Below, in pieces: positions 1 to 64,000 of a DNA stretch of 64,000 nucleotides. The notes beneath the pieces were generated by a model. It was not told the DNA's origin and made no database searches. It worked only from the letters and a program-made list of their open reading frames with translations. The DNA is from an uncultured Lentisphaeria bacterium (GTDB lineage: Bacteria > Verrucomicrobiota > Lentisphaeria > Victivallales > UBA1829), in assembly GCA_949282305.1 (NCBI GenBank), contig CASDPB010000036.1:130425-194424 (forward strand), read 5' to 3'. The position numbers and the translations under genes were made by a program. Positions within the stretch are counted from its first letter, which is position 1. Every line of letters starts with the position of its first letter.

Positions 1-78
1 TTCAGTTTTGGCTATATTGTTATACAGATGTTCTATTTTATCCGCAAAAACAATCAATAAAAACAAGGAAGAGTAAAA

Positions 79-438
79 ATGAAAAGAATGATGGGGGCTC
101 TTGCCTGTGCATTCATTTCTGTCGGGATTCTCTGCGGATGCGGGGAAAGTGTTGATGAAAACAAGCCGATTGCCGATGTTCAGGCGGAAGCCGCAAAGCT
201 GGATGCAAAACAGCTTGAGGCGAAGATCGCGGCCTGCAAAAAGTTTCTCGAAGCCAAGAAGGTCGAAGCCGATGAACTTGCCAAAAAGATCGGCGAAATT
301 TCTCTGAAAGACATGCTCGGGCCGGAAGCCAAGGAACTGAAGGAACAGGCTTCCAAGATCGGGGAATCCGTGGAGAAAGTCACGGCCCAGATGGAAGCCT
401 ATGCGAAAGAGCTGAAAAACAAAACCGCGGCAAAATAA
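79..438 (+). CDS. Small predicted lipoprotein, alanine/lysine/glutamate-rich helix
   Basis: A 119-residue protein with a short charged start, a hydrophobic stretch and a lipobox-like LCGC ending at Cys21, so it is probably exported and lipid-anchored. After the cysteine the chain is almost entirely charged and helical (repeated AKKLEA/KELKE patterns), which suggests a long coiled coil, as in Lpp-like or periplasmic spacer proteins. An AAGGAAGAG ribosome site sits just before the ATG, and a good terminator follows at 466-503, so it looks monocistronic. I do not recognise a specific family, and the function is unknown. The first 78 bases of the window hold only AT-rich upstream sequence. Confidence 0.75.
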   Translation: MKRMMGALACAFISVGILCGCGESVDENKPIADVQAEAAKLDAKQLEAKIAACKKFLEAKKVEADELAKKIGEISLKDMLGPEAKELKEQASKIGESVEKVTAQMEAYAKELKNKTAAK

Positions 439-465
439 CGTCGGGCTGTCCTGACAGTCTAATGG

Positions 466-503
466 CGGCATCGGATTCAAAAGGTTTCCGGTGCCGTTTT
501 TTT
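466..503 (+). terminator. Rho-independent terminator after the small lipoprotein gene
   Basis: CGGCATCGGA (466-475) pairs with TCCGGTGCCG (487-496), with one G-U pair, and is followed by a run of seven T. It closes the lipoprotein transcription unit. The rest of 504-715 shows no gene. Confidence 0.75.
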
Positions 504-715
504 GTGCATTCCGGAGCTTCTGAGCTTGCCGTCTGCTGCCGGGCGGGGGGATTCATGAGCGATGTTCCTGGCTGTCTGCCGTAAAGTTTATTTCTGCCGC
601 TGGCGTTTTTCCTTTTCTGTGGTATTATATCACAGCCGCCATATCATGAATGTGCTCCGAAGCGCGGCGCCATTCCGGTTGAGTGAGACTTCAGGGGAAC
701 ACAGGAGATGAGACG

Positions 716-1714
716 ATGAATCGGGAGTTGTCTGAAATAACTTCGGGGGAGGGACGAAAGAGATCCATTCCCGCATTGGTGTTGAAGCGGGCGCTTTCCG
801 CGGGAGAGCCGGGGAGAAAGTGGCTGGAAAATCTGGACAGCCTGATAACAGCATTGGAGAAACAGTGGAACGTCGCTGCCGGCAGAGTGTTATTCGGGGG
901 GACACATGCTTATGTGGCTCATGCCGACGGGATCGACGGAGCAGAATATGTTCTGAAAATTGATATGCCGGAAGATCTGGGCGGTGATTTCCGCAATGGC
1001 GTTGCTGTGCTGGAACTTGCCAACGGGCAGGGATATGCGAAGCTGTTTGCTTATGATTTGGAGAAGAGGGCATGTCTGCTGGAACGTCTGGGAAAGCCGG
1101 TCAACCAGCTTGGCTGCCCGGTTGATGAACAGTTGCGGATTATTTGTTCCGCGCTGCGGTCATCCTGGAAGAAGACTGCGGGAAATACCGGGCTTCCCAG
1201 TGGGATCGACAGTGTTGTGTGGTTCCGGAAATTTATTGAAGATACCTGGAAAGCATTGAACCGTCCCTGTTCGTCGCAGGTAATCCGGCAGGCATTGCTG
1301 TATCTGGCTTCCAGGGAAAAGAATATGAATCCGGCGGAATATGTTCTGCTCCATGGAGACGCACATGGCGGAAACACCCTTCAGGATTTGTCGGGGAATC
1401 AGGCATTCAAGCTGATTGACCCGGACGGCATTTTTTACGAGAGGGCTTATGATCTGGGCGTTCTTATGCGGGAATGGGTGGAGGAATATATGCCGTCCCC
1501 TTTGCAAAAAGGGAAAGAGCGGTGTGAATACCTGCATCATCTGACCGGTGTTCCCCGGGAGGCAATTTGGGAATGGGGCTTTCTGCAGACGGTTTCCACT
1601 TCCTTTGTTCTGCTGCAGACCGGGCAGGAGGATACCGGGCGCAAGATGCTGAATGTCGCGGAGCACTGGGTTGCGGGGCATGGCGCAATAGAAAACCGGA
1701 AAATCACGGAGTGA
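716..1714 (+). CDS. APH-family phosphotransferase (aminoglycoside/hydroxyurea kinase-like)
   Basis: This 332-residue kinase-fold protein carries the APH catalytic loop LLHGDAHGGN (HxDxxxxN) followed by the metal-binding KLIDPDG. That order and the surrounding EYVLLHGDAHGGNTL resemble the APH(6)/hydroxyurea phosphotransferase family, which inactivate streptomycin-type drugs by ATP-dependent phosphorylation. The true substrate cannot be read from sequence. I chose the ATG at 716 because AGGAG lies eight bases upstream; an in-frame GTG at 683 would add eleven residues with no such site. It is followed after six bases by another APH-like gene, so the two are probably co-transcribed. It could instead be a metabolic small-molecule kinase. 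Confidence 0.8.
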   Translation: MNRELSEITSGEGRKRSIPALVLKRALSAGEPGRKWLENLDSLITALEKQWNVAAGRVLFGGTHAYVAHADGIDGAEYVLKIDMPEDLGGDFRNGVAVLELANGQGYAKLFAYDLEKRACLLERLGKPVNQLGCPVDEQLRIICSALRSSWKKTAGNTGLPSGIDSVVWFRKFIEDTWKALNRPCSSQVIRQALLYLASREKNMNPAEYVLLHGDAHGGNTLQDLSGNQAFKLIDPDGIFYERAYDLGVLMREWVEEYMPSPLQKGKERCEYLHHLTGVPREAIWEWGFLQTVSTSFVLLQTGQEDTGRKMLNVAEHWVAGHGAIENRKITE

Positions 1715-1720
1715 CTTGAT

Positions 1721-2653
1721 ATGCGCGAAATGCTGAGGCGGCTTTCTCAGGAATATGATTTTGAAATCCGGCGCGTCCGCACCGCAAAACGCGGGTTCTT
1801 CGGCGAGACATGGAAACTGGAAACGGATGCCGGTGATTACTTTCTGAAGATTGACTTCTGGAAACATCATCAGGAGAGCTATCGCAGCAGTCTTGCCGTG
1901 GTCGAATATATGAGTGCCCATGGAATCCCGTTCATTCCGCGGCTTGTGAAGACAAGGTGCGGCAAACTGTATTGTATCATCCGCCATGGAATTGCGGCGG
2001 TTTTTGAATATGTTCAGGGGGAAAACAGGGAAGACTATCCGCTTGAGCAGCTGTTCGGGCGGCTTGCACAGGTCTACCGGCTGGATGCGGCCGGCGTGCG
2101 GCTTGGTTCCGAAACTTTCGGCACTGAAATTCTGGACCGGTTCCGGACCTTGCGGAATGCTCCGGCGTTGCCGTCTGCGGTAAAAAAGGCGCTTGATGCA
2201 AAACAAGCCCCGGTTTTCCAATATTCGGAAAGACTGAAACTGTTTTCCGAGGTTTGCAGGGGCAGCATCGAAGATTTCCACATTACGCATGGCGATGCGG
2301 GCGGAAACTGCATTCTGAACAAAGACGATTTTTTCATCGTTGACTGGGATTCCGTCATGTATGCTCCGATTGAACGTGATGCCTGGTTTTTCATGTATGA
2401 AGACAGGCTGTCCGACCGGGTTCATTCCGTCTTGCTGCAAAACGGCATTGAGTGCAGGTTCCGCCCGGAGTGTTTCTGCTATTATTGCTACTATTCATTT
2501 TTTTATTACCTGACCGAGTATATGCAGTCCCTGCTGAGTGCGGCGGACGATGAACAGAAATACCGGATTGCGGGAAGTCTGCTTGAATATCTGTCGCATT
2601 GCTGGATTTATAAACGTCTTGAGGCCGCAGATCGCTGCGAAGCCGGCAGATGA
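1721..2653 (+). CDS. Second APH-family phosphotransferase
   Basis: A 310-residue protein of the aminoglycoside phosphotransferase/choline kinase fold. The catalytic loop is ITHGDAGGN and the metal-binding motif follows as FIVDWDS, with an N-terminal lysine in YFLKIDFWK as candidate ATP-binding residue. It resembles the spectinomycin-phosphotransferase/CotS-like branch more than the APH(6) branch seen in the previous gene, so the pair is not a simple duplication. The start lies six bases after the upstream stop, with a GGAG ribosome site overlapping that stop. Convergent with ppk. No terminator is obvious in the 142 bases after it. The phosphorylated substrate is unknown. Confidence 0.75.
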   Translation: MREMLRRLSQEYDFEIRRVRTAKRGFFGETWKLETDAGDYFLKIDFWKHHQESYRSSLAVVEYMSAHGIPFIPRLVKTRCGKLYCIIRHGIAAVFEYVQGENREDYPLEQLFGRLAQVYRLDAAGVRLGSETFGTEILDRFRTLRNAPALPSAVKKALDAKQAPVFQYSERLKLFSEVCRGSIEDFHITHGDAGGNCILNKDDFFIVDWDSVMYAPIERDAWFFMYEDRLSDRVHSVLLQNGIECRFRPECFCYYCYYSFFYYLTEYMQSLLSAADDEQKYRIAGSLLEYLSHCWIYKRLEAADRCEAGR

Positions 2654-2795
2654 GACACACCGGGGAAAGAATTCAAAGGATGGCGCCCGGTTTTTCTGCG
2701 GATTCCATTTTGACGATGAACGTGAATTCAACCTCTTTCCGCGGAGTGTCTTTCTGCCTGCAGCTGATGCCGTCACAATTGTTCCGGATGATGTT

Positions 2796-4949
2796 TCAGT
2801 TCTGTTCCGGCTGCTTGAAGACGGTAATGTTGCCGTTGGCGGGCTTGACAGCCTCCTTTGCCTTGTTCAGACGCTGTTTATAGTAATCGTAAAGACTGTT
2901 CTGACTCCGGGTTTTTTCGTATGCCCCCATGTTGACGGTCTTGGAATATTGATTGATTCCGGTGACACGCCTTCCTTTGCGACGGTCGTTCAGGCATGTC
3001 TGCAGAATGAAGTCCAGCTCGTCGCGGATTTCCTTGGAGTCTATGGGGAACAATGTTTCGATTCTGCGGCGCAGATTGCGCGGCATGAGGTCGGCGCTGC
3101 CCATGTAATATTCCGGGGAGCCGTTGTTGAGGAAATAATAGATGCGCGAGTGTTCCAGATAACGGTCCAGAATACTGACGATCCGGATGTTTTTCGCGAA
3201 TTCCGGCGGCAGACAGTAAGGTGTGATGCCGCAGATTCCGCGCACGATCAGCTCTATTTTCACATGATGGCGCGCCGCGTTGTAGAGGTGTTCGATCACT
3301 TCATAGTCGATGACGGAGTTCACCTTGATGATGATGTGGCCCGGATTTTCCTTCGTGGAAATGCGGGCTTCGCGGTCGATCAGGAAAATGATCTTTTCGA
3401 GCATGTTGAACGGCGCGACGATGAGTTTGTTCCAGTCCGGCGGAGCCGAGAAGCCGGTGATGACGTTGAACAGCGCGGAGACGTCGGTTGCCAGCACCTT
3501 GTCGTTGGAAAAATAGCCGATGTCGGTATAGAGACGCGCAGTCTTGTCGTTGTAGTTGCCAGTGCTGAGGTGCACATAGCGGCAGATACCGTCGTCCTCG
3601 CGGCGGATCACCATAAGCGCCTTGCAGTGGACTTTGAGTCCGGCGATGCCGTAAACGACGTGCGCTCCCGCTTCCGCAAGTTCCCGGGCCCAGATGATGT
3701 TGTTTTCCTCGTCGAAACGCGCTTTGAGTTCGACCAGTACGGAAACCTGTTTGCCGTTCCGCGCCGCCTTGACCAGCGCCTTGACCACAGGCGAATTTCC
3801 GCTGACACGATACAGAGTCTGCTTGATCGCCAGCACATCCGGGTCCTCCGCCGCCTGTTCCAGCAGTTTGACCACGGGACTGAAGGATTCGTAGGGATGA
3901 TGCACTATGAACGGGCTTTGCTCGCGTATTGCGGCGAACATGTCCTTTGTCTTCAGCAGATGCGGAGACTGGAGAGGCGGCAGCGGCTCGTCGATCAGTT
4001 CGGGGTAGCCTTGCAGGGACGCCAGTGCAAACATGGATTTCAGGTTCATGATGCCGCTGACCGGTTGAATCAGGCGTTTTCCCGCCTCGTTGATGTTCAG
4101 TTTTTCGAGAAGCCATTTTCTGGATTTTGCGGAGATGCCGGAAGAGAGTTCCAGGCGGACTAGACTGCGTTTCGTCTTTTTGCGCAGTGCGATCTGGATT
4201 TCCGTCATGAGGTCTGCGATGGACTCCTCGTCAATGGAAAAGTCCATGTCGCGCGTTACCCGGAACAGGGCGCATTCCTTGATTTCCGCACCGGAGAACA
4301 AGAGGCTGAGATTGTTTCTGATCAGCTCTTCCGCCGTGATGTAGACCAGTCCGTTTGCGGAGCTTTCGATCTGGATGAAGCGCGGAATCACCGGGGGGAC
4401 TTCCAGAATTGCAAACTTTTCCGCCGTCTCCTTTGCGGGAATGAGGCGGATCAGGATTTCCAGTCCGAGGTTTGGAACCAGGGGGAACGGATGCGACTGG
4501 TCGATGCCGATCGGCGTTAGAACCGGGTAGATTTCCGTTGTCATGATTTTGAGCGCCGTGTTTTTCTGGAGTGTCGTCAGGCTGTCCCATGACGCGATGC
4601 TGATCTTATGCTTCCTGAGTTCCGGCAGGATGTCGTTGTTGAGATAGCGGTACTGGCGTGCGACCAGCTCTTTGATCCGGCGGTCGAGTTCCGCAAGCAG
4701 CTCCGCCGGTTCATAGCCGTATTCCTTGTAGATGCGGTGAAATTTTGTGTCGAGCTGGCTCGTGATGCCGGCAATGCGGACCATAAAGAACTCATCAAGA
4801 TTGCTGCTGAAAATGGCAATGAATTTGAGACGTTCCAGGAGGGGATTTCCCTTGTCGGCGGCTTCATCCAGCACGCGGGCGTTGAATTCCAGCCAGCTGA
4901 TGTCGCGGTTGAGGAACTGCATCTGTATTTTTGTTTTTTTCTGTCTCAT
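2796..4949 (-). CDS. ppk1: Polyphosphate kinase 1
   Basis: This 717-residue protein is full length for PPK1, which reversibly polymerises inorganic polyphosphate from ATP. The N-terminal FLNRDISWLEFNARVL signature is intact. The two catalytic histidines of the phospholipase-D-like half are present in LKVHCKALM (about residue 439, the autophosphorylated one) and YVHLSTGNYND (about 459). A GGAG site precedes the ATG at 4949. It lies 12 bases downstream of ppx, so synthesis and degradation of polyphosphate appear to be in one transcription unit, the last two genes of the long leftward block. No terminator is visible after the stop. Confidence 0.96.
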   Translation of the reverse strand: MRQKKTKIQMQFLNRDISWLEFNARVLDEAADKGNPLLERLKFIAIFSSNLDEFFMVRIAGITSQLDTKFHRIYKEYGYEPAELLAELDRRIKELVARQYRYLNNDILPELRKHKISIASWDSLTTLQKNTALKIMTTEIYPVLTPIGIDQSHPFPLVPNLGLEILIRLIPAKETAEKFAILEVPPVIPRFIQIESSANGLVYITAEELIRNNLSLLFSGAEIKECALFRVTRDMDFSIDEESIADLMTEIQIALRKKTKRSLVRLELSSGISAKSRKWLLEKLNINEAGKRLIQPVSGIMNLKSMFALASLQGYPELIDEPLPPLQSPHLLKTKDMFAAIREQSPFIVHHPYESFSPVVKLLEQAAEDPDVLAIKQTLYRVSGNSPVVKALVKAARNGKQVSVLVELKARFDEENNIIWARELAEAGAHVVYGIAGLKVHCKALMVIRREDDGICRYVHLSTGNYNDKTARLYTDIGYFSNDKVLATDVSALFNVITGFSAPPDWNKLIVAPFNMLEKIIFLIDREARISTKENPGHIIIKVNSVIDYEVIEHLYNAARHHVKIELIVRGICGITPYCLPPEFAKNIRIVSILDRYLEHSRIYYFLNNGSPEYYMGSADLMPRNLRRRIETLFPIDSKEIRDELDFILQTCLNDRRKGRRVTGINQYSKTVNMGAYEKTRSQNSLYDYYKQRLNKAKEAVKPANGNITVFKQPEQN

Positions 4950-4961
4950 GTCAAGGCTCCG

Positions 4962-6494
4962 TTAATAGAATACGACTTTACGCGCAAAGACGCTCCGGAA
5001 GTAGTTCGTGTCAATCTCCACCATGGATTCCGTGAAGTGCGAAATGTTGTCTTCAAGACGTATCACGATGCGCTCCGGTTCGATCTTGAGACTCATGTGA
5101 TCCGGGATGGAAGACATGGCGGCAAGCCCGCAGGCGATACGCAGGATTGACGCCAGCTTGTTCAGGATCGAACGATCCTCCTGAGGGAGGCAGGCATACT
5201 CCGGATGCAGGGTTTTGGGTTCGGCTTTGCGGTGATAGCGCGCGACCAGCGCCGCGAGACGCCGTTCCCGCAGGGAGATGCCGGGAATTTCCGTATTCAT
5301 GATGATGTAATACGAGTGCTTGTGATATGCCTGATTGTTGATGAAAAGCCCGCTTCTGTGGAGGCGCGCGGCGATGCGCAGGATCAGAAGTTCCCGCTTG
5401 CCCAGCCCATGCAGCTTTTCCAGCAGGGTGAAAAGCCGTTCCGCGAAACAACTGGTGCGCTCGCTGTATTCATTCCAGCAGAGATAACGTGCGGCGGTGC
5501 GGTTGATCAGATTGTGAATCTGATCGTCGAAGATGTCTTTGATTCCGAGCTCGGTGTGGATGAAGTCGCGCATCAGCACGTTTTTCGTGGACGCCATCGG
5601 AATGACAATCGACTCGGCCTCCGTGAGGCGCAGGAGATTTTCAAGAATCATGCAGCAGGGGGCAATGGTTTCCGCCAGATCGGGGGGAATTCTGTATTTT
5701 TCGCTGACTTCCTCCAGGCTCATGTTGAGGATTGCGGAGCGCAGCCTGAAAAATTCCTCGCGCGAAATGCTTGCGGCAATCATGCCGCGCCGCCCGGTCA
5801 GCCTGAACAGAGTACGAACCGAGGAGCCCATGGCGATGATGGTCTGCGCCTTGATCCGCCCGGAGATATGTTCAAGTTCGCTGAGGGATTTGTCCACGAA
5901 CATGGAGATGAACTGAACCATGGCTGTGGAAGAAAATGTGCCGGGCATGAGTTCAATGGCGCGCAGTGTGCCGACCTTCAACGTTTCGGTGAAGCAGAGC
6001 TGTCCGCAGTCATAGGCGCTGACCTGGCAGGCGCCTGTGCCGATGTTTGCAATAAGCGTCGCTTTTTTGCCGAATCCGTATTTCGCCGGAACATCGCTGA
6101 TTGTGGCAATGTAGTCAAGACGCGCCTCATCCGTCCCCTCGAAGATCTGAATCTCGATTCCGGTGGCATGGCGGACCCGTTCAATGAAGATTTCCGCATT
6201 TCCCGCTTCCCGCACCGCGCTCGTTGCGATTGCGCGGTACTGCATGACTCCATATTCTTCCATTTTCTGCTTGAAATTGCGCAGAATGCCGCAGAGAATC
6301 TGAATAGATTCATCGCTGATCATGGCGGTCCGGAACACGTTGGAGCCGAGAGGCACCGGCATTTCCAGTTCCTCCAGTTCAACGAAGGAACGGTCGGAAA
6401 CGTTCACTTCGGCAATAAGCATACGTGCGGAATGTGCTCCGATGTCAATTGTCGCCAACAGTTTTTTTTCCGGCTTCCGAGGCATTTCAGACAT
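4962..6494 (-). CDS. ppx: Exopolyphosphatase / pppGpp phosphohydrolase family protein (Ppx/GppA)
   Basis: A 510-residue Ppx/GppA protein of the ASKHA fold. The first phosphate-binding loop is LLATIDIGAHSARMLIAEV and the second is IANIGTGACQVSAYD, followed by a C-terminal HD-like helical region (LRIAARLHRSGLF). The family releases phosphate from the ends of polyphosphate chains or hydrolyses pppGpp. Its place directly before ppk favours a polyphosphate role. The glycine-rich second loop lacks the GGGS glutamate context of the enterobacterial enzymes, so activity is not certain. The start at 6494 overlaps the end of the ROK kinase gene by eight bases; an alternative ATG lies three codons in. 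Confidence 0.92.
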   Translation of the reverse strand: MSEMPRKPEKKLLATIDIGAHSARMLIAEVNVSDRSFVELEELEMPVPLGSNVFRTAMISDESIQILCGILRNFKQKMEEYGVMQYRAIATSAVREAGNAEIFIERVRHATGIEIQIFEGTDEARLDYIATISDVPAKYGFGKKATLIANIGTGACQVSAYDCGQLCFTETLKVGTLRAIELMPGTFSSTAMVQFISMFVDKSLSELEHISGRIKAQTIIAMGSSVRTLFRLTGRRGMIAASISREEFFRLRSAILNMSLEEVSEKYRIPPDLAETIAPCCMILENLLRLTEAESIVIPMASTKNVLMRDFIHTELGIKDIFDDQIHNLINRTAARYLCWNEYSERTSCFAERLFTLLEKLHGLGKRELLILRIAARLHRSGLFINNQAYHKHSYYIIMNTEIPGISLRERRLAALVARYHRKAEPKTLHPEYACLPQEDRSILNKLASILRIACGLAAMSSIPDHMSLKIEPERIVIRLEDNISHFTESMVEIDTNYFRSVFARKVVFY

Positions 6495-7467
6495 TGCCCT
6501 TTCTGCGTGCCAGAATGGTCGCTCCGACCGCGACCGCGTTGTCTCCGTAGGCGCTGAGGCGGATTCTTATCTTGGACGGCGGGATGCCGAAAAGATGGGA
6601 TTCAAAACTTTTCCTGAAGACCGGCAGGATTGCTTCGCCCATGGAGGCAACGACGCCGCCGCCGAGCACGATACATTCCGGAGCGACTACCGCGCAGGTC
6701 GACGCCGCCGCGATGCCGAGCATGACGGAACCTTTGTCTATGACATTGCGCACAACGGGATCACCTGCCGCATAAGCGCGGGCAAGGTATTTGCTCTTGA
6801 TGTTCGTGGATTTGAGATTGAACTTGTCTGTCGGAAGAAGCGTGGGCAGCGCCCGTTTGCGGATTTCCTTCTTGATGGCTTTCACGTAGGCGATCTTGCT
6901 GCAGTAGGCTTCGATGCAGCCCTTGTGACCGCATCCGCAGCGGCGTCCGCCTTTTTTGATAATCATGTGTCCGAGTTCCGCCGCGAGTCCGCAGTTGCCT
7001 TTCAGCAGCCTGTCTTCCACGACAAGACCGCCGCCGAGCCCCGTTCCGATGAAATAGCCGACTACGGTATGGCAGCCTTTTGCCGCGCCGGAGTGGTATT
7101 CGCTCAGGGTCCCGAGATCGCCGTCGTTGCCGAGATAGACTTCCTTGCCGGTCAGTTTTTTGAATATCGCCTTCATGGAGAAGTTTTTCAGTCCGAGATT
7201 GGTGGCGAAATGGGCGTCTCCGGTAACGGGATCGACGGGCGAGGGGAGAGCCGCGCCGATATGGTTGACATCTGCGAGGGACAGGTTCATTTCCGCGAGG
7301 GCGAGTTTTCCGGTGTCGATCATCGCCTGTGCGATTTTATCTGGAGTGGAATTGGGTTCCGTCTGGGTTTTGGCTGTTGACAGAACGCAGTTTGAGGCAT
7401 CCGTGACGACGGCGTAGATCTTACTGCCGCCAAGGTCGATTCCAAGGGCAAGGTCATTTGAATCCAT
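6487..7467 (-). CDS. ROK family sugar kinase (glucokinase-like)
   Basis: A 326-residue ROK kinase. The phosphate-binding LGIDLGGSKIYAVV is at the N-terminus, GTGLGGGLV and ELGHM follow mid-protein, and the zinc motif CGCGHKGCIE is complete, as in bacterial glucokinases and fructokinases that phosphorylate sugars with ATP. The start at 7467 is supported by AGGAAGAG upstream; an upstream in-frame start would add 23 residues without homology. It sits 91 bases after arnT and overlaps ppx by eight bases, so it may supply hexose phosphate in the same unit as polyphosphate metabolism. Whether it can use polyphosphate cannot be told; the presence of the zinc motif argues for an ordinary ATP enzyme. 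Confidence 0.92.
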   Translation of the reverse strand: MDSNDLALGIDLGGSKIYAVVTDASNCVLSTAKTQTEPNSTPDKIAQAMIDTGKLALAEMNLSLADVNHIGAALPSPVDPVTGDAHFATNLGLKNFSMKAIFKKLTGKEVYLGNDGDLGTLSEYHSGAAKGCHTVVGYFIGTGLGGGLVVEDRLLKGNCGLAAELGHMIIKKGGRRCGCGHKGCIEAYCSKIAYVKAIKKEIRKRALPTLLPTDKFNLKSTNIKSKYLARAYAAGDPVVRNVIDKGSVMLGIAAASTCAVVAPECIVLGGGVVASMGEAILPVFRKSFESHLFGIPPSKIRIRLSAYGDNAVAVGATILARRKGNV

Positions 7468-7558
7468 GGCAAAATCTCTTCCTTTCGTTATCTGATTGCA
7501 ATCATTGTACACTAGCTTGCGAAAGAACTTTTGCAACAGCGGATTTGTTGGATTTCGA

Positions 7559-9232
7559 TTAAAATTTAATCACGCTGTAACAATCGTCCGCTCCGTTTCC
7601 GCTGGACAGCTTCCAGGCAAACGGCGGGAAGCTGTCCTTGAAGTCTTCCGTCAGAAGATCGGTGCGCGTCACGAAATAGACTTCTCTGCCTTTCGATTTT
7701 TCCGACTGAATCAGTTTTTGCAGTTCCTCAATGCCGGGAATGAAGCGGTGTTTCGCATCGGGATATGCCAGTCCATACTTGATTTCACCTTGGGAGAGGA
7801 ACATATAGACATCCGAACGCCTGTAGGTCCAGCAGACGTCCTGGAAGGGACGCCGGAACGTGATCAGCGTGGCATTCTCCGGAATCGGAACGGTCGCCAG
7901 ATATTCGGAAGGCGCTTTGCGTTCCGCCACGATGTCGGGAAAAATAAAATGCGAGCATACGATCACGTAGAGAAAACCGAAAATATAAAGCGCGATTTTA
8001 CGTTCCGGCTGGATGTTCCTCCGCAGCGCGGCGAGCATGAAAACAGCCCAGAGAACAGCCGCAAGCACGATCATGACATATTTTATGAGCTCTCCGCCGG
8101 AATAAAGTTTTACCGGCCAGCCCGTAATCTGGTTGATGCTCAGTCCGACGACGCCGGCGAGCAGCACCGTGGAAAACAGAATGGCGGTGATCTTGAAACT
8201 CAGCATGCTTTTCCGCTCGATGAAGAAACGTTCCGAAAGACCTGCGGCGATCAGGATTGCGAGAGGCGCGAAGCAGGGCAGAATGTAAGTCGCCAGTTTT
8301 CCGCTGGACAGGGAGAAGAACAGAAAAGGCATCAGGAAACAGCAGAAGCTGTATTTCAGCAGTTTGCCGGAAAAGATGCTTTTCCTCAGTCCGAGCACGA
8401 TGTCGGGAATCATGACAACCCATTGGAGCATCCCGAGCAGAAGCACCGGAATGAAATAGAAAAACGGTTCGCTGTGCTGTGCCTTTTCCTGACCGAAGAA
8501 GCGCTGAAAGTGTTCAACGAACACAAAGTAGCGCCAATAGTCCGGCTGAGCCTGATGCACTGCAATTGCCCAGGGCGCGGAGACTGCAATCACGCCGAGC
8601 AGAGGAAGCCACGGCAGAGTCAGAAGGTCTTTCCAGCGTTTTTCCCAGAGCAGGTAGGGCGCAATGCAGACCGCAGGGACGGCGAATGCCAGAAAGCCTT
8701 TTGTCAGAAACGCACAGCCGCACATGACACCGGAGGCGAACAGAAGTCCCCATTTCTTTTTGCGTGAACAGTTTTCCTCCAGGGCAAGAAAGAAAAATGC
8801 CGTTGTCGCCGTCAGGAAAAAAGTCAGTATGGGATCAAGGATCGCAACCGAACCAAGCACGAAGACGAGCGGAAAGGTCAGATAGACCGCCGTGGCGAAC
8901 AGGGCGGTTCTGCGGTCAAGACAGCGCAGGGCGAGGAGAAATACCAGAAGTGCGCTGCCGAGTGTTGCAAGCATTCCCGGCAGACGCAGGGCAAAGGCGT
9001 TCTGCCCGAACAGTTTCATGGAGACCGCCCAGAGCCAGTAGCCCATCGGGGGTTTTTCAAAATAGCGGACTCCGTTCAAGGTCGGAGACACCCAGTCGCC
9101 GGAGGCAATCATTTCCCGTGCGATTTCCGCATAACGCGACTCGTCGGGTGCCATCAGCGGACGTCCGCCGATCGGCAGAATAAAGAACAATGCCGCAATG
9201 AACGCGGCAATCAGAATCCATTTTTTTGTCAT
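7559..9232 (-). CDS. arnT: Undecaprenyl-phosphate aminoarabinose:lipid A transferase-like GT39 protein (ArnT)
   Basis: A 557-residue integral membrane glycosyltransferase of the PMT/ArnT (GT39, GT83) type. The first periplasmic loop holds MAPDESRYAEIAREM, matching the essential DE(T/S)RYAEI motif of ArnT, and RYFEKPPMGYW follows. About twelve hydrophobic segments fill the first 400 residues, with a soluble C-terminal end. ArnT moves 4-amino-4-deoxy-L-arabinose from undecaprenyl phosphate to lipid A in the outer leaflet of the inner membrane. It follows arnD after 28 bases, in the enterobacterial order C-A-D-T. Confidence 0.9.
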   Translation of the reverse strand: MTKKWILIAAFIAALFFILPIGGRPLMAPDESRYAEIAREMIASGDWVSPTLNGVRYFEKPPMGYWLWAVSMKLFGQNAFALRLPGMLATLGSALLVFLLALRCLDRRTALFATAVYLTFPLVFVLGSVAILDPILTFFLTATTAFFFLALEENCSRKKKWGLLFASGVMCGCAFLTKGFLAFAVPAVCIAPYLLWEKRWKDLLTLPWLPLLGVIAVSAPWAIAVHQAQPDYWRYFVFVEHFQRFFGQEKAQHSEPFFYFIPVLLLGMLQWVVMIPDIVLGLRKSIFSGKLLKYSFCCFLMPFLFFSLSSGKLATYILPCFAPLAILIAAGLSERFFIERKSMLSFKITAILFSTVLLAGVVGLSINQITGWPVKLYSGGELIKYVMIVLAAVLWAVFMLAALRRNIQPERKIALYIFGFLYVIVCSHFIFPDIVAERKAPSEYLATVPIPENATLITFRRPFQDVCWTYRRSDVYMFLSQGEIKYGLAYPDAKHRFIPGIEELQKLIQSEKSKGREVYFVTRTDLLTEDFKDSFPPFAWKLSSGNGADDCYSVIKF

Positions 9233-9260
9233 AATGCTCCTTTCCGGGAAACAGAATGTG

Positions 9261-10145
9261 TCATCCCTTTAGAGCGACCCAGCCTTCCCGCCCCGGAATT
9301 TCTCCTTTTACAATGGGGGCGCGGGGCAGGGACGCCGTATCCGCGGGCAGCAGATCGCCCGGTGCGGTGAACGTGATCCCGCGCGCTTTTGCCATCGTAA
9401 GAAACTCATCGAACATCTTCATGCAGGCGCCGCCTTCGGCTTCCGCATGGATCGTGAGCATGTTGTAGGAATCTTTCTGAACGGTCGCCAGCAGACGCTC
9501 GTTGTAATTCTCATTGGTCACACCGTTTTTGCCGAGCATCTCATCATAAGTCGGCATATTGAGCGGCATTTGCGGTGTAGTCAGTTCTTTGCCGCCGACG
9601 ACAGGAATGAAAATTCCGGAACCGCGGCAGTCGCTGTTGTATCTGAAATGGAAACGCTCCTTCACGACCAGTGTGCTTTCCACGCATCTCCAACCGGGAA
9701 CCGCGGAGCAGGTCGGAGCCTTGCCAGTGATGCGTTCCAGTTCCTCATACGCTTTTCTGATATGTTCGTAAATTGCTTCCGGAGACATTTTATCGACATG
9801 CGCCTGCCAGCCGTGATGGTCCCAGGCGTGCACGCCGATCTCGTGTCCCGCTTCGGCACATGCGCGGATGACCGGGGCAAGTCTTCTGCCGATCTTCGGT
9901 CCCGGCCACATCGTCCCCATCAGGAGAATGTCCATGCCGTAGAGACTTGCCGCCCTGGTGCGCATCATCTTCCAGAGAAACGCGGGTTTCAGGAGGCGCC
10001 AGACATGACGCCCCATATTGTCCGGGCCGGCGGAAAAGAAGAACGCCGCCCTGATGCCGTGCCTGTCGAGTACGCGGCAGAGGCGGGGAACGCCGTCGCG
10101 CGTCCCGCGGTAAGTGTCTACGTCAACTCGAAGCGCAATCTTCAT
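9261..10145 (-). CDS. arnD: 4-deoxy-4-formamido-L-arabinose-phosphoundecaprenol deformylase (ArnD)
   Basis: A 294-residue polysaccharide-deacetylase-fold protein. [18 protein letters not shown] gives the metal-binding Asp pair near the N-terminus, [14 protein letters not shown] gives the HxxxH motif, and a late LTIHAE supplies the final histidine. This pattern is that of ArnD, which removes the formyl group from undecaprenyl-phosphate-Ara4FN on the cytoplasmic face of the inner membrane. Its ATG overlaps the arnA stop by four bases, so the two are translationally coupled. The length fits the roughly 296-residue family norm. Confidence 0.93.
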
Positions 10146-12133
10146 TTTGTTGTGAACTCACCGGATTCCACCGCCTGCCGCAGGAAGAAGTCCAGCGTCA
10201 TTTTGATGGAGTCTTTGAACTTGACCTGCGGCTCCCAGTCACAGTATTTCTTTGCGTTTCTGATGCTCGGCTTTCTGTGCTGGACGTCCTGATATCCCTT
10301 GCCGTAGAAAGCGCTGCTTTCGACCTCCTTGTAACCGGCGAACGGCGGGAATTTCCTGCGGAGCGGATGTTTGCTGAACTGTCTGACCAGCTCTTCGGCA
10401 AGCTCCTTGATGCTTGCCTCGTTGGCGGGGCAGCCGATGTTGATGATCTTGCCGTCGCATCTGCCGCCTTTGTTCTCAATGATGCGGAACAGACATTCAA
10501 TGCCGTCCGTGACATGGGTGAAGCAGCGTTTCTGCAGTCCCCCGTCGATGAGCTGGATCGGCGTGCCCTGAACGAGGTTGAGGATCAGCTGCGTGATCGC
10601 GCGGGAGCTGCCGATACGCGCGGATGAGAGGCTGTCGAGTTTCGGTCCCATCCAGTTGAACGGACGGAACAGGGTGAATTTAAGCTGTTTCTGGGCTCCG
10701 TAAGCCCAGATGACGCGGTCGAGCATCTGCTTTGAGCAGGAGTAAATCCAGCGCTGCATGCGGATCGGTCCGGTGATGAGCGGGGAATTGTCTTCGTCAA
10801 AATTTTCATCCGTGCACATTCCGTAGACTTCGGACGTGGACGGGAAGATGATGCGTTTGTTGTATTTGACACAGTAGCGGACGATGCGGAGATTCTCCTC
10901 GAAGTCCAGCTCGAATACGCGGAGCGGATTCCTGGTATATTCGATCGGAGTTGCAATCGCCACCAGCGGAAGCACGATGTCGCATTTGCGGACATGATAC
11001 TCGATCCATTCACGGTTGATCGTGATGTCGCCTTCAAAGAAATGAAAATCCGGCTTGCCGAGCAGGTCGGAAATATAATTGGAACGCAGATCCATGCCAT
11101 AGACTTCGTATTCGCCGCTTTCCAGAAGGCGTTCGCTGATGGCGCTGCCGATGAATCCGTTGACACCGAGGATCAGGACACTTTTCTTATGCCGCGGCGC
11201 GGTGCCCCGGAGAGTGCCTGTGAATGTCATTTTCTCAACGAGCTTGCAGTCCTCCGCCAGCTGTGCGCCGGAGGAGTAGAGACCGCCTTCCTGCTGTGCG
11301 TAGTTGACTGTGACCGCGCCCTTGCCGCAGGCGATTGTCAGCGGATTGACGGAAAGGACGGTTCCGGGGAATGCCTTTGCCGCGCCCCTGGCTTCGGAAA
11401 CATCCCAGAATATGTATTTCTTTTCTCCCAGGAAGCTGAATGCGCCGGGGTAGGGACGGGTCACGCCGCGTACGAGATTGCGGACTTCCGAAGCCGTCTT
11501 TCCCCAGTCGATGATGCCGTCATCCGGTTTGCGCCCGCCGAAATAGGTGGCTTTCTTTTCGTCCTGCCTGACCGCTTTCAGGGTGCCTTTCCGGAGTTTC
11601 GGCAGAGCGGTCTTGAGCAGTTTTGCGGCTGCTTTTACGGCGTTCAGGTGAACGTCCTTTGCCGTATCGTCTGCTCCGATTGCAAATTTCTCCTGCGCGA
11701 GAATGTCGCCGTTGTCCGGCTTTTCCGTCATGTAGTGCAGAGTCACGCCCGTTTCCTTTTCCCCGTTGATGACAGCCCAGTTGAGGGGGCAGCGCCCGCG
11801 GTATTTCGGGAGCAGGGAGCCGTGAAGGTTGATGCAGCCTTTCGCGGGAATGCCGAGAATCTCTTTCCCGACCATATCCCTGTAGTAAAAGGAAAAGATG
11901 AAGTCGGGATTCATCTTCTTGATTTTCGCGACCCAGAGCGGATGGTTGATGTCTGCCGGCGCATAGAGCGGAATCCCTTTCTGCGAAGCAAGCTCCGCGA
12001 CGGACTGGAACCAGATATTTTCATTCGGATCGTCCTTGTGCGTGAACACCGCCTGAATCTCGAATCCGTTGCCGAGAAGGGCTTTGATGCCTTCGCATCC
12101 GATATTGTTGTAAGCAAGAACAACTGCCTTCAT
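10142..12133 (-). CDS. arnA: Bifunctional UDP-Ara4N formyltransferase / UDP-glucuronate decarboxylase (ArnA)
   Basis: A 663-residue two-domain enzyme of normal ArnA length (about 660). The first 300 residues are a formyltransferase with [19 protein letters not shown] (catalytic Asn and His) and KPDNGDIL (catalytic Asp). From about residue 315 there is an extended SDR domain: the NAD-binding [19 protein letters not shown] with the catalytic Ser and Glu, YSCSKQM as YxxxK, and [10 protein letters not shown] with the Arg used in decarboxylation. It makes UDP-4-keto-arabinose from UDP-glucuronate and N-formylates the amino sugar. The transaminase that works between these two steps (ArnB) is absent from the window. 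Confidence 0.95.
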
Positions 12134-12163
12134 TGGTGATCTCCTGATAGCTGTAAATTTAAA

Positions 12164-13120
12164 TTATTTCTCTTCTGTGCCTGTGACTTTTTCCACGAAA
12201 TACTGCGGGCGCCCGCGTGCATTCAGGTGGATTTTTCCGATGTATTCTCCCAGCAGCCCCATCGCGGCGAACTGTCCGCCCATGAAGATGAACGCGATCG
12301 AGAAAAGTGCAAATACGCCGTTCGCGCCCCAGTCGTTGTCATAGATGCGGGTCATGATGAAAATGACAATGCCGAAAATGACGCCGAGCAGGGCGATGAA
12401 GAAACCGAAAAACGTCAGCATTCTCAGCGGAAATGTGGATGTGCCGGTAAGCAGGTCATATTGCAGGGCGATCAGCTTCCAGACGGAATATTTCGATTCG
12501 CCGGCGGCGCGTTCCGCGTGCTTGACGTAAACCTCGGTGGAGCGTCTCGCAAAGGACATTGCCAGCATCGGAATGAATTTGCCCTGTTCGCGGCAGTCCA
12601 GAATCGCGTTGACGACGGGCCTGCTGTAACCGCGCAGCATGCAGCCGTAGTCCGTCATGACTTTGCCTCTGGTGAGTCTGCGGACAATCAGATTGACGGT
12701 TTTCGACGCGAGTTTGCGGAAGAGAGTGTCCTGCCTGTTTTCGCGGATTGAGCCGACCACGTCATACCCTTCCTCCAGCTTCTCGACCAGTTTGTGAATT
12801 TCCTCCGGCGGATTCTGAAGATCGGCATCCAGGGTGACAACATATCTGCCGCGTGACTGCGCCAGCCCCGCCGTGACCGCCGCATGCTGCCCGAAGTTGG
12901 TGGTCAGGATCACGCCGATGACTTTATGCGGATATTTTCCGGAGGCTTCTTCAATCATTGCCGAGGACTTGTCCACGCTGCCGTCGTCAACCAGAATGAT
13001 TTCATAAGAGCGTTTCATCGCTTCGCAGGCGTCCAAAGTCCGCCTGATCATTTCCGGAAGATTCAGTTCCTCATTGTAAACCGGAATTACAACTGAAAGC
13101 TCAAGTGTGTCCGTTGCCAT
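12164..13120 (-). CDS. arnC: Undecaprenyl-phosphate Ara4FN transferase (ArnC-like GT2)
   Basis: A 318-residue family 2 glycosyltransferase. The N-terminal LSVVIPVYNEELNLPE and YEIILVDDGSVDKS form the nucleotide-sugar fold, VTLDADLQNPPEEI gives the DxD-type metal site, and two C-terminal membrane helices lie at about 230-285. This arrangement is shared by ArnC and dolichol-phosphate-mannose-synthase-like enzymes; position immediately before arnA makes ArnC the best assignment. It loads formamido-arabinose onto undecaprenyl phosphate at the inner membrane. The gap to arnA is 30 bases. Confidence 0.9.
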   Translation of the reverse strand: MATDTLELSVVIPVYNEELNLPEMIRRTLDACEAMKRSYEIILVDDGSVDKSSAMIEEASGKYPHKVIGVILTTNFGQHAAVTAGLAQSRGRYVVTLDADLQNPPEEIHKLVEKLEEGYDVVGSIRENRQDTLFRKLASKTVNLIVRRLTRGKVMTDYGCMLRGYSRPVVNAILDCREQGKFIPMLAMSFARRSTEVYVKHAERAAGESKYSVWKLIALQYDLLTGTSTFPLRMLTFFGFFIALLGVIFGIVIFIMTRIYDNDWGANGVFALFSIAFIFMGGQFAAMGLLGEYIGKIHLNARGRPQYFVEKVTGTEEK

Positions 13121-13201
13121 AATTATCCTGGGACTCCATAATAAGTTAAAAACAAGTACCCGCGCAATATACTGCCGGGCACGGAATATTCCAAATCGAA
13201 A

Positions 13202-14998
13202 TTACTGAAAAATCTGTATTTTCCCGCGATGCGGGCCGGGCGCGTTCAGGGCGATGATGACAAATTTTTTTCTGGCGGCCTTTTTCTTTTCCCATTTCAT
13301 CAGGGGTTCCACCAGGAAAATATTTTCCTGAATGATTTTGCGGAGCCGGGGATCCTGCACCCTGCGCCAGTCCCGGAGCTCTGCAATCACGGCGACCGGC
13401 GTTGTGCCCGCCTTTGCAAAAAATTCTGCAAGTACCTTGTCCAGATCCTTTTCCTGCGATTCTTCCGCCAGCACGGGAATATGGTGCGGACGGGAAAGAT
13501 AGTAAGTCATCGTCGTGTAGGTTTTCACGGGGAATGCGATATTGTTTCCGGTGATGCCGTTCTCCTCCATGATCCGCACAGCGGAAAGGATGAACGGTTT
13601 GCCGGTTCTGAGAGTGACATCGAAGACCGGAATTGCGATTCCGAAGACGAATATCATCAGGATTGCGCATGAAACCGCCGCCCGGGTGAAGGAGGAGTAA
13701 CCGCAGAAATCCCATTTGGTCCCGGCGGGATTCCGCTTCCTGAAATAGAGAAAAATGAAGAGGAAGAGAATTCCGAGCGGAATCGGAAAAGCGTAAAGGA
13801 ACGTGCTGACCTCCTGCGGGAGCTCGAACGGGAGCACCCGTTTCACAAAATGCCAGATCAGGGGCGCGACAAGGAGAATGAAGCCGGCGATGAAGAAGAC
13901 CCATTCATAAACTTGCAGCAGAACGACTTTGATCTTTTCCCAGAACCCGTTTTCCTTCCGGCAGAGATAAAGTGCCGTGAGAAGCGCGCAGAAAGGCAGG
14001 ATCGGGAGAATGTAATAGACCCGTTTGGAGCCGGAGAGCGAAAAGACCGTGAAAATCACGATGTTGGACACGAGCAGCCAGCGTTCGTCGCCGGAGAGAC
14101 GCTTCCACTCTTTGCATGCCCATGCGAACGCCAGGACGAGGAACGGTGTCCAGGGAATGAAAAGCTGTGGCAGATATTTGAAGTAATCATACCACGGTCC
14201 CTTGTGATCGAAAGGATTGAAAAAGCGCGTGATGTTTTCCCGGAATACCTGATAAAGACCGTTCATGAATGTTTCGCTGCTTTTCGTCGCAATCAGGAAG
14301 AAGGGCAGAAAATAGACCAGCAGGGAGAGAATGCCGGCGGCAAAAAGCCGCCAGTTGAGGTGCCGCTTCCAGGTCTTGTTGACAACGAGATCCGTCAGCA
14401 CCACAAGCACCGGAATCGCGATCGCGCTGAGCCCTTTGGTCTGTCCTCCGACCGCACAGAGCGTGCCGAAGAGGAAATAGGAGAAGACGTCGGTTTTATC
14501 GCGCTTGACGATATACCATGCGATGGCAAGGGTGCCGAACGCCATGTTCAGCATGTCCGCTTCGGCAAGTCTGCCCCAGAATGCCAGACTGTAGATGGTC
14601 AGGAAGATCCAGGACGCCGTTACGGCGACGTCCCGGCTCCAGAGACGGAATGCAATGACGCGTGTCGCCCAGAGCGCCGCCAGTGCCGCCAGCGCGCTTG
14701 GAATGCGTGCCAGAAGTTCCGTCACTTCGCCTTTGTTGAAAAACGCGAAGATTGCGATAAGCCAGTAGCTGACGATCGGCTTGTCGAAATACAACTCGAA
14801 ATTGATGGTCGGCTGCACGAAGTTGCCGCTCAGAAACATCTCTCTGACGATGCCGGTCCATCTTGCTTCCGAACCGGAAATCGCTTTCACTCCGAGATTC
14901 AGGAATAGCAGGATCACCGCCATGATCCAGAAGATCAGATCGGGAAGATTCGTTTTTGAAAAAAAGGGTTTTCTGTCCTCAATGACATTTGTTTTCAT
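13202..14998 (-). CDS. Second GT39 / ArnT-like membrane glycosyltransferase
   Basis: A 598-residue polytopic protein related to ArnT. The first loop reads ISGSEARWTGIVREM where ArnT has the DETRYAEI-type motif, so the acidic pair is altered (SEAR). ELYFDKPIVSYWL follows at the place of the FEKPP motif. About a dozen hydrophobic segments are visible. The start at 14998 is supported by AAGGA seven bases upstream; the frame is open to 15139 but the added residues do not look membrane-targeting. It heads the arn block and has its own promoter at 15120-15147. It may transfer a different lipid-linked sugar than the arnT at 7559, or a second aminoarabinose. Confidence 0.8.
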   Translation of the reverse strand: MKTNVIEDRKPFFSKTNLPDLIFWIMAVILLFLNLGVKAISGSEARWTGIVREMFLSGNFVQPTINFELYFDKPIVSYWLIAIFAFFNKGEVTELLARIPSALAALAALWATRVIAFRLWSRDVAVTASWIFLTIYSLAFWGRLAEADMLNMAFGTLAIAWYIVKRDKTDVFSYFLFGTLCAVGGQTKGLSAIAIPVLVVLTDLVVNKTWKRHLNWRLFAAGILSLLVYFLPFFLIATKSSETFMNGLYQVFRENITRFFNPFDHKGPWYDYFKYLPQLFIPWTPFLVLAFAWACKEWKRLSGDERWLLVSNIVIFTVFSLSGSKRVYYILPILPFCALLTALYLCRKENGFWEKIKVVLLQVYEWVFFIAGFILLVAPLIWHFVKRVLPFELPQEVSTFLYAFPIPLGILFLFIFLYFRKRNPAGTKWDFCGYSSFTRAAVSCAILMIFVFGIAIPVFDVTLRTGKPFILSAVRIMEENGITGNNIAFPVKTYTTMTYYLSRPHHIPVLAEESQEKDLDKVLAEFFAKAGTTPVAVIAELRDWRRVQDPRLRKIIQENIFLVEPLMKWEKKKAARKKFVIIALNAPGPHRGKIQIFQ

Positions 14999-15119
14999 AT
15001 CTGTTCCTTGTCTTGTGACCATTTGATTTACATTGCTGAGCTGCATCCGCAATATCTGCGGATGGTATAAATATGGTATTCTTACACATAATGCACCGTA
15101 TGTGCCGCTCGTTCGGCAT

Positions 15120-15147
15120 AGTATATAGCAGTTAAGCATTTTTTCAA
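15120..15147 (-). promoter_or_regulatory. Sigma-70-type promoter for the arn block
   Basis: Read leftward, TTGAAA (15147-15142) and TATACT (15125-15120) are separated by 16 bases. Predicted start of transcription is about 115 bases before the first gene of the block. Confidence 0.6.
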
Positions 15148-15292
15148 GGCTTCTTTTCAGAAAGTTGGATTACAAAAAGTTCATAATTGCCTTTTACTGA
15201 AAATCAAATGTGCCCGGAGGATTGTTCTTTTTCATTGGGGAGAACATCTGCTGCGGGATTGATGAATCCTTCATTTTTCCGGGAAGAAACAG

Positions 15293-15320
15293 TTGCACTG
15301 TCATGATTTCATGTTATACT
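15293..15320 (+). promoter_or_regulatory. Sigma-70-type promoter for the MgtC-family gene
   Basis: TTGCAC (15293-15298), a 16-base spacer and TATACT (15315-15320), about 55 bases before the chosen start codon. It faces away from the arn promoter. Confidence 0.55.
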
Positions 15321-15375
15321 ATATTTCCTTGTGACAATGAACGGCGGCAGAATGGCTGCGGAGGGTTTTCTTACT

Positions 15376-16038
15376 ATGACATGGGAATTTATTTTCCGCC
15401 TTGCGCTGGCGGGGGTGCTCGGCGGGATGATCGGGATCGACAGGGAGTACCGCGCCAAGGAGGCGGGACTCCGGACTCATTTTCTGGTATCGCTCGGCAG
15501 CGCCCTGCTCATGATTGTTTCGCAGTGGGGCTTTCGCGATGTTCTTCAGCATGAACATGTCGGGCTTGATCCGAGCCGGATTGCGTCTCAGGTTGTCAGC
15601 GGAATCGGTTTCATCGGAGCCGGAACGATCATTCTGCAAAAACAGTTTGTGCGCGGCCTGACGACTGCCGCGGGACTGTGGGCAACTGCCGGAATCGGTT
15701 TGGCGGTCGGCGGCGGATTGTACTGGCTCGGCGTCGCCGCAACTGTCCTTACGCTGGTGGGGCTTGAGCTCCTGCGTTATATCTTCAAATACATCGGGAT
15801 CGGATTGAAGGTGTCGAAGCTGATCTTTACAATTGACGACATCGGAAAGGTGAAGCAGATTCTGGGCGAACTGAATGCAAACGGTTATCATATCGTTACT
15901 TATACGCTGAAAGAGGATCGGGAGGATCTGATCCGCGTCACAATGCTGGTGAAGTCGCTTGACAGTTCCAATGATGAGAATCATCTGCTGATGCTGATTC
16001 AGAAGATGCCGGATGTGATGCTGGAGAAGTTTGAGTAA
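15376..16038 (+). CDS. MgtC/SapB family membrane protein
   Basis: A 220-residue protein beginning MTWEFIFRLALAGVLGGM followed by IGIDREYRAKEAGLRTHFLV, the MgtC/SapB signature, with four to five hydrophobic segments in the first 140 residues and a soluble ACT-like C-terminal domain (TIDDIGKVKQILGELNANGY). MgtC proteins of enterics affect magnesium adaptation and the F-type ATPase; many family members have no proven role. The ATG at 15376 fits the family start and has GAGGG ten bases before it. It is divergent from the arn block, with 377 bases between them holding both promoters. Confidence 0.9.
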   Translation: MTWEFIFRLALAGVLGGMIGIDREYRAKEAGLRTHFLVSLGSALLMIVSQWGFRDVLQHEHVGLDPSRIASQVVSGIGFIGAGTIILQKQFVRGLTTAAGLWATAGIGLAVGGGLYWLGVAATVLTLVGLELLRYIFKYIGIGLKVSKLIFTIDDIGKVKQILGELNANGYHIVTYTLKEDREDLIRVTMLVKSLDSSNDENHLLMLIQKMPDVMLEKFE

Positions 16039-16056
16039 TCTGCCTTTGCCGGTCGT

Positions 16057-16084
16057 CTTTCCGCGATGCCCGGATTGCGGAAAG
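16057..16084 (+). terminator. Hairpin after the MgtC gene
   Basis: CTTTCCGC (16057-16064) pairs perfectly with GCGGAAAG (16077-16084), 18 bases after the stop. There is no T-run, so termination is uncertain. Confidence 0.35.
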
Positions 16085-16205
16085 GCAGCCATGCAGACTT
16101 TCCGTTCCGCCGCGTTCCGACTGCGCAAGGGCGGGGTTTCCCGTAAAACCGTGTGTTCCGCGGGCAGTTCGTCAGGATATGCAAGTGAAGAGACTGGAAG
16201 GAAAA

Positions 16206-17570
16206 ATGAAATACTTTGTGAGGGACGGGAAATTCTATTCCCTGTTTTTTACCATGACGTTGACAATCGCAATGCAGAGCGCGATTGTATTTTCTGTGAA
16301 TCTGGCGGATGCGGTCATGCTTTCCCGTTATTCAGAAACGGCGCTTGCGGGAGTCGCTTTGCTGAATCAGATTCAGTTTCTGCTGCAGATGCTGGTTTTC
16401 GGCATTGCGGAGGGCGCGCTGGTGTTTTCTTCCCGAAGCTGGGGAGAGCGCAGGATTGAGCCGATCCATGAAATTACCAATATCGCGATGAAGTTCGGCG
16501 TGGTTCTCGCCTGCGGACTGGGTGCGCTGATGCTGTTTTCACCGGAAGTCGTCCTGCGGCTGATGGCGACAGATCAGCCGATCGTCGCGGAAGGAGCGCG
16601 TTATGCGCGGATCATCAGTTTTTCTTATCCCGTGTTCGCCGTATCGCAGATTCTGATGATTATGCTGCGGAGTGTGGAGACGGTCAGAATCAGTTTTTAT
16701 CTTTCAATCGTGACTTTCGTGACGAATGTGACTCTGAACTATCTTCTGATCTTCGGCAACTGCGGCTTTCCTGAACTTGGATGCCGGGGGGCGGCGATTG
16801 CCACGCTCTGCGCACGGACGCTGGAACTGTTTCTGATTGTCGGATACACACGTCTGATGGACCGGAAAGTGAATCTGAGGCTTCGGCATATTCTCTGCCG
16901 GATGAATATGGGGCTGCTGCGCGACTATATCCGGGTCGGTTCGCCTGTTTTTCTCTCAGGCGCGATCTGGGGGGTGGCGATGGCGATCCAGACCGGTATT
17001 CTCGGACATCTCGGAAGTTCGGCGATTGCGGCGAATTCCGTTGCCACGACGGTATTTCAGATTGTGACCGTGTTTATCTATGCCTCCGCGAGCGCTGCCG
17101 CGGTCATGATCGGCAAGACGATCGGCGAGGGGCATATCGCGTTACTCCGTCCTTATGCAAGGACTTTTCAGGGGCTTTTCCTCGGTATCGGACTTGTCAG
17201 CGGGTTTTTCCTGTTTTTTCTGAAAGATCCTGTCATTGTCCTGTTTTCCGAATTGTCGCCGGAATCCGCCGCAATGACGCTTCAGTTCATGACGGTGCTT
17301 GCCGTGACGACCGTGGGAACGGCGTATCAGATGCCTTGCCTGACGGGAATTGTCCGTGCCGGAGGCGAAACGGATTTCGTATTGAAAAACGATCTGATTT
17401 TCATGTGGCTCCTGGTTCTTCCGTCTTCGTTCCTCGCCGCTTTTGTTTTCCGTCTGTCACCGCTGGCTGTCTTCATCTGCCTGAAATCGGATCAGATTCT
17501 GAAATGTGCGGTTGCCGCTTATAAGGTAAACCGTTACACCTGGATCAAGGTGATTTCGCGGGATGCATGA
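16206..17570 (+). CDS. MATE family efflux transporter
   Basis: A 454-residue protein with about twelve membrane segments arranged as two related halves, typical of multidrug and toxic compound extrusion transporters (VNLADAVMLSRYSETALAGV near the start, then PVFLSGAIWGVAMAIQTGILGHLG opening the second half). It would export organic cations or drugs using a sodium or proton gradient; the substrate is unknown. The ATG at 16206 has GGAAGG upstream and is preferred to an in-frame start nine codons earlier. It lies 167 bases after the MgtC gene and may share its promoter. A terminator follows at 17651. Confidence 0.92.
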   Translation: MKYFVRDGKFYSLFFTMTLTIAMQSAIVFSVNLADAVMLSRYSETALAGVALLNQIQFLLQMLVFGIAEGALVFSSRSWGERRIEPIHEITNIAMKFGVVLACGLGALMLFSPEVVLRLMATDQPIVAEGARYARIISFSYPVFAVSQILMIMLRSVETVRISFYLSIVTFVTNVTLNYLLIFGNCGFPELGCRGAAIATLCARTLELFLIVGYTRLMDRKVNLRLRHILCRMNMGLLRDYIRVGSPVFLSGAIWGVAMAIQTGILGHLGSSAIAANSVATTVFQIVTVFIYASASAAAVMIGKTIGEGHIALLRPYARTFQGLFLGIGLVSGFFLFFLKDPVIVLFSELSPESAAMTLQFMTVLAVTTVGTAYQMPCLTGIVRAGGETDFVLKNDLIFMWLLVLPSSFLAAFVFRLSPLAVFICLKSDQILKCAVAAYKVNRYTWIKVISRDA

Positions 17571-17650
17571 TTCTTGCCCTGATGCAGTGCTTCCGGCGCG
17601 GTTCGGCGGCGGTCCGCCGGGCACGCAGAGCGCGAAATCTCCGTCCGGAG

Positions 17651-17668
17651 CGGACGAAGTCCGTTTTT
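17651..17668 (+). terminator. Short hairpin with T-run after the MATE gene
   Basis: CGGAC-GAA-GTCCG followed by TTTTT. A competing hairpin CGTCCG-GAG-CGGACG (17642-17656) overlaps it. Confidence 0.55.
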
Positions 17669-17672
17669 CGGC

Positions 17673-17700
17673 TTGCAATCGGCAGACAATGGAATATAGT
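17673..17700 (+). promoter_or_regulatory. Promoter for the sialate O-acetylesterase gene
   Basis: TTGCAA (17673-17678), a 16-base spacer and TATAGT (17695-17700), 86 bases before the start codon and just after the preceding terminator. Confidence 0.55.
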
Positions 17701-17786
17701 AAGCCCGAAATCGTTACGCCAGTCTTTCAATGAAAAGTTGTTGGAACCGGAAAAAAGCACAAATTTTGAATCAGGAGAATTTTACG

Positions 17787-19727
17787 ATGCTTCAATTATC
17801 GACGTTGTTCAGCGATCATGCCGTGCTGCAGCGGGAAATGCCGGTGCCCGTATGGGGATGGAGCACTCCCGGCACTGCGGTTGAGGTGGCGCTCAGTTCT
17901 GGAGAGAGCGCGGCGGGTGTTTGCGCGGATGACGGGAAATTTCTTGTACGCCTTCCGGCAATGAAAGCTGGCGGACCGTTGGAGATGACCGTGAAAAACG
18001 GCGCCGGAGAAACGCTGACGGTGCGTGACCTCTACATCGGGGAAGTCTGGATCGCGGGCGGACAGTCGAATATGGAAATGCCGCTGAAGGGCTTCCAGAC
18101 GCCGATACCCGATCTGGATGCGCTGAAATTCGGCGCTCCCGTCCGGATGCTGACCGTTCCGCGCTGCACCTCTTTGACGCGACGCGCTGACGCGGGTGCG
18201 GTCTGGACGCTTCCGGAAGGGGAAGACCTGATGGGCTGGAGTGCCGCAGGAGCTTTTTTTGCCGCACGCTTAAGCCGTGAACTGAAGGTGCCTGTCGGGA
18301 TTCTTTCTTCCAACTGGGGAGGCACGATTGCCGAGGCGTGGATGAGCCGCGAGATGTTGATCCGGAATCCTGACTGCCGCAAGACATTGCTGGATTATGA
18401 AGAACGGGTCAGCAGTGTCTCCTATTGGGAAAATATTTCTCAGGAGGAGGTGCGGCAGGAATTGAACCCGGAAGAACATGCCGCGCGGATGATTGAGAAG
18501 CTCTATCCGGAATATCCCGCCAATCTCGGACTGGAGCGGAACTGGCAGGAACCCGCCTTCGACGACAGTGACTGGGGGGCGGCGGAACTTCCGGGAACCT
18601 GGCAGAGTCTGGGGCTTTTCCCGGATTCCGGGGCGTTGTGGTTCCGGAAACAGGTGACGCTCCCCGCAAGCTGGAAGAATCGTCCGCTGGTTTTGGAGAT
18701 CGGTTCGGCGGACAAGCACGATGTGACTTATTTTAACGGCGTGCAGGTCGGCGCCACCGGAAAAGGGGTTGAGATATGCCATTGGAATGTCGCCCGCTCT
18801 TATCCGATTCCGGCGGAACTGGTGCGGGATTCCTGCGCTGTGATTGCCGTCCGCGTTTATTCTTTTATGTACGGCGGCGGTTTGATCGGCCCCGCGGACG
18901 CGATGCGTCTGCGCCTTGCGGAAGACCCCGAAGGAAAAGCGGGGATTCCGCTGGCGGGCGAATGGCGCTGGCAGCTGGAACAGAGTCTGGGAAATACCTG
19001 CAGATTCTGCATGGGTATCGGCTTCCCGAACTCCTTTGGAATTCTTTTTGACAATATGATTGTTCCTCTGATTCCCTATGCTGTGCGCGGCGCCGTTTGG
19101 TATCAGGGGGAATCGAATGCCGATGCGCCGAACGCCTATCGGCGGCTGATGCGCGATTTGATTGAGGACTGGCGTTTCCGCTGGGGACAGGCGGATTTTG
19201 ATTTCTACCAGGTGCTGCTTGCCGGTTTTGCGGATCCGTTTTCCGCGACCTGGCCGGAAATTCGGGAAGCGCAAGTTCTCGCGGCACAGGACACCGGCAG
19301 TGGTTTTGCCAGCGCGACCGACATTGGAGATCCCGCCGATATTCATCCGCTTGATAAATATTCCGTAGGTGAACGGCTTGCATTGCGCGCCCTGCAGGAC
19401 ACCTATCACTGTCCGCTGGAAGGACATGGTCCGGAAATAAGCGGAATTCAATGGGGAGCGGGAGAAGTCCGCATTCGATTTGCACATGCGGAAGGTCTGC
19501 ATGCCGGAAACGGAGTTCCCGGCGGTCTGGAAATCGCCGGAGAGGATGGAAAATTTGTGCCTGCGCAAGCTGAAATCAATGGAGACTGTGTCTGTGTTTC
19601 TGCTGATTCCGTATCGGAACCGTGCGCCGTGCGCTACGCATGGTGCGGATATCCCGCAGAAGCCAATCTGTACAACGGCGGAGATTTGCCGATGGTTCCG
19701 TTTTTCAGGAAACGCCGGATGGAATGA
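17787..19727 (+). CDS. Sialate O-acetylesterase (SASA/SGNH family)
   Basis: This 646-residue esterase has the nucleophile block VWIAGGQSNMEMPLKGF (Ser of GQSNM, about residue 98), the oxyanion-type SSNWGGTIAEAW, VWYQGESNAD, and the catalytic DPADIHPLDK (Asp and His) near residue 515. Between about residues 240 and 390 lies a galactose-binding-like beta-sandwich insertion (FDDSDWGAAELPGTW). The family removes acetyl groups from sialic acids or other glycans. No signal peptide is present, so it probably acts in the cytoplasm on imported sugars. AGGAG precedes the ATG at 17787. It is followed 227 bases later by a GH42 gene in the same direction. Confidence 0.9.
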   Translation: MLQLSTLFSDHAVLQREMPVPVWGWSTPGTAVEVALSSGESAAGVCADDGKFLVRLPAMKAGGPLEMTVKNGAGETLTVRDLYIGEVWIAGGQSNMEMPLKGFQTPIPDLDALKFGAPVRMLTVPRCTSLTRRADAGAVWTLPEGEDLMGWSAAGAFFAARLSRELKVPVGILSSNWGGTIAEAWMSREMLIRNPDCRKTLLDYEERVSSVSYWENISQEEVRQELNPEEHAARMIEKLYPEYPANLGLERNWQEPAFDDSDWGAAELPGTWQSLGLFPDSGALWFRKQVTLPASWKNRPLVLEIGSADKHDVTYFNGVQVGATGKGVEICHWNVARSYPIPAELVRDSCAVIAVRVYSFMYGGGLIGPADAMRLRLAEDPEGKAGIPLAGEWRWQLEQSLGNTCRFCMGIGFPNSFGILFDNMIVPLIPYAVRGAVWYQGESNADAPNAYRRLMRDLIEDWRFRWGQADFDFYQVLLAGFADPFSATWPEIREAQVLAAQDTGSGFASATDIGDPADIHPLDKYSVGERLALRALQDTYHCPLEGHGPEISGIQWGAGEVRIRFAHAEGLHAGNGVPGGLEIAGEDGKFVPAQAEINGDCVCVSADSVSEPCAVRYAWCGYPAEANLYNGGDLPMVPFFRKRRME

Positions 19728-19954
19728 GTCCGGCAATGTTCCTGATTTCAGAACCGGGGGGGCGTGCCGTCACTGTCCGGCGCGCGATGAACACGGAACG
19801 AATCGTATGAAAACGATTTGCCGGCGCTGAAACAGGGGAGGGGATTGACAAAAAAGCACAGATGTATCGGCAGCGCTGTCATCGGCGTTGAAAACCGTCA
19901 ATGTTTTTCACTGAATTTTGGAGAATGATATTTTTCCGCAACCGGGGTATTGCA

Positions 19955-21982
19955 ATGAAAACCTTATCTTATCGTCACACTGGAGTTTTTGACCGTTTCC
20001 GGCTGGGAGCCGCCTATTATCCGGAACATTGGAGCGAAAAAGAGCGGCAGAGTGATCCGGAGCGAATGCGTGAAGCCGGCATAGACCTGGTGCGGCTGGG
20101 AGAGTTTGCCTGGGATATGCTGGAGCCGGAGGACGGAGTTTTTGACTTTGACTTTTTCGATCAGGAAATTGAACGCCTGTTTCATGCGGGGATCGAGGTG
20201 ATTTTCTGCACCCCGACTGCGGCGCCGCCGCGCTGGATGACCCGGAAACATCCGGAATTTTTACGGCGCAGCGGAAACGGCGTTTTCATGCAGCACGGTT
20301 CGCGTCAGCATGTCTGCACCACCAATCCGGAATTCCGGGAATATTCAAAGCGCATTACCCGGCAGATCGCGGAACATTACAAAAAGCATCCGGCGATCAT
20401 AGCGTTTCAAACGGACAACGAGCTTCATTGTCACTTCACTTACTGCTACTGTTCAAGCTGCCAGGAGGAGTTTCAGAACTATCTGCGGGAAAAATATACT
20501 TCCATCGACCGGTTGAACAAGGCGTGGGGAACCGCTTTCTGGGCGCAGAGCTATCACGATTTTTCCGACATCGAGCTGCCCCGAGAGCAGGCGCCTGCCT
20601 GGCCCAATCCGGCTGCAATGCTTGATATGCGGCGTTTTCATGCCGCCATGGCGACACGCTTTCAGCATGAACAGGTCGAGATCCTTCGCGCCGCCAATCC
20701 CGGCTGGATCATTTTCCACAACGGACTGATGGCGGTCGTGGATTATCGCAGTGATTTCAGCAGAGATCTCGACTTGATCGGTTTTGACTGTTATCCCGGA
20801 TTTGTTTCAGACGCTTCACGGCGCCCCGTACGTCATGCCTTCACTCTGGACCGGGCGAGGGCAATTGATGGAAATTTCATCATACCGGAGCATCAGACGA
20901 GCTTCGGCGGTCAAAACGGCTATGTCCTTGCCACCCCGGAACCCGGTGAGCTGCGGCAGCTGACTTTCCGTTCGATCGCACATGGCGCGGACAGTTTAAT
21001 TTATTTCCGCTGGCGGAGCTGCCGGTTCGGGTCGGAAGAATACTGGGGAGGCATTCTTGACCATGACAATATCCCGCGCCGTCGCTTTTATGAAGTGTCC
21101 GGGATTTCACGCGAACTGAAGGCGCTGGCTCCTTATCTGCAGCGCAGTGAAGTGCGGACGGAGATCGGCATTGCCGCCGCCGACGCCGATGCGGACGCGG
21201 TTCATGCAATTTACCCGATGGGATTCCCGTCTCCGGATGTTGTGGCGGAAGAACTGCACCGTGCTTTCCTGCTGCGTCATTATCCGGTTGGTCTGGTGCA
21301 TCCTGAAGACGATTTAAGTCCGCTGAAACTCTATATCCTGCCGCACTGGGAACTGCTGCGGCAGGAGGCAGTGGACAATCTTGCCGATTTCGTGAAAAAC
21401 GGAGGAACGCTGGTGATCGGAGCCCGTTCCGGAACCCGCACCGCGGATAACCAGATCATCAGCGAACCGCGGCCTGGGATTTTGACGCATTTAGCCGGTG
21501 CGACAGTGGAAGAATACGGAAAGCTGATTCCTGATGATCCGCATTCGGAACATGCCCTGATGCTGTCGGGACAGTCTGTCCGGGCGGACCATTTCTACGA
21601 AGTGCTGAAACTCGGGACTGCCACGGCGGTCGCTTGCTGGAACAGCCGCTTTTTAGCCGGTGCTCCCGCCATTGCCGTGAATCAGTTCGGACAGGGAAAA
21701 GTGTTTTACGTCGGGACTTATCTGACTGGCGCTCTTCTTGAAACGCTGGTGCCGCTTTTAGCCGATGCGGCAAAACTGGCTCCGATTCTGCCGGGGCTTC
21801 CGGATGGACTGGAAGTCATCGAACGTTATTCGGAACGGGGACGGCTGTTCTTCGGATTGAACAATACCGACTCTTCTCTTAAGGCGGATATGCTTCCGGG
21901 GTGCACTCTCGCGGGACCTGCCGACGGGCTTCTGCCTCCTTACGGCGTAAGGGTTACGGTGCTGCCGGGCAACGAAAACTGA
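19955..21982 (+). CDS. Beta-galactosidase, GH42 family
   Basis: A 675-residue GH42 enzyme. RLGAAYYPEHWSE opens the barrel; the acid/base is Glu156 in FQTDNELHC and the nucleophile is Glu312 in IIPEHQTSF. The cysteine set HCHFTYCYCSSC resembles the zinc cluster of thermophilic GH42 beta-galactosidases. The second half holds the glutamine-amidotransferase-like trimerisation domain and a small C-terminal beta domain. It hydrolyses beta-galactosides; with no signal peptide it is cytoplasmic. The ATG at 19955 matches the family start, though its ribosome site is weak (GGGG); starts further upstream add a non-homologous hydrophobic stretch. Confidence 0.93.
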   Translation: MKTLSYRHTGVFDRFRLGAAYYPEHWSEKERQSDPERMREAGIDLVRLGEFAWDMLEPEDGVFDFDFFDQEIERLFHAGIEVIFCTPTAAPPRWMTRKHPEFLRRSGNGVFMQHGSRQHVCTTNPEFREYSKRITRQIAEHYKKHPAIIAFQTDNELHCHFTYCYCSSCQEEFQNYLREKYTSIDRLNKAWGTAFWAQSYHDFSDIELPREQAPAWPNPAAMLDMRRFHAAMATRFQHEQVEILRAANPGWIIFHNGLMAVVDYRSDFSRDLDLIGFDCYPGFVSDASRRPVRHAFTLDRARAIDGNFIIPEHQTSFGGQNGYVLATPEPGELRQLTFRSIAHGADSLIYFRWRSCRFGSEEYWGGILDHDNIPRRRFYEVSGISRELKALAPYLQRSEVRTEIGIAAADADADAVHAIYPMGFPSPDVVAEELHRAFLLRHYPVGLVHPEDDLSPLKLYILPHWELLRQEAVDNLADFVKNGGTLVIGARSGTRTADNQIISEPRPGILTHLAGATVEEYGKLIPDDPHSEHALMLSGQSVRADHFYEVLKLGTATAVACWNSRFLAGAPAIAVNQFGQGKVFYVGTYLTGALLETLVPLLADAAKLAPILPGLPDGLEVIERYSERGRLFFGLNNTDSSLKADMLPGCTLAGPADGLLPPYGVRVTVLPGNEN

Positions 21983-22121
21983 GAGCGGAGTTTCCCGGTT
22001 CATCGGAACAGGCGGAAATGCACCCGGAATTCCGGCAAGCGCAGTCCATGCCGGCATTTCGGGTTCCATCCCGCAGGGCATTCCCATTGTGTTCAGGCTG
22101 AATTGACGCCGGTTTTCAAAA

Positions 22122-22163
22122 AGAGAGCTCCCGCGAAACGTTGAACGGTTCCCGGAGTTCTCT
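22122..22163. terminator. Bidirectional hairpin between convergent glycosidase genes
   Basis: AGAGAGCTCC (22122-22131) pairs with GGAGTTCTCT (22154-22163), one G-U pair. It lies in the 289-base gap between the convergent GH42 and GH-like genes, with an A-run on the left that reads as a T-run on the minus strand. Confidence 0.45.
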
Positions 22164-22262
22164 TCGCTTTCGCGCCGGAAAAGCCGGACCTGAACAGTGC
22201 CCCGGAGGGAACATCCGTCGTTTTTCCTCATTTCACAGCGAATGTTTTCCGCAGATTCTTGT

Positions 22263-22290
22263 CACCACTGCTCACTGACCACTAACCACT
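22263..22290 (-). repeat. Four tandem heptamers across a stop codon
   Basis: On the minus strand the units are AGTGGTT, AGTGGTC, AGTGAGC and AGTGGTG. The array contains the last codons and stop (SVVSGQ*) of the GH-like gene ending at 22272. Confidence 0.8.
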
Positions 22291-24299
22291 GATTTGGTCG
22301 TCAGCAACGCTACGGACCACGGCGGCATTTCAGGCAGAGAAAAATGAATTGAACCGTCTGCCTTTGCCATGCCGGTCAATTCTCTTTTTCCGCCGCGCCA
22401 GTCCTGCCATTCCGCGTTGACGGAGCCGTCCGGCAGACGCAGAACAGCTTCCCGTGCCGGATCCTGTGAAGCATTGACCAGTTGAACCGCGGTTTCTCCC
22501 TCAGGCTTTCTGCGGCGCACCCATAAGGCGATTCTGTGATAGGTTGCAATTTCCGCAAGGCCGGCACTTCCGGCAAGCCATTGAAATAAGTTTTTCATAC
22601 TGTTCAGCTTGGATGCAAACTGCAGATCGCGCAAGGGGTAGTATCCTGCTGCCGCCACTCTGCCGCCGAGACGGTTGCGGGAAATCCCCAGCGAACATGC
22701 CGCCGATTCCTTTCCCTGGTAATTGACCAGCCGCGCCAGTGTTTCCGTTCCATCGACAACGGGAACCAGCGAATAAGCGCTTTCGTGTCCCCAGGGAAAA
22801 CTCTGGCGGCAATCGCGGCGGAATCCCGCCGCGCCCTGATGGAACGGATGTTCGACAAATTCTTCAATTGCATCATCTTCTATGCGCTCAGCGATGCGGA
22901 ATCCTGTCAGGTCTCCCAGTCCGCGGGCTTCCAGCACAGGCAATGCGTCAGCCGGGCAGTATACCCCGCGCCGGAAGATTTCCAGCAGAACCGGTTCGGG
23001 AAGGATACGGGCGCTTTGCGATGTCAAAATGGTGACTGCCGCGTCTTCCGGACGGTATGCCGGAGGAAATCCCGCTGTGAAAAGCCCTGAAAAATGCGGA
23101 TTGGGCCATTGCCACAAGGTATCCTCCCAGCTTGCCCCGGGGGACGGAAGAGCTCCTGCCGGGAGTTCCGGCACCCAGCCGTGATAGATTCCGACAGGAC
23201 GTATTTCCGCCCATTTTGCCTGTAAATCCAAAAAGGGGCGCAGGGCGGTCAGTTCCTTCAGAAGAGGCTGATAAACCGCCAGCGGGTCTTCCGCATCCAA
23301 AACATTCCAGGCGCATCCCGTCAAGCCGGCTGCCATGTAAACCGCCCCCTCGAAACAAGTGGCATGAACCGACTTGGCAAGGCGCTGGTAGTTGAAATTT
23401 TCCACTTCCGCCTGAACATTGTGAACCGAGTCCGGCAGCCAGGCGGCTTCGCAGCCGATGCAGTGTGCCTTGATCAGGAAATCATCGAAAGCGCGATCGG
23501 TATAAGCGCCTCCGCCGGGACGCCAGCGCACAGGCCGCGCCCCGGGACCGGACAACGCCTTTGCCAGCACATCAAGCCCCGCGCTGTCGCCCACTCTCAT
23601 GCCCGCGTCCATCGCCCCCAGCTCTATATCCGGATTTATTGAATGGACGATTTGTTCCACATAGGCGAACAGTCCGGCGAGGGCAGTTCCGGAAAATTCC
23701 AGCCATCGTCTGCGCCAGAGAATGGATTTCTGCGGATCCGGAGAGCCGAATGCCGCCGCAAGAGTCTTTCTGGAAAATGCGGTATGATGAAGCTGATTGA
23801 ATTCCGCCATGCAGCGGTCGCAGAAGCAGACGAGTTTGAGATCGCCGTGTCCGTAAAATCGGATGTCGTCATCAAGCCAGAGAAAATCCGGCGAACATTC
23901 ACAGAGCACGGTCAGCAGTCCGCGCAGATAATCGTTGCGGAACCGCTGGTCGCGCGGACAGACGCTTCCCCGGCAGGTTCTGCCGTCCAGACTGGTGAAA
24001 GGCTGCATGCCCCCGGGAATGTCCGGCAGATTTTCCGGATGATGCCCCACGGTGCACAGCAGATTGATCCCGCAGGGAATGCCGTTCCGGCGCAGTTCTG
24101 CCAATGCGGCACGCAATCTTGGCTGTTCCCCGCGTATCGTGTCCAGCTGCCGGATCGAATGAGTGAATCCGCAGAACAATGCCACATCGTCAAAGCCGGA
24201 ACGTTGTTTTTTCAGTTCTTCCAGCAATGCCTGAAAACGGCCTGGAGACTTCCAGAAAGCCGGCGGAATACGATAAGTGATGTTGGATTTTTTTTCCAT
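22272..24299 (-). CDS. GH-like (beta/alpha)8 hydrolase of unassigned family, cytoplasmic
   Basis: A 675-residue protein with no signal peptide. It looks like a TIM-barrel glycosidase related in layout to GH42/GHA: SPDFLWLDDDIRFYGHGD at about residue 140 is a likely catalytic acidic block, followed by a cysteine set CFCDRCMAEF that recalls the GH42 zinc site. A middle amidotransferase-like domain and a C-terminal beta domain (VALWVRRRKPEGETAVQLVN) follow. The protein at 57893 has the same length, the same acidic block and cysteines at the same position, so the two are divergent paralogs. The ATG at 24299 excludes an upstream hydrophobic stretch. It is divergent from the LacI gene and may be controlled by it. 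The substrate is unknown. Confidence 0.75.
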   Translation of the reverse strand: MEKKSNITYRIPPAFWKSPGRFQALLEELKKQRSGFDDVALFCGFTHSIRQLDTIRGEQPRLRAALAELRRNGIPCGINLLCTVGHHPENLPDIPGGMQPFTSLDGRTCRGSVCPRDQRFRNDYLRGLLTVLCECSPDFLWLDDDIRFYGHGDLKLVCFCDRCMAEFNQLHHTAFSRKTLAAAFGSPDPQKSILWRRRWLEFSGTALAGLFAYVEQIVHSINPDIELGAMDAGMRVGDSAGLDVLAKALSGPGARPVRWRPGGGAYTDRAFDDFLIKAHCIGCEAAWLPDSVHNVQAEVENFNYQRLAKSVHATCFEGAVYMAAGLTGCAWNVLDAEDPLAVYQPLLKELTALRPFLDLQAKWAEIRPVGIYHGWVPELPAGALPSPGASWEDTLWQWPNPHFSGLFTAGFPPAYRPEDAAVTILTSQSARILPEPVLLEIFRRGVYCPADALPVLEARGLGDLTGFRIAERIEDDAIEEFVEHPFHQGAAGFRRDCRQSFPWGHESAYSLVPVVDGTETLARLVNYQGKESAACSLGISRNRLGGRVAAAGYYPLRDLQFASKLNSMKNLFQWLAGSAGLAEIATYHRIALWVRRRKPEGETAVQLVNASQDPAREAVLRLPDGSVNAEWQDWRGGKRELTGMAKADGSIHFSLPEMPPWSVALLTTKSVVSGQ

Positions 24300-24368
24300 G
24301 ATGATGTTTTTGCTCCCGCAGGGACACCGCAGAAGCAACCGGAAAAGACAGATCAAAAAGGTTACGAT

Positions 24369-24396
24369 ACTATATGCCGACAGGGTGAAAATACAA
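24369..24396 (-). promoter_or_regulatory. Promoter for the GH-like gene
   Basis: Leftward TTGTAT (24396-24391), a 16-base spacer and TATAGT (24374-24369), 70 bases before the start at 24299. Confidence 0.55.
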
Positions 24397-24446
24397 GCCG
24401 GCAACTTATTTTTCGGGAAAAATTGAATTTTATTTTTGTTGGGGTA

Positions 24447-24474
24447 TTGACAATCAGAAAAAAATCATTATAAT
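24447..24474 (+). promoter_or_regulatory. Consensus sigma-70 promoter for the LacI-family gene
   Basis: TTGACA (24447-24452), a 16-base spacer and TATAAT (24469-24474): both hexamers are perfect. The predicted start of transcription, about 24481, is just upstream of an operator-like repeat. Confidence 0.75.
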
Positions 24475-24487
24475 CTAATAAAGGGAA

Positions 24488-24503
24488 TAAAACCGGTTTG
24501 ATT
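24488..24503 (+). promoter_or_regulatory. Candidate LacI-type operator O1
   Basis: TAAAACCGGTTTGATT, whose core AAACCGGTTT (24490-24499) is a perfect palindrome centred on CG, as LacI-family operators are. It lies between the promoter and the start codon. The same 16 bases recur at 24707-24722. Confidence 0.55.
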
Positions 24504-24518
24504 ACAGTAAGGGAGATT

Positions 24519-25517
24519 ATGGCAGCAGTAAAGAATAAAGTGACAATTGCCGATGTCGCCGCTCGTGCTCATGTTGCAAAAAGCACGGTATCACATACAT
24601 TAAGCGGGAAACGCCCCATCGGGACGGCAACCAGGAAACGTATTGAACTGGCAATTCGCGAATTGGAGTATCGCCCCAGCTTTGCAGCCCGGGCTCTGAA
24701 TACGCGTAAAACCGGTTTGATTGCGTTTTTAGTTTCCAATCTGGACAATCCGCATTCAGTGCAGTTTGCGGCTGAGCTGAATCGGGAACTCGCCTCCTGC
24801 GGATTGCAGATGATTTTGACGCTGGCGGAACAGCCTGAAAACATGGAACGGGTGATGCACGAGTTTTCCGGCGGACTGGTAGACGGCATTATCAACGGTC
24901 TGCCGGGTCAGTTCACTGACGCCGTGGAGCGCTATTCCGGCTCCATTCCGATTGTCACGTGCATGCGCAACCAGCAGTTGAATCTGTCAATTGATTTTTC
25001 CGCCGGAATTTACAAGGCAATGAATTATTTATATTCGCTCGGACATCGGAAAATTGCTTTTGTGCATTGTCCTTCCCGCGGCAAATCCGGACATGACGAT
25101 CCATGCGCCGTCGGCTATCGGGACTTTACTGCAAACGCGAAACTTCCGGCACTGGAATTTGTCGCGGACCGTGAAAATTCAGCCACGGGATTCACGTTGG
25201 CTCCGAACATCCTGACTTGCGGGGCCACCGCCGTTTTGGCGGGGAACGACTCCATTGCCTGCGGAATCGTGCAATGGGCGCTGGCCAATCAAGTTGAAAT
25301 TCCCGGACGGCTTTCTGTCATAGGGCATGACGATGTGCCTCTGGCAAGTATGATTTCGCCGCCTTTGACCACCATCAGGATTCCGATTGCGCCGCAGGTG
25401 CGCCATGTAGTTCAGTTGCTGCGCTGCCGCCTTGAAGACAACGTTGCGCTGCCGGAACCCGAAACCATTGTTCCTGAACTGATTTTCCGTCATTCCACCC
25501 AGGGAGTAGCATTATGA
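24519..25517 (+). CDS. LacI family transcriptional regulator
   Basis: A 332-residue repressor. The N-terminal helix-turn-helix is VTIADVAARAHVAKSTVSHTLSG, followed by the hinge helix (FAARALNTRKTGLIAFLVSNL) and a periplasmic-binding-like sensor domain. It presumably responds to a sugar from the surrounding catabolic genes. The ATG at 24519 has GGGAG three to four bases upstream and fits the family; an in-frame TTG at 24498 would place the start inside the operator-like site. The stop overlaps the following DUF4091 gene by four bases (ATGA). A perfect promoter and two identical operator-like sites suggest autoregulation with looping, and possibly control of the divergent GH-like gene. Confidence 0.93.
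   Translation: MAAVKNKVTIADVAARAHVAKSTVSHTLSGKRPIGTATRKRIELAIRELEYRPSFAARALNTRKTGLIAFLVSNLDNPHSVQFAAELNRELASCGLQMILTLAEQPENMERVMHEFSGGLVDGIINGLPGQFTDAVERYSGSIPIVTCMRNQQLNLSIDFSAGIYKAMNYLYSLGHRKIAFVHCPSRGKSGHDDPCAVGYRDFTANAKLPALEFVADRENSATGFTLAPNILTCGATAVLAGNDSIACGIVQWALANQVEIPGRLSVIGHDDVPLASMISPPLTTIRIPIAPQVRHVVQLLRCRLEDNVALPEPETIVPELIFRHSTQGVAL
24707..24722 (+). promoter_or_regulatory. Candidate LacI-type operator O2 inside the coding region
   Basis: An exact copy of the 16 bases at 24488-24503, 219 bases downstream, within codons for the conserved RKTGLI segment. Confidence 0.45.
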
Positions 25518-27475
25518 AATTCTGGCTGTTTTCACTTCTGTGTTTATCGCTTGCCGTCGGTCGGGCGGCTCAACCGTTCCTGTCTGTATCAGATTTTATT
25601 GCCCGTTCGGGGGATATTGTCAAATGGCAGTTCCATCCGGCGGGGGACGGACAGTCCGTTTTCCTGCATCATCCCGGACAGCCGGTCGCGTTATTGTCGC
25701 CGTCTGCGAAGAGCTGGGGTTTTCTTCAGGCGAATTTTGACTGGAAAGTCAGAAAAAAGGCGTGTCGGATTCGTGCATCCGCGTGGATCTTCAGCAATGT
25801 TCCGGAAAAAACTGCCATTGTCATATCGGATGGAGCCGGCTGGGGTGACGCATGTCCGCGGATTGCGATTGCGGGAGGAAAGCCCGGAACTGCCGGTTCC
25901 TGGCAGCGGATTTCCGTGGAACAGGAGATTCAGACCGGCGGGATCGTCAGCGTGGCTGTCGGATACGACTATCAGGCGCCCGGAGCCTGGTGCCTGATCG
26001 CCGATGCGGTTGTGGAAGAGATTGTCCCCGGCGCGCGGTCTGCTAGCACGCCGTCCCCGCAGATATCCGGAACAATGCCGGCGGAATTTTCCGCCGTTCT
26101 GAACGGAACGGATTTCTTTCAGATCAAAGCCGTTCCGGAACTGACCGCTTTCCGGGCGGATACGCCGATCGACGGGTCTGCCCCTGAAAAGTTGTCCCTG
26201 ATTGCGCCGATCGGGGGATATGCCGAAAAACTGCTGCTGCTGCTGCGCAACCCCTCGCGCGAGGTGCAGTCATTTCAGGTCCGTTTTTCAGGCGACAGGA
26301 TTTTGAATGACCGGATAACTTTGTATCGTTATCATTATGAGGACGGAAGCCCCGACCGCCCGTTGCCGCTCGACAGAAACGGGTTGATGGAAATCGGGCG
26401 TGAGCAGACTGTCGGTCTGTCTCTGCAACTGAAGACGCATGACCTGCCGGCTGGAAAATACCGCGGCGTCCTGAAGGTCTTGCCGCAGAACGTCATCGTC
26501 CCGGTCTACGAAATTCCCTGCAGCTTTACCGTTGTTCCTGTTGAATTGCCGGGACGGGTTGAAAAGAAGATGATCTTCAACTGGGATTACTCCGCGGCGA
26601 AGTCACTGAAGGAATTGGATTTTCTGCTTGACGGACGGGTCAATACTTTCAGCGTTGCGCCTGTTGACCTGAATATTCTTGAAACAACTGTCTCCAATCT
26701 GCGGAAACGGGGATTGGAGCCGGGAGACTACACTCTGTTCCTTGAAGACTGGCACCTGCGCGAGAAAAACTCCTTTGACGAAAACGACAAGGCATGGCTG
26801 GATGCAATCGTTTCAAAGACTCAGGAACTGGGACTGGAATATCACGACTGGTATTTGCATATTTATGATGAAGTGTTCAGCGACGCCTTTTTCTCCGTGG
26901 CTCAGGCAATCAAGCGGCATAATCCGTCCGTAAGGATTTTTTCAGATCACATGGGAAAAGTGGATGAACTGCGGCGTTTCTCGCAAGTCGTTGACGCATG
27001 GTCTCCATTGGAAGGCACCTTGCCGCCGTTTACCTCTTCTTATGCGGCGGCATGGGATTTCATGCGTGCAAGCGGGAAGCCTCTGTATGTTTACAGCTGC
27101 GATTCCGTCGCAGGTCTGGCGCCGGATAATTACCGGCTGATGCCGTATCTTGCCTATCTGGAGAATCTCGACGGTTTCAGCTACTGGTCGGTGCTGGCTT
27201 CTCCGGACCGTGCCCACCCCGGCAAGGAGCGCTGGGGAATTACCTATCTTGATGCGGAGCAGCATCGGCAGCCGAGCCGCCGCTGGTGGCAGTGGCGCAG
27301 CGGGATTGAAGATTATCTGCTTCTGCAGATGGTGGAAGAGTCTTTCGGCCGTCTGCGCGCAGAGAAGATTGCGTCCAAAGTCCGCGATGCGTGGAATACG
27401 GACGCGTTTGCGAAGACTGTCGCGCAGGCACGTGTGGAAATGCTGCGGCTGTTGAGTGCGGGAAAAAGAAAATAA
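25514..27475 (+). CDS. Secreted DUF4091-type glycoside-hydrolase-like protein
   Basis: A 653-residue protein with a clear signal peptide (MKFWLFSLLCLSLAVGRAA). An N-terminal beta-rich region, partly a carbohydrate-binding-like fold, is followed from about residue 340 by a TIM-barrel-like domain with WYLHIYDEVFSD (candidate catalytic Asp/Glu) and, at the end, GFSYWSVLASPDRAHPGKERWG and the DUF4091-like WWQWRSGIEDYLLLQMV. It probably binds or cuts polysaccharide outside the cytoplasm. Its ATG overlaps the LacI stop, so the regulator and this protein form one unit. It is the last intact gene before the mobile element. Confidence 0.82.
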   Translation: MKFWLFSLLCLSLAVGRAAQPFLSVSDFIARSGDIVKWQFHPAGDGQSVFLHHPGQPVALLSPSAKSWGFLQANFDWKVRKKACRIRASAWIFSNVPEKTAIVISDGAGWGDACPRIAIAGGKPGTAGSWQRISVEQEIQTGGIVSVAVGYDYQAPGAWCLIADAVVEEIVPGARSASTPSPQISGTMPAEFSAVLNGTDFFQIKAVPELTAFRADTPIDGSAPEKLSLIAPIGGYAEKLLLLLRNPSREVQSFQVRFSGDRILNDRITLYRYHYEDGSPDRPLPLDRNGLMEIGREQTVGLSLQLKTHDLPAGKYRGVLKVLPQNVIVPVYEIPCSFTVVPVELPGRVEKKMIFNWDYSAAKSLKELDFLLDGRVNTFSVAPVDLNILETTVSNLRKRGLEPGDYTLFLEDWHLREKNSFDENDKAWLDAIVSKTQELGLEYHDWYLHIYDEVFSDAFFSVAQAIKRHNPSVRIFSDHMGKVDELRRFSQVVDAWSPLEGTLPPFTSSYAAAWDFMRASGKPLYVYSCDSVAGLAPDNYRLMPYLAYLENLDGFSYWSVLASPDRAHPGKERWGITYLDAEQHRQPSRRWWQWRSGIEDYLLLQMVEESFGRLRAEKIASKVRDAWNTDAFAKTVAQARVEMLRLLSAGKRK

Positions 27476-27557
27476 CCGGTCAATAAAAAGGAATCGGAAA
27501 TGGATGATTCATGAATTGTAAAAGATCAGATGTCGCCAATTCAATTTAAATTTCTAA

Positions 27558-27704
27558 CATGGAGAACAGCAGACACGCTGTCCGAAACGGAAGAAATTCA
27601 AGGATTATGAATTCGGAGGCAGTTTAAGCGCAACCACACTGAACCGTTATCAGTCGGTCTGCAAGGCGGTTTTCACGTTCCTTCTGCCTGATCTTGGGTA
27701 TTCG
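27558..27704 (+). pseudogene. In-frame upstream remnant of the integrase core-binding domain
   Basis: Forty-nine sense codons precede the integrase frame, ending in FTFLLPDLGYS, which looks like the end of a core-binding domain. There is no usable start codon and the N-terminal helices of the domain are missing, which points to truncation at the element's left edge near 27540. Between 27476 and 27557 I see no gene. Confidence 0.5.
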
Positions 27705-28532
27705 GTGGAGGAGAATCCGTTCTACTTTATCCGTCCGCTGAAACTTGCTCCTGCGGAACGTGAGATTTTTACGGAAGAAGAATTGCAGTTGATCTTTCAG
27801 AATCCACCGCCATTGATGCGCGGCTTATTTACGATCGGCATCTGCTGCGGCCTGAGACTCGGAGATGTGGCAACGCTCCGCTGGAGTGATATTGAGGGAT
27901 ACACGCCCGATCTAATCAAGTGGGATTTTCATGGTCGGGAGATTATCCGCCTGACACGCAAAACCAAAACCGTGGTTCATATTCCGATCGAGCGGGAACT
28001 GGCAGATTATCTGCACGATCAGTATGAAGTCTCCGGAACAGAGGAGTATATTCTTCCGGAAGCGGCAAAGCTGTATCTGGAGCATCAGAATGTTCTGAAC
28101 AACCGGATTCTTGGGTATCTGCACTCGCTTGGAATCCAGACCCAGCGGAGCATTCCCGGACGAACCAGAAAACAGAGCGTGAAGGACTTTCATTCGTTAC
28201 GTCACTGCTTCTGTTATTACGCGGGACTGCGCGGCGTTCCGCTTCCTGTGGTGCAGAGCATTGTGGGACATTTGACTGCAAGCATGACGAAGCATTATCA
28301 GAGCCATGCCGACAGGAAAGCCCGTATGCAGGGATTGGCGCTGATGCGTGGTCTGACTGGCGGAAATCACGCAGGAGATGGAACACCGGACAGTCTGCTC
28401 CGGCAGAATTTGACAGAGTATATTCAGACGGCGTCCAGTATGGAAATCCTGAGGCTGAATGTCCTGATCGCACAGATGAACGACTCGGCAAAACAGCTCA
28501 ATGCTGAAGTGAAATTACTGACTGGTGCATAA
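27705..28532 (+). CDS. Tyrosine recombinase/integrase with a shortened N-terminus
   Basis: The catalytic domain of a phage-type integrase is complete: Arg in GLRLGD (about residue 49), Lys in RKTKTV, HSLRH (about 163), VGHL (188) and the nucleophile Tyr in KHYQSH (198). The arm/core-binding part is not. In the same frame, homology-like sequence continues upstream of the GTG at 27705 (TLNRYQSVCKAVFTFLLPD) to an in-frame stop at 27555-27557, with no ATG, GTG or TTG start in that stretch, and no full SAM-like domain. It is therefore either started at a poor GTG or is a 5'-truncated remnant. It marks the left side of a decayed integrative element. Confidence 0.75.
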   Translation: MEENPFYFIRPLKLAPAEREIFTEEELQLIFQNPPPLMRGLFTIGICCGLRLGDVATLRWSDIEGYTPDLIKWDFHGREIIRLTRKTKTVVHIPIERELADYLHDQYEVSGTEEYILPEAAKLYLEHQNVLNNRILGYLHSLGIQTQRSIPGRTRKQSVKDFHSLRHCFCYYAGLRGVPLPVVQSIVGHLTASMTKHYQSHADRKARMQGLALMRGLTGGNHAGDGTPDSLLRQNLTEYIQTASSMEILRLNVLIAQMNDSAKQLNAEVKLLTGA

Positions 28533-28550
28533 TTTTTTCATAACTCAGGT

Positions 28551-28579
28551 TTGACAAAGTCCCTATATGGGACTATATT
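28551..28579 (+). promoter_or_regulatory. higBA promoter with palindromic operator in the spacer
   Basis: TTGACA (28551-28556), 17 bases, then TATATT (28574-28579). The spacer is filled by AGTCCC-TATAT-GGGACT (28558-28574), a perfect 6+6 inverted repeat, placed where an antitoxin repressor would block RNA polymerase. Confidence 0.7.
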
Positions 28580-28602
28580 ATAATCAATATGAGGAGCCTC
28601 CG

Positions 28603-28887
28603 GTGGAACTGTTAAAACGAAAACTTTTGATTGGCTATCAGCGTCAACATGCAGACAGCCGCATCCCATTGACGAACTGGATGAATTTGGTGAAGCTTGC
28701 AAGATGGCATACGCCGCAAGATATAAAAAACGCGATTCGAAGTGCAGACTTTTTGTCCGGCAATCGTGTAATTTTCAACATCGGAGAAAACAAACACCGC
28801 CTTGTAGTCGTTGTTGTTTATACGGCTGAAACGATTATTGTGAAATGGATCGGAACTCATGCGGAATACAGCAGAAAAGAATTTTGA
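28603..28887 (+). CDS. higB: HigB-family mRNA interferase toxin
   Basis: A 94-residue RelE-superfamily toxin of the HigB type: LTNWMNLVKLARWHTPQDIK, RVIFNIGENKHRLVV and the C-terminal KWIGTHAEYSRKEF are the family blocks. Such toxins bind the ribosome and cut mRNA. The start is the GTG at 28603, six bases after GAGGAG; an upstream in-frame ATG at 28567 lies inside the promoter/operator and is unlikely. Toxin-first order and the HigA-like gene 14 bases downstream match higBA systems. In a mobile element it would stabilise inheritance. Confidence 0.92.
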   Translation: MELLKRKLLIGYQRQHADSRIPLTNWMNLVKLARWHTPQDIKNAIRSADFLSGNRVIFNIGENKHRLVVVVVYTAETIIVKWIGTHAEYSRKEF

Positions 28888-28901
28888 GGAGATAATCAAG
28901 T

Positions 28902-29273
28902 ATGAATATTACAGTGATCAATAACGAACAGGAGTATCAGGCTGCCTGTAAGCGGATGGATGATTTTCTTGAGGCACATGCGGACGAATTGGACCGTCTT
29001 CCAGAAAAAGCCGATCGTGAATTTCGTTTGCTGGCTTTGGTTATTGGAGATTATGAGAATAAGCATTATCCGCTCCCGAAAGCGGACCCGATTGAATTCA
29101 TCAAATTTATGATGGAACAGAAATGCCTGAAAGTCAAAGACATCGCTGATTGTTTCGGATCGACGCACCGTGCTTACGAGGTCTTGAACCGTAAACGCAA
29201 CCTGACTCTGGCAATGATTCGTAAACTGCGTGTTGCGCTTGGATGTTCGGCGGATGCTTTACTGGAGGCGTGA
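28902..29273 (+). CDS. higA: HigA-family antitoxin with XRE-type HTH
   Basis: A 123-residue protein. The N-terminal half is acidic and helical (QEYQAACKRMDDFLEAHADE), and the C-terminal half is an HTH (KVKDIADCFGSTHRAYEVLNRKR then LTLAMIRKLRVALGC). This is the layout of the longer HigA antitoxins, which neutralise HigB and repress their own promoter. GAGGAG precedes the gene. It probably binds the palindrome at 28558-28574. Confidence 0.92.
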   Translation: MNITVINNEQEYQAACKRMDDFLEAHADELDRLPEKADREFRLLALVIGDYENKHYPLPKADPIEFIKFMMEQKCLKVKDIADCFGSTHRAYEVLNRKRNLTLAMIRKLRVALGCSADALLEA

Positions 29274-29310
29274 GCCAGAAAATCTCCTCTGATTTATAAT
29301 TCATGAGGTC

Positions 29311-30285
29311 ATGATGAAAAAATTTCCCTTGTTCGAGTATTATACGTTCCGTTTCCCGAACGACTCCCCGGATAAACTTTCCGTTTACGTGCTTGGATGG
29401 TTTTGTATTGCGCTTTTCGGCTTGTGCATCGCACTTTGGGATGTTCCGGCGGCAATTCTGGTTGTAGTTTTTCTGGGTTTGATCCTGACCGGAGTCATGC
29501 TTCGAGTGAATTTCCGGACGTTCCAGTTGAAAAATCCGCGTTCCGTTCCCTTTTTGCTTCTTGGGCACAGTCTGGCGTTCCTTCCGAGTGCCGTTTTTGC
29601 AGTCCTTTACTGGCAGAGTGCAGATTGGCGCTGTCTTGCTGGTTGCGGCATCAGCGCACTTCTGGTATCCCTGCTGCTTGGATATTGTTACTATCGTTGG
29701 CAGAAAAGAGCTCCCATCAGAGATTCTTTGAATCAACTCCATGAAAAAGCCGATCAGTCTTTGCAGAATTCCCAGGTTCTTCTGGAAACGGGGCACGCAT
29801 TGCAAAGCACGATAAATTCCGGCTTCAAGGGAGTTCATATGTCCTTGGAGCAGCAGGCATCGGTGACTGATCTGTCGCTGAAATCCCTGGGCAATCAACT
29901 GGCAGATACCGCCGGACAAGTGACCCGTGATTTGAAACAGCATATCCGTCCGGAAAATATTTCTCAGGAGCTTGACCACTGGGCGACGGTGCCTGACTGC
30001 GTCAATAAAATTCTCGACATGCTGGAAGAAGACGGTTATCTGGGACATAAAGGCCGTGCCGGTTTTCCATTTGATACAGTGCGCATCAACATTCAAAAGC
30101 GTCTTAAGGAACGCAACGCGGAAGTGCTGCGCAGTTGTAATGCAAATTTCTATCAGACGATGGACATAGCCAGTGAAGCCGCAAAAGAGACCGGCAAATA
30201 TACCAGAGCCTCTTTTCTTGCGGAATTCAATCAAATTGCGTCTCCGCGGCATGACCTGAAACGGATGAAAAAACAGGAAAACTGA
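29311..30285 (+). CDS. Unknown membrane protein of the mobile element
   Basis: A 324-residue protein not recognised. Four hydrophobic segments are visible, at about residues 27-45, 48-66, 83-103 and 112-130. After them comes a long soluble part that starts as an amphipathic, coiled-coil-like helix (DSLNQLHEKADQSLQNSQVLLETGHAL) with regularly spaced polar residues, then a basic, helical C-terminus (NIQKRLKERNAEVLRSCNANF). The layout, membrane hairpins plus a coiled coil, is seen in sensors and in effector proteins of defence or conjugation modules, but no catalytic motif is visible. The start may be the second ATG, at 29314, which has better spacing to GAGG. Confidence 0.65.
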   Translation: MMKKFPLFEYYTFRFPNDSPDKLSVYVLGWFCIALFGLCIALWDVPAAILVVVFLGLILTGVMLRVNFRTFQLKNPRSVPFLLLGHSLAFLPSAVFAVLYWQSADWRCLAGCGISALLVSLLLGYCYYRWQKRAPIRDSLNQLHEKADQSLQNSQVLLETGHALQSTINSGFKGVHMSLEQQASVTDLSLKSLGNQLADTAGQVTRDLKQHIRPENISQELDHWATVPDCVNKILDMLEEDGYLGHKGRAGFPFDTVRINIQKRLKERNAEVLRSCNANFYQTMDIASEAAKETGKYTRASFLAEFNQIASPRHDLKRMKKQEN

Positions 30286-30290
30286 GGGAA

Positions 30291-30308
30291 TTCAGAGGAG
30301 TTCAGAGA
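30291..30308 (+). repeat. Direct repeat copy 1 (TTCAGAG-type)
   Basis: TTCAGAGGAGTTCAGAGA, itself a ten-base-spaced double TTCAGAG. The same 18 bases recur at 30376-30393. Confidence 0.8.
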
Positions 30309-30360
30309 AAATCAAAAATATTTCCAATTTTTTTGAACTCAAAAAATCGCAAGAACCTTC

Positions 30361-30393
30361 CTGAAGCCTCTTTTTTTCAGAGGAGTTCAGAGA
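30361..30393 (+). repeat. Direct repeat copy 2 within a hairpin
   Basis: The 18-base repeat lies at 30376-30393. Its left part can pair with CTGAAGCCTC (30361-30370) around a T-rich loop, which could act as a weak terminator or as an iteron-like site before the HTH gene at 30463. The 177-base gap 30286-30462 otherwise holds AT-rich sequence. Confidence 0.6.
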
Positions 30394-30462
30394 CCCCCGG
30401 TTATCATGGGACATGAACCGCAAAAATGCGGACTCATCAACCATTAACCCAAGGAGTTTCTT

Positions 30463-30804
30463 ATGAAACACGAACTGAACATCCCTGAAGCCGTCATGCA
30501 CGCCGCCGCAACCATCCTCCAGCAGTATGTCCCGGAGATCACGTCCAGGTATCTGAAAGCTGCAATCCTGCAATATCATTACACGGGAGACGCAGCGGAG
30601 ACCAAAGCAATCGTCAAAAGGAAACTGACGCGGACGGAATGCTGCCAGATCCTCGATATTTCGCAGACAACCCTTCATCGCTACATCCATGCCGGTTATC
30701 TGAAAACGGTGAAGATTGGTCCGCGCCTGATCCGGATTGATCCGGAGAGCGTGCAGAATCTTCTCGACAACGGCGTTCCCGTTGAAACGGAACAGAATCA
30801 GTAA
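30463..30804 (+). CDS. Excisionase-like / MerR-type HTH DNA-binding protein
   Basis: A 113-residue protein. An N-terminal helical part is followed by a winged HTH of the HTH_17/excisionase type: LTRTECCQILDISQTTLHRYIHAGYLKTVKIG then RLIRIDPESVQNLL. Such proteins direct excision with a tyrosine recombinase or regulate plasmid and ICE genes. AAGGAG lies before the ATG. It is upstream of a winged-helix gene in the same direction, nine bases away from that gene's ribosome site region. The 18-base repeats before it are candidate binding sites. Confidence 0.8.
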   Translation: MKHELNIPEAVMHAAATILQQYVPEITSRYLKAAILQYHYTGDAAETKAIVKRKLTRTECCQILDISQTTLHRYIHAGYLKTVKIGPRLIRIDPESVQNLLDNGVPVETEQNQ

Positions 30805-30819
30805 TCCGGAGGCTTGATC

Positions 30820-31386
30820 ATGAAAGAAAAGTCCAGACTTACCATCTCCTTTGAAATTCTGAAAAATCCGCATATTGAGCTGCACGACAAAATCGTTTAC
30901 AGCGTAATCGCCACGCTGATGGAGGATGATCTGCTTGAGATCACCTTTGATGAACTTGCGCTCAAATGCGGATTCAAACGGAGGCAGATCATCAAATCCG
31001 TCAAATCCCTGATTGCACTGAAACTGCTCGCAGATCATCCGTCTTTGCGGGATGACTCGGTTTTGCGGAGCTTTCGGAAAGGAGAAGTAAGAGATTTGTC
31101 TTTCGTGACAATTCCGGAAATGGAAAATGAGAAAGAAGCAACGGGAAATGCCGAGGCCGCAGACTCCTCCGGCAGTCAAAAGATTAAAAGTCCGGGCATA
31201 GGCAGAAAGACTCGGAAAAAGGGAAGAGATTCTGCACCGGAAGTGTCCAATGTTTCATCCGTGGAACAGGAGATTGCCGTGCTTTCCGGGAAGGAAGAAA
31301 CACTATCTGACACAAGGAGATTCAATGACAGTTCCAGTGTGTCGGAACCGGATTCTTCCCTTGAGTCTGAAAGCGGAGGCGAATGA
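30820..31386 (+). CDS. Winged-helix, replication-initiator-like protein with a disordered tail
   Basis: A 188-residue protein. Residues 1-75 form a winged-helix domain of the type used by phage and plasmid replication proteins (LHDKIVYSVIATLMEDD, ITFDELALKCGFKRRQIIKSVKSL). From about residue 90 the chain is Ser, Glu and Lys rich and looks disordered. GGAGG sits seven bases before the ATG at 30820. The stop overlaps the next gene (ATGATG). No primase or helicase motif is seen, so a regulator is possible too. Confidence 0.65.
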   Translation: MKEKSRLTISFEILKNPHIELHDKIVYSVIATLMEDDLLEITFDELALKCGFKRRQIIKSVKSLIALKLLADHPSLRDDSVLRSFRKGEVRDLSFVTIPEMENEKEATGNAEAADSSGSQKIKSPGIGRKTRKKGRDSAPEVSNVSSVEQEIAVLSGKEETLSDTRRFNDSSSVSEPDSSLESESGGE

Positions 31387-31772
31387 TGCTTACTTACCTT
31401 CAGCTCATCCGGCGTCTGGAGATACCGTTGTCCTTTCGGAGGGAATTGCTGAAACTGCTGCGTCTTTCCGTTCCGGAGGCATGCGTTCAATTGCAGGAAT
31501 ATGCCGGCTGTGTTCTCAAGTTCCGGAAACAGCACCACGCGAAATCTGAAAATTACGCAACCCGCAGGATTCTCTGGGGACGGGAATACGACGCTTTTCT
31601 GCAAAAACGCCGTGCGGAAGGACTCTGCGACAAAACGGCGAAGACTGCCGCTCACCGGGATTTCAGGAAAGCGCATTCTTACAGCGATTCAGGTGCAAAG
31701 AACCTGCCGGGACATTCCGGCTCGTCGATCCGGCGTTATCACAGAGCCTTTTTGAATTGCAAAAAGTCATGA
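31383..31772 (+). CDS. Unknown basic protein of the mobile element
   Basis: A 129-residue protein with no recognised family. It is strongly basic and rich in Arg, His and Lys (FRKQHHAKSENYATRRILWGREYDAFLQKR), so nucleic-acid binding is plausible. It overlaps the previous gene by four bases, which supports co-translation; an adjacent ATG at 31386 is an equal start candidate. The last forty residues are low in complexity and could be read through a decayed end. Confidence 0.5.
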   Translation: MMLTYLQLIRRLEIPLSFRRELLKLLRLSVPEACVQLQEYAGCVLKFRKQHHAKSENYATRRILWGREYDAFLQKRRAEGLCDKTAKTAAHRDFRKAHSYSDSGAKNLPGHSGSSIRRYHRAFLNCKKS

Positions 31773-31784
31773 ATGCGGAAAGGT

Positions 31785-31860
31785 ACCTTGTCCTTGTACC
31801 GCTTTGTCCACCGGTCGGATGACCCGTCCGGTGCGCGGTCCTATGGTGTAAGGACAAGGT
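31785..31860. repeat. Long nested inverted repeat
   Basis: ACCTTGTCCTTGTACC (31785-31800) and GGTGTAAGGACAAGGT (31845-31860) pair over 14 of 16 positions, with CACCGG and CCGGTG pairing inside. It lies just before the 51-codon gene at 31898. A folded RNA leader, a recombination site or a single-strand origin are all possible. Confidence 0.7.
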
Positions 31861-31897
31861 TCCCCAAAGAGAAAAAACGAAAGAGGAGTTTGGAAAA

Positions 31898-32053
31898 ATG
31901 GCTGATTATGCTCGAATTTATGGAATTTCCACATGGAATCACGATCAGATCAAAGGACATGCCGAAGACTATATCAGACTTGGCGGAGACTGTTATATCA
32001 GCGAATCCGATTATGAGTTTCTGGAAGAAATTCTGGAAAAGGAGAACGAATAA
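31898..32053 (+). CDS. Small acidic protein, 51 residues
   Basis: An open frame of 51 codons starting MADYARIYGISTWNHDQ and ending EFLEEILEKENE. It has GAGGAG about nine bases before the ATG. The composition (acidic, aromatic, helical C-terminus) is protein-like, unlike the arginine-rich overlapping frames. No family is recognised. The position inside the element, after a strong RNA fold, would suit a small regulator, anti-toxin-like or anti-restriction protein, but nothing proves it. Confidence 0.5.
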   Translation: MADYARIYGISTWNHDQIKGHAEDYIRLGGDCYISESDYEFLEEILEKENE

Positions 32054-32083
32054 GCAGAAACGGGGATTTCGTGCGATGCACAA

Positions 32084-32152
32084 CCAGCGCGTCGGCGCTG
32101 GACTGCGACAAGGGCAGAGCCCTTAATCCGAGAAAAATGTTGACACATTTTT
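32084..32152. repeat. Three consecutive perfect hairpins
   Basis: CCAGCGC-GTCG-GCGCTGG (32084-32101), AAGGGC-AGA-GCCCTT (32110-32124) and AAAAATGT-TGAC-ACATTTTT (32133-32152), each fully paired. The third could act as a terminator for the small gene. No coding sequence is convincing in 32054-32455. Confidence 0.75.
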
Positions 32153-32209
32153 CCGCCTGCGATTTTCCTTGCCAATGAAATAGAAATATCATGGTGCAGT
32201 GCCTTCGGC

Positions 32210-32248
32210 CTTGCTTCGGTCCCGCATATCCCGCGAGACCGAAGCAAG
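32210..32248. repeat. Perfect 12-bp inverted repeat
   Basis: CTTGCTTCGGTC (32210-32221) and GACCGAAGCAAG (32237-32248) pair completely, with an inner CGC/GCG step. It is the fourth strong hairpin in 165 bases. Confidence 0.75.
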
Positions 32249-32455
32249 CAAAATCTTCCCGGGAAACATCTTCATTGCAACCATTGATCGCAATATATAT
32301 GATTTGGAATGGTGGACATCCGGCATAAGATTTTTATAGAACAGGAAAACAGGAAAGCGATTATAAAAAATAAAGTTTGTGACTTGAAATAAGATTTTCA
32401 ACAACTATATTTGATAAATTTGGATTTCAATTCTAAATATGCCAAGGAGTTTATT

Positions 32456-33715
32456 ATGAAATATATACAACGTGCATTGGAACATCGTTTATCTCAAGCT
32501 GCATACAGCTATAAAACTGTATTGTTGACCGGACCAAGACAGGTGGGAAAATCAACACTCCTGAAAAAGATGTTTCCTGCCTATAAATACATTTCTTTGG
32601 ACGATCCTTTTCTTGAACAGCAGGCAAAGGATAACGGAGGCATGTTTTTAATGCTGAATCCGCCTCCCGTGATTATTGATGAGGTTCAATATGCTCCGGA
32701 ACTGTTTCGATTCATCAAGATCAAATGTGATGAATCGGAACAACGCGGTTTATTTTTTCTTTCCGGATCACAACAATTCAAGTTGATGAAAAATGTTTCA
32801 GAAACGCTTTCCGGACGTATTTCGATTATGGAACTGAATGGGCTCTCCCTGCGTGAAATTCAGCATGACAGTTTTTCGGAACGATTTTTGCCGACAATGG
32901 AGTATTTGCAGGAAAGGAGAAAAACGGCAAAAGCTCCTCGGAATATTTGGAAGCTCATTCATCATGGTTCCTACCCTGAATTGCAGAATCCGGAAATGGA
33001 TTGGGCATCTTATTATGCGGATTACGTTAAAACTTACATCGAAAGAGATGTCCGGGAATTGTCCGCCGTGCAGGATTTGGACTCTTTCAAGCGTTTTGTC
33101 ATTGCTGCTGCCGCCCGGACCGGTGAGGTCTTGAATTACAGCAATATCGCAAGTGAAATCGGTAAAGATGTAACCACAATCAAGAACTGGATTTCCATAC
33201 TGGAGGCTTCCGGTATCATTTATTTATTGGAGCCTTATGCCAACAATGCCTTGAAGCGTGCCATAAAAACTCCTAAACTTTACTTCAGAGATACGGGACT
33301 GGTCTGTTATCTGACTCGATGGCTTACACCCGAAACATTGGCATATGGCGCCATGAATGGTCACATTTTTGAAACATTTGTAATTTCAGAAATCCTCAAA
33401 TCATTTTCCAACAATGGACTTGATTACCGGCATTTTGTCTCTTATTACAGAGGTCGTGATAAATTAAAGAAAACACTCCATGGTGAAATCATAGAAGCAG
33501 AAGGTGAAATTGACCTGATTATTGAAGAAAATGGCATTCTCTATCCCGTTGAGATCAAGCAGAATGCAAGTGTAACGGCAATGGATGCGGCCGCCTTCCA
33601 GATTTTGGATAAACTGGACTCTCACAAGCGTGGAACAGGTGCAGTGATATGCTGCTGTCCACAACCTGGGTTATTACGTGAAAATATCATTCAGCTTCCA
33701 GTCTGGTATATATAA
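32456..33715 (+). CDS. AAA ATPase with DUF4143 domain
   Basis: A 419-residue P-loop protein of the large AAA_14/DUF4143 family. Walker A is LLTGPRQVGKST (about residue 25), Walker B is VIIDEVQ (about 72), a winged-helix follows (YSNIASEIGKDVTTIKNW), and the C-terminal domain holds a PD-(D/E)xK-like EIDLIIEENGILYPVEIKQ. The family is common and mobile, often in genomes of anaerobes, and its role is unknown. The ATG at 32456 is preceded by AAGGAG. The gene and its flanks are more AT-rich than the rest of the element, so it may be a separate acquisition. Confidence 0.9.
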   Translation: MKYIQRALEHRLSQAAYSYKTVLLTGPRQVGKSTLLKKMFPAYKYISLDDPFLEQQAKDNGGMFLMLNPPPVIIDEVQYAPELFRFIKIKCDESEQRGLFFLSGSQQFKLMKNVSETLSGRISIMELNGLSLREIQHDSFSERFLPTMEYLQERRKTAKAPRNIWKLIHHGSYPELQNPEMDWASYYADYVKTYIERDVRELSAVQDLDSFKRFVIAAAARTGEVLNYSNIASEIGKDVTTIKNWISILEASGIIYLLEPYANNALKRAIKTPKLYFRDTGLVCYLTRWLTPETLAYGAMNGHIFETFVISEILKSFSNNGLDYRHFVSYYRGRDKLKKTLHGEIIEAEGEIDLIIEENGILYPVEIKQNASVTAMDAAAFQILDKLDSHKRGTGAVICCCPQPGLLRENIIQLPVWYI

Positions 33716-33724
33716 AAATAAAAT

Positions 33725-33757
33725 ATTCCTCTTGTAAAATTGTTTTATAAGAGGAAT
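33725..33757 (-). terminator. Strong hairpin between convergent genes
   Basis: ATTCCTCTT pairs with AAGAGGAAT, with an inner TAAAA/TTTTA, giving a 15-pair stem with one G-U and a three-base loop. The T-rich flank is on the minus-strand side, so it mainly ends the leftward transcript of the gene at 33780. Confidence 0.65.
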
Positions 33758-33779
33758 GTTACATCATTTATGCTTTCGG

Positions 33780-34076
33780 TCATGCGTCCTCTCCACTCTC
33801 CTGAATCCTGCAGTGGAGAAGGCGCCCGTCAAGGCAGGCGACACGCTCCAGACGCATGAGCTCAAATAATTCCTTCATTGATTCCTGCGACGCCAGCGTG
33901 ACCAAACCGTATTCACAGAGAAACCGGAGCGACAGGAAATCTTCCGCCGCCTCGATTTTCTGAATCATCGCCCATGAAAGCAGACGATTCTTTTCTTCTG
34001 TGATCAGCCAGACACGCGGTTCCGGAGGAATGCTTCTGCTGCATTTCCACGGCTTTTCTTCGGTGTCCGTATTCAT
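33780..34076 (-). CDS. Unknown 98-residue protein downstream of the relaxase remnant
   Basis: A small protein starting MNTDTEEKPWKCSRSIPPEPRVWL, with a helical middle (FLSLRFLCEYGLVTLASQESMKELFELMRLERV). No family is recognised. AAAGGGAG precedes the ATG, and the gene lies 14 bases after the relaxase remnant in the same direction, followed by a hairpin terminator, so it was the last gene of the transfer operon. Confidence 0.6.
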   Translation of the reverse strand: MNTDTEEKPWKCSRSIPPEPRVWLITEEKNRLLSWAMIQKIEAAEDFLSLRFLCEYGLVTLASQESMKELFELMRLERVACLDGRLLHCRIQESGEDA

Positions 34077-34090
34077 AAAACTCCCTTTGT

Positions 34091-35806
34091 TTAACGTTCC
34101 TGCCCCGAACGACGGGAACGGGTTCTTTGCCTGCCTTCTCTTGCCTGCTGTTCCTGTAAGGCTTTCTCAATAATCGGCTCACGCTCCTCTTTCGGAACGG
34201 CAAGAATCAGCCGTATCTGTTCTTCCACAGGCATACGCTTCCATGCGGCATAATCCTGATTTGCAATTTTCCCGGCGGCAATCAGGGCGGCTGTATGGAA
34301 ACGCAAAATCGCCTGTTGCTTCTTCGGTTCCTTTGTCCCGGTGAATACCGCCGGATCACGGAGACGGTGTTCTTCACGACGCACTGCCGCGGCTTTCGGT
34401 CCGATGACGGATTCGATGAACTCTTCCGCTTCCCGGCGGGAAATCATATATGCTCCGGGAACTTTGGCTCCCTTGCGGGCAAGCTCCAGAATCTCGTCCT
34501 TCTGGTCTTCCGTCCAAGGATCGCGTTTCCGCTCCTCTTCCAGAACACCAAGAGCATGTTCTTCGGCAAGACGCTTCGCTTCCGCCTCAGCCTTGCGGCA
34601 CCGCAACAGCAGCTTTTCCGCTTCGGAGAGACTGAGCTGTTCCGGAAGTTTTTCAAGAAAACCTTTCTTCACAAAAATTTCCAGTTCAGATTTCAACTTG
34701 CGGAGCTTTGCCTCACAGAGATTCCGATAGGAAACTTCCGCAGAATCCTTCCAATTGGCTATGCCGTCAGGAAGCTCCAGCGGCTCCAGACCGGAGAACT
34801 TCCGTTCTTCCTGCGTTTTGCGAAACTGTATATATTCCTTCCATTCCGGCAACTCGAACTTTTGTTCCCGCGACTTCCACCATGCTTCCCGCATGTTTTT
34901 CATGGCGGAAAGTTCCTGTTCCACCGCCTGCCAGCGTTTTTCAAACATTCTCCTGAGATGCGCCTCAAACGCACGTTTCGCCTCACGTTCCGCCACCGTT
35001 TTCCAGTTTGCCATCCAGTCAGGAAGCTGCGCCGGAGCTTTGCCGAGACCGCGCAAATGTTCCTGATGTTCCAGATAAGATATCTCCGTCTCCGTCAACT
35101 CGAATCCGCCTCTGCCGAAAAGAGCATGATACTCCCGGCGTTTCGACTCATATTCGCGCCATGCGCAATCGCAGATTTTCCAGAGTTCCGCATTGCGGCG
35201 GCGTGGAGCAGGAATTATTTTTTCAGGAACAAACTCCTGTGCAACTTCAGGAGCCGGAACAGACTTCCTGAAAAGTTTTGCGATTCTGCCGAACAGATTT
35301 TCGGCTTTCTTTTCCTGTTCGGCACGGTATCCTGCCGCAAGGCGTTCCCGGTATTGCCGCATCTTCCGGACTGTCGCCCTGTCGGAAACAAGACGCTTCA
35401 GAGCATCCGCCGTGCGTTTCAGCCGCTTTGCAATCTCCTTGTAGCTGAAATCCGGCAGAATCTTCGCTTTTTGAGCACGGATTTTCTCCGAAAGCGGAAA
35501 TATCGCATTCGGAGGAATCTCCCGATTGCGGATCAGATCATGAATGCTTGTCCGTTCGCCGGTTCGCCTCGCAAGACTCCGCCTCAAATGCTCCTTGTCC
35601 GGACAATGCAGCGACATCTCTTTTCTTCCCCGGCTCAACGCCACATAGAACGCTTTTCTATCCAACGACTCCGCCGCGACCACCACATGTTCCGCAGTCC
35701 GCCCCTGCGACTTGTGCGACGTCGTCACCCAGCCGTAATCGAACGCAGCATAGTGTTCTGGAAACGGAATGCTCCGGCGAACCTTTCCGCCTTGGCAGGA
35801 TTCCGG
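34091..35806 (-). pseudogene. C-terminal remnant of a MobF-type relaxase/helicase
   Basis: About 570 codons of a conjugative relaxase lacking its N-terminal half. The first recognisable part is the end of the RecD-like helicase: FDYGWVTTSHKSQGRTAEHV and FYVALSRGRKEMSL (helicase motifs V and VI). A long charged, coiled-coil C-terminal tail follows. The HUH-type relaxase domain and the Walker A motif, which in TraI/TrwC proteins lie upstream, are missing; the frame ends at a junction near 35800 with an unrelated truncated gene on the other strand. The protein cannot mobilise DNA as it stands. Confidence 0.75.
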
Positions 35807-36653
35807 CATTGAATTCTTCCTCTCGCCGGACGGCGACCGCCAGAACTACGTTCATTTCATCATCAATGCCGACGGTGCGGTGTATGACGCGAAGTGCGAG
35901 CGGATGGGAGGCGAAAGCCGCGCGGACGCCGCATGGAACTCTTCCGCCGAGGTGAAAGCCGGACGCGGGAAAGAGGCATGGACTCTTGAATTCCGCATCC
36001 CCTTGAAAGAACTGGCGGGATTCGACCCGGAGAAGGCGGTCTTCAATATGGCGCGCAACCGGAATCTCAAGTCTCCGTGCGGTGTGAAGCTCTATACATG
36101 GAGTCCTTATATCAAAGGATTTCATGATTCCCTGAATTACGGCAGACTGCGCTTCGATGTCCCGGCGGAGGAGAAGCTGATTGAGAACGGAGATTTCACC
36201 GTTCCCTTTTCCGGGCGTTATTTCGGCGGCTGGTGGGCGGATCAGAATGAGGTCAACCAGGGATTCATAGCGTATGACGAAAAGATATTCCGCAAAGGCG
36301 GGCGGAGTCTGCGCATCAGAAACGACGGAAAGAAACGGCGGCTTGTGACGCAATGGCTCCCGAAGCTCAAATCAAACACGACTTACCAGCTGACCTATGA
36401 CTTGAAGATGGAGAATGTGAAATCCTCGGGAAATGACGGCGGCGTCGTAATCAACTTCGGTGCCCCTGCAAATGTCTTCTATCCGAAGAACCGCTACTTC
36501 GGCACGATGCCGTGGACTTCCCAGGGGATGACGTTCAAGACCGGCGTTTTCACAAAGGAACACCCCGCATTCATCCGTCTGCAGTTTTTCCCCGGCACGG
36601 GAACTGTATGGTTCGATAATCTGCAACTGAAAGAGATCAAGGAACAGCCGTAA
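35798..36653 (+). pseudogene. 5'-truncated carbohydrate-binding-module protein
   Basis: The frame encodes about 285 residues that begin in the middle of a CBM9-like (DOMON) domain (DSGIEFFLSPDGDRQNYVHF, then WTLEFRIPLKELAGF). After it comes a second jelly-roll domain of the CBM4/9 type (ENGDFTVPFSGRYFGGWW, RKGGRSLRIRNDG, GTGTVWFDNLQLKEI). No signal peptide or first half of the CBM9 domain exists; the bases just upstream belong to the relaxase remnant. The gene was cut by element insertion or a later deletion. An ATG at 35769 is in frame but lies in element sequence. Confidence 0.75.
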
Positions 36654-36660
36654 ACGGAAA

Positions 36661-36696
36661 AGAACCTGATTCCCGCCCCTCCGGAAATCAGGTTCT
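36661..36696. terminator. Hairpin between the CBM remnant and ftsQ
   Basis: AGAACCTGATT (36661-36671) pairs perfectly with AATCAGGTTCT (36686-36696). The T-rich side is on the minus strand, so it likely ends the carB-ftsQ transcript as well. Confidence 0.6.
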
Positions 36697-36742
36697 GCCC
36701 TGCATTCCCGCGGTTTTGCGCTGTCGGAGCAGGAAGATGGCG

Positions 36743-37558
36743 TCATCCTTCCGCGGGCATGGTCAGGACAGCCTGTCCCTTGAAATACAGATTGATGTGG
36801 CGCGCCTTGTTTCCGGTTTCCAGAATATGCTCCAGAACCTGAAGAAGACGTTTCAGGCTGGTTTCAATGCCGGCAGCCGGCAGGACGACCCGGAAGATTT
36901 CATTGTTTCCGATCCGGTTCCTGTAGTAAAGCGCACAAATCAAAGTATCCGGTCTTGTAATGGAGACGCTGACGATCCGCATTTCCGGCCATCTGGTCCG
37001 GGTCAGTTCAATCAGCTCCACGGCTCCTTTCAAGGCACTTGCCTTCATGCCCGGAACGAAGTTCTGCTCATTGCGCAGACCGATGATGATCGGCAGACTG
37101 TAGGAAATATCCATGCAGCGCCCTTTCTGCATCAGGATGCAGTCGGCGTCCGTCACATAATGGGAGCGCGGACTGTTGATGAGGGCGATCGGAATCCGTT
37201 CCACAATGTCGATTGCAACCGTATCCGGGAGGATGCGGCTGACGGTGACGCTTTCAATGCTGGGCTCCTTCATCAGTTTCGCCCTCAGCGCCCCGAGATT
37301 CAGGGAAAACAGATTGGTCAGACCGGGGCGGAGCTGGAGCATGGAACAGATCTGTTCCTTTTTATTGGTCCAGAATCCGTGTTTGTTTCCGTTGATCCGC
37401 ACCTCGGTGAGTGTAAAACGGGGATTGCCTTCAAACATGTTCACCGACATCTTCCAGATGAAAAGCACGGATCCCGCAAACAGCAGGAGAATGATTCCGA
37501 CTGCAAACCAGATCCATACGGATTTCTTTTTCATTGACTGAATGTTCGGTGTCTTCAT
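36743..37558 (-). CDS. ftsQ: FtsQ/DivIB-type cell division protein
   Basis: A 271-residue single-pass membrane protein. A cytoplasmic tail (MKTPNIQSMKKK) is followed by a membrane helix at about 13-35, then a POTRA-type domain with RFTLTEVRINGNKHG and SIESVTVSRILPDTVAIDIVERIPIA, the FtsQ pattern, and the FtsQ beta-domain ending in GQAVLTMP. FtsQ links FtsB/L to the divisome. The start at 37558 has GGGAAG upstream; an ATG eight codons further in has none. It follows carB after 14 bases, an unusual place, since ftsQ normally lies in the mur/fts cluster. Assignment rests on domain pattern only. Confidence 0.75.
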   Translation of the reverse strand: MKTPNIQSMKKKSVWIWFAVGIILLLFAGSVLFIWKMSVNMFEGNPRFTLTEVRINGNKHGFWTNKKEQICSMLQLRPGLTNLFSLNLGALRAKLMKEPSIESVTVSRILPDTVAIDIVERIPIALINSPRSHYVTDADCILMQKGRCMDISYSLPIIIGLRNEQNFVPGMKASALKGAVELIELTRTRWPEMRIVSVSITRPDTLICALYYRNRIGNNEIFRVVLPAAGIETSLKRLLQVLEHILETGNKARHINLYFKGQAVLTMPAEG

Positions 37559-37572
37559 CGGGCTTCCCGTGG

Positions 37573-40500
37573 TTAGATGTCCAGATGCCTGGACTGTCTG
37601 TGATATTCCTGAATGCTGCACACTTCCATGCGCTCCATGACGCGGAGCGCCTTCAGTCCGTCGATCGCCGCCTGAAGTCCCTTGAGTGTCGTTGTGATCG
37701 GCACTCCCTTGATGACCGCATGGGCGCGCATGTGAATCTCGTCAATGCGCGGCGTCACTCCCGTGGACGGCGTATTGATGATCCATCTGAGCTTGTGCGA
37801 GTTGATGTAGTCGATCAGATTCGGACGTCCTTCCGAAATCTTGAAGATCGGATTGACCGGAATCCCCGCTTCGCAGAGTCTGGTCGCCGTTCCGCATGTC
37901 GCATAGATCGTGAATCCGAGATTGACGAGCTCCTGCGCGTACGGAATGATGTGCTCCTTGTCCATCTCCCTGACGCTGAGGAAGATATTTCCCGTGTCCG
38001 GGAGCGGATTTCCCGCGGCGATCTGGGTTTTGAGATACGCCATGCCGGGATAAAGGTCGATGCCCATGACCTCGCCCGTGGATTTCATTTCAGGGCTGAG
38101 CACCACGTCGATTCCGGGGAAGCGGACGAACGGGAACACCGCTTCCTTGCAGCAGAAATGTTCCGGCTTGACTTCCTCCGTATAGTTCAGGTCTTTGAGT
38201 TTCTTTCCTACCATCACGAGGGAGGCGAGCTTCGCCAGCGGAACGCCGATCGACTTGCTGACGAACGGAACCGTTCTCGACGCACGGGGATTGACTTCCA
38301 GCACGTAGACTTCACCCTCGCGCACCGCAAACTGCACGTTCATGAGTCCGCAGACATTCAGGGCTTTTGCCAGCGCATAGGTGTCGCGGCGGATTTTCGC
38401 AAGGATTTCATCGCTGAGCGAAACCGTCGGAATCATGCAGGCGGAGTCGCCGGAATGGATTCCCGCAAGCTCGACGTGTTCCATGATCGCGCCGATCACG
38501 CTGGTCTCCCCGTCGGAAATGCAGTCCACATCAAGTTCCGTGGCATCCTCAAGAAAGCGGTCGATCAGCACCGGACGTTCTTCCGAGGCTTCGACGGCGT
38601 CCGTCATGTATTTGCGCAGGAACTCCTCATTGTAGACGATGACCATTGCGCGGCCGCCGAGCACGAACGACGGACGCACCAGGACAGGATAACCGATTTT
38701 TTCGGCGACTTTGACCGCCTGTTCGATATTCGTGGCGATTCCGCCGGGCGCCTGTCTGATGTTCAGGTGGTTGACCAGCCTGTTGAATTCGTCCCGGTCT
38801 TCCGCCGCGTCGATGTCCCCGGGCGAAGTCCCGATGATCTTGACGCCGCATGCCTGAAGTTTCAACGCCAGCTTCAGCGGCGTCTGACCGCCGAACTGCA
38901 CGATGACGCCGTCGCATTTTTCGCGTTCGTAGATATGCAGGACGTCCTCCAGCGTAAGCGGTTCAAAATAAAGTTTGTCGCTGGTGTCGTAATCCGTGGA
39001 GACTGTCTCCGGATTGCTGTTGACCATGATCGTTTCATATCCGGCTTTGCGGAGCGCGAAGGAGGCGTGGACGCAGCAGTAGTCGAACTCGATACCCTGT
39101 CCGATACGGTTCGGGCCTCCGCCGAGAATCATGATTTTCTTTTTGCCGGATTCCCTGACCGGTTCATCGCAGGTTCCGTAGGTGGAATAGTAGTAGGGAG
39201 TATAGGCTTCAAACTCTCCGGCGCAGGTGTCCACGAGGCTGTAAACCGGCATCAGCCCGAGTTTTTTGCGCGCCTTGTAGACTTCGATCTCGTCGCTGTG
39301 GAGCAGATGCGCGATCTGACGGTCGGAATAGCCGAATTCCTTGATCTGACGGAACAGCGGCAGATCCTTCTTCAGATTTTCCAGCGTTTTGACCGATGCG
39401 ATTTCATCTTCAAAGGCGGCGAGTTCGTGGATGTGACGCAGGAACCATTCGTCGATTTTCGTATATTCGTGCACGTCTTCGATGCTCCAGCCGCGCCTGA
39501 ACGCTTCGCGGATATGAAACAGACGGGCGAAATTCGGGCGGATCAGTTCCGCGCGGAGCTGTCCGTCGCTCAACCCGGAATATTTGCCGTCTTTGCCGTC
39601 GGCACCGAGTCCGGCGCGCCCGGTCTCCAGGGAACGGAGCGCTTTCTGGAGCGACTGTTTGAAGTTTCTGCCGATGGACATGGTCTCCCCGACGGATTTC
39701 ATCTGGGTGGAGAGGGTGCTGTCCGCGGTCGGGAACTTCTCGAACGCGAAACGCGGGATTTTGGTCACGACATAGTCGATGGACGGCTCGAAGCACGCGG
39801 GCGTCTCTTTGGTGATGTCGTTCATGATCTCATCGAGAGTATAGCCGACGGCGAGCTTCGCGGCGAATTTCGCGATCGGAAAGCCCGTCGCTTTCGAGGC
39901 GAGGGCGGAGGAACGCGAGACGCGCGGGTTCATTTCAATGATGACCATGCGCCCGTTTCTGGGGTTGAGTCCCCACTGGACATTGGAGCCGCCGGTCTCG
40001 ACGCCGATTGCGCGCATGACGGCGAGCGAAGCGTCGCGCATCTTCTGGTATTCGCGGTCGGTCAGCGTCTGGGCGGGGGCTACCGTGATGCTGTCGCCGG
40101 TATGCACGCCCATCGGGTCAAGGTTTTCGATGGAGCAGATGATGACGGCATTGTCTTTTTTGTCCCGCATGACTTCAAGCTCGAACTCTTTCCAGCCGAG
40201 CAGGGATTCTTCGATCAGGACTTCCGAATTCATGCTTGCCGTAAGCCCGCGCGTGACGATGTCATGGAAGTCGTCCATATTGTATGCGATGCCGCCTCCG
40301 GTTCCGCCCAGGGTGAAGCCGGGACGTATGATGAGCGGAAAACTGCCGATCTCCTTGGCGATTCCCAGTGCTTCCTCCATCGTGTGCGCGGAGCCGCTTT
40401 TCGGGAGGTCGAGCCCGATATTGCGCATGGTTTCCTTGAACAGCTCGCGGTCTTCCGCACGGCGGATGACTTCCGCGTCGGCGCCGATCATTTCAACACG

Positions 40501-40833
40501 GTAGCGGTCGAGAATTCCGGAATCGTAAAGCTCGAGCGCCAGGTTGAGAGCGGTCTGGCCCCCGAGCGTCGGGAGGATTGCGTCAGGACGTTCACGGCGG
40601 ATGATTTCATGCAGAATGTCTTTCGTAAGCGGTTCGATGTAGGTGCGGTCCGCGAAATCGGGGTCTGTCATGATTGTCGCGGGGTTGCTGTTGACCAGAA
40701 TGACTTCGTAACCTTCCTCCTTGAGAGACTTGCAGGCCTGGGTTCCGGAGTAATCGAATTCGCAGGCCTGCCCGATGACGATGGGCCCCGAACCGATCAG
40801 CATGATTTTCTTGATGTCGTTTCTTTTTGGCAT
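37573..40833 (-). CDS. carB: Carbamoyl-phosphate synthase large subunit
   Basis: A 1086-residue CarB of normal length. Both ATP-grasp halves are complete ([22 protein letters not shown] at the N-terminus and [21 protein letters not shown] at about 550), followed by the C-terminal MGS-like allosteric domain ([16 protein letters not shown]). With CarA it makes carbamoyl phosphate from glutamine, bicarbonate and ATP for pyrimidines and arginine. The carA gene is not in the window. Upstream lies a 493-base non-coding stretch with a strong hairpin at 41236. Confidence 0.98.
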
Positions 40834-41235
40834 AGTGAACGTTCCAGCTTAGGGGATTTTCAGCAGTTTGGCATTTTTGCATCGAATCGGAAAATCCTAT
40901 GTAAAAATCAGAGAGAGCCAACTTGCTTTTCAAGAGAAAATAATATACAGTCATTCCGGCTTTTTTCCACAGGCGAATCAAAAAATCACGGAATATCCTT
41001 GACGGCTGCCGGTGCCGGGGGACACGGACTGTAATGACTGATGGGCAGTTTCCTGCCATTCCGTCATCTTTCCGCTGTTCCCGTTTGGGGAATGGAAAGG
41101 CATGGAGCGGGCGTCTTTCCCTGTTTTCTCACGCTCCTGACGCTTGATCCGTTTCTGTCATGACAGGCGGCGGAAACAGGAATATTGCAGGTGGAGATGA
41201 CGAAAGACCGCTTCCTTTCCCCGGACTCCGGAACC

Positions 41236-41264
41236 GCCGCCGGAGGGATTTTGCCTCCGGCGGC
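41236..41264. terminator. GC-rich hairpin between the aldolase gene and carB
   Basis: GCCGCCGGAGG (41236-41246) pairs perfectly with CCTCCGGCGGC (41254-41264). No clear T-run follows on either strand. It probably ends the inositol-type operon. The rest of 40834-41326 shows no gene. Confidence 0.5.
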
Positions 41265-41326
41265 ACTGCATCGGACGATTTGGGATTTTCGCCATTGTTC
41301 CGACTTTCCCCGCCGGGATGGTTCAT

Positions 41327-42157
41327 TCACTCCATGAAGGCGAATTCCTTCATGAGCTTTGCCGCGTGCGCAACGCATTTTTCCCGGACAGGATCCATGA
41401 AACGGTCAATCGGCATGAATTTGCCTTCGAGCTTTTTGAGTTCGGCTTCCGTCGCTTTGAGGAAGGTGTCCTGAAATTCCGTGGCGACATTGATCTTGGC
41501 GATGCCGCGTCTGATGACTTTCTTCACGTCTTCCAATGGGGTGCCGCTGCCGCCGTGAAGCACAAGCGGCGTTTCCGGAAGAGCTTCGGCAATCGCCGCG
41601 CAGCGCTCGATGTCGAGTTTCGGAGCGACCTTGTAATAGCCGTGTGCCGTCCCGATTGCGACCGCGAGGGCGTCCACGCCGGTTGCTTCGACAAAATATT
41701 TCGCCTCGCCGGGATCGGTCAGGTGTCCTTCGTCGCCCATTGCGACGTGTCCGATTTCCGCTTCGGTGGAGACGCCCGCCCGTTTTGCCAGTTTCACGAC
41801 TTCCGCCGTGATTCTGATATTCTCCTCCATCGGCAGATTGGAGCCGTCGAACATGACGGAGGTGCAGCCCCAGCGGATCGCGTCTTTCACCTGTTCCAGA
41901 CTTGCTCCGTGGTCGAGGTGGACCGCGACCGGCTGACTGGATTTTTCCGCGAGTCTGCGGAGCAGGGGAATCAGCATTTCCGCTTTGCCGTTGCCGAACA
42001 TGCGGGAATACATCTGAATGATGACGGGGCGTTTTACGAGTTCCGAAGCCTCGTAGACCGCGACCGCCGTTTCATAATTCGCGATATTGATCGCCGCGAC
42101 CGCCACACCCTGTTTCCGCGCCGGGCGGAGCAATTCATTGAATGTATAAAGTGCCAT
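41327..42157 (-). CDS. Class II aldolase, FbaA/GatY/IolJ family
   Basis: A 276-residue zinc aldolase. VAVHLDHGASLEQV carries the metal-binding His and the proton-transfer Asp, TEAEIGHVAMGDEG and IGTAHGYYK supply further metal ligands, and LVLHGGSGTPLEDV and KINVATEF form the phosphate site. It cleaves a sugar 1-phosphate such as fructose-1,6-bisphosphate, tagatose-1,6-bisphosphate or 2-deoxy-5-keto-gluconate-6-phosphate (IolJ). Being the last gene of an operon with IolB and a PfkB kinase, the IolJ role is the best guess. Confidence 0.92.
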   Translation of the reverse strand: MALYTFNELLRPARKQGVAVAAINIANYETAVAVYEASELVKRPVIIQMYSRMFGNGKAEMLIPLLRRLAEKSSQPVAVHLDHGASLEQVKDAIRWGCTSVMFDGSNLPMEENIRITAEVVKLAKRAGVSTEAEIGHVAMGDEGHLTDPGEAKYFVEATGVDALAVAIGTAHGYYKVAPKLDIERCAAIAEALPETPLVLHGGSGTPLEDVKKVIRRGIAKINVATEFQDTFLKATEAELKKLEGKFMPIDRFMDPVREKCVAHAAKLMKEFAFME

Positions 42158-42235
42158 GATTTCAATCTTTCCTGAGCACGGGAACAGCCGAATCTTCTGA
42201 TTGCCTGCCGGCTGTCCCTGCGTTCAATTGCGTTT

Positions 42236-43291
42236 TCAGAGCAGTGCGGCGACCGCTTCTTCAATCGTCTTCACATTCAGTTTCGCCTCTGTTGCGAGTG
42301 CGTGTCTGGTGTAAGGCGATGCCGTAATCAGCCGGTCGTTCTTCGCATCGTCACAGCGGGAGGCGATTCTTTCCGCCAGAAGTTTCACGAGACACGGATC
42401 AAGTTCCGGCAGGACGCAGGCGCCTTCTCCCGCGGAGTAGGATTCCTCGTTGTTCGTGCCGAAAGGCCTGAGCGTGAATCCGCATTTTTCGAGGACTTCG
42501 CGCGGAGCCGCGACATTGCCGTTGTAGTTCTTGAGGAAGTCGCTTTCAAGGTAATAGACTTCGGCTGTTTTTTTCGCCGGTTTCCTGAGTTTCAGCTTAC
42601 CGAGTTTTTCCGCGATGAATTCGGATGTGTGCATGACTTTGCATTTGAGTTTGACGCCGAGCGCCGGGAAGTCGTTTTTCACCGCATCGTAGGCGGCGGG
42701 ATTGCTCACGACCAGAACTTTTGCGCCGGATGCCGTGACGGCTTTTGCGAATGCCGCCGCCGCTTTCTTCGCCTCCGCCTCGAAACCGAGAGTCTTCAGC
42801 GCCTTGCCGAGACATCCGCCGGAGATCGTCATGAACGGAACCTTTGCCGCGTCCGCAATCTTTTTGAACGCGGCGGAAATTTCCGGCTGTTTCACGGTGT
42901 ATTTGTCCGTGAAGTAGAGTGTGTCCGCCTTTTTCCCGGCGACCTTGAACACTGCGCCTTTTGCCAGTTCTTTTGCGAGCGCTTTGACCTTTTCCGGCGC
43001 GGCTCCGGCTTCGACGATGTCGCGGCGCGCCGCAAGGACGAGTCCGTTTTCGTCGTAATGGCTGACGCAGTGGAAGCGGCAGCAGGCGCTGAGGTCGGAC
43101 TTGTACATGGTGCTGACGACTGCCTCGCTCCTGAGGAAATCGGGATTCATCGAGACTTTGTCAAGCAGCAGGGCGCGCCCGCGCGGTGTGTCGGATTCGC
43201 TGAACGTGACGTTGCCGACGGCGGAAAGATGGCGGCACATGAAGCAGAAGCGGCACGCCTTCATGGCATCTTCAAATTCTTTGATATACAT
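42236..43291 (-). CDS. Iron-sulfur oxidoreductase subunit (GlcF/LldE-like), atypical cysteines
   Basis: A 351-residue protein placed directly after an FAD oxidase gene, as GlcF follows GlcD. It has an N-terminal cysteine cluster CRFCFMCRH (Cys13, 16, 19) but the usual fourth cysteine before proline is missing, and a second cluster CCRFHC at about residue 70. The C-terminal part lacks the double CCG motifs of GlcF, with only isolated cysteines. It probably passes electrons from the flavin subunit to the quinone pool. Many Lys/Ala stretches suggest sequence drift, so the number of clusters is uncertain. Confidence 0.75.
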   Translation of the reverse strand: MYIKEFEDAMKACRFCFMCRHLSAVGNVTFSESDTPRGRALLLDKVSMNPDFLRSEAVVSTMYKSDLSACCRFHCVSHYDENGLVLAARRDIVEAGAAPEKVKALAKELAKGAVFKVAGKKADTLYFTDKYTVKQPEISAAFKKIADAAKVPFMTISGGCLGKALKTLGFEAEAKKAAAAFAKAVTASGAKVLVVSNPAAYDAVKNDFPALGVKLKCKVMHTSEFIAEKLGKLKLRKPAKKTAEVYYLESDFLKNYNGNVAAPREVLEKCGFTLRPFGTNNEESYSAGEGACVLPELDPCLVKLLAERIASRCDDAKNDRLITASPYTRHALATEAKLNVKTIEEAVAALL

Positions 43292-43324
43292 GGAATATTC
43301 TCCTTGAACTTAAATGTTGTTGAC

Positions 43325-44770
43325 TCAGAAGCCGAAGCCCATTTTGCCGGGATTCATGATGTTGTTCGGGTCGAGCTCCTTTTTGAGCTTGTCGAGGATG
43401 AGCGGCTTCGCGGGACCGTAGAGCTCCTTCATGAGACGGCCGAGCTTGAGTCCGACTCCGTGGTGTTCGTTGATGACTCCGCCGTTGGCGATGGCGGCGC
43501 GGATCGCGAGGTCCCAGACTCTGTTGTAGAGAGCGGCGGCTTCTCCCGGGTCGGCGGGCGCCTGTTCAAAGATGAAGCGGGCGTAGAGCATGCAGCCCCA
43601 CTCATACCAGTGGGAGAAATGCCCGATGAAACGCGCCTCCGGGAAGTTTTCGTTGACGACTTTCTTCATCGCCCGGTAGACGTTCTTGATGTCGCTGAAT
43701 GTTGCGACTGTATCGAGGGTTCCGAACGCCTGCGGCATGTGGAACATGTAGGGCGGATAGAAGAACTTGTATTTGTTTTCCCACCACATGTCCCCGCCCT
43801 TGCTGCCGAGATCCTTGACGTCGTATTTCTTCATGATCTTCATCGCCTCCTCCATTTCGAGGTCGACGATCTTTTCATAGCCGTCGAAGCCGAATACGAG
43901 ATAGGAACCGCTGATGTCGTCGAGCCCGAACACGCGCTTGACGTGATGGCGGGTCTCCTCCTCATCGTAAAGCCGGATCGCGCAGGGACGGAGACGGCTT
44001 CTCATGAGAGAGGCTCCGGCGTCCATGGCGTCGTCGAAGGTCTTGAAAAGATACGCGCGGAACTTGCGTGCTTCCGGCTGGGGATGAATCTTCATCGTGA
44101 CTTTCGTAATCACGCCGAGCGTTCCTTCGCTGCCGAGGAACATCATCGTGAGGTCGGGTCCGGACGCATGGCGCGGAATCGGGAGCGTGTTGATGATTTC
44201 GCCGGTCGGGAGGACGACTTCCAGAGACATGACCATGTCTTCGATTTTCCCCCATTTCGTGGAGAGCACGCCCGTTCCCCGGTGCGCCAGGAAGCCGCCG
44301 ACTGTTGCACAGGCGATGGAGGCGGGAAGGTGCATGGTTGAGTAGCCCGCCTTGTTGACTTCCCACTCAAGATGGCGCATGATGATGCCGGTTCCGGCTG
44401 TCACGGTCAATGCCGTGGTGTCGATCTTCCAGACTTTGTTGAGTCGCTTGGTATCCAGGTGGATTCCGCCGAGGATCGGGAGCGCGCCGCCCTGCGAACC
44501 GGAGCCGCCGCCCCACGGGACGACCGGAATCTTGTAGGTGTTGGCGATTTTCATGACCTTGGACACCTCTTCGGCTGTGCCGGGATGGACAATGAAATCC
44601 GCCTGCGGATTGGGCATATTGCGGTCGTGCCACATCTCCGGAATCCAGTAGTAATCCACGGAATGGGCGAATCTGTCCGCTTCCCGGACATCGACGTAAG
44701 CGGCTCCGACGGCGTCCGCAAGTTCGCTGCGGATCATCTCGAACATGTAATTGCTGGTTGACGGCAACAT
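43325..44770 (-). CDS. FAD-linked oxidase, GlcD family
   Basis: A 481-residue flavoprotein with an N-terminal FAD-binding PCMH domain (VVPWGGGSGSQGGALPILGG, about 90-115, and ACATVGGFLAHRGTGVLSTKWG) and a C-terminal substrate cap domain (NEHHGVGLKLGRLM near the end). The family oxidises alpha-hydroxy acids such as glycolate or D-lactate, or sugar acids. Here the substrate is likely an intermediate of the inositol-type pathway. It lies 33 bases before the Fe-S gene and 90 bases after the FGGY kinase. Confidence 0.9.
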   Translation of the reverse strand: MLPSTSNYMFEMIRSELADAVGAAYVDVREADRFAHSVDYYWIPEMWHDRNMPNPQADFIVHPGTAEEVSKVMKIANTYKIPVVPWGGGSGSQGGALPILGGIHLDTKRLNKVWKIDTTALTVTAGTGIIMRHLEWEVNKAGYSTMHLPASIACATVGGFLAHRGTGVLSTKWGKIEDMVMSLEVVLPTGEIINTLPIPRHASGPDLTMMFLGSEGTLGVITKVTMKIHPQPEARKFRAYLFKTFDDAMDAGASLMRSRLRPCAIRLYDEEETRHHVKRVFGLDDISGSYLVFGFDGYEKIVDLEMEEAMKIMKKYDVKDLGSKGGDMWWENKYKFFYPPYMFHMPQAFGTLDTVATFSDIKNVYRAMKKVVNENFPEARFIGHFSHWYEWGCMLYARFIFEQAPADPGEAAALYNRVWDLAIRAAIANGGVINEHHGVGLKLGRLMKELYGPAKPLILDKLKKELDPNNIMNPGKMGFGF

Positions 44771-44860
44771 TTTACTGTATCTCCTTTTATTGGTTGAATG
44801 TGATAAATTTGTTTCCCATGGATGCAGTCTCCCCTTGCCCCCCAGAAGAAAAGCGTGCGG

Positions 44861-46378
44861 TTATCTGCGGATTGAACTGTAAACCGGAGCCATTGCGTCG
44901 TGAACGGCTTTGTAGGTTTTGAACAGCTCCCTGTATTTTGCCGCCGCTTCGGGATCGGGCACAAGTTCGCGGTCGATCTTGAGGCAGTGCCTGACTGCGG
45001 AACGGCTGTCCTTGTAGATTCCGACGCCGGTTCCCGCGAGAAGCGCCGCGCCGAACGAGGCGTCGCCGGGCGAGGGAACCGTGAGCGGAAGATTGAAGAT
45101 GTTGCAGACGATTTCACTCCAGATCCTGCTGCGTCCTCCGCCTCCGATGAGAAACAGGCGCTTCACGGGAAGTTTCATTTCTTCGATCAGCCCGTAACAG
45201 TCCAGCAGAGAGTAACCCACTCCCTCCAGAAGCGCCCTTGCGAAGTCTCCTCTGGTGCTTCCCATGCCGATTCCGATGAAACTTCCGCGCAGATTTGAAT
45301 CCCAGTAGGGGGAGCGCTCGCCCTGCAGATACGGGTGGAAGAATACGCCGTTGGAACCGACCGGGGAGGATTCCGCCAGTTTGTCCATCAGATCGAATGC
45401 CTTTTGACCGAGTTCCGCCGCGAGGCGTTTTTCCTTGTCGCAGAAGTTGTCGCGGAACCATCTCTGGCAGACCGCCGCCGCATTGGTTGCGGAAACCGTG
45501 TAATACATTCCCTCGATGATGTGCGAATAGGTGAGGGTGCGTTCATGCGGGATCGCCTTGTCCGTCATGACATTGACATTTCCCGCCGTGGCGAGTTTCA
45601 CGATGCAGTCTCCGGGTTCGACGGCACCCGCGCCGTAGTCTTCGATTGCGGAGTCGGAACTGCCGCATATTACGGGAGTTCCGGCGGGAATCCCTGTGTC
45701 GCGCGCCGCGGATTCCGTGACGCTTCCGACTCTGTCCGCCGGTTTGACGAGCTCCGGCAGAGCGGAGGCTTTAAGTCCCGTCAAGACAACGAGTTCCCGC
45801 GACCACTCCTGATTCCGCATGTCATAAAAGAGAGTTCCCTGCGCCTCGATGTAATCCGTTGCGGATACGCCGGTTACAAGATAGCGGACATAGTCCTTGA
45901 CGAACAGGATGTGTTCCGTCGCCCTGATGACCTCCGGTTCATGCCTGTTGACCCACATGAGCTGCGGAAGCGTCCAGGTCGGAGTCGGCATCTGCCATGC
46001 GGTCGCAAAGATTTGAGCCGCATGATGCTGCTTCAGCCATGCGCACTCCTCGACGCTGCGCTGGTCTGTCCACATGATCGTCCTGCGGAGCGGCTTCATT
46101 TCACCGTCCATCAGAACCGCGTTGTGAGTTGATCCGTCAAAGGCGATAGATGCAATTCGTTTGAAATCAACGCCTTGCTCCCGGAGTCCCTTCAGCGCGC
46201 CGCACATGGCGCGGTACCAGTCGGACGGTTCCTGTTCGGAGAATCCGGGATGCGGATAGTATGTGCGGTATTCCACGGAGGCTTCCCCCAGGAGAACGCC
46301 GTCCGTATCAATCGCCGTGACTTTGCAGCCGCCGGAACCGAAGTCGATGCCAAGCAGTATGTCCTTGCCGCTCATCAC
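44861..46378 (-). CDS. FGGY family carbohydrate kinase (xylulokinase-like)
   Basis: A 505-residue ASKHA kinase. LLGIDFGSGGCKVTAID is the N-terminal phosphate loop, IAFDGSTHNAVLMD and WTDQR line the sugar site, and GGGGRSRIWSEIVCNIF with FGAALLAGTGVGIY forms the C-terminal FGGY signature. It phosphorylates a pentulose, polyol or similar sugar. The ATG overlaps the iolB stop by four bases. Xylulokinase is the closest pattern, but context argues for a substrate in this polyol pathway. Confidence 0.9.
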   Translation of the reverse strand: MMSGKDILLGIDFGSGGCKVTAIDTDGVLLGEASVEYRTYYPHPGFSEQEPSDWYRAMCGALKGLREQGVDFKRIASIAFDGSTHNAVLMDGEMKPLRRTIMWTDQRSVEECAWLKQHHAAQIFATAWQMPTPTWTLPQLMWVNRHEPEVIRATEHILFVKDYVRYLVTGVSATDYIEAQGTLFYDMRNQEWSRELVVLTGLKASALPELVKPADRVGSVTESAARDTGIPAGTPVICGSSDSAIEDYGAGAVEPGDCIVKLATAGNVNVMTDKAIPHERTLTYSHIIEGMYYTVSATNAAAVCQRWFRDNFCDKEKRLAAELGQKAFDLMDKLAESSPVGSNGVFFHPYLQGERSPYWDSNLRGSFIGIGMGSTRGDFARALLEGVGYSLLDCYGLIEEMKLPVKRLFLIGGGGRSRIWSEIVCNIFNLPLTVPSPGDASFGAALLAGTGVGIYKDSRSAVRHCLKIDRELVPDPEAAAKYRELFKTYKAVHDAMAPVYSSIRR

Positions 46379-47178
46379 TTTACCCAGGCGTGTTTGGGAT
46401 CTTTGCTGGAGATCAGGCCGCGGTTGTTGGCGCCGGTCATAGTCCAGAGATAATACATGTCATAGCCCGGAGCCGTCGCTAGCGGGTGATAGCCTTCCGC
46501 GATGGCGACCGTGTCGTTTTCCTCAATCGTGTAGATTTCGTCGATGCGTCTGTCTGCGGTGTAGACCTTCTGGATTCCGAAGCCCTGCCGCGGATTGAAG
46601 CGGTAGAAATAGGTCTCCTCCATGTCGATCTCTTCCGGCGGATTGTCGATGTCGTGACGGTGGGGCGGGTAGCCGGACCAGTTGCCGGAGGGAACCATGC
46701 CTTCGCCGATGTAGAAATGCTCGGAGTCGAATTTCTCATCCAGCATGATTGTCGCTTTGCGCGTGAAGTTGTCTCGTCCGAGCGTGAGCTCTTTTGTCTC
46801 TTCCGGAGTGATGACGGTCGGTTTCGCGGTCTGGCGCGTGGCGGGGGATTCATTGACCGCGAGATCCATGTAATCCGTCAGTGCCGTGACCGTATATTCC
46901 GTATGCCACGGGAGATAGACCGTGTAGGGTTTGCCGGAGAACACGTCTTTGCGTCCGCCGACTTCCGCGAAATCAAAGTCCCTGCCTTTGACGGAACATT
47001 TGCCGCCGAGGATGACCAGCGCAACTTCATTTTCGCCGGTGTCCGCCGTGCAGGTTTCTCCTTTTCTGAGCGCAAGGATGCCGAACGAGGTGAGCTTCAT
47101 CCCGAGTGTGTGATTCCTGAATACCGGATTGTATCCGCTTTTCAGTTCCGTGCCGAGTCTGACGAGCAGTTTTTCCAT
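46375..47178 (-). CDS. iolB: 5-deoxy-glucuronate isomerase (IolB)
   Basis: A 267-residue KduI/IolB-family cupin of normal length. SGYPPHRHDIDNPPEEIDMEETYFYRF carries the metal-binding histidines and glutamate, followed by GYHPLATAPGYDMYYLW, the IolB signature. It converts 5-deoxy-D-glucuronate to 5-dehydro-2-deoxy-D-gluconate in myo-inositol breakdown. GGAGGCTCC precedes the start. It lies 33 bases after the PfkB gene and overlaps the FGGY kinase. Confidence 0.95.
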   Translation of the reverse strand: MEKLLVRLGTELKSGYNPVFRNHTLGMKLTSFGILALRKGETCTADTGENEVALVILGGKCSVKGRDFDFAEVGGRKDVFSGKPYTVYLPWHTEYTVTALTDYMDLAVNESPATRQTAKPTVITPEETKELTLGRDNFTRKATIMLDEKFDSEHFYIGEGMVPSGNWSGYPPHRHDIDNPPEEIDMEETYFYRFNPRQGFGIQKVYTADRRIDEIYTIEENDTVAIAEGYHPLATAPGYDMYYLWTMTGANNRGLISSKDPKHAWVK

Positions 47179-47211
47179 TTGGGAGCCTCCGTGTTTTATT
47201 TGCAGAATAAG

Positions 47212-48120
47212 TTAATGTTGCTTCAGGAATGCTTCGACTTCGGCGATGGTCGGGATACCGGCACGTCCGCCGAGCTTGCCGCATTTGATTCCGGATACCG
47301 CCGACGCGAAGCGCATACATTCATACAAGTCCTTGCAGGTGATGTACTTGACTCCGAATGCCGCGTGGAAGACGTCGCCGGCGCCGGTGGTGTCGATCAC
47401 CGGGCAGTCGTCGAAAATCGGGCAGGTGATGATTTTTCCTGTTTCCCTGTCATAGCACATGGAGCCGCGGCAGCCCATTGTGATGCCCGTGACCTTCGCG
47501 CCGATTTTCACGAGTTCCATCAATTGCTTTTCGTATCCTTCGATTCCGGTAAGCTGCTTCGCGAAGAACTCGGATGTGATGAGAATGTCGGTGTGTTTCA
47601 GGATCTCCTCCACGCCCGGACGCAGAGTCCCCGCGTCGATATTGACGATTACGCCGTGTTTCTGCGCCATTTTTGCGGCGGTCAGCGCGGCTTTGGTCTG
47701 GTGTCCGTCGAGATGCAGGATCTTCGCCCTGGAAATAAGAGATTCCGGCACCTCGTCGTCAGTCAGTTCGGCGCCGTTGCCGCGATACCATACGATACTG
47801 CGTTTGCCGGAGTTGTCGATCCAGCAGTATGCCGTGGAGGTCGTGCATCCCTTGCGAATCCGGAATGCTTCGGTGGATACGTTTTCCGCGTTGAGGTCTT
47901 TCACGATTGTCTGACCGGATTCATCGTCGCCCGCCACACCGATGAATGCAGTCTTCATTCCGAGCCTTGCGGCGGTGACAGCCGCGGTTGCGGCGGGGCC
48001 TCCTCCTTGCGTGAGATGTTCCAGCGCTTCGGTTTTGTGGTCAAGTGGAATTTCAGAGACGCGGCAGAGGTGGTCGTTGCTGCAGTAGCCGAGTCCGATG
48101 AATTCAATGTCACTGCTCAT
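47212..48120 (-). CDS. PfkB family sugar kinase (IolC-position kinase)
   Basis: A 302-residue ribokinase-type protein: GLGYCSNDHLCRVSEIP at the N-terminus, LTQGGGPAATAAVTAARLG as sugar-binding glycine motif, and DTTGAGDVFHAAFGV with the catalytic Asp. In inositol breakdown the equivalent kinase is IolC, which phosphorylates 5-dehydro-2-deoxy-gluconate. The sequence has only the general PfkB pattern, so the role comes from its neighbour iolB. It is the first gene of the leftward operon and has a perfect promoter at 48162-48189. Confidence 0.9.
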   Translation of the reverse strand: MSSDIEFIGLGYCSNDHLCRVSEIPLDHKTEALEHLTQGGGPAATAAVTAARLGMKTAFIGVAGDDESGQTIVKDLNAENVSTEAFRIRKGCTTSTAYCWIDNSGKRSIVWYRGNGAELTDDEVPESLISRAKILHLDGHQTKAALTAAKMAQKHGVIVNIDAGTLRPGVEEILKHTDILITSEFFAKQLTGIEGYEKQLMELVKIGAKVTGITMGCRGSMCYDRETGKIITCPIFDDCPVIDTTGAGDVFHAAFGVKYITCKDLYECMRFASAVSGIKCGKLGGRAGIPTIAEVEAFLKQH

Positions 48121-48161
48121 GAAAGACTCCTTTCGTGGTCTTTTCTGTTGTTCTGTAGCTT

Positions 48162-48189
48162 ATTATACAATGGAAAAATACTTTGTCAA
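48162..48189 (-). promoter_or_regulatory. Consensus promoter of the inositol-type operon
   Basis: Leftward TTGACA (48189-48184), a 16-base spacer and TATAAT (48167-48162); both hexamers are perfect. A strong promoter of this kind usually needs a repressor. Confidence 0.75.
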
Positions 48190-48220
48190 TGGATGAATGA
48201 AAGTTTTTTGAGAAAAATAT

Positions 48221-48260
48221 GATTATAAAATGATAAATATCATGATAATGTTTTGATAAT
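48221..48260. promoter_or_regulatory. TGATAA-rich operator-like region
   Basis: Holds the inverted repeat ATGATA-AA-TATCAT (48230-48243) and two further TGATAA copies (48243-48259), directly upstream of the strong promoter of the leftward operon. It is a candidate site for an unidentified regulator; no regulator gene is adjacent. The rest of 48260-48610 shows no gene. Confidence 0.45.
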
Positions 48261-48616
48261 TTTACAAGACCTGATGACTTTTTCCGGAAGAGGCATTCTT
48301 CGTGGGGATACTGCAAATCTGCGGGGCAGGGGCATGTCGTTTTTCGCCGGCGCCGATCCTGCGGTGCCGGAATCCGGAAACAGGATCTGCCAGGCAGTCT
48401 TCACAAATCATGAACCGGAGAATCTCTTTTCCCGCCGGGAAGCGCAGACTGCGGTTCATGGAGAGGCGGCAATCATTTTCAATGACTGCGTGAAATAATA
48501 CAAGAAGATAAGTTTTTTGTGACGGAAGATATTCTTTTTCACTGCAAAGAGGCTTCAGTTTTGTTTTTATATGAGAAAAGCATATAACTTTTTGTCTGAA
48601 AAACATAGTTCTCCGT

Positions 48617-48645
48617 TTGGCTTTTCTTCCGGAGTGCTGTATTGT
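48617..48645 (+). promoter_or_regulatory. Promoter for the Gfo/Idh/MocA gene
   Basis: TTGGCT (48617-48622), 17 bases and TATTGT (48640-48645), fifty bases before the start codon. Confidence 0.4.
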
Positions 48646-48694
48646 TAGGGAATGACATGTTCAACCTGAAACTGAAGAAAATAGGAGTTTTGTC

Positions 48695-49867
48695 ATGGAT
48701 AAGGTGAAATTCGGTGTGATCGGTATCGGCAACATGGGCAGCGCGCATGTCGTCAATATCAGCAACCTGAAAAACTGCGCGCTGACGGCTGTCTGCGATA
48801 TTGACCCCGAAGCGTTCAACCGCATTGATGAGGGAATCCGTTCCGGGCTGCAGCTGTTCACGGACCCGGAGAAATTTCTGAAAGAGGCGGACATCGACGC
48901 CGTTGTGATTTCCGTTCCCCATTATTCCCATCCTGATCTCGCGATTCTTGCGATGCGGCAGGGCAGGCATATCATCGTGGAAAAACCGATCGCCGTCCAC
49001 AAGGCGGAGGCGGAACGCATGATCGCGGAGGCGAAGAAATATCCGGAACTCAGGAAATCCGCGATGTTCAATCAGCGCACGGTTCCCGCGCACAGGAAGA
49101 TCAAGCAGATGATTGATTCCGGCGAGCTCGGGAAGATCATGCGTGTGAACTGGATCATTACAGACTGGTTCCGTTCTCAGTGCTATTATGATTCCGGCGA
49201 CTGGCGTGCGAGCTGGCGCGGCGAGGGCGGCGGCGTTCTCCTGAACCAGTGCCCGCATCAGCTTGACCTGATGCAGTGGTTCTTCGGCATGCCGTGCAAG
49301 GTGCGCGCAACGGCGAAGTTCGGAAAGTATCATGATATCGAGGTGGAAGACGAAGTCAATGCCTATCTCGAATATGCGGACGGCAAGACCGGAAACTTCA
49401 TTGCCTCCACAGGCGAAATCCCCGGCACGAACCGTCTGGAGATCATGGCGGAACGCGGGCGTCTGGTTTACGAGGGCGGCAGGCTGGAATTCAAACGCAA
49501 TGAGGTCGAAACAACCGAATTCAACAGGACGACCGATAAAAAGTTCGGGCTTCCGGATATCTGGCGGTGTGAGATTCCCGTCGCCGCGCCCAGCCCCACA
49601 CCGCATAAGGATATTGTGGAAAACGTCGCCGAAGCGATTCTTCACGGAACGCCGCTTCTTGCTCCGATGGAGGAGGGAATCAATGCGCTGGAACTCGGCA
49701 ACGCGATGCTGCTTTCCGGATGGAAGGAAGAGACCGTGAATCTGCCGATTGATTCCGCCGAGTATGCGGCACGGCTTGAAAAGCTGATTGCGACGTCCCG
49801 CTATCAGAAGAAAGCGGTGAAAAATTCCGGTAATGCGGAGGGGTTCGGCTCTTCCTTCGGAAGCTGA
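48695..49867 (+). CDS. Gfo/Idh/MocA oxidoreductase (inositol-dehydrogenase-like)
   Basis: A 390-residue NAD(P)-dependent dehydrogenase. FGVIGIGNMGSAHVVNI is the Rossmann motif, HIIVEKPIAVHKAEAER holds the conserved EKP, and GGGVLLNQCPHQLDLMQW holds the catalytic Asp/His pair of the family. Members include inositol 2-dehydrogenase (IolG) and many sugar dehydrogenases. Being divergent from the iolB operon, an IolG-type first step is plausible. A bidirectional terminator follows at 49915. Confidence 0.92.
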   Translation: MDKVKFGVIGIGNMGSAHVVNISNLKNCALTAVCDIDPEAFNRIDEGIRSGLQLFTDPEKFLKEADIDAVVISVPHYSHPDLAILAMRQGRHIIVEKPIAVHKAEAERMIAEAKKYPELRKSAMFNQRTVPAHRKIKQMIDSGELGKIMRVNWIITDWFRSQCYYDSGDWRASWRGEGGGVLLNQCPHQLDLMQWFFGMPCKVRATAKFGKYHDIEVEDEVNAYLEYADGKTGNFIASTGEIPGTNRLEIMAERGRLVYEGGRLEFKRNEVETTEFNRTTDKKFGLPDIWRCEIPVAAPSPTPHKDIVENVAEAILHGTPLLAPMEEGINALELGNAMLLSGWKEETVNLPIDSAEYAARLEKLIATSRYQKKAVKNSGNAEGFGSSFGS

Positions 49868-49914
49868 ATTTCCGAAGGCGGTTTTCGGAGGAAATCTCCC
49901 GAAGCATGAAAATG

Positions 49915-49942
49915 AAAAGCCCGGCTGAATGCCGGGCTTTTT
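49915..49942. terminator. Bidirectional rho-independent terminator
   Basis: AAAAGCCCGGC-TGAAT-GCCGGGCTTTTT, a perfect stem with T-runs on both strands, between convergent genes ending at 49867 and 49961. Confidence 0.9.
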
Positions 49943-49960
49943 CGTATCCGGGGATGCCGG

Positions 49961-51166
49961 TCAGTCTTCCGTCGGGAGCGCCGCAGCGGTTGCAGGAGCC
50001 GTTTCCGGAACTGCTTCCCGCGGGGCGTCCTTCTGATATACGTTATAGTCGTCGCCGAACTGTTTCGCAAACTCCATGGCGAAATACTGATAGAGAACCA
50101 GAAGTGGAAGGAATACGACCGCCCACAGATAGGGCAGCCAGAGAATTGCGACCCACAGACAGCAGAGGCAGCATGTGACGATGAAAAGCAAAATCAGGCA
50201 GATGCAGGTTGCGACCGTCGCAAAGTACACGAAAATGTAATATTTCAGAATCGGCCAGATGTTGGCGGCAACCAGCGCGAATACCTGCTTGAAAGCCGGC
50301 CATGCCGTGATTTGCCTGCGGAACATGAGAAGCGTTCCGAATTCCTTGAACGTCCCCAGAACGAAAATGAACGGGATTGCAATGCAGAATGTCAGAAGCA
50401 GGGAGAAGATGGCGGGCGCCGGAGCAATCGGTGCGTCTGGCGCCGCAATCCATGCTTTGGTTATGGGGTGCAGAAGAAAATAGAACGCCGGGCAGAAGAG
50501 GAGGACGAAGAGAAGCGAGAGAATGCCGACTGTGACACTATACTTGAAGAGAGAATTTCCGGTGACGCGGCTTTCGCGCCATTTCTCCCTGAGCGAAAAC
50601 TGCTGCGTATCGTCCGCCAGTGCGCTGATGAACATCATCCGTCCGCGGGATGTGATCCAGACGATGACAAGGATGAGTGCCAGGCTGAGCAGGAAGAGCG
50701 GGACGCCGATGATGAAAAGCAGCAGACGGAAAGTTAACGTCTGCTTGTCCTCTTTTCCGGAAAACCGGAGTTTCCCGTCTTTTGTGGAGGAGATGTTTAC
50801 GGACAGCGGAGGATTTTCGTTCTGCGCGGGTGCCGTGACTTCCGTTTTTCCTTTTTCAACTTTTACGGAAACGCGTTCCGCCTCTTTTTCATCTTCAGCC
50901 GTGACCTTTTCATAGGTGACATTGCCGTCCGCCGTATTCAGGACGGGAGCATCCAGGAATACTCGCTCTTCCCCGATGAATGCGTTGAGGAACGGTTCCA
51001 GGTCATTAACAGGAATATGGATATTGGTGGAAAACTGTCCCAGACACGCCAGCCACGCAATGAACGCCAGTTTCAGGTAAAACCCGAGATTGAACGGTTT
51101 GAAGAGCTTTTTTATCGTCAAATCAATTGCATTGCCGAATGGTTCGAACACTCTGAAAATCCTCAT
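49961..51166 (-). CDS. Unknown polytopic membrane protein
   Basis: A 401-residue protein. A helix near residues 25-45 is followed by a periplasmic-like charged region (about 50-135), then some six to seven hydrophobic segments (RLLLFIIGVPLFLLSLALILVIVW onward), and an Ala/Pro/Glu-rich tail. One loop (RGRMMFISALADDTQQFSLREKWRE) recalls DUF4013-like proteins of planctomycetes and their relatives. The start at 51166 fits a family-like MRIFRVFEPF beginning, with AAGGA upstream. No function can be given. Confidence 0.7.
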   Translation of the reverse strand: MRIFRVFEPFGNAIDLTIKKLFKPFNLGFYLKLAFIAWLACLGQFSTNIHIPVNDLEPFLNAFIGEERVFLDAPVLNTADGNVTYEKVTAEDEKEAERVSVKVEKGKTEVTAPAQNENPPLSVNISSTKDGKLRFSGKEDKQTLTFRLLLFIIGVPLFLLSLALILVIVWITSRGRMMFISALADDTQQFSLREKWRESRVTGNSLFKYSVTVGILSLLFVLLFCPAFYFLLHPITKAWIAAPDAPIAPAPAIFSLLLTFCIAIPFIFVLGTFKEFGTLLMFRRQITAWPAFKQVFALVAANIWPILKYYIFVYFATVATCICLILLFIVTCCLCCLWVAILWLPYLWAVVFLPLLVLYQYFAMEFAKQFGDDYNVYQKDAPREAVPETAPATAAALPTED

Positions 51167-51733
51167 ATCCTGTTTTCCTTTCTGTTTTTTATTGTTGAAT
51201 TCAGATTGGAGACGGAGCATTATCGAACGTGGAAACTGCCGGAATATTTCCGACGGAAAAACGGAGATCCTGAATCTCAAGCCCGGCAGATTCCATTGTC
51301 ACGGCGAAATCTCTCCTTTTCTGATTATACAGCCAGTGCTGCAAGAGCGGTATTTCCGATCTCCAGTCTTTACTTCTTTTCCGACATTCCCCGCAGTTCT
51401 ACTGGGAACTTTAGCATAAAACAGGACAAAAGCAACATTTCAGCTTAAATTCCCGTCAAAATTTTTTGAGACAGCCAATGTCTGACAGATCAGCGCTTTG
51501 CCTATTATTCAGATCACTGCTCCGCCGCCATGAACCAGCATCTCATGAATTGAGAATCCTTGCCGGGACAGCCTGACTGTACAAACAGGGAACCGCCGGT
51601 GAAATCGGCTTGTTTTCTGCCGTATATGTTCTGTCAAGGGAGAGTTTTGATAAGATTGTCCATTTCTTTTCCGAAAGAAATCAGCATGATTTTGGTCAAA
51701 ATGAAAAAAATGGGAAAATTTCATTTTCATTAC

Positions 51734-51760
51734 TTGACTGTACTATTTTATTGGTACAAT
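51734..51760 (+). promoter_or_regulatory. Promoter and palindrome before the GntR gene
   Basis: TTGACT (51734-51739), a 15-base spacer and TACAAT (51755-51760). TGTAC (51739-51743) and GTACA (51754-51758) form an inverted repeat over the -10, a fit for autoregulation by the YtrA-type repressor. A second TGACTGTAC copy is at 51574-51582. Confidence 0.5.
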
Positions 51761-51786
51761 TTAAAACAACAGGAAGAACATTTCCA

Positions 51787-51821
51787 GCTCTTAACTTTTA
51801 ACTCTTAACTCTTAACTTTTT
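51787..51821 (+). repeat. Five tandem heptamers in the leader of the GntR operon
   Basis: GCTCTTA, ACTTTTA, ACTCTTA, ACTCTTA and ACTTTTT in a row, ending nine bases before the start codon. Otherwise 51167-51733 shows no convincing gene. Confidence 0.85.
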
Positions 51822-51829
51822 GGGCGATC

Positions 51830-52219
51830 ATGTTTCATCTGGATATGGCAAGCGGGATTCCGGTCTATCTTCAGATCGCGGCGGGGATTCGTGCGGAGCG
51901 TCTTTCCGGACGTTACCGGACGGGAGACCGGATTCCGCCTGTACGTGAACTTGCGCTTGCGTTGCGGGTCAACCCGAATACCGTTGCCAGGGCATATCGC
52001 TGCTTGCAGGAGGAGGGCTTTCTGGAGAGCCGTCCGGGGGGAGGAAATTATATTGCCCCGATCCCGTCGGAGACAGACCATGCGGAACGTGAGGCGCATC
52101 TCTCCGAGCTTCTGGACGCCCTGCTGCGCGAAACCGACGCATTGCAGATTCCGCGTTCCCGCGTGGAAGCTGTTCTGAAACAAAAACTGAACGGGGAGGA
52201 GAGGAAAGATGTGGAGTGA
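51830..52219 (+). CDS. GntR family regulator, YtrA subfamily
   Basis: A 129-residue repressor: the HTH is IPVYLQIAAGIRAERLSGRYRTGDRIPPVRELALALRVNPNTVARAYR followed by EEGFLESRPGGGNYIA, with only a short C-terminal dimer helix, typical of YtrA. These regulators usually head operons of ABC transporters, as here. The start MFHLDMASGIP fits the family; the ribosome site is weak and the leader carries heptamer repeats. It overlaps the next gene by eleven bases. Confidence 0.93.
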   Translation: MFHLDMASGIPVYLQIAAGIRAERLSGRYRTGDRIPPVRELALALRVNPNTVARAYRCLQEEGFLESRPGGGNYIAPIPSETDHAEREAHLSELLDALLRETDALQIPRSRVEAVLKQKLNGEERKDVE

Positions 52220-53906
52220 TTTTCTGATGATCTGGCGTCTGGAGTGGAAACGGAACAGATGGCTCTGGCTCGGGGCATTTGCCCTGATGCTGGGAGGTCG
52301 TATTTTCTATGAGACAGTTTCCGGGAATATTTCTGCCGTTGCCAAACTCTTTTTGCTGATTATCGGCTGTCTTTCTCCTGTTTTATTTGTGGATTCCCTG
52401 CTTTGCCATCTGCGCAGTCGGACTTTGCCGTTTCTCCTGACCTTGCCCTGTTCTGCGAACCGCTTTTACTGGATCACCTGCCTGGGCAGTCTGTTTCTCT
52501 CTTTCCTTGCCGCGTTCTGCTGCTGGTGCGGATGGCATATTTTCGCCGACAGCTTTATTTTCCCGTATCTGATCGTTGTCATATCCATTCACGCGCTTTG
52601 CTTTTTCGGCAACATCGCATGCCGTGACCGGCTGGGAATATTGTTCGGTCTTCTGCTTTTCATTGCTCTGTGCTTTCTCTGGATTCCTTTCTTTCTGATT
52701 GTCAAGCTCATGGTCTTGTTCTGGTTTGAAGCAAATATACTTTCGCCATTCTTTTATATCCTGCCTTTGGGGGCACTGACGTTTTTTCTGGAAGGATGGC
52801 GCCTCTGGACCCGTTTCATTGTTTATCAGCGTTCCGTGATACGTGAACTGGTCCGTTTTGCCGTGGTCGTCGTTCTGCTTCCTGTCTTCCTGGGGATTGC
52901 CGCTTATGGCGGAGTCATAGCTTATGATATTCACTTGAACCGTCATTATAAAGCACTGATAAAACAGCGCGTGCTTGATTTGCGTCCATCCGCACAGAAA
53001 TATCCAGCCTATTTTCTGGATTTCACTCCGCTTCTGCCGGAGAAGGTATCACAGACTGTGCCGGACACCGTATTGGCTGAGATCTGTCATACCGTAGCGG
53101 CGAAAGGCGACGGAACCTCTTTCCGGACTTTTTCCTGCGTCGGATACCCGGGCACGCTTAAAGGGGAATATCCGGTCGTCTGCCGTTATCTGGGCAGTTT
53201 GGATTCCTGCTTCGGCGCTTATTTTGAGTCCTCGTGCAACGCGGGGAAATGGCGGGAAGCGGAGGAAGTTTACCGGGCGATGATGATTCTTTCCCGGTAT
53301 CCGGAACCGTATGGCGCTTCTGTATTGCGATCGCGGGAGAGGGTTTATTATGAGTGTTTCGAGGTGCTGATGAAGCCTGACATCGGGCGCGAGGGCTTGC
53401 GGATGATGAAAGACCTGCTTGCACGATGTGAACAGATGGAGTATCCGGAGTTTACCCGTGTCATGTGGTGTTGTGATAATTTTTCTTTTCGTGAAATGTT
53501 TTCCGAAAGACGTTTTTTTCTGGATTTCATTTCTTCTTATTTCCATCCGCGTTTCCTGAACTACTGCAGGAATCAGGAATTGGAACGGCTGCCGCCGACT
53601 GTGACTCCACGGAGTCTTGAAGATGTGGTGAGACTTGCCAGAAAATATGATCTTGTGCCTGAACCTTATTTTTTCCTTTTTGTGAAACTGACTGCCGTGG
53701 AAGCGCTGCGGATCAAAATCGAATATCTGGAGCACGGAACTCTGCCGACTGTGCGGAAGGAGTCTTCTTTGCTTATTGTGCAGCTGCAGGGTGAAAAAGT
53801 CGAAATCCGCTGGAAGTTCATAAATGTTTCTTGTGCGGGTGGTTATCTCAGCCATTTTGTTTTGGAACTGCCGAAAACAACTAAACAGGGAAAGGGGATG
53901 AAATGA
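52209..53906 (+). CDS. ABC-type permease-like protein with large soluble C-terminal domain (copy 1)
   Basis: A 565-residue protein. Residues 1-240 hold about six membrane segments, the last at about 217-240. Residues 245-565 are soluble, helical and partly TPR-like (REAEEVYRAMMILSRYPEP, FEVLMKPDIGREGLRMMKDL). It is a paralog of the next gene, sharing nearly identical first 28 residues. With the GntR regulator and the ABC ATPase it forms a YtrA-type operon, so it is probably a membrane component of an ABC exporter or a regulator of one. The function of the soluble part is unknown. Start 52209 overlaps the GntR gene. Confidence 0.75.
   Translation: MWSDFLMIWRLEWKRNRWLWLGAFALMLGGRIFYETVSGNISAVAKLFLLIIGCLSPVLFVDSLLCHLRSRTLPFLLTLPCSANRFYWITCLGSLFLSFLAAFCCWCGWHIFADSFIFPYLIVVISIHALCFFGNIACRDRLGILFGLLLFIALCFLWIPFFLIVKLMVLFWFEANILSPFFYILPLGALTFFLEGWRLWTRFIVYQRSVIRELVRFAVVVVLLPVFLGIAAYGGVIAYDIHLNRHYKALIKQRVLDLRPSAQKYPAYFLDFTPLLPEKVSQTVPDTVLAEICHTVAAKGDGTSFRTFSCVGYPGTLKGEYPVVCRYLGSLDSCFGAYFESSCNAGKWREAEEVYRAMMILSRYPEPYGASVLRSRERVYYECFEVLMKPDIGREGLRMMKDLLARCEQMEYPEFTRVMWCCDNFSFREMFSERRFFLDFISSYFHPRFLNYCRNQELERLPPTVTPRSLEDVVRLARKYDLVPEPYFFLFVKLTAVEALRIKIEYLEHGTLPTVRKESSLLIVQLQGEKVEIRWKFINVSCAGGYLSHFVLELPKTTKQGKGMK
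52214..52297 (+). repeat. 84-bp direct repeat, copy 1
   Basis: Matches 53905-53988 at 82 of 84 positions and covers the codons for the first membrane helix of each permease. Confidence 0.9.
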
Positions 53907-55672
53907 GTGATTTTCTGATGATCTGGCGTCTGGAGGGGAAACAGAACAGATGGCTCTGGCTCGGGGCATTTGCCCTGATGCTGGGAGGGCAGGGGACGTT
54001 GTTCCTGTTGAGAGAGAGCCTGCCGGAAGTTCTGCAATGGTTTCCGGTCATACTGGCATTTCTGTCGCCGTTGTTTTTCGCCTCGGGAATACCGCTGATG
54101 ATTGCGAAAAAACAGTTGCCGCTTTTCCTGACTCTGCCGGTCGGGAGCCGGAAAATCTACTGGAACTATTACTCCGGCTCCCTGCTGCTGTGCCTCATTT
54201 TCGCTTCGACCCTGTTTCTGACGCAGGCATTTATTCTGCGGAATCTGATTCTCGGGACTTCCCTGCTTCTGCTTGTTCATGCGGCTATGTTCTGGGGCGG
54301 TTTGCTCCGTCGGGACGGCAGCGGTTCCGTGGTCGGACTGCTGATATTGTTTCCTCTGTATCTGGCATGTTATCCTCTGATCCAGTTCCTGACTGCTTTG
54401 CTTGCGGCATTGTCATCCTGGTCTCCGGAAATCGAATCTGTTCTGTGTCTGCTTACAGGAGAAAATGCGCCGCTGCCGACCTCGGAGTATTATATTACCG
54501 TGCCGTTGATTGCCCTGGCGTCTGCTTCGGCATTTGCTCTTGCCGGTGCGTCTCTCTGGAATCAAGAGGTAATCCGCGGCAGAAAGGGAATGAAGCGGAC
54601 TGTATGGTTTACCGTTCTTCTGCTGACAACTCCTTTCCTGGCGGCTGTCCTGGGATATGTTGCCGTTTCCTGGGCGGACTGTCTGCTGCATGACTATTGG
54701 AGCCGCCAACCGGGATTCTGGAGCGATGAAAAACCGTTTCGGATTACGTATCCCGAGTTTTACCGGACGACTTCTATGCGGAAACAGGAACATGTGCCGG
54801 GAGGCGTGAAACGCTATGTCGTCGATCCTGAAAAAGTGCTGCTGTTTTGCCGCCGGCTCCAAAATGAGACTGATACGGCAAAACGTGTCATGACGACATG
54901 TGATCTGCCTTTCCTACTGGATTACTATGGCTATATCCCGCGGTCATTGTCATACTTTGCAATTTCGGATTACAACTGCTTTCCAATGGCGCTGAAAGCG
55001 TTTCTGGAGCAGAAACGCTGGGACGATGCGAAAGAGATACTGAAATGTTCGGAGCTTCTTTTTGTATATATTCATCCGCAGTATTTTGAGCTGCTCTTCA
55101 CAAAACTGTATCTGCTGCGGTGCGAACTGAAAGTGATTTGCATTTACGCGGGGGATGAACCTGAAGCGGCTTCCGTCATGCAGGTACTGCTGAAACAATT
55201 GGAAAAACTTTCCCTGAGTCTGTCCTATCTTCCTGATGTGCGACTGCCGTCAAATGCCGGAATCTTTGAGATTCCGAAGGATATTTCCGGTGACGGCGGT
55301 CTGCTGCGGCGCTGTGCGGACGCGCGTTTCCGCCATATCTTTGTTTATTGGAAGATTGCCAGATGCAACCGGGAAATCCGGGGGGCGGTACCGTGCGGCA
55401 CACCGGAAGAGTTGTCGCGTTACGTCAAGGGAATTATAAGATTCGTGACCGTCGGATACGGAAAAAAGGCATGGATAAGAAAGGAGTTGAATCCTTATGT
55501 TTACACTTACTATTATCTCAAAGTTTTCGGGGTGACGGGGCTGCGGCGGCGGATTGCTTTTCTCGAAAAGAGTCCGCCGCCGGAACTTCCTGAACACTTG
55601 AAAATAGAAAAAGACCGTATCACGGATAAAATAACCGGTTATTCTTCATCAACTTCGGAGGGATGGCAATGA
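53903..55672 (+). CDS. ABC-type permease-like protein with large soluble C-terminal domain (copy 2)
   Basis: A 589-residue paralog of the preceding protein. About six membrane segments lie in residues 1-260, and the soluble, helical C-terminal part runs from about 265 to 589 (KAFLEQKRWDDAKEILKCSELLF recalls TPR-type pairs). The stop of the previous gene and this ATG overlap (ATGA), and this stop overlaps the ATPase start in the same way, so translation of all four genes is coupled. The two permeases may form a heterodimer served by the single ATPase. Apart from the 84-base repeat, the copies have diverged strongly. Confidence 0.75.
   Translation: MSDFLMIWRLEGKQNRWLWLGAFALMLGGQGTLFLLRESLPEVLQWFPVILAFLSPLFFASGIPLMIAKKQLPLFLTLPVGSRKIYWNYYSGSLLLCLIFASTLFLTQAFILRNLILGTSLLLLVHAAMFWGGLLRRDGSGSVVGLLILFPLYLACYPLIQFLTALLAALSSWSPEIESVLCLLTGENAPLPTSEYYITVPLIALASASAFALAGASLWNQEVIRGRKGMKRTVWFTVLLLTTPFLAAVLGYVAVSWADCLLHDYWSRQPGFWSDEKPFRITYPEFYRTTSMRKQEHVPGGVKRYVVDPEKVLLFCRRLQNETDTAKRVMTTCDLPFLLDYYGYIPRSLSYFAISDYNCFPMALKAFLEQKRWDDAKEILKCSELLFVYIHPQYFELLFTKLYLLRCELKVICIYAGDEPEAASVMQVLLKQLEKLSLSLSYLPDVRLPSNAGIFEIPKDISGDGGLLRRCADARFRHIFVYWKIARCNREIRGAVPCGTPEELSRYVKGIIRFVTVGYGKKAWIRKELNPYVYTYYYLKVFGVTGLRRRIAFLEKSPPPELPEHLKIEKDRITDKITGYSSSTSEGWQ
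53905..53988 (+). repeat. 84-bp direct repeat, copy 2
   Basis: Partner of 52214-52297; two mismatches change Trp to Gly and Arg to Gln in the encoded helix. Confidence 0.9.
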
Positions 55673-56514
55673 GCGGATATGCGATTGAAATGAAAGGTGT
55701 CGCCAAGCGTTATGGAAAACACTGTATATTGGATGGCTTTGACCTTACGGTGCCGAAAGGAGCGGTCTATGCCCTGCTGGGAAACAACGGCGCGGGGAAA
55801 AGCACTTCGATCAGACTCATGACCGGGCAGCTTCTCGCGGACTCCGGAACGATTTCCGTTCTGGGGTTGGATCCCGTGAAAGAGGCGACCGCTTTGCGCC
55901 TGCGGTTCGGCTACGTTGCGGAAACGGAGCGGCTTTTCGACTTCCTTACTCCGCCGGAACTTTTCGCATTTCTGAAGCATTTCTTCCCGGACTGGAACGA
56001 TCAACGGGCAACGGAGCTGCTGCATCGGTTCCGGCTTCCCGCAGACAAGAAAATCGGCTCGTTTTCCCGCGGCATGTATGCGAAGACCGCTCTGATTACG
56101 GTGATGGCGCGGAGACCGGAGCTCGTGATTCTCGACGATCCGGCGCTCGGACTGGATACCGTCAGCCGTTCGGACTTCATGACACAGCTCATCGAGTCCA
56201 TTCAGGAATATGAGCATACGATTCTCCTGAGTTCACATCTGATTCCCGAAGTGGAAGGAGTCTGCGACTATGTCGGCATCCTGCGGAACGGGAAGCTGCT
56301 TTGTTCGCAGGATACCGAGTCCCTGAAATCGCGTTTCCGGCGGATTCGTCTGCCCGGAGAGGAAACTGCGAAGATGACAGGGGAAATCTGCCGGAAAAAG
56401 ATTGCCGGAACAGATTATGTCGTGGCGGATGTCTCCGTAAACCGTTCCCTGCGGAACGACGGGGAAGCTATGACGCTGGAAGAGATTTTTCTTGCCTTGA
56501 CCGGCGGAGAATGA
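55669..56514 (+). CDS. ABC transporter ATP-binding protein (YtrB-like)
   Basis: A 281-residue ATPase. Walker A is LLGNNGAGKSTS (about residue 40), the signature is degenerate (GSFSRGMYAKTAL instead of LSGGQ), Walker B is LVILDDPALGLD, and SSHLIPEVEGVCD carries the switch histidine. The degenerate signature is common in YtrB-type and other ABC-2 exporters. The ATG at 55669 has GGAGG upstream; an ATG two codons earlier is too close to it. It energises the two permeases in the same operon. Confidence 0.93.
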   Translation: MSGYAIEMKGVAKRYGKHCILDGFDLTVPKGAVYALLGNNGAGKSTSIRLMTGQLLADSGTISVLGLDPVKEATALRLRFGYVAETERLFDFLTPPELFAFLKHFFPDWNDQRATELLHRFRLPADKKIGSFSRGMYAKTALITVMARRPELVILDDPALGLDTVSRSDFMTQLIESIQEYEHTILLSSHLIPEVEGVCDYVGILRNGKLLCSQDTESLKSRFRRIRLPGEETAKMTGEICRKKIAGTDYVVADVSVNRSLRNDGEAMTLEEIFLALTGGE

Positions 56515-56925
56515 CTACTTGCACCCGCAGGTTCCGCGGTAGCAGATATGAACTTCCTCAATCTTGAACGAGGAGGGCAGGGAGGGCGTTTTCTGCTCCG
56601 GCAGGTCGAAAAGATCATAGACGCCGCCGCAGATCCGGCACTTGAAATGAGCGTGTGGGCGGAGATCGGCATCAAAACGCAGTTCGCCGTCTTCGATGAT
56701 GACCGTGGAGACCGCTTTTTCCCTGACCAGAAGTTTCAGGGTGTTGTAAATTGTTGTCCGCGACAATGACGGCTGGGATGCGATGATTGCCTGATAGATT
56801 GTGTCCGCCGTCGGGTGAACCGGATGCGAGAGCAGATAGGCATAGACCGCCAGGCGCTGAGGCGAAGGGCGGATGCCGAGTTCCCGGAGACGTTCCGCCG
56901 GATTGATTTGCAAGGCTGTCTGCAT
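56515..56925 (-). CDS. Fur family regulator, PerR-like
   Basis: A 136-residue Fur-family protein: the winged HTH is RLAVYAYLLSHPVHPTADTIYQAI with SRTTIYNTLKLLVREKAV, then the metal/dimer domain DADLRPHAHFKCRICGGVYDL, with a C-terminal cysteine-rich CYRGTCGCK tail forming with the CxxC the structural zinc site. The peroxide sensor PerR and the iron regulator Fur share this shape. The rubrerythrin gene upstream in the same direction, with a PerR-like box, favours PerR. It starts 63 bases after that gene. Confidence 0.92.
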   Translation of the reverse strand: MQTALQINPAERLRELGIRPSPQRLAVYAYLLSHPVHPTADTIYQAIIASQPSLSRTTIYNTLKLLVREKAVSTVIIEDGELRFDADLRPHAHFKCRICGGVYDLFDLPEQKTPSLPSSFKIEEVHICYRGTCGCK

Positions 56926-56988
56926 ATTTCACATCCTTTCGGGAGTAAAAAGCTGCCGGTTCGCCCGGCAGCTTCGGAGCTGAAAACA

Positions 56989-57540
56989 TTATTTGGAGAA
57001 ATAACGGTTCAGAAGTCCGTTGAAAGCGGAGCCGTGACGGGCTTCGTCTTTGCACATTTCATGGACAGTGTCATGAATGGCATCATAGCCGAGGGCTTTC
57101 GCTTTCTTCGCAAGTTCGAGCTTTCCGGCCGTCGCGCCGTGTTCCGCTTCAACACGAACCTTGAGGTTGGTCTTGGTGCAGGGAACCACGACTTCGCCGA
57201 GGAGCTCCGCGAATTTTGCGGCATGTTCGGCTTCTTCAAAGGCAATGCGCTTATAGGCTTCGGCGACTTCCGGATAACCTTCGCGATCCGCCTGACGGCT
57301 CATTGCGAGATACATTCCGACTTCGGTGCATTCACCGTTGAAGTTGGCGCGGAGTCCTTCGACGACTTCCGGATCAATTCCCTCCACGGAACCGATTCTG
57401 TGTTCATCTGCCCAGACCAGAGCCTCGCCTTCCTTCTTTTCCACGAATTTGGATTTCGGAGCCTTGCACTGGGGACAGGATTCCGGAGCTTCTTCACCGA
57501 CGTAGACATACCCGCACACGGAGCATACAAATGATTTCAT
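56989..57540 (-). CDS. Rubrerythrin (N-terminal rubredoxin type)
   Basis: A 183-residue reverse rubrerythrin. The rubredoxin iron is held by Cys6, 9, 22 and 25 ([15 protein letters not shown]), followed by a four-helix di-iron domain ([28 protein letters not shown]). It reduces hydrogen peroxide with electrons from NADH via flavodoxin or rubredoxin reductases, protecting anaerobes. The start at 57540 has GGTGG upstream. A PerR-like box overlaps its promoter. It is followed by the Fur/PerR regulator gene. Confidence 0.95.
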
Positions 57541-57589
57541 GTTACCACCCTTTTTGTTGTTTGTTATATTTCGGCGTTTCCGCCATTTC

Positions 57590-57618
57590 ATTATAATCTG
57601 TAATGATTACAAAATTAA
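57590..57618 (-). promoter_or_regulatory. Rubrerythrin promoter with PerR-like box
   Basis: Leftward TATAAT (57595-57590) with a weak -35 TTAATT 17 bases upstream. TGTAAT-G-ATTACA (57599-57611), a perfect 6-1-6 palindrome close to the PerR consensus TTATAATnATTATAA, sits between them. The remaining bases to 57892 hold no gene. Confidence 0.65.
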
Positions 57619-57892
57619 AATTAATACAAAAATTGAAAAATGCAAGTCCGGAACGAAAAAAAATTGATTTTTTTTCCCGGGGGAGGGGATTTCCGGGAAT
57701 CTCCCGCTTTTCGTTTTCCGGGCTTTTCCGCGCCGGAACGCGGGGCAGACGGAGACGGAATTTCCAGAATTGAATTGCGGAGAAACCCGGGGAAAGCCGT
57801 TCCCGTGCTTGTAACCCCGGGGGAGAGCATTATATTATGATGAGAGTGAAGTTTCCATACCATAACCGGGAGCAGACAGAAAGGAAAAAACG

Positions 57893-59911
57893 ATGTTCCG
57901 TTATATTTTACGCTACTACATTGATCCGGGATTCGCGGAAGACAAACGAATTCCGGAACTGCTGAAACTCTGCGGAAAAGGCAGAATCGAAGAGGTCATG
58001 CTTTTCTACAATCCGGAAGAACTCTTTCAGGGGTATCCGGATGACGCCGAAGTCGATCGCTGGTTCGCACTGGCAAAGAAGGTGAAGGCGGCGCTTGACA
58101 AAGCAGGTATTCTGCTGAGCATCAACCCGTGGACTACCACGGTTCATGTCAGCCGCGGACGCAAGTTCTCGGAAAAGCAGCGGAACTTCCAGCCGATGAT
58201 CGGGGAGACCGGAACCGTATCACCGGTCACTGCCTGTCCGTTCGATCCGCACTGGCAGGAGTGGCTGGCATCCTTTTTCGCGCGGATTGCAAGGGAAGTT
58301 TCCCCGACCGCAATCTGGGTCGAGGACGACTGGCGGCTCCATAATCATGAACCGTCCATGAAATACGGCGGCTGCTTCTGCCCGCTGCATCTCGCACGTT
58401 TTGAACAGGAGACCGGCATCAGAACGGATCGGGAGCAGCTCCTGAAAAACATTCTGGCTCCGGGGGAACCGCATCCGTGGCGGAAAGCGTGGCTGAAGGT
58501 CTGCCGCGACTCCCTGCTGGAACCCGCCCGCAGGCTTTATGAAGAAGTCCATGCGGCGAATTCGCAGGTCCGGCTCGGACTGATGAGTTCCGGACCCGAT
58601 GTGCACAGCGTCGAGGGCAGGGACTGGAATCTGCTGAAAGAGGCGCTTTCTCCGGATGCTCCGCTGCTGGTGCGTCCCCACCTGCCGCCTTATACGGAAG
58701 TCTATGCCCTGGAGACTTCCCCCGCCGTGTCGCGTCAGACCGTTTCCGAGTATGACTGTCCCATTGAGATTTATCCGGAGCTGGAAAACTCGCCCCGCTG
58801 CGGCAGATATTCCAAGAGCGGCACATTCAGCGTTTTCGAGTGCTGGCACAGCGCATTGTTCGGTTCTTCCGGCATCACGATCAATCACTATGACATGATG
58901 GGCAACGGCTTCTCTCTGGATTACGATTTCCCGGAATATCTCGCAGGTGCAAAAGACAGGCTTGACGCATTGACCGCGCTGAAGCTTTCCGACCGTGATT
59001 CCGAGGGCGTTCGGGTGCTCTACTCTCCCTGCATTGCGGAGCACGTCCGTACTTCCTCCGCGGACTCCATGTCTGCTCTCGTGAACGATTCCGCGGGCTG
59101 GAGCGGCGTTTTCTACAAGCTCGGCATTTCGCACGGGATCACAAAAGAGATTTCCGGCACGGGAATCCGCGCGGTGTCGAATCAGACTCTGCGCGCCTAT
59201 TCGGATGAGGAGATCAGGCAGCTTCTTTCGGGAAAGCTGATTCTTGACGCCCCGTCTGCTGAAATTCTGCTGGAAAGGGGATTCGGCTCCATGGCGGGAA
59301 TCAGGTCCGCGGAATGGCGCACTCTGGACGACGATGGTTACGCCTATGAAGAGATCGTCGGCGGGAAAGAGTCTCTCTATGGTGTTGACACACCACGCAT
59401 GAGCGCTTCCCGCTGCGCTGCGGAAGTCCTTGCCATGACGACGGATGCAAAGGTGCTGAGCAATATCTGCCGTTATGATCGTTCCGTGCTGTATCCGGGA
59501 TCGGTTTTCCATGAAAATGAACTCGGCGGACAGGTGCTGACCATTGCCTATCCCCTGCACAGTCTGCAGTTCGATATGGGATATTTCAACAATTACCGCC
59601 GGATCTTCCTGCATGAGATCATACGGAATCTCTTCCAGGAGAAGAAGATTCTGCTTGGATGCGATGTGCCGCTTCAGGCTTACAGAAACAGCCGGCAGTC
59701 GCAGACAGTCCTTGCGCTGCTGAATCCTACTCATGATCCTTGCCGCAGACTGCGTTTCTTTGCTCCGGAACTGAATCCGGCTCAGGCGGAATTGCTCGGC
59801 AGGGATGGTGTCTGGCGGAAAGCGGAACTGAAAGTCCAGGCGGACGGCTCCCTGGTTTGCGAACGGGAACTGGCGCCGCTGGATATGTTTGTCCTGAAAT
59901 TCCATGCCTGA
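57893..59911 (+). CDS. GH-like (beta/alpha)8 hydrolase, paralog of the protein at 22272
   Basis: A 672-residue cytoplasmic protein, no signal peptide. TAIWVEDDWRLHNHEPSMK at about residue 141 matches the acidic block of the protein at 22272, and GGCFCPLHLARFEQ occupies the place of its cysteines. A TIM barrel and later beta-sandwich domains are suggested. Overall identity is low, so the two probably act on different sugars. AAAGGA precedes the ATG. A strong bidirectional terminator follows. The GntR regulator at 60811 may control it. Confidence 0.75.
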   Translation: MFRYILRYYIDPGFAEDKRIPELLKLCGKGRIEEVMLFYNPEELFQGYPDDAEVDRWFALAKKVKAALDKAGILLSINPWTTTVHVSRGRKFSEKQRNFQPMIGETGTVSPVTACPFDPHWQEWLASFFARIAREVSPTAIWVEDDWRLHNHEPSMKYGGCFCPLHLARFEQETGIRTDREQLLKNILAPGEPHPWRKAWLKVCRDSLLEPARRLYEEVHAANSQVRLGLMSSGPDVHSVEGRDWNLLKEALSPDAPLLVRPHLPPYTEVYALETSPAVSRQTVSEYDCPIEIYPELENSPRCGRYSKSGTFSVFECWHSALFGSSGITINHYDMMGNGFSLDYDFPEYLAGAKDRLDALTALKLSDRDSEGVRVLYSPCIAEHVRTSSADSMSALVNDSAGWSGVFYKLGISHGITKEISGTGIRAVSNQTLRAYSDEEIRQLLSGKLILDAPSAEILLERGFGSMAGIRSAEWRTLDDDGYAYEEIVGGKESLYGVDTPRMSASRCAAEVLAMTTDAKVLSNICRYDRSVLYPGSVFHENELGGQVLTIAYPLHSLQFDMGYFNNYRRIFLHEIIRNLFQEKKILLGCDVPLQAYRNSRQSQTVLALLNPTHDPCRRLRFFAPELNPAQAELLGRDGVWRKAELKVQADGSLVCERELAPLDMFVLKFHA

Positions 59912-59921
59912 CCGGCAGAAG

Positions 59922-59961
59922 AAAACGGGATGCCGACCGGACTGCCGGCATCCCGTTTTTT
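59922..59961. terminator. Bidirectional rho-independent terminator
   Basis: AAAACGGGATGCCG (59922-59935) pairs with CGGCATCCCGTTTT (59946-59959), followed by further T. It ends the GH-like gene and the remnant read from the right. Confidence 0.9.
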
Positions 59962-59971
59962 GAGCGGGTGC

Positions 59972-60520
59972 CTACTGTCTTTTCTGCAGTTTCAGGATCA
60001 ATTCCGCCGCTTCCTCGCGGACTTTGTCCGGCATGGACGGGTCGTGCCCGAAGTCAATGACAACCCGTTTCGGGGCGTCCGCAAGGAATTTCCGCGCTTC
60101 CGGCGAATTCCCCGCGACTTCCCGGAGTTTCGCCAGATATTTGACGTCGTTCATTCCCTGGCGCATCGCCATGTAGCGGATCGACGGCATGAACTCGTCG
60201 AAGGAACGGTAGGTGATCCCGCCGCTCATGGCGACTTTCCAGTCCGACGCGCCGTATCCGCCGTAGCAGTCGCTGAACCAGAACATCATGTTGCCGTTCA
60301 GTTGGTGGTATTCTCCGAACCATGCGTTTTTCCGGTAGTTGCGGTCGGGATGCGCCCTCATGCTTGTCGAACAGGTGTAATGGCGTATCTTCTTTCCGGC
60401 GGCAAGGCTTTTCCGTATGAAATCCCGGTGTTCGGGACGCTCGAAGTAACCGTAGCTCCACAGAACCCACTCATCTGTATGGGGTGCCAGCTTCTCCATG
60501 TCGGCGGCGGACATGAGAGA
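59972..60520 (-). pseudogene. C-terminal remnant of a DUF4091-type glycoside-hydrolase-like protein
   Basis: About 180 codons resembling the end of DUF4091 proteins (EWVLWSYGYFERPEHRDFI, GNMMFWFSDCYGGYG, IRYMAMRQGMNDVKYLAKLREV). The first part of such a protein, including the signal peptide and barrel, is missing; the codons further upstream in the same frame (up to 60823) look non-coding. It is a broken copy related to the intact gene at 25514, though not its direct duplicate. Confidence 0.65.
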
Positions 60521-60810
60521 AGCTCTGTCAGTGTGAAGACATTTGCTTTCCTCCGTCCGGAAAAAACAGGAGAACAATGGAACGGAAAAGAGAAAACAAG
60601 GCGGTGCCGGGATTGACTCCATTCTTTGCCGGAGGTCGTTTCCTGCCTCGGAAGACGGGTGATAACCGCGCTGGCGGCATGGTCTCCGGCAGATCGCGCC
60701 GAACCTGAGCCGCGGTGCAATGCGCGCTTCAAAAAAGAGCGGAGACAGTTCATGTCCTGCATTCTGTATAAGAAAAATCTTTTCATTCCGCTGGTTCTCC
60801 GTTCCATGTG

Positions 60811-61884
60811 TTATCGTCTGCAATGCCTGATGCTGTCTCTCACAACCAGGCGCGCAGGGATTTGAATGATGTAATTGCAGCTGTCCTGCTTTGTGATCAG
60901 ATTTCTCAACAGGTCGGCACCTGCCTTGTAAATCTCCGGCATCCTGCAGTCCACGGCGGTGAAAAACGGTTTTTCCGGCGGCGGCTCCATGTAGCCTTCC
61001 AGATTGTCAAAGCTCAGGATGTCCGGCATTTCCCCCGCGTTTCGGAAGACCTCCCGCATTCCAATGGAAAAATATTCGGACAGGGAGAGGATAAGCGTAT
61101 CTTTCAGATCCTCCTTGAGAGAGGAGAAATAGCGGAGCGCCGCCATCTGGGCGCTCAGATTGTTGATGCCTTTCAGATTTAAGGTTTCCACTTTTCCCAG
61201 GGAGACTCCGAGGCACTGCAGCAGATTCCGGATGTTCCGTTCGGATGCGACCGCATTGGGGTGTCCCGCGCTCAAAATCAGAATTTTCCGGTATTTTTCA
61301 AGATCATATTTTTCTGAAAATTCGGTCAGCGCGCGGGTATAGTCCGGAATGACCTGACTGCATGGGAGACGTTCCATGATGTAAGTGCTTGCAATCACCA
61401 CAATTTTTCCCCTGAACTTCCAGAGAACCGGTCTTGTCGCGTCATCAATGAATGTTGCGGAAATCAGGAGTCCGTTGAGGTGGCTTAATTTTTTTTCCGC
61501 GAGCGCCGGATGGCGCAGTTCGTGATAGGAAAGAATCAGCGGTTCCAGTTCCGCCCGGGTCAGGTGTTCCTGCACTTCCTTTGCCGCCGCGCATTGAATA
61601 ATATCCGTTGCATCCGGTCCCGGCAGATGTCCCGCATATCCGATTGCGGGAACGACGGGGGGATTGTGCTTGATGAATGTGCCGCTCTGCGGAATGCGGT
61701 AAAGAAAATCCTCTTTGACAAGCCGGTTCAGGATTTTGTCCGCTGTTGCGGTGGAGATCCCGTAGCGGGAAGCCAGTTCTCTTACAGATGCCGCCGGGCT
61801 TCCCGAAGGCAGACGCTTTGCCTGCAGTTCCGCCCGCAGACGTTCCGCCAGCTCCGAGGTTTTTGTAAGCCGTTCGCAGATCAT
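60811..61884 (-). CDS. GntR-type regulator with LacI-like sugar-sensor domain
   Basis: A 357-residue regulator. The N-terminal winged HTH is LAERLRAELQAKRLPSG with VRELASRYGISTATADKILNRLVKEDF, and the rest is a periplasmic-binding-protein fold (VPAIGYAGHLPG, DILSFDNLEGYM near the end), as in AraR-like repressors. It presumably senses a sugar and controls the neighbouring GH-like gene or transporter. The ATG at 61884 has AAGGGA eight bases upstream; an ATG at 61914 falls on the predicted transcription start, so it is not used. Confidence 0.87.
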   Translation of the reverse strand: MICERLTKTSELAERLRAELQAKRLPSGSPAASVRELASRYGISTATADKILNRLVKEDFLYRIPQSGTFIKHNPPVVPAIGYAGHLPGPDATDIIQCAAAKEVQEHLTRAELEPLILSYHELRHPALAEKKLSHLNGLLISATFIDDATRPVLWKFRGKIVVIASTYIMERLPCSQVIPDYTRALTEFSEKYDLEKYRKILILSAGHPNAVASERNIRNLLQCLGVSLGKVETLNLKGINNLSAQMAALRYFSSLKEDLKDTLILSLSEYFSIGMREVFRNAGEMPDILSFDNLEGYMEPPPEKPFFTAVDCRMPEIYKAGADLLRNLITKQDSCNYIIQIPARLVVRDSIRHCRR

Positions 61885-61918
61885 TTCTTTTTTCCCTTGT
61901 CTTTTTCGTTGCATTTTT

Positions 61919-61947
61919 ATTATAAGTATTTTTTCATGATTTGTAAA
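61919..61947 (-). promoter_or_regulatory. Promoter of the GntR-type regulator
   Basis: Leftward TTTACA (61947-61942), a 17-base spacer and perfect TATAAT (61924-61919). Between 61948 and 62467 no gene is visible; a hairpin ACAGAC-CGGAGA-GTCTGT is at 62015-62032. Confidence 0.7.
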
Positions 61948-62467
61948 GAGGAAATGAACGGGAAACCATGAAATAATGATACAAAAATAAAACAACTGTA
62001 ATGAAATCGGTGATACAGACCGGAGAGTCTGTAGCGGATAGGCATGGGTATCCTGAAAGGCCGGCGCGGGTATTCCGGAAACATTCGAAGCCAGAACAAA
62101 AACTGATGCGGAAAACAGATGTCTGCATCCGGATCGCCTCGTTTTTTCCATGCCTTCAATGCGTGGATTCAAGCCGATCAGCGGATTTTCGGGCGGTTTC
62201 CCCCGATTTTTTCAGACTCCGTTCAGGAGAGATTAGATTTCTGTTTCGTTTCCGCGCCTTGTCTTGACTCTTTTTCCACGTCCGAATATATTACCGGCGT
62301 TTACGATCCACAGGACAGGAACAACAGAAACAAAGAACAGGGAGAATGGACTCATCGACAGCAGTAAGAAATCAATGACCATATAGAGAATCTCGGCAAA
62401 CACAGCAGACAGAACAAGAAACAAGTCATCAGGCAAAACTGAAGAATCAAAAACCAAGGATTGAATC

Positions 62468-63271
62468 ATGAAAGTTTTTAACAGGAGACAGACACGTATA
62501 TTTCAACAGGAGAAATTCACCCTTATAGAATTGCTGGTTGTAATTGCAATTATTGCAATTCTGGCATCCATGCTTTTCCCGGCGCTGGCACAAGTCCGGA
62601 AAAAGGTTGTTTCCACTGCCTGCAGCAGCAACTTGAGGCAGGTGGGAGCGGCATACCATTCCTATGCGGTGGACTGGAAGGACTGGTTCCCGAAAATGGG
62701 ACAGGATCAGGGTTCCCGGATCCGCAAAAGCGGCGTGGACTCCATTCAGGCATTCAAGCCGTATATCGGGAATTATAAAGCCTGGAACTGTACGGCATAC
62801 GGCGAACTGCCGGCCATTGATGATCCGGTTAACAACAACGGGCACATGTATGGAACCTATCTTTCCCCGGTTCGGGTGGACATCGCTACGCGCAGCGGAA
62901 TTGACTACAGGGAGAAATTTGCCCGGAGAGCATCGGACAATCCCGTGTTCACTGTGCTGGTGATGGATCAGGTAATCCGCTACGCCAGCGGCAAATGCTA
63001 CACCAATCATACCAGAGCCGGAATTCTGAGACATTACAACAAGGATAAGAATCCGACCGGAGTCTGGATGGAGACCTACCTGCAGGCCGGAGACCCGGAC
63101 GGATTCAACTATGTGGCGCTTGACGGTCATGCCGCATGGATCACATGGCCGAACGGGTATATGGGTTACGATCACTGGGATTTCACCATGTATTCCGATT
63201 CCACGAACCGTTCGACTTACATTCCCAACAACCGTCATTTGACCTTTGATGAAATTCAGGCGTCACGCTGA
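62468..63271 (+). CDS. Prepilin-type protein (type II pseudopilin-like)
   Basis: A 267-residue protein with the prepilin signature [19 protein letters not shown] after a 16-residue basic leader, with Glu at position +5 of the mature chain. A soluble domain with conserved tryptophans follows ([29 protein letters not shown]), typical of the numerous Lentisphaerota and Planctomycetes pseudopilin-like proteins. They are exported and processed by prepilin peptidase; their role is unknown, possibly in glycan uptake. The cleavage site has Lys, not Gly, before Phe. AAGGA precedes the ATG. Confidence 0.9.
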
Positions 63272-63300
63272 AAACATAAAAGTCCGGAAAGAGTAAAAAC

Positions 63301-64000
63301 ATGAAAGAGCGGCACCCCTTCCCGAAGAGTCTGAACCGGGGCTGGAATCTCCTGCGCTCATGTTATGAACGCTACAGAAATTCTTTTACTTTCCAGGTTC
63401 TGTTCTGGATCACACTTGCGGGAATTGCCGTGTTTCTGCTCTATCCGGGGCGGAACAAGGATACGCAGGGGCGTCAGGACATTGTCCTCTGGGTGCCGCG
63501 CGCCGCCGGGGATCAGGTCAAGGCGTGTGTGGAGGAGTTCGAGCTCCGCCATCCGCAATACCGTGTCCGCATCGGTTCCGCAACGGTCCGGGATTCGGTC
63601 GGCGATCCCACACGCTTCCTGCTCGGCGTCGCCGGGGGCGTTCCGCCGGATCTGATCCATTTTGACCGTTTTGCGATCGTGGAATGGGCTGGACGGGATG
63701 CCTTTCATCCGTTGAACGATTTTCTGGAGCGGGACAAGGGAGAAGCCGATGCGATCCGGAGGGAAAATTATGTTCCGGCCGCATGGGAAGAGGTTGAGTA
63801 TCAGGGAAAACTGTATGCCGTGCCCGACAGCGTGGACACCCGTGCGCTTTACTATGACTGCGATGCTCTGCTCCGAGCCGGACTGGTTTACAAGCCGGAA
63901 GATCCCGAGGTCAGAAGCGGGATTGCTCAAGCTGGAGAGGTGCGCCCGCCCGCTACCTGGGAGGAACTCTGCCGGAAACGTCTGGATCTGACGGCTTCCG
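63301..64000 (+). CDS. Extracellular sugar-binding protein of an ABC transporter, partial
   Basis: The 5' 233 codons of a solute-binding protein; the window ends inside the gene. A basic N-terminus is followed by a membrane helix at about residues 30-48 (FQVLFWITLAGIAVFLLY) in place of a lipobox, then the binding fold (IVLWVPRAAGDQVKACVEEFE, then LYAVPDSVDTRALYYDCDAL), as in family 1 sugar-binding proteins. It is probably anchored in the inner membrane and delivers an oligosaccharide to a permease beyond the window. It lies 29 bases after the prepilin gene and may share its transcript. Confidence 0.85.
   Translation, partial: MKERHPFPKSLNRGWNLLRSCYERYRNSFTFQVLFWITLAGIAVFLLYPGRNKDTQGRQDIVLWVPRAAGDQVKACVEEFELRHPQYRVRIGSATVRDSVGDPTRFLLGVAGGVPPDLIHFDRFAIVEWAGRDAFHPLNDFLERDKGEADAIRRENYVPAAWEEVEYQGKLYAVPDSVDTRALYYDCDALLRAGLVYKPEDPEVRSGIAQAGEVRPPATWEELCRKRLDLTAS

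Follow-up and report, generated by a model that had tools for sequence, protein, structure and literature searches.

A probable YtrA/Pmt-type ABC-2 transporter operon with large, probably external permease tails in an uncultured Lentisphaeria bacterium

Here we describe a four-gene operon in a 64-kb stretch of the genome of an uncultured Lentisphaeria bacterium (hereafter, the window). It is a member of a small transporter family, a variant on the YtrA/Pmt-type pump rather than a new machine. In the reading that we favor, to which we give a probability of about one half, the operon would encode a self-regulated ABC-2 transporter in the YtrA/Pmt style, slow-cycling and gated by external tails, that acts on an envelope-active lipophilic substrate. 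The features of the locus are the following.

51739-51758, + strand: predicted YtrA-type operator, TGTACTATTTTATTGGTACA, a 20-bp palindrome of the form TGTAYTA-N6-TRRTACA (motif conservation)
51830-52219, + strand: putative GntR-family repressor, YtrA type, 129 aa (PF00392, 8.3e-15)
52209-53906, + strand: ABC-2-type permease A, 565 aa, seven predicted transmembrane (TM) helices and a C-terminal tail (homologous to relatives that match ABC2_membrane_4)
52214-52297, + strand: copy 1 of an 84-nt direct repeat, codons ~3-30 of permease A (98% identical to copy 2)
52905-53903, + strand: predicted extracytoplasmic tail of permease A, residues ~233-565 (tail-family HMM, E = 2.5e-4)
53903-55672, + strand: ABC-2-type permease B, 589 aa, seven predicted TM helices and a C-terminal tail
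53905-53988, + strand: copy 2 of the 84-nt direct repeat, codons ~2-29 of permease B (98% identical to copy 1)
54668-55669, + strand: predicted extracytoplasmic tail of permease B, residues ~256-589 (paralogy with the A tail)
55669-56514, + strand: ABC ATPase, 281 aa (PF00005, 1.4e-23)

A preliminary description of the locus had reported four coupled genes with overlaps of 11, 4 and 4 bases, and these positions proved exact. The open reading frames at 51830-56514 all lie on the forward strand in the order GntR-permease-permease-ATPase, an alternative start (ATG at 55663) being also possible for the ATPase gene. Such coupling is not a product of chance, because the architecture recurs in a congeneric genome (G003) and in distant genomes. 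The operon is isolated: its upstream neighbor is a divergent gene for a DUF7544 membrane protein (49961-51280, minus strand) and its downstream boundary is a convergent FUR-family gene that begins at 56515. At 56515-57591 (minus strand), this FUR-family regulator (PF01475) stands beside a rubrerythrin (PF02915), and the two are likely a peroxide-response pair. Horizontal import of the operon is not favored, since the four genes and their neighbors have largely overlapping GC3 values (0.54-0.65 and 0.56-0.70, respectively). A defense system was also considered and rejected, the PADLOC matches being limited to generic ATPase models.

The regulator has the build of the YtrA subfamily of GntR proteins, that is, a winged helix and a reduced C-terminal part (PMC4494728). 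PF00392 covers residues 13-75 and is followed by only about 50 aa, and the gene is encoded together with an ABC transporter. Over its full length, the protein is similar to short GntR proteins with solved structures (for example, 3neu) and to PmtR. Moreover, the candidate operator at 51739-51758, like those of the relatives, is a single long palindrome upstream of the operon with GT and AC far from the center, as in YtrA sites in general (PMC4494728). The pattern was defined from the upstream regions of six operons, and a strict match precedes all 15 related operons with a readable 5' end, nine of which had not been used for defining it. There is only one strict match in the window and only one in the whole genome to which it belongs (G000). 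In a scan of 12 genomes, a single site was found in G000, G003, G020, G066, G059 and G067, each time before a tailed-permease operon; four operon-less genomes had no site and the reversed control gave zero. The same scan showed one extra site in G050 and two in G056. One of the extra sites heads an ordinary YtrA operon composed of GntR, ATPase and an 11-TM permease, and for the extra strict matches L106 (G050:C62:7072-7091) and L108 (G056:C24) no obvious ABC operon was present in the stretch read, one of them being near a contig end. In the window, the predicted operator adjoins a TTGACT hexamer and probably overlaps the promoter. Given its conservation and its closeness to the YtrA site of Bacillus subtilis (AGTGTA-13bp-TACACT; PMC8060467), it is natural to infer that the GntR protein regulates its own operon at this palindrome.

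The ATPase has a Walker A motif (GNNGAGKS), signature (FSRG), Walker B motif (LVILDDP) and H-loop (SSH), and its D-loop is kept. The Walker B Asp, however, is followed by a second Asp in place of the catalytic Glu, a conservative change. Asp occupies this position in all 12 readable ATPases of the family. Glu is found there in every other ABC ATPase of the same genome with a readable Walker B, in related host-family ATPases, in the second YtrA operon of G056, in the outgroups G063 and G043, and in the YtrA-linked ATPases of S. agalactiae, C. difficile and Vescimonas. As the operon has a single ATPase gene, Asp would stand at both sites of the ATPase pair. Type I exporter sites with Asp at the catalytic Glu position still hydrolyze ATP, although slowly (PMC7756269). 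By analogy, the substitution may slow the ATP cycle of the ABC-2 transporter in the window, an effect known from type I exporters and not from ABC-2 ATPases. The nearest named ATPase families are DrrA and PmtA, both below their cut-offs.

The two large proteins are paralogous, as had been proposed, with 27-29% identity overall. The six membrane segments attributed to each have to be revised, since hydropathy and the positive-inside rule support seven. Seven TM helices were obtained by hydropathy for permease B, for both G003 paralogs and for most distant relatives; in permease A, the first helix does not reach the hydropathy threshold, yet it can be aligned with TM1 of the other proteins. Loop charges alternate broadly in line with the rule, with a net positive charge ahead of TM1 and following TM2, TM4 and TM6. 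An odd number of helices would leave the tail outside the cytoplasm, whereas six would leave it inside, so that the tails of ~330 residues probably lie outside the inner membrane. The prediction thus departs from the ABC-2 arrangement of six TM helices with both ends cytoplasmic. No Pfam match was found in permease A or B. The membrane halves of their relatives match ABC2_membrane_4, one of them (G050) passing the curated cut-off of PF12730, and most of these give alignments with the membrane halves of the window permeases that score well above shuffled controls; on this basis, A and B are most likely ABC-2 permeases. A PDB sequence search with permease profiles and motif profiles gave no meaningful match, and an AlphaFold model of permease B, with A as the sole other alignment row, was uninformative (pLDDT 39).

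Operons with tailed permeases were found in about 15 of the 137 genomes of the order searched with permease and ATPase profiles. In all, ~25 full-length permeases were identified. Within the genus, G003 has the whole operon, with an ATPase 73% identical to that of the window, and two of the four sampled genomes are without it. Distant operons occur in G020, G050, G056, G057, G059, G062, G064, G065, G066, G067-G069 and G125. Their permease genes vary in number from one (G057 and G067-G069) to three (G020) and to four or five (G125), so that a fixed A/B heterodimer does not hold across the family. In G125 (L207, 158-8362), one operator and GntR gene are followed by the four or five tailed permease genes in tandem and then by the ATPase gene. 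Among the other matches, that of G111 was a false positive, and G063 and G043, which have no operator, were set aside as GntR/ATPase outgroups.

The preliminary description also stated that standard YtrC/D-type permeases lack a large soluble part, which is the case for the YtrA-linked ABC-2 permeases checked in S. agalactiae and C. difficile (200-209 aa). Its alternative, that the tails are a known ABC-2 domain, did not hold, as they match no ABC-2 family. The likeness to TPR proteins turned out to be weak, consisting of one helical hairpin (KxWxEAEEIL), with no Pfam TPR match in A or B and a PPR match at E = 0.11. In the relatives, the tail is made up of a helical region and a conserved C-terminal module with the approximate sequence LALKxYxxEHGxxPExLxxLVPxxLxxxPxxPFxGKxxxY. 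Of 15 members, five match the type II pseudopilin family T2SSG (PF08334) in this module (best E = 3.8e-5). This module resembles GspG (PF08334) in having a helix followed by a P-F-x-G-K-x-x-x-Y stretch, but it is all that the two have in common, being joined in the relatives to a large helical region. In both window tails the GspG-like module is eroded, A keeping the LEHGTLP part of the C-terminal motif.

In a first HMM test, with the G057 and G125 intermediates left out, the window tail was unconvincing (rank 6 in 4000 shuffles), and hhalign of the window tails against other tails was not significant. When the shorter G057 and G125 tails were included, the HMM detected the A tail (E = 2.5e-4; 0 of 2000 of its own shuffles), with LEHGTLP as the aligned stretch; coming after the first test, this result supports the membership of the A tail but is not independent proof of it. 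The A tail also aligns with one G125 tail (z = 4.4) and with the B tail (Smith-Waterman z = 4.1). The motif of the phylum-wide tail family, LKxYxxEHGxxPExL near the C-terminus, is detected in permease A only. On its own, the B tail has diverged too far for the tail HMM to recognize it, and we infer from its paralogy with A that it belongs to the same family.

A profile of the tail module has matches in 119 of 388 genomes of the phylum, mostly in proteins of 430-750 aa that are not ABC permeases, a minority of the matches being ordinary short permeases. Stand-alone proteins of G236, G414 and G397 match from TM7 on, covering one TM helix and most of the tail. Five stand-alone tail genes (L144, L146, L147, L148 and L093) sit after a sigma-factor-like gene and a gene for a small protein. 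A sigma factor was recognized by Pfam in each of the four operons tested (L144, L147, L148 and L093); the small proteins have no Pfam identity and are often membrane-anchored, as expected of an anti-sigma factor. The tail proteins of such ECF-sigma operons (for example, L144, L147 and L093) resemble the permease tails of the relatives in having one TM helix followed by the helical region and the GspG-like module, and differ in lacking an ABC permease and in being encoded with these two partners rather than with a GntR/ABC pair. Elsewhere, three or four stand-alone tail proteins of ~435-510 aa form tandem arrays with no recognizable partner (L153, 4005-8325; L154, 3475-9114; L152; L163). The genome of the window also encodes, at G000:C36:23037-23264 (L091, 6044-8107), a multi-TM protein of ~690 aa with an intact GspG-like tail module, unlinked to an ABC ATPase.

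The characterized models for the operon are YtrA and PmtR (PMC12772383, PMC5080381). In YtrABCD(EF) of B. subtilis, as in the window, a short GntR repressor (YtrA) shares an operon with a permease pair (YtrC/YtrD) and an ATPase (YtrB), and the YtrA operator is likewise a long palindrome with outer TGTA/TACA (AGTGTA-N13-TACACT, PMC8060467). The window operon differs in its gene order, in the predicted external tails of ~330 aa on its permeases, in the Asp at the catalytic Glu position, in the absence of YtrE/YtrF and in an inner operator spacing of 12 instead of 13. PmtR-PmtABCD of S. aureus also combines a short GntR repressor with an ABC-2 exporter, and its ATPase and regulator are similar to those of the window operon over most of their length; Pmt, however, has two ATPases and two permeases, whereas the window operon has one ATPase gene, and the scores fall well short of the curated NCBIfam cut-offs (PmtA, 136 vs 350 bits; PmtR, 43 vs 200 bits). 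A YtrA-like operon of Vescimonas fastidiosa (L189, 3139-6162) encodes a GntR protein, an ATPase with the normal Glu and a permease-like protein of 596 aa. The soluble C-terminal part of the latter is unrelated to the tails described here, and permease and tail seem to have become fused there independently.

In the reading that we favor, the short GntR protein would repress its own operon at the palindrome until the promoter is freed by a ligand, probably membrane-active or lipophilic and tied to envelope stress. Two copies of the ATPase would then assemble with permeases A and B, the latter two probably as a heterodimer, and the complex would move the compound out of the membrane. The seventh helix would put the tail outside, where it may bind the ligand or an envelope partner and gate the pump, and with the slow ATP cycle expected of the Asp ATPase the complex may act as a ligand-gated sensor/exporter. 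The envelope-active, lipophilic class of substrate is suggested by the analogs, ytr of B. subtilis being induced by lipid II-cycle inhibitors (PMC12772383) and PmtR freeing its promoter when it binds the exported peptides (PMC5080381). A role of the tail in sensing, or in binding an envelope partner, had been proposed in the preliminary description and is made plausible by the stand-alone relatives that neighbor sigma-factor genes. The accompanying proposal of a new kind of ABC exporter found no support, given the ABC-2 membrane halves and the recognizable YtrA/Pmt-type regulator and ATPase. Peptide binding by the tail, also proposed there, was not directly supported either.

Part of these data would also fit an ordinary YtrA-regulated ABC-2 exporter, in which the tail is a passive, lineage-specific appendage (for assembly or periplasmic spacing) and the Asp is neutral. 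The conserved parts are all standard, the tails diverge far faster than the membrane parts and the ATPase, and the Clostridia operon L189 apparently has a permease-tail fusion of different sequence together with a normal Glu. Nevertheless, none of the full-length family permeases read has lost its tail and all 12 ATPases have Asp, across several families of the order, and we consider this account possible but somewhat unlikely. With slightly more doubt, the family might be a distinct transporter subfamily: an extracytoplasmic GspG-like sensor module, which elsewhere in the phylum serves in ECF-sigma operons, would have been joined to YtrA-controlled ABC-2 permeases and an obligate slow (Asp) ATPase, making the complex a ligand-gated ABC sensor and not a plain pump.

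The Asp, together with the tail relatives in operons with ECF sigma and anti-sigma-like genes, would also suit a non-transporting envelope sensor whose tails detect a signal and whose ABC complex acts by conformational change; YtrBCDEF, for instance, may not act as a transporter (PMC12772383). Such a sensor is unlikely here, as no signaling partner is encoded beside the operon, nothing evident ties the GntR protein to the membrane complex, and Asp still permits slow hydrolysis (PMC7756269). The nearest named families include PmtA and PmtR, and PmtR leaves its promoter once it has bound the exported peptides (PMC5080381); this might point to an exporter of one specific secreted product encoded elsewhere (a peptide or a lipid carrier), as Pmt is for modulins, with the GntR protein sensing that product. 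This is improbable, since the genes flanking the operon (divergent DUF7544 and convergent FUR) include no recognizable product gene and the operon is missing from half of the genomes sampled in its own genus.

If the favored reading is correct, YtrA-type ABC operons, the phylum-wide external GspG-like proteins and ECF-sigma operons would be joined, a connection that we did not find in the literature searched. One module in two regulatory settings would make its ligand testable, and a homodimeric ATPase pair with Asp at each of its ATP sites would lend itself to studying the purpose of a slow ABC cycle. Operator, DDP and tail would also form a compact signature for annotating 'hypothetical membrane proteins' of 500-700 aa.

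The two permease genes begin with the copies of the 84-nt direct repeat, and the remainder of these genes has ~40% nucleotide identity. In the G003 permeases, the near-identical 5' stretch spans ~120-140 codons. Compared between the window and G003, the 5' block has just 65% identity. High identity within the window and low identity between the two genomes suggest that the block is homogenized within each genome, most simply by gene conversion. In genus g33 the block is also conserved between genomes, so that concerted evolution is ambiguous there. The direct repeat could drive the changes in permease number in the family, from one to four or five. A similar 5' homogenization was seen in several related operons.
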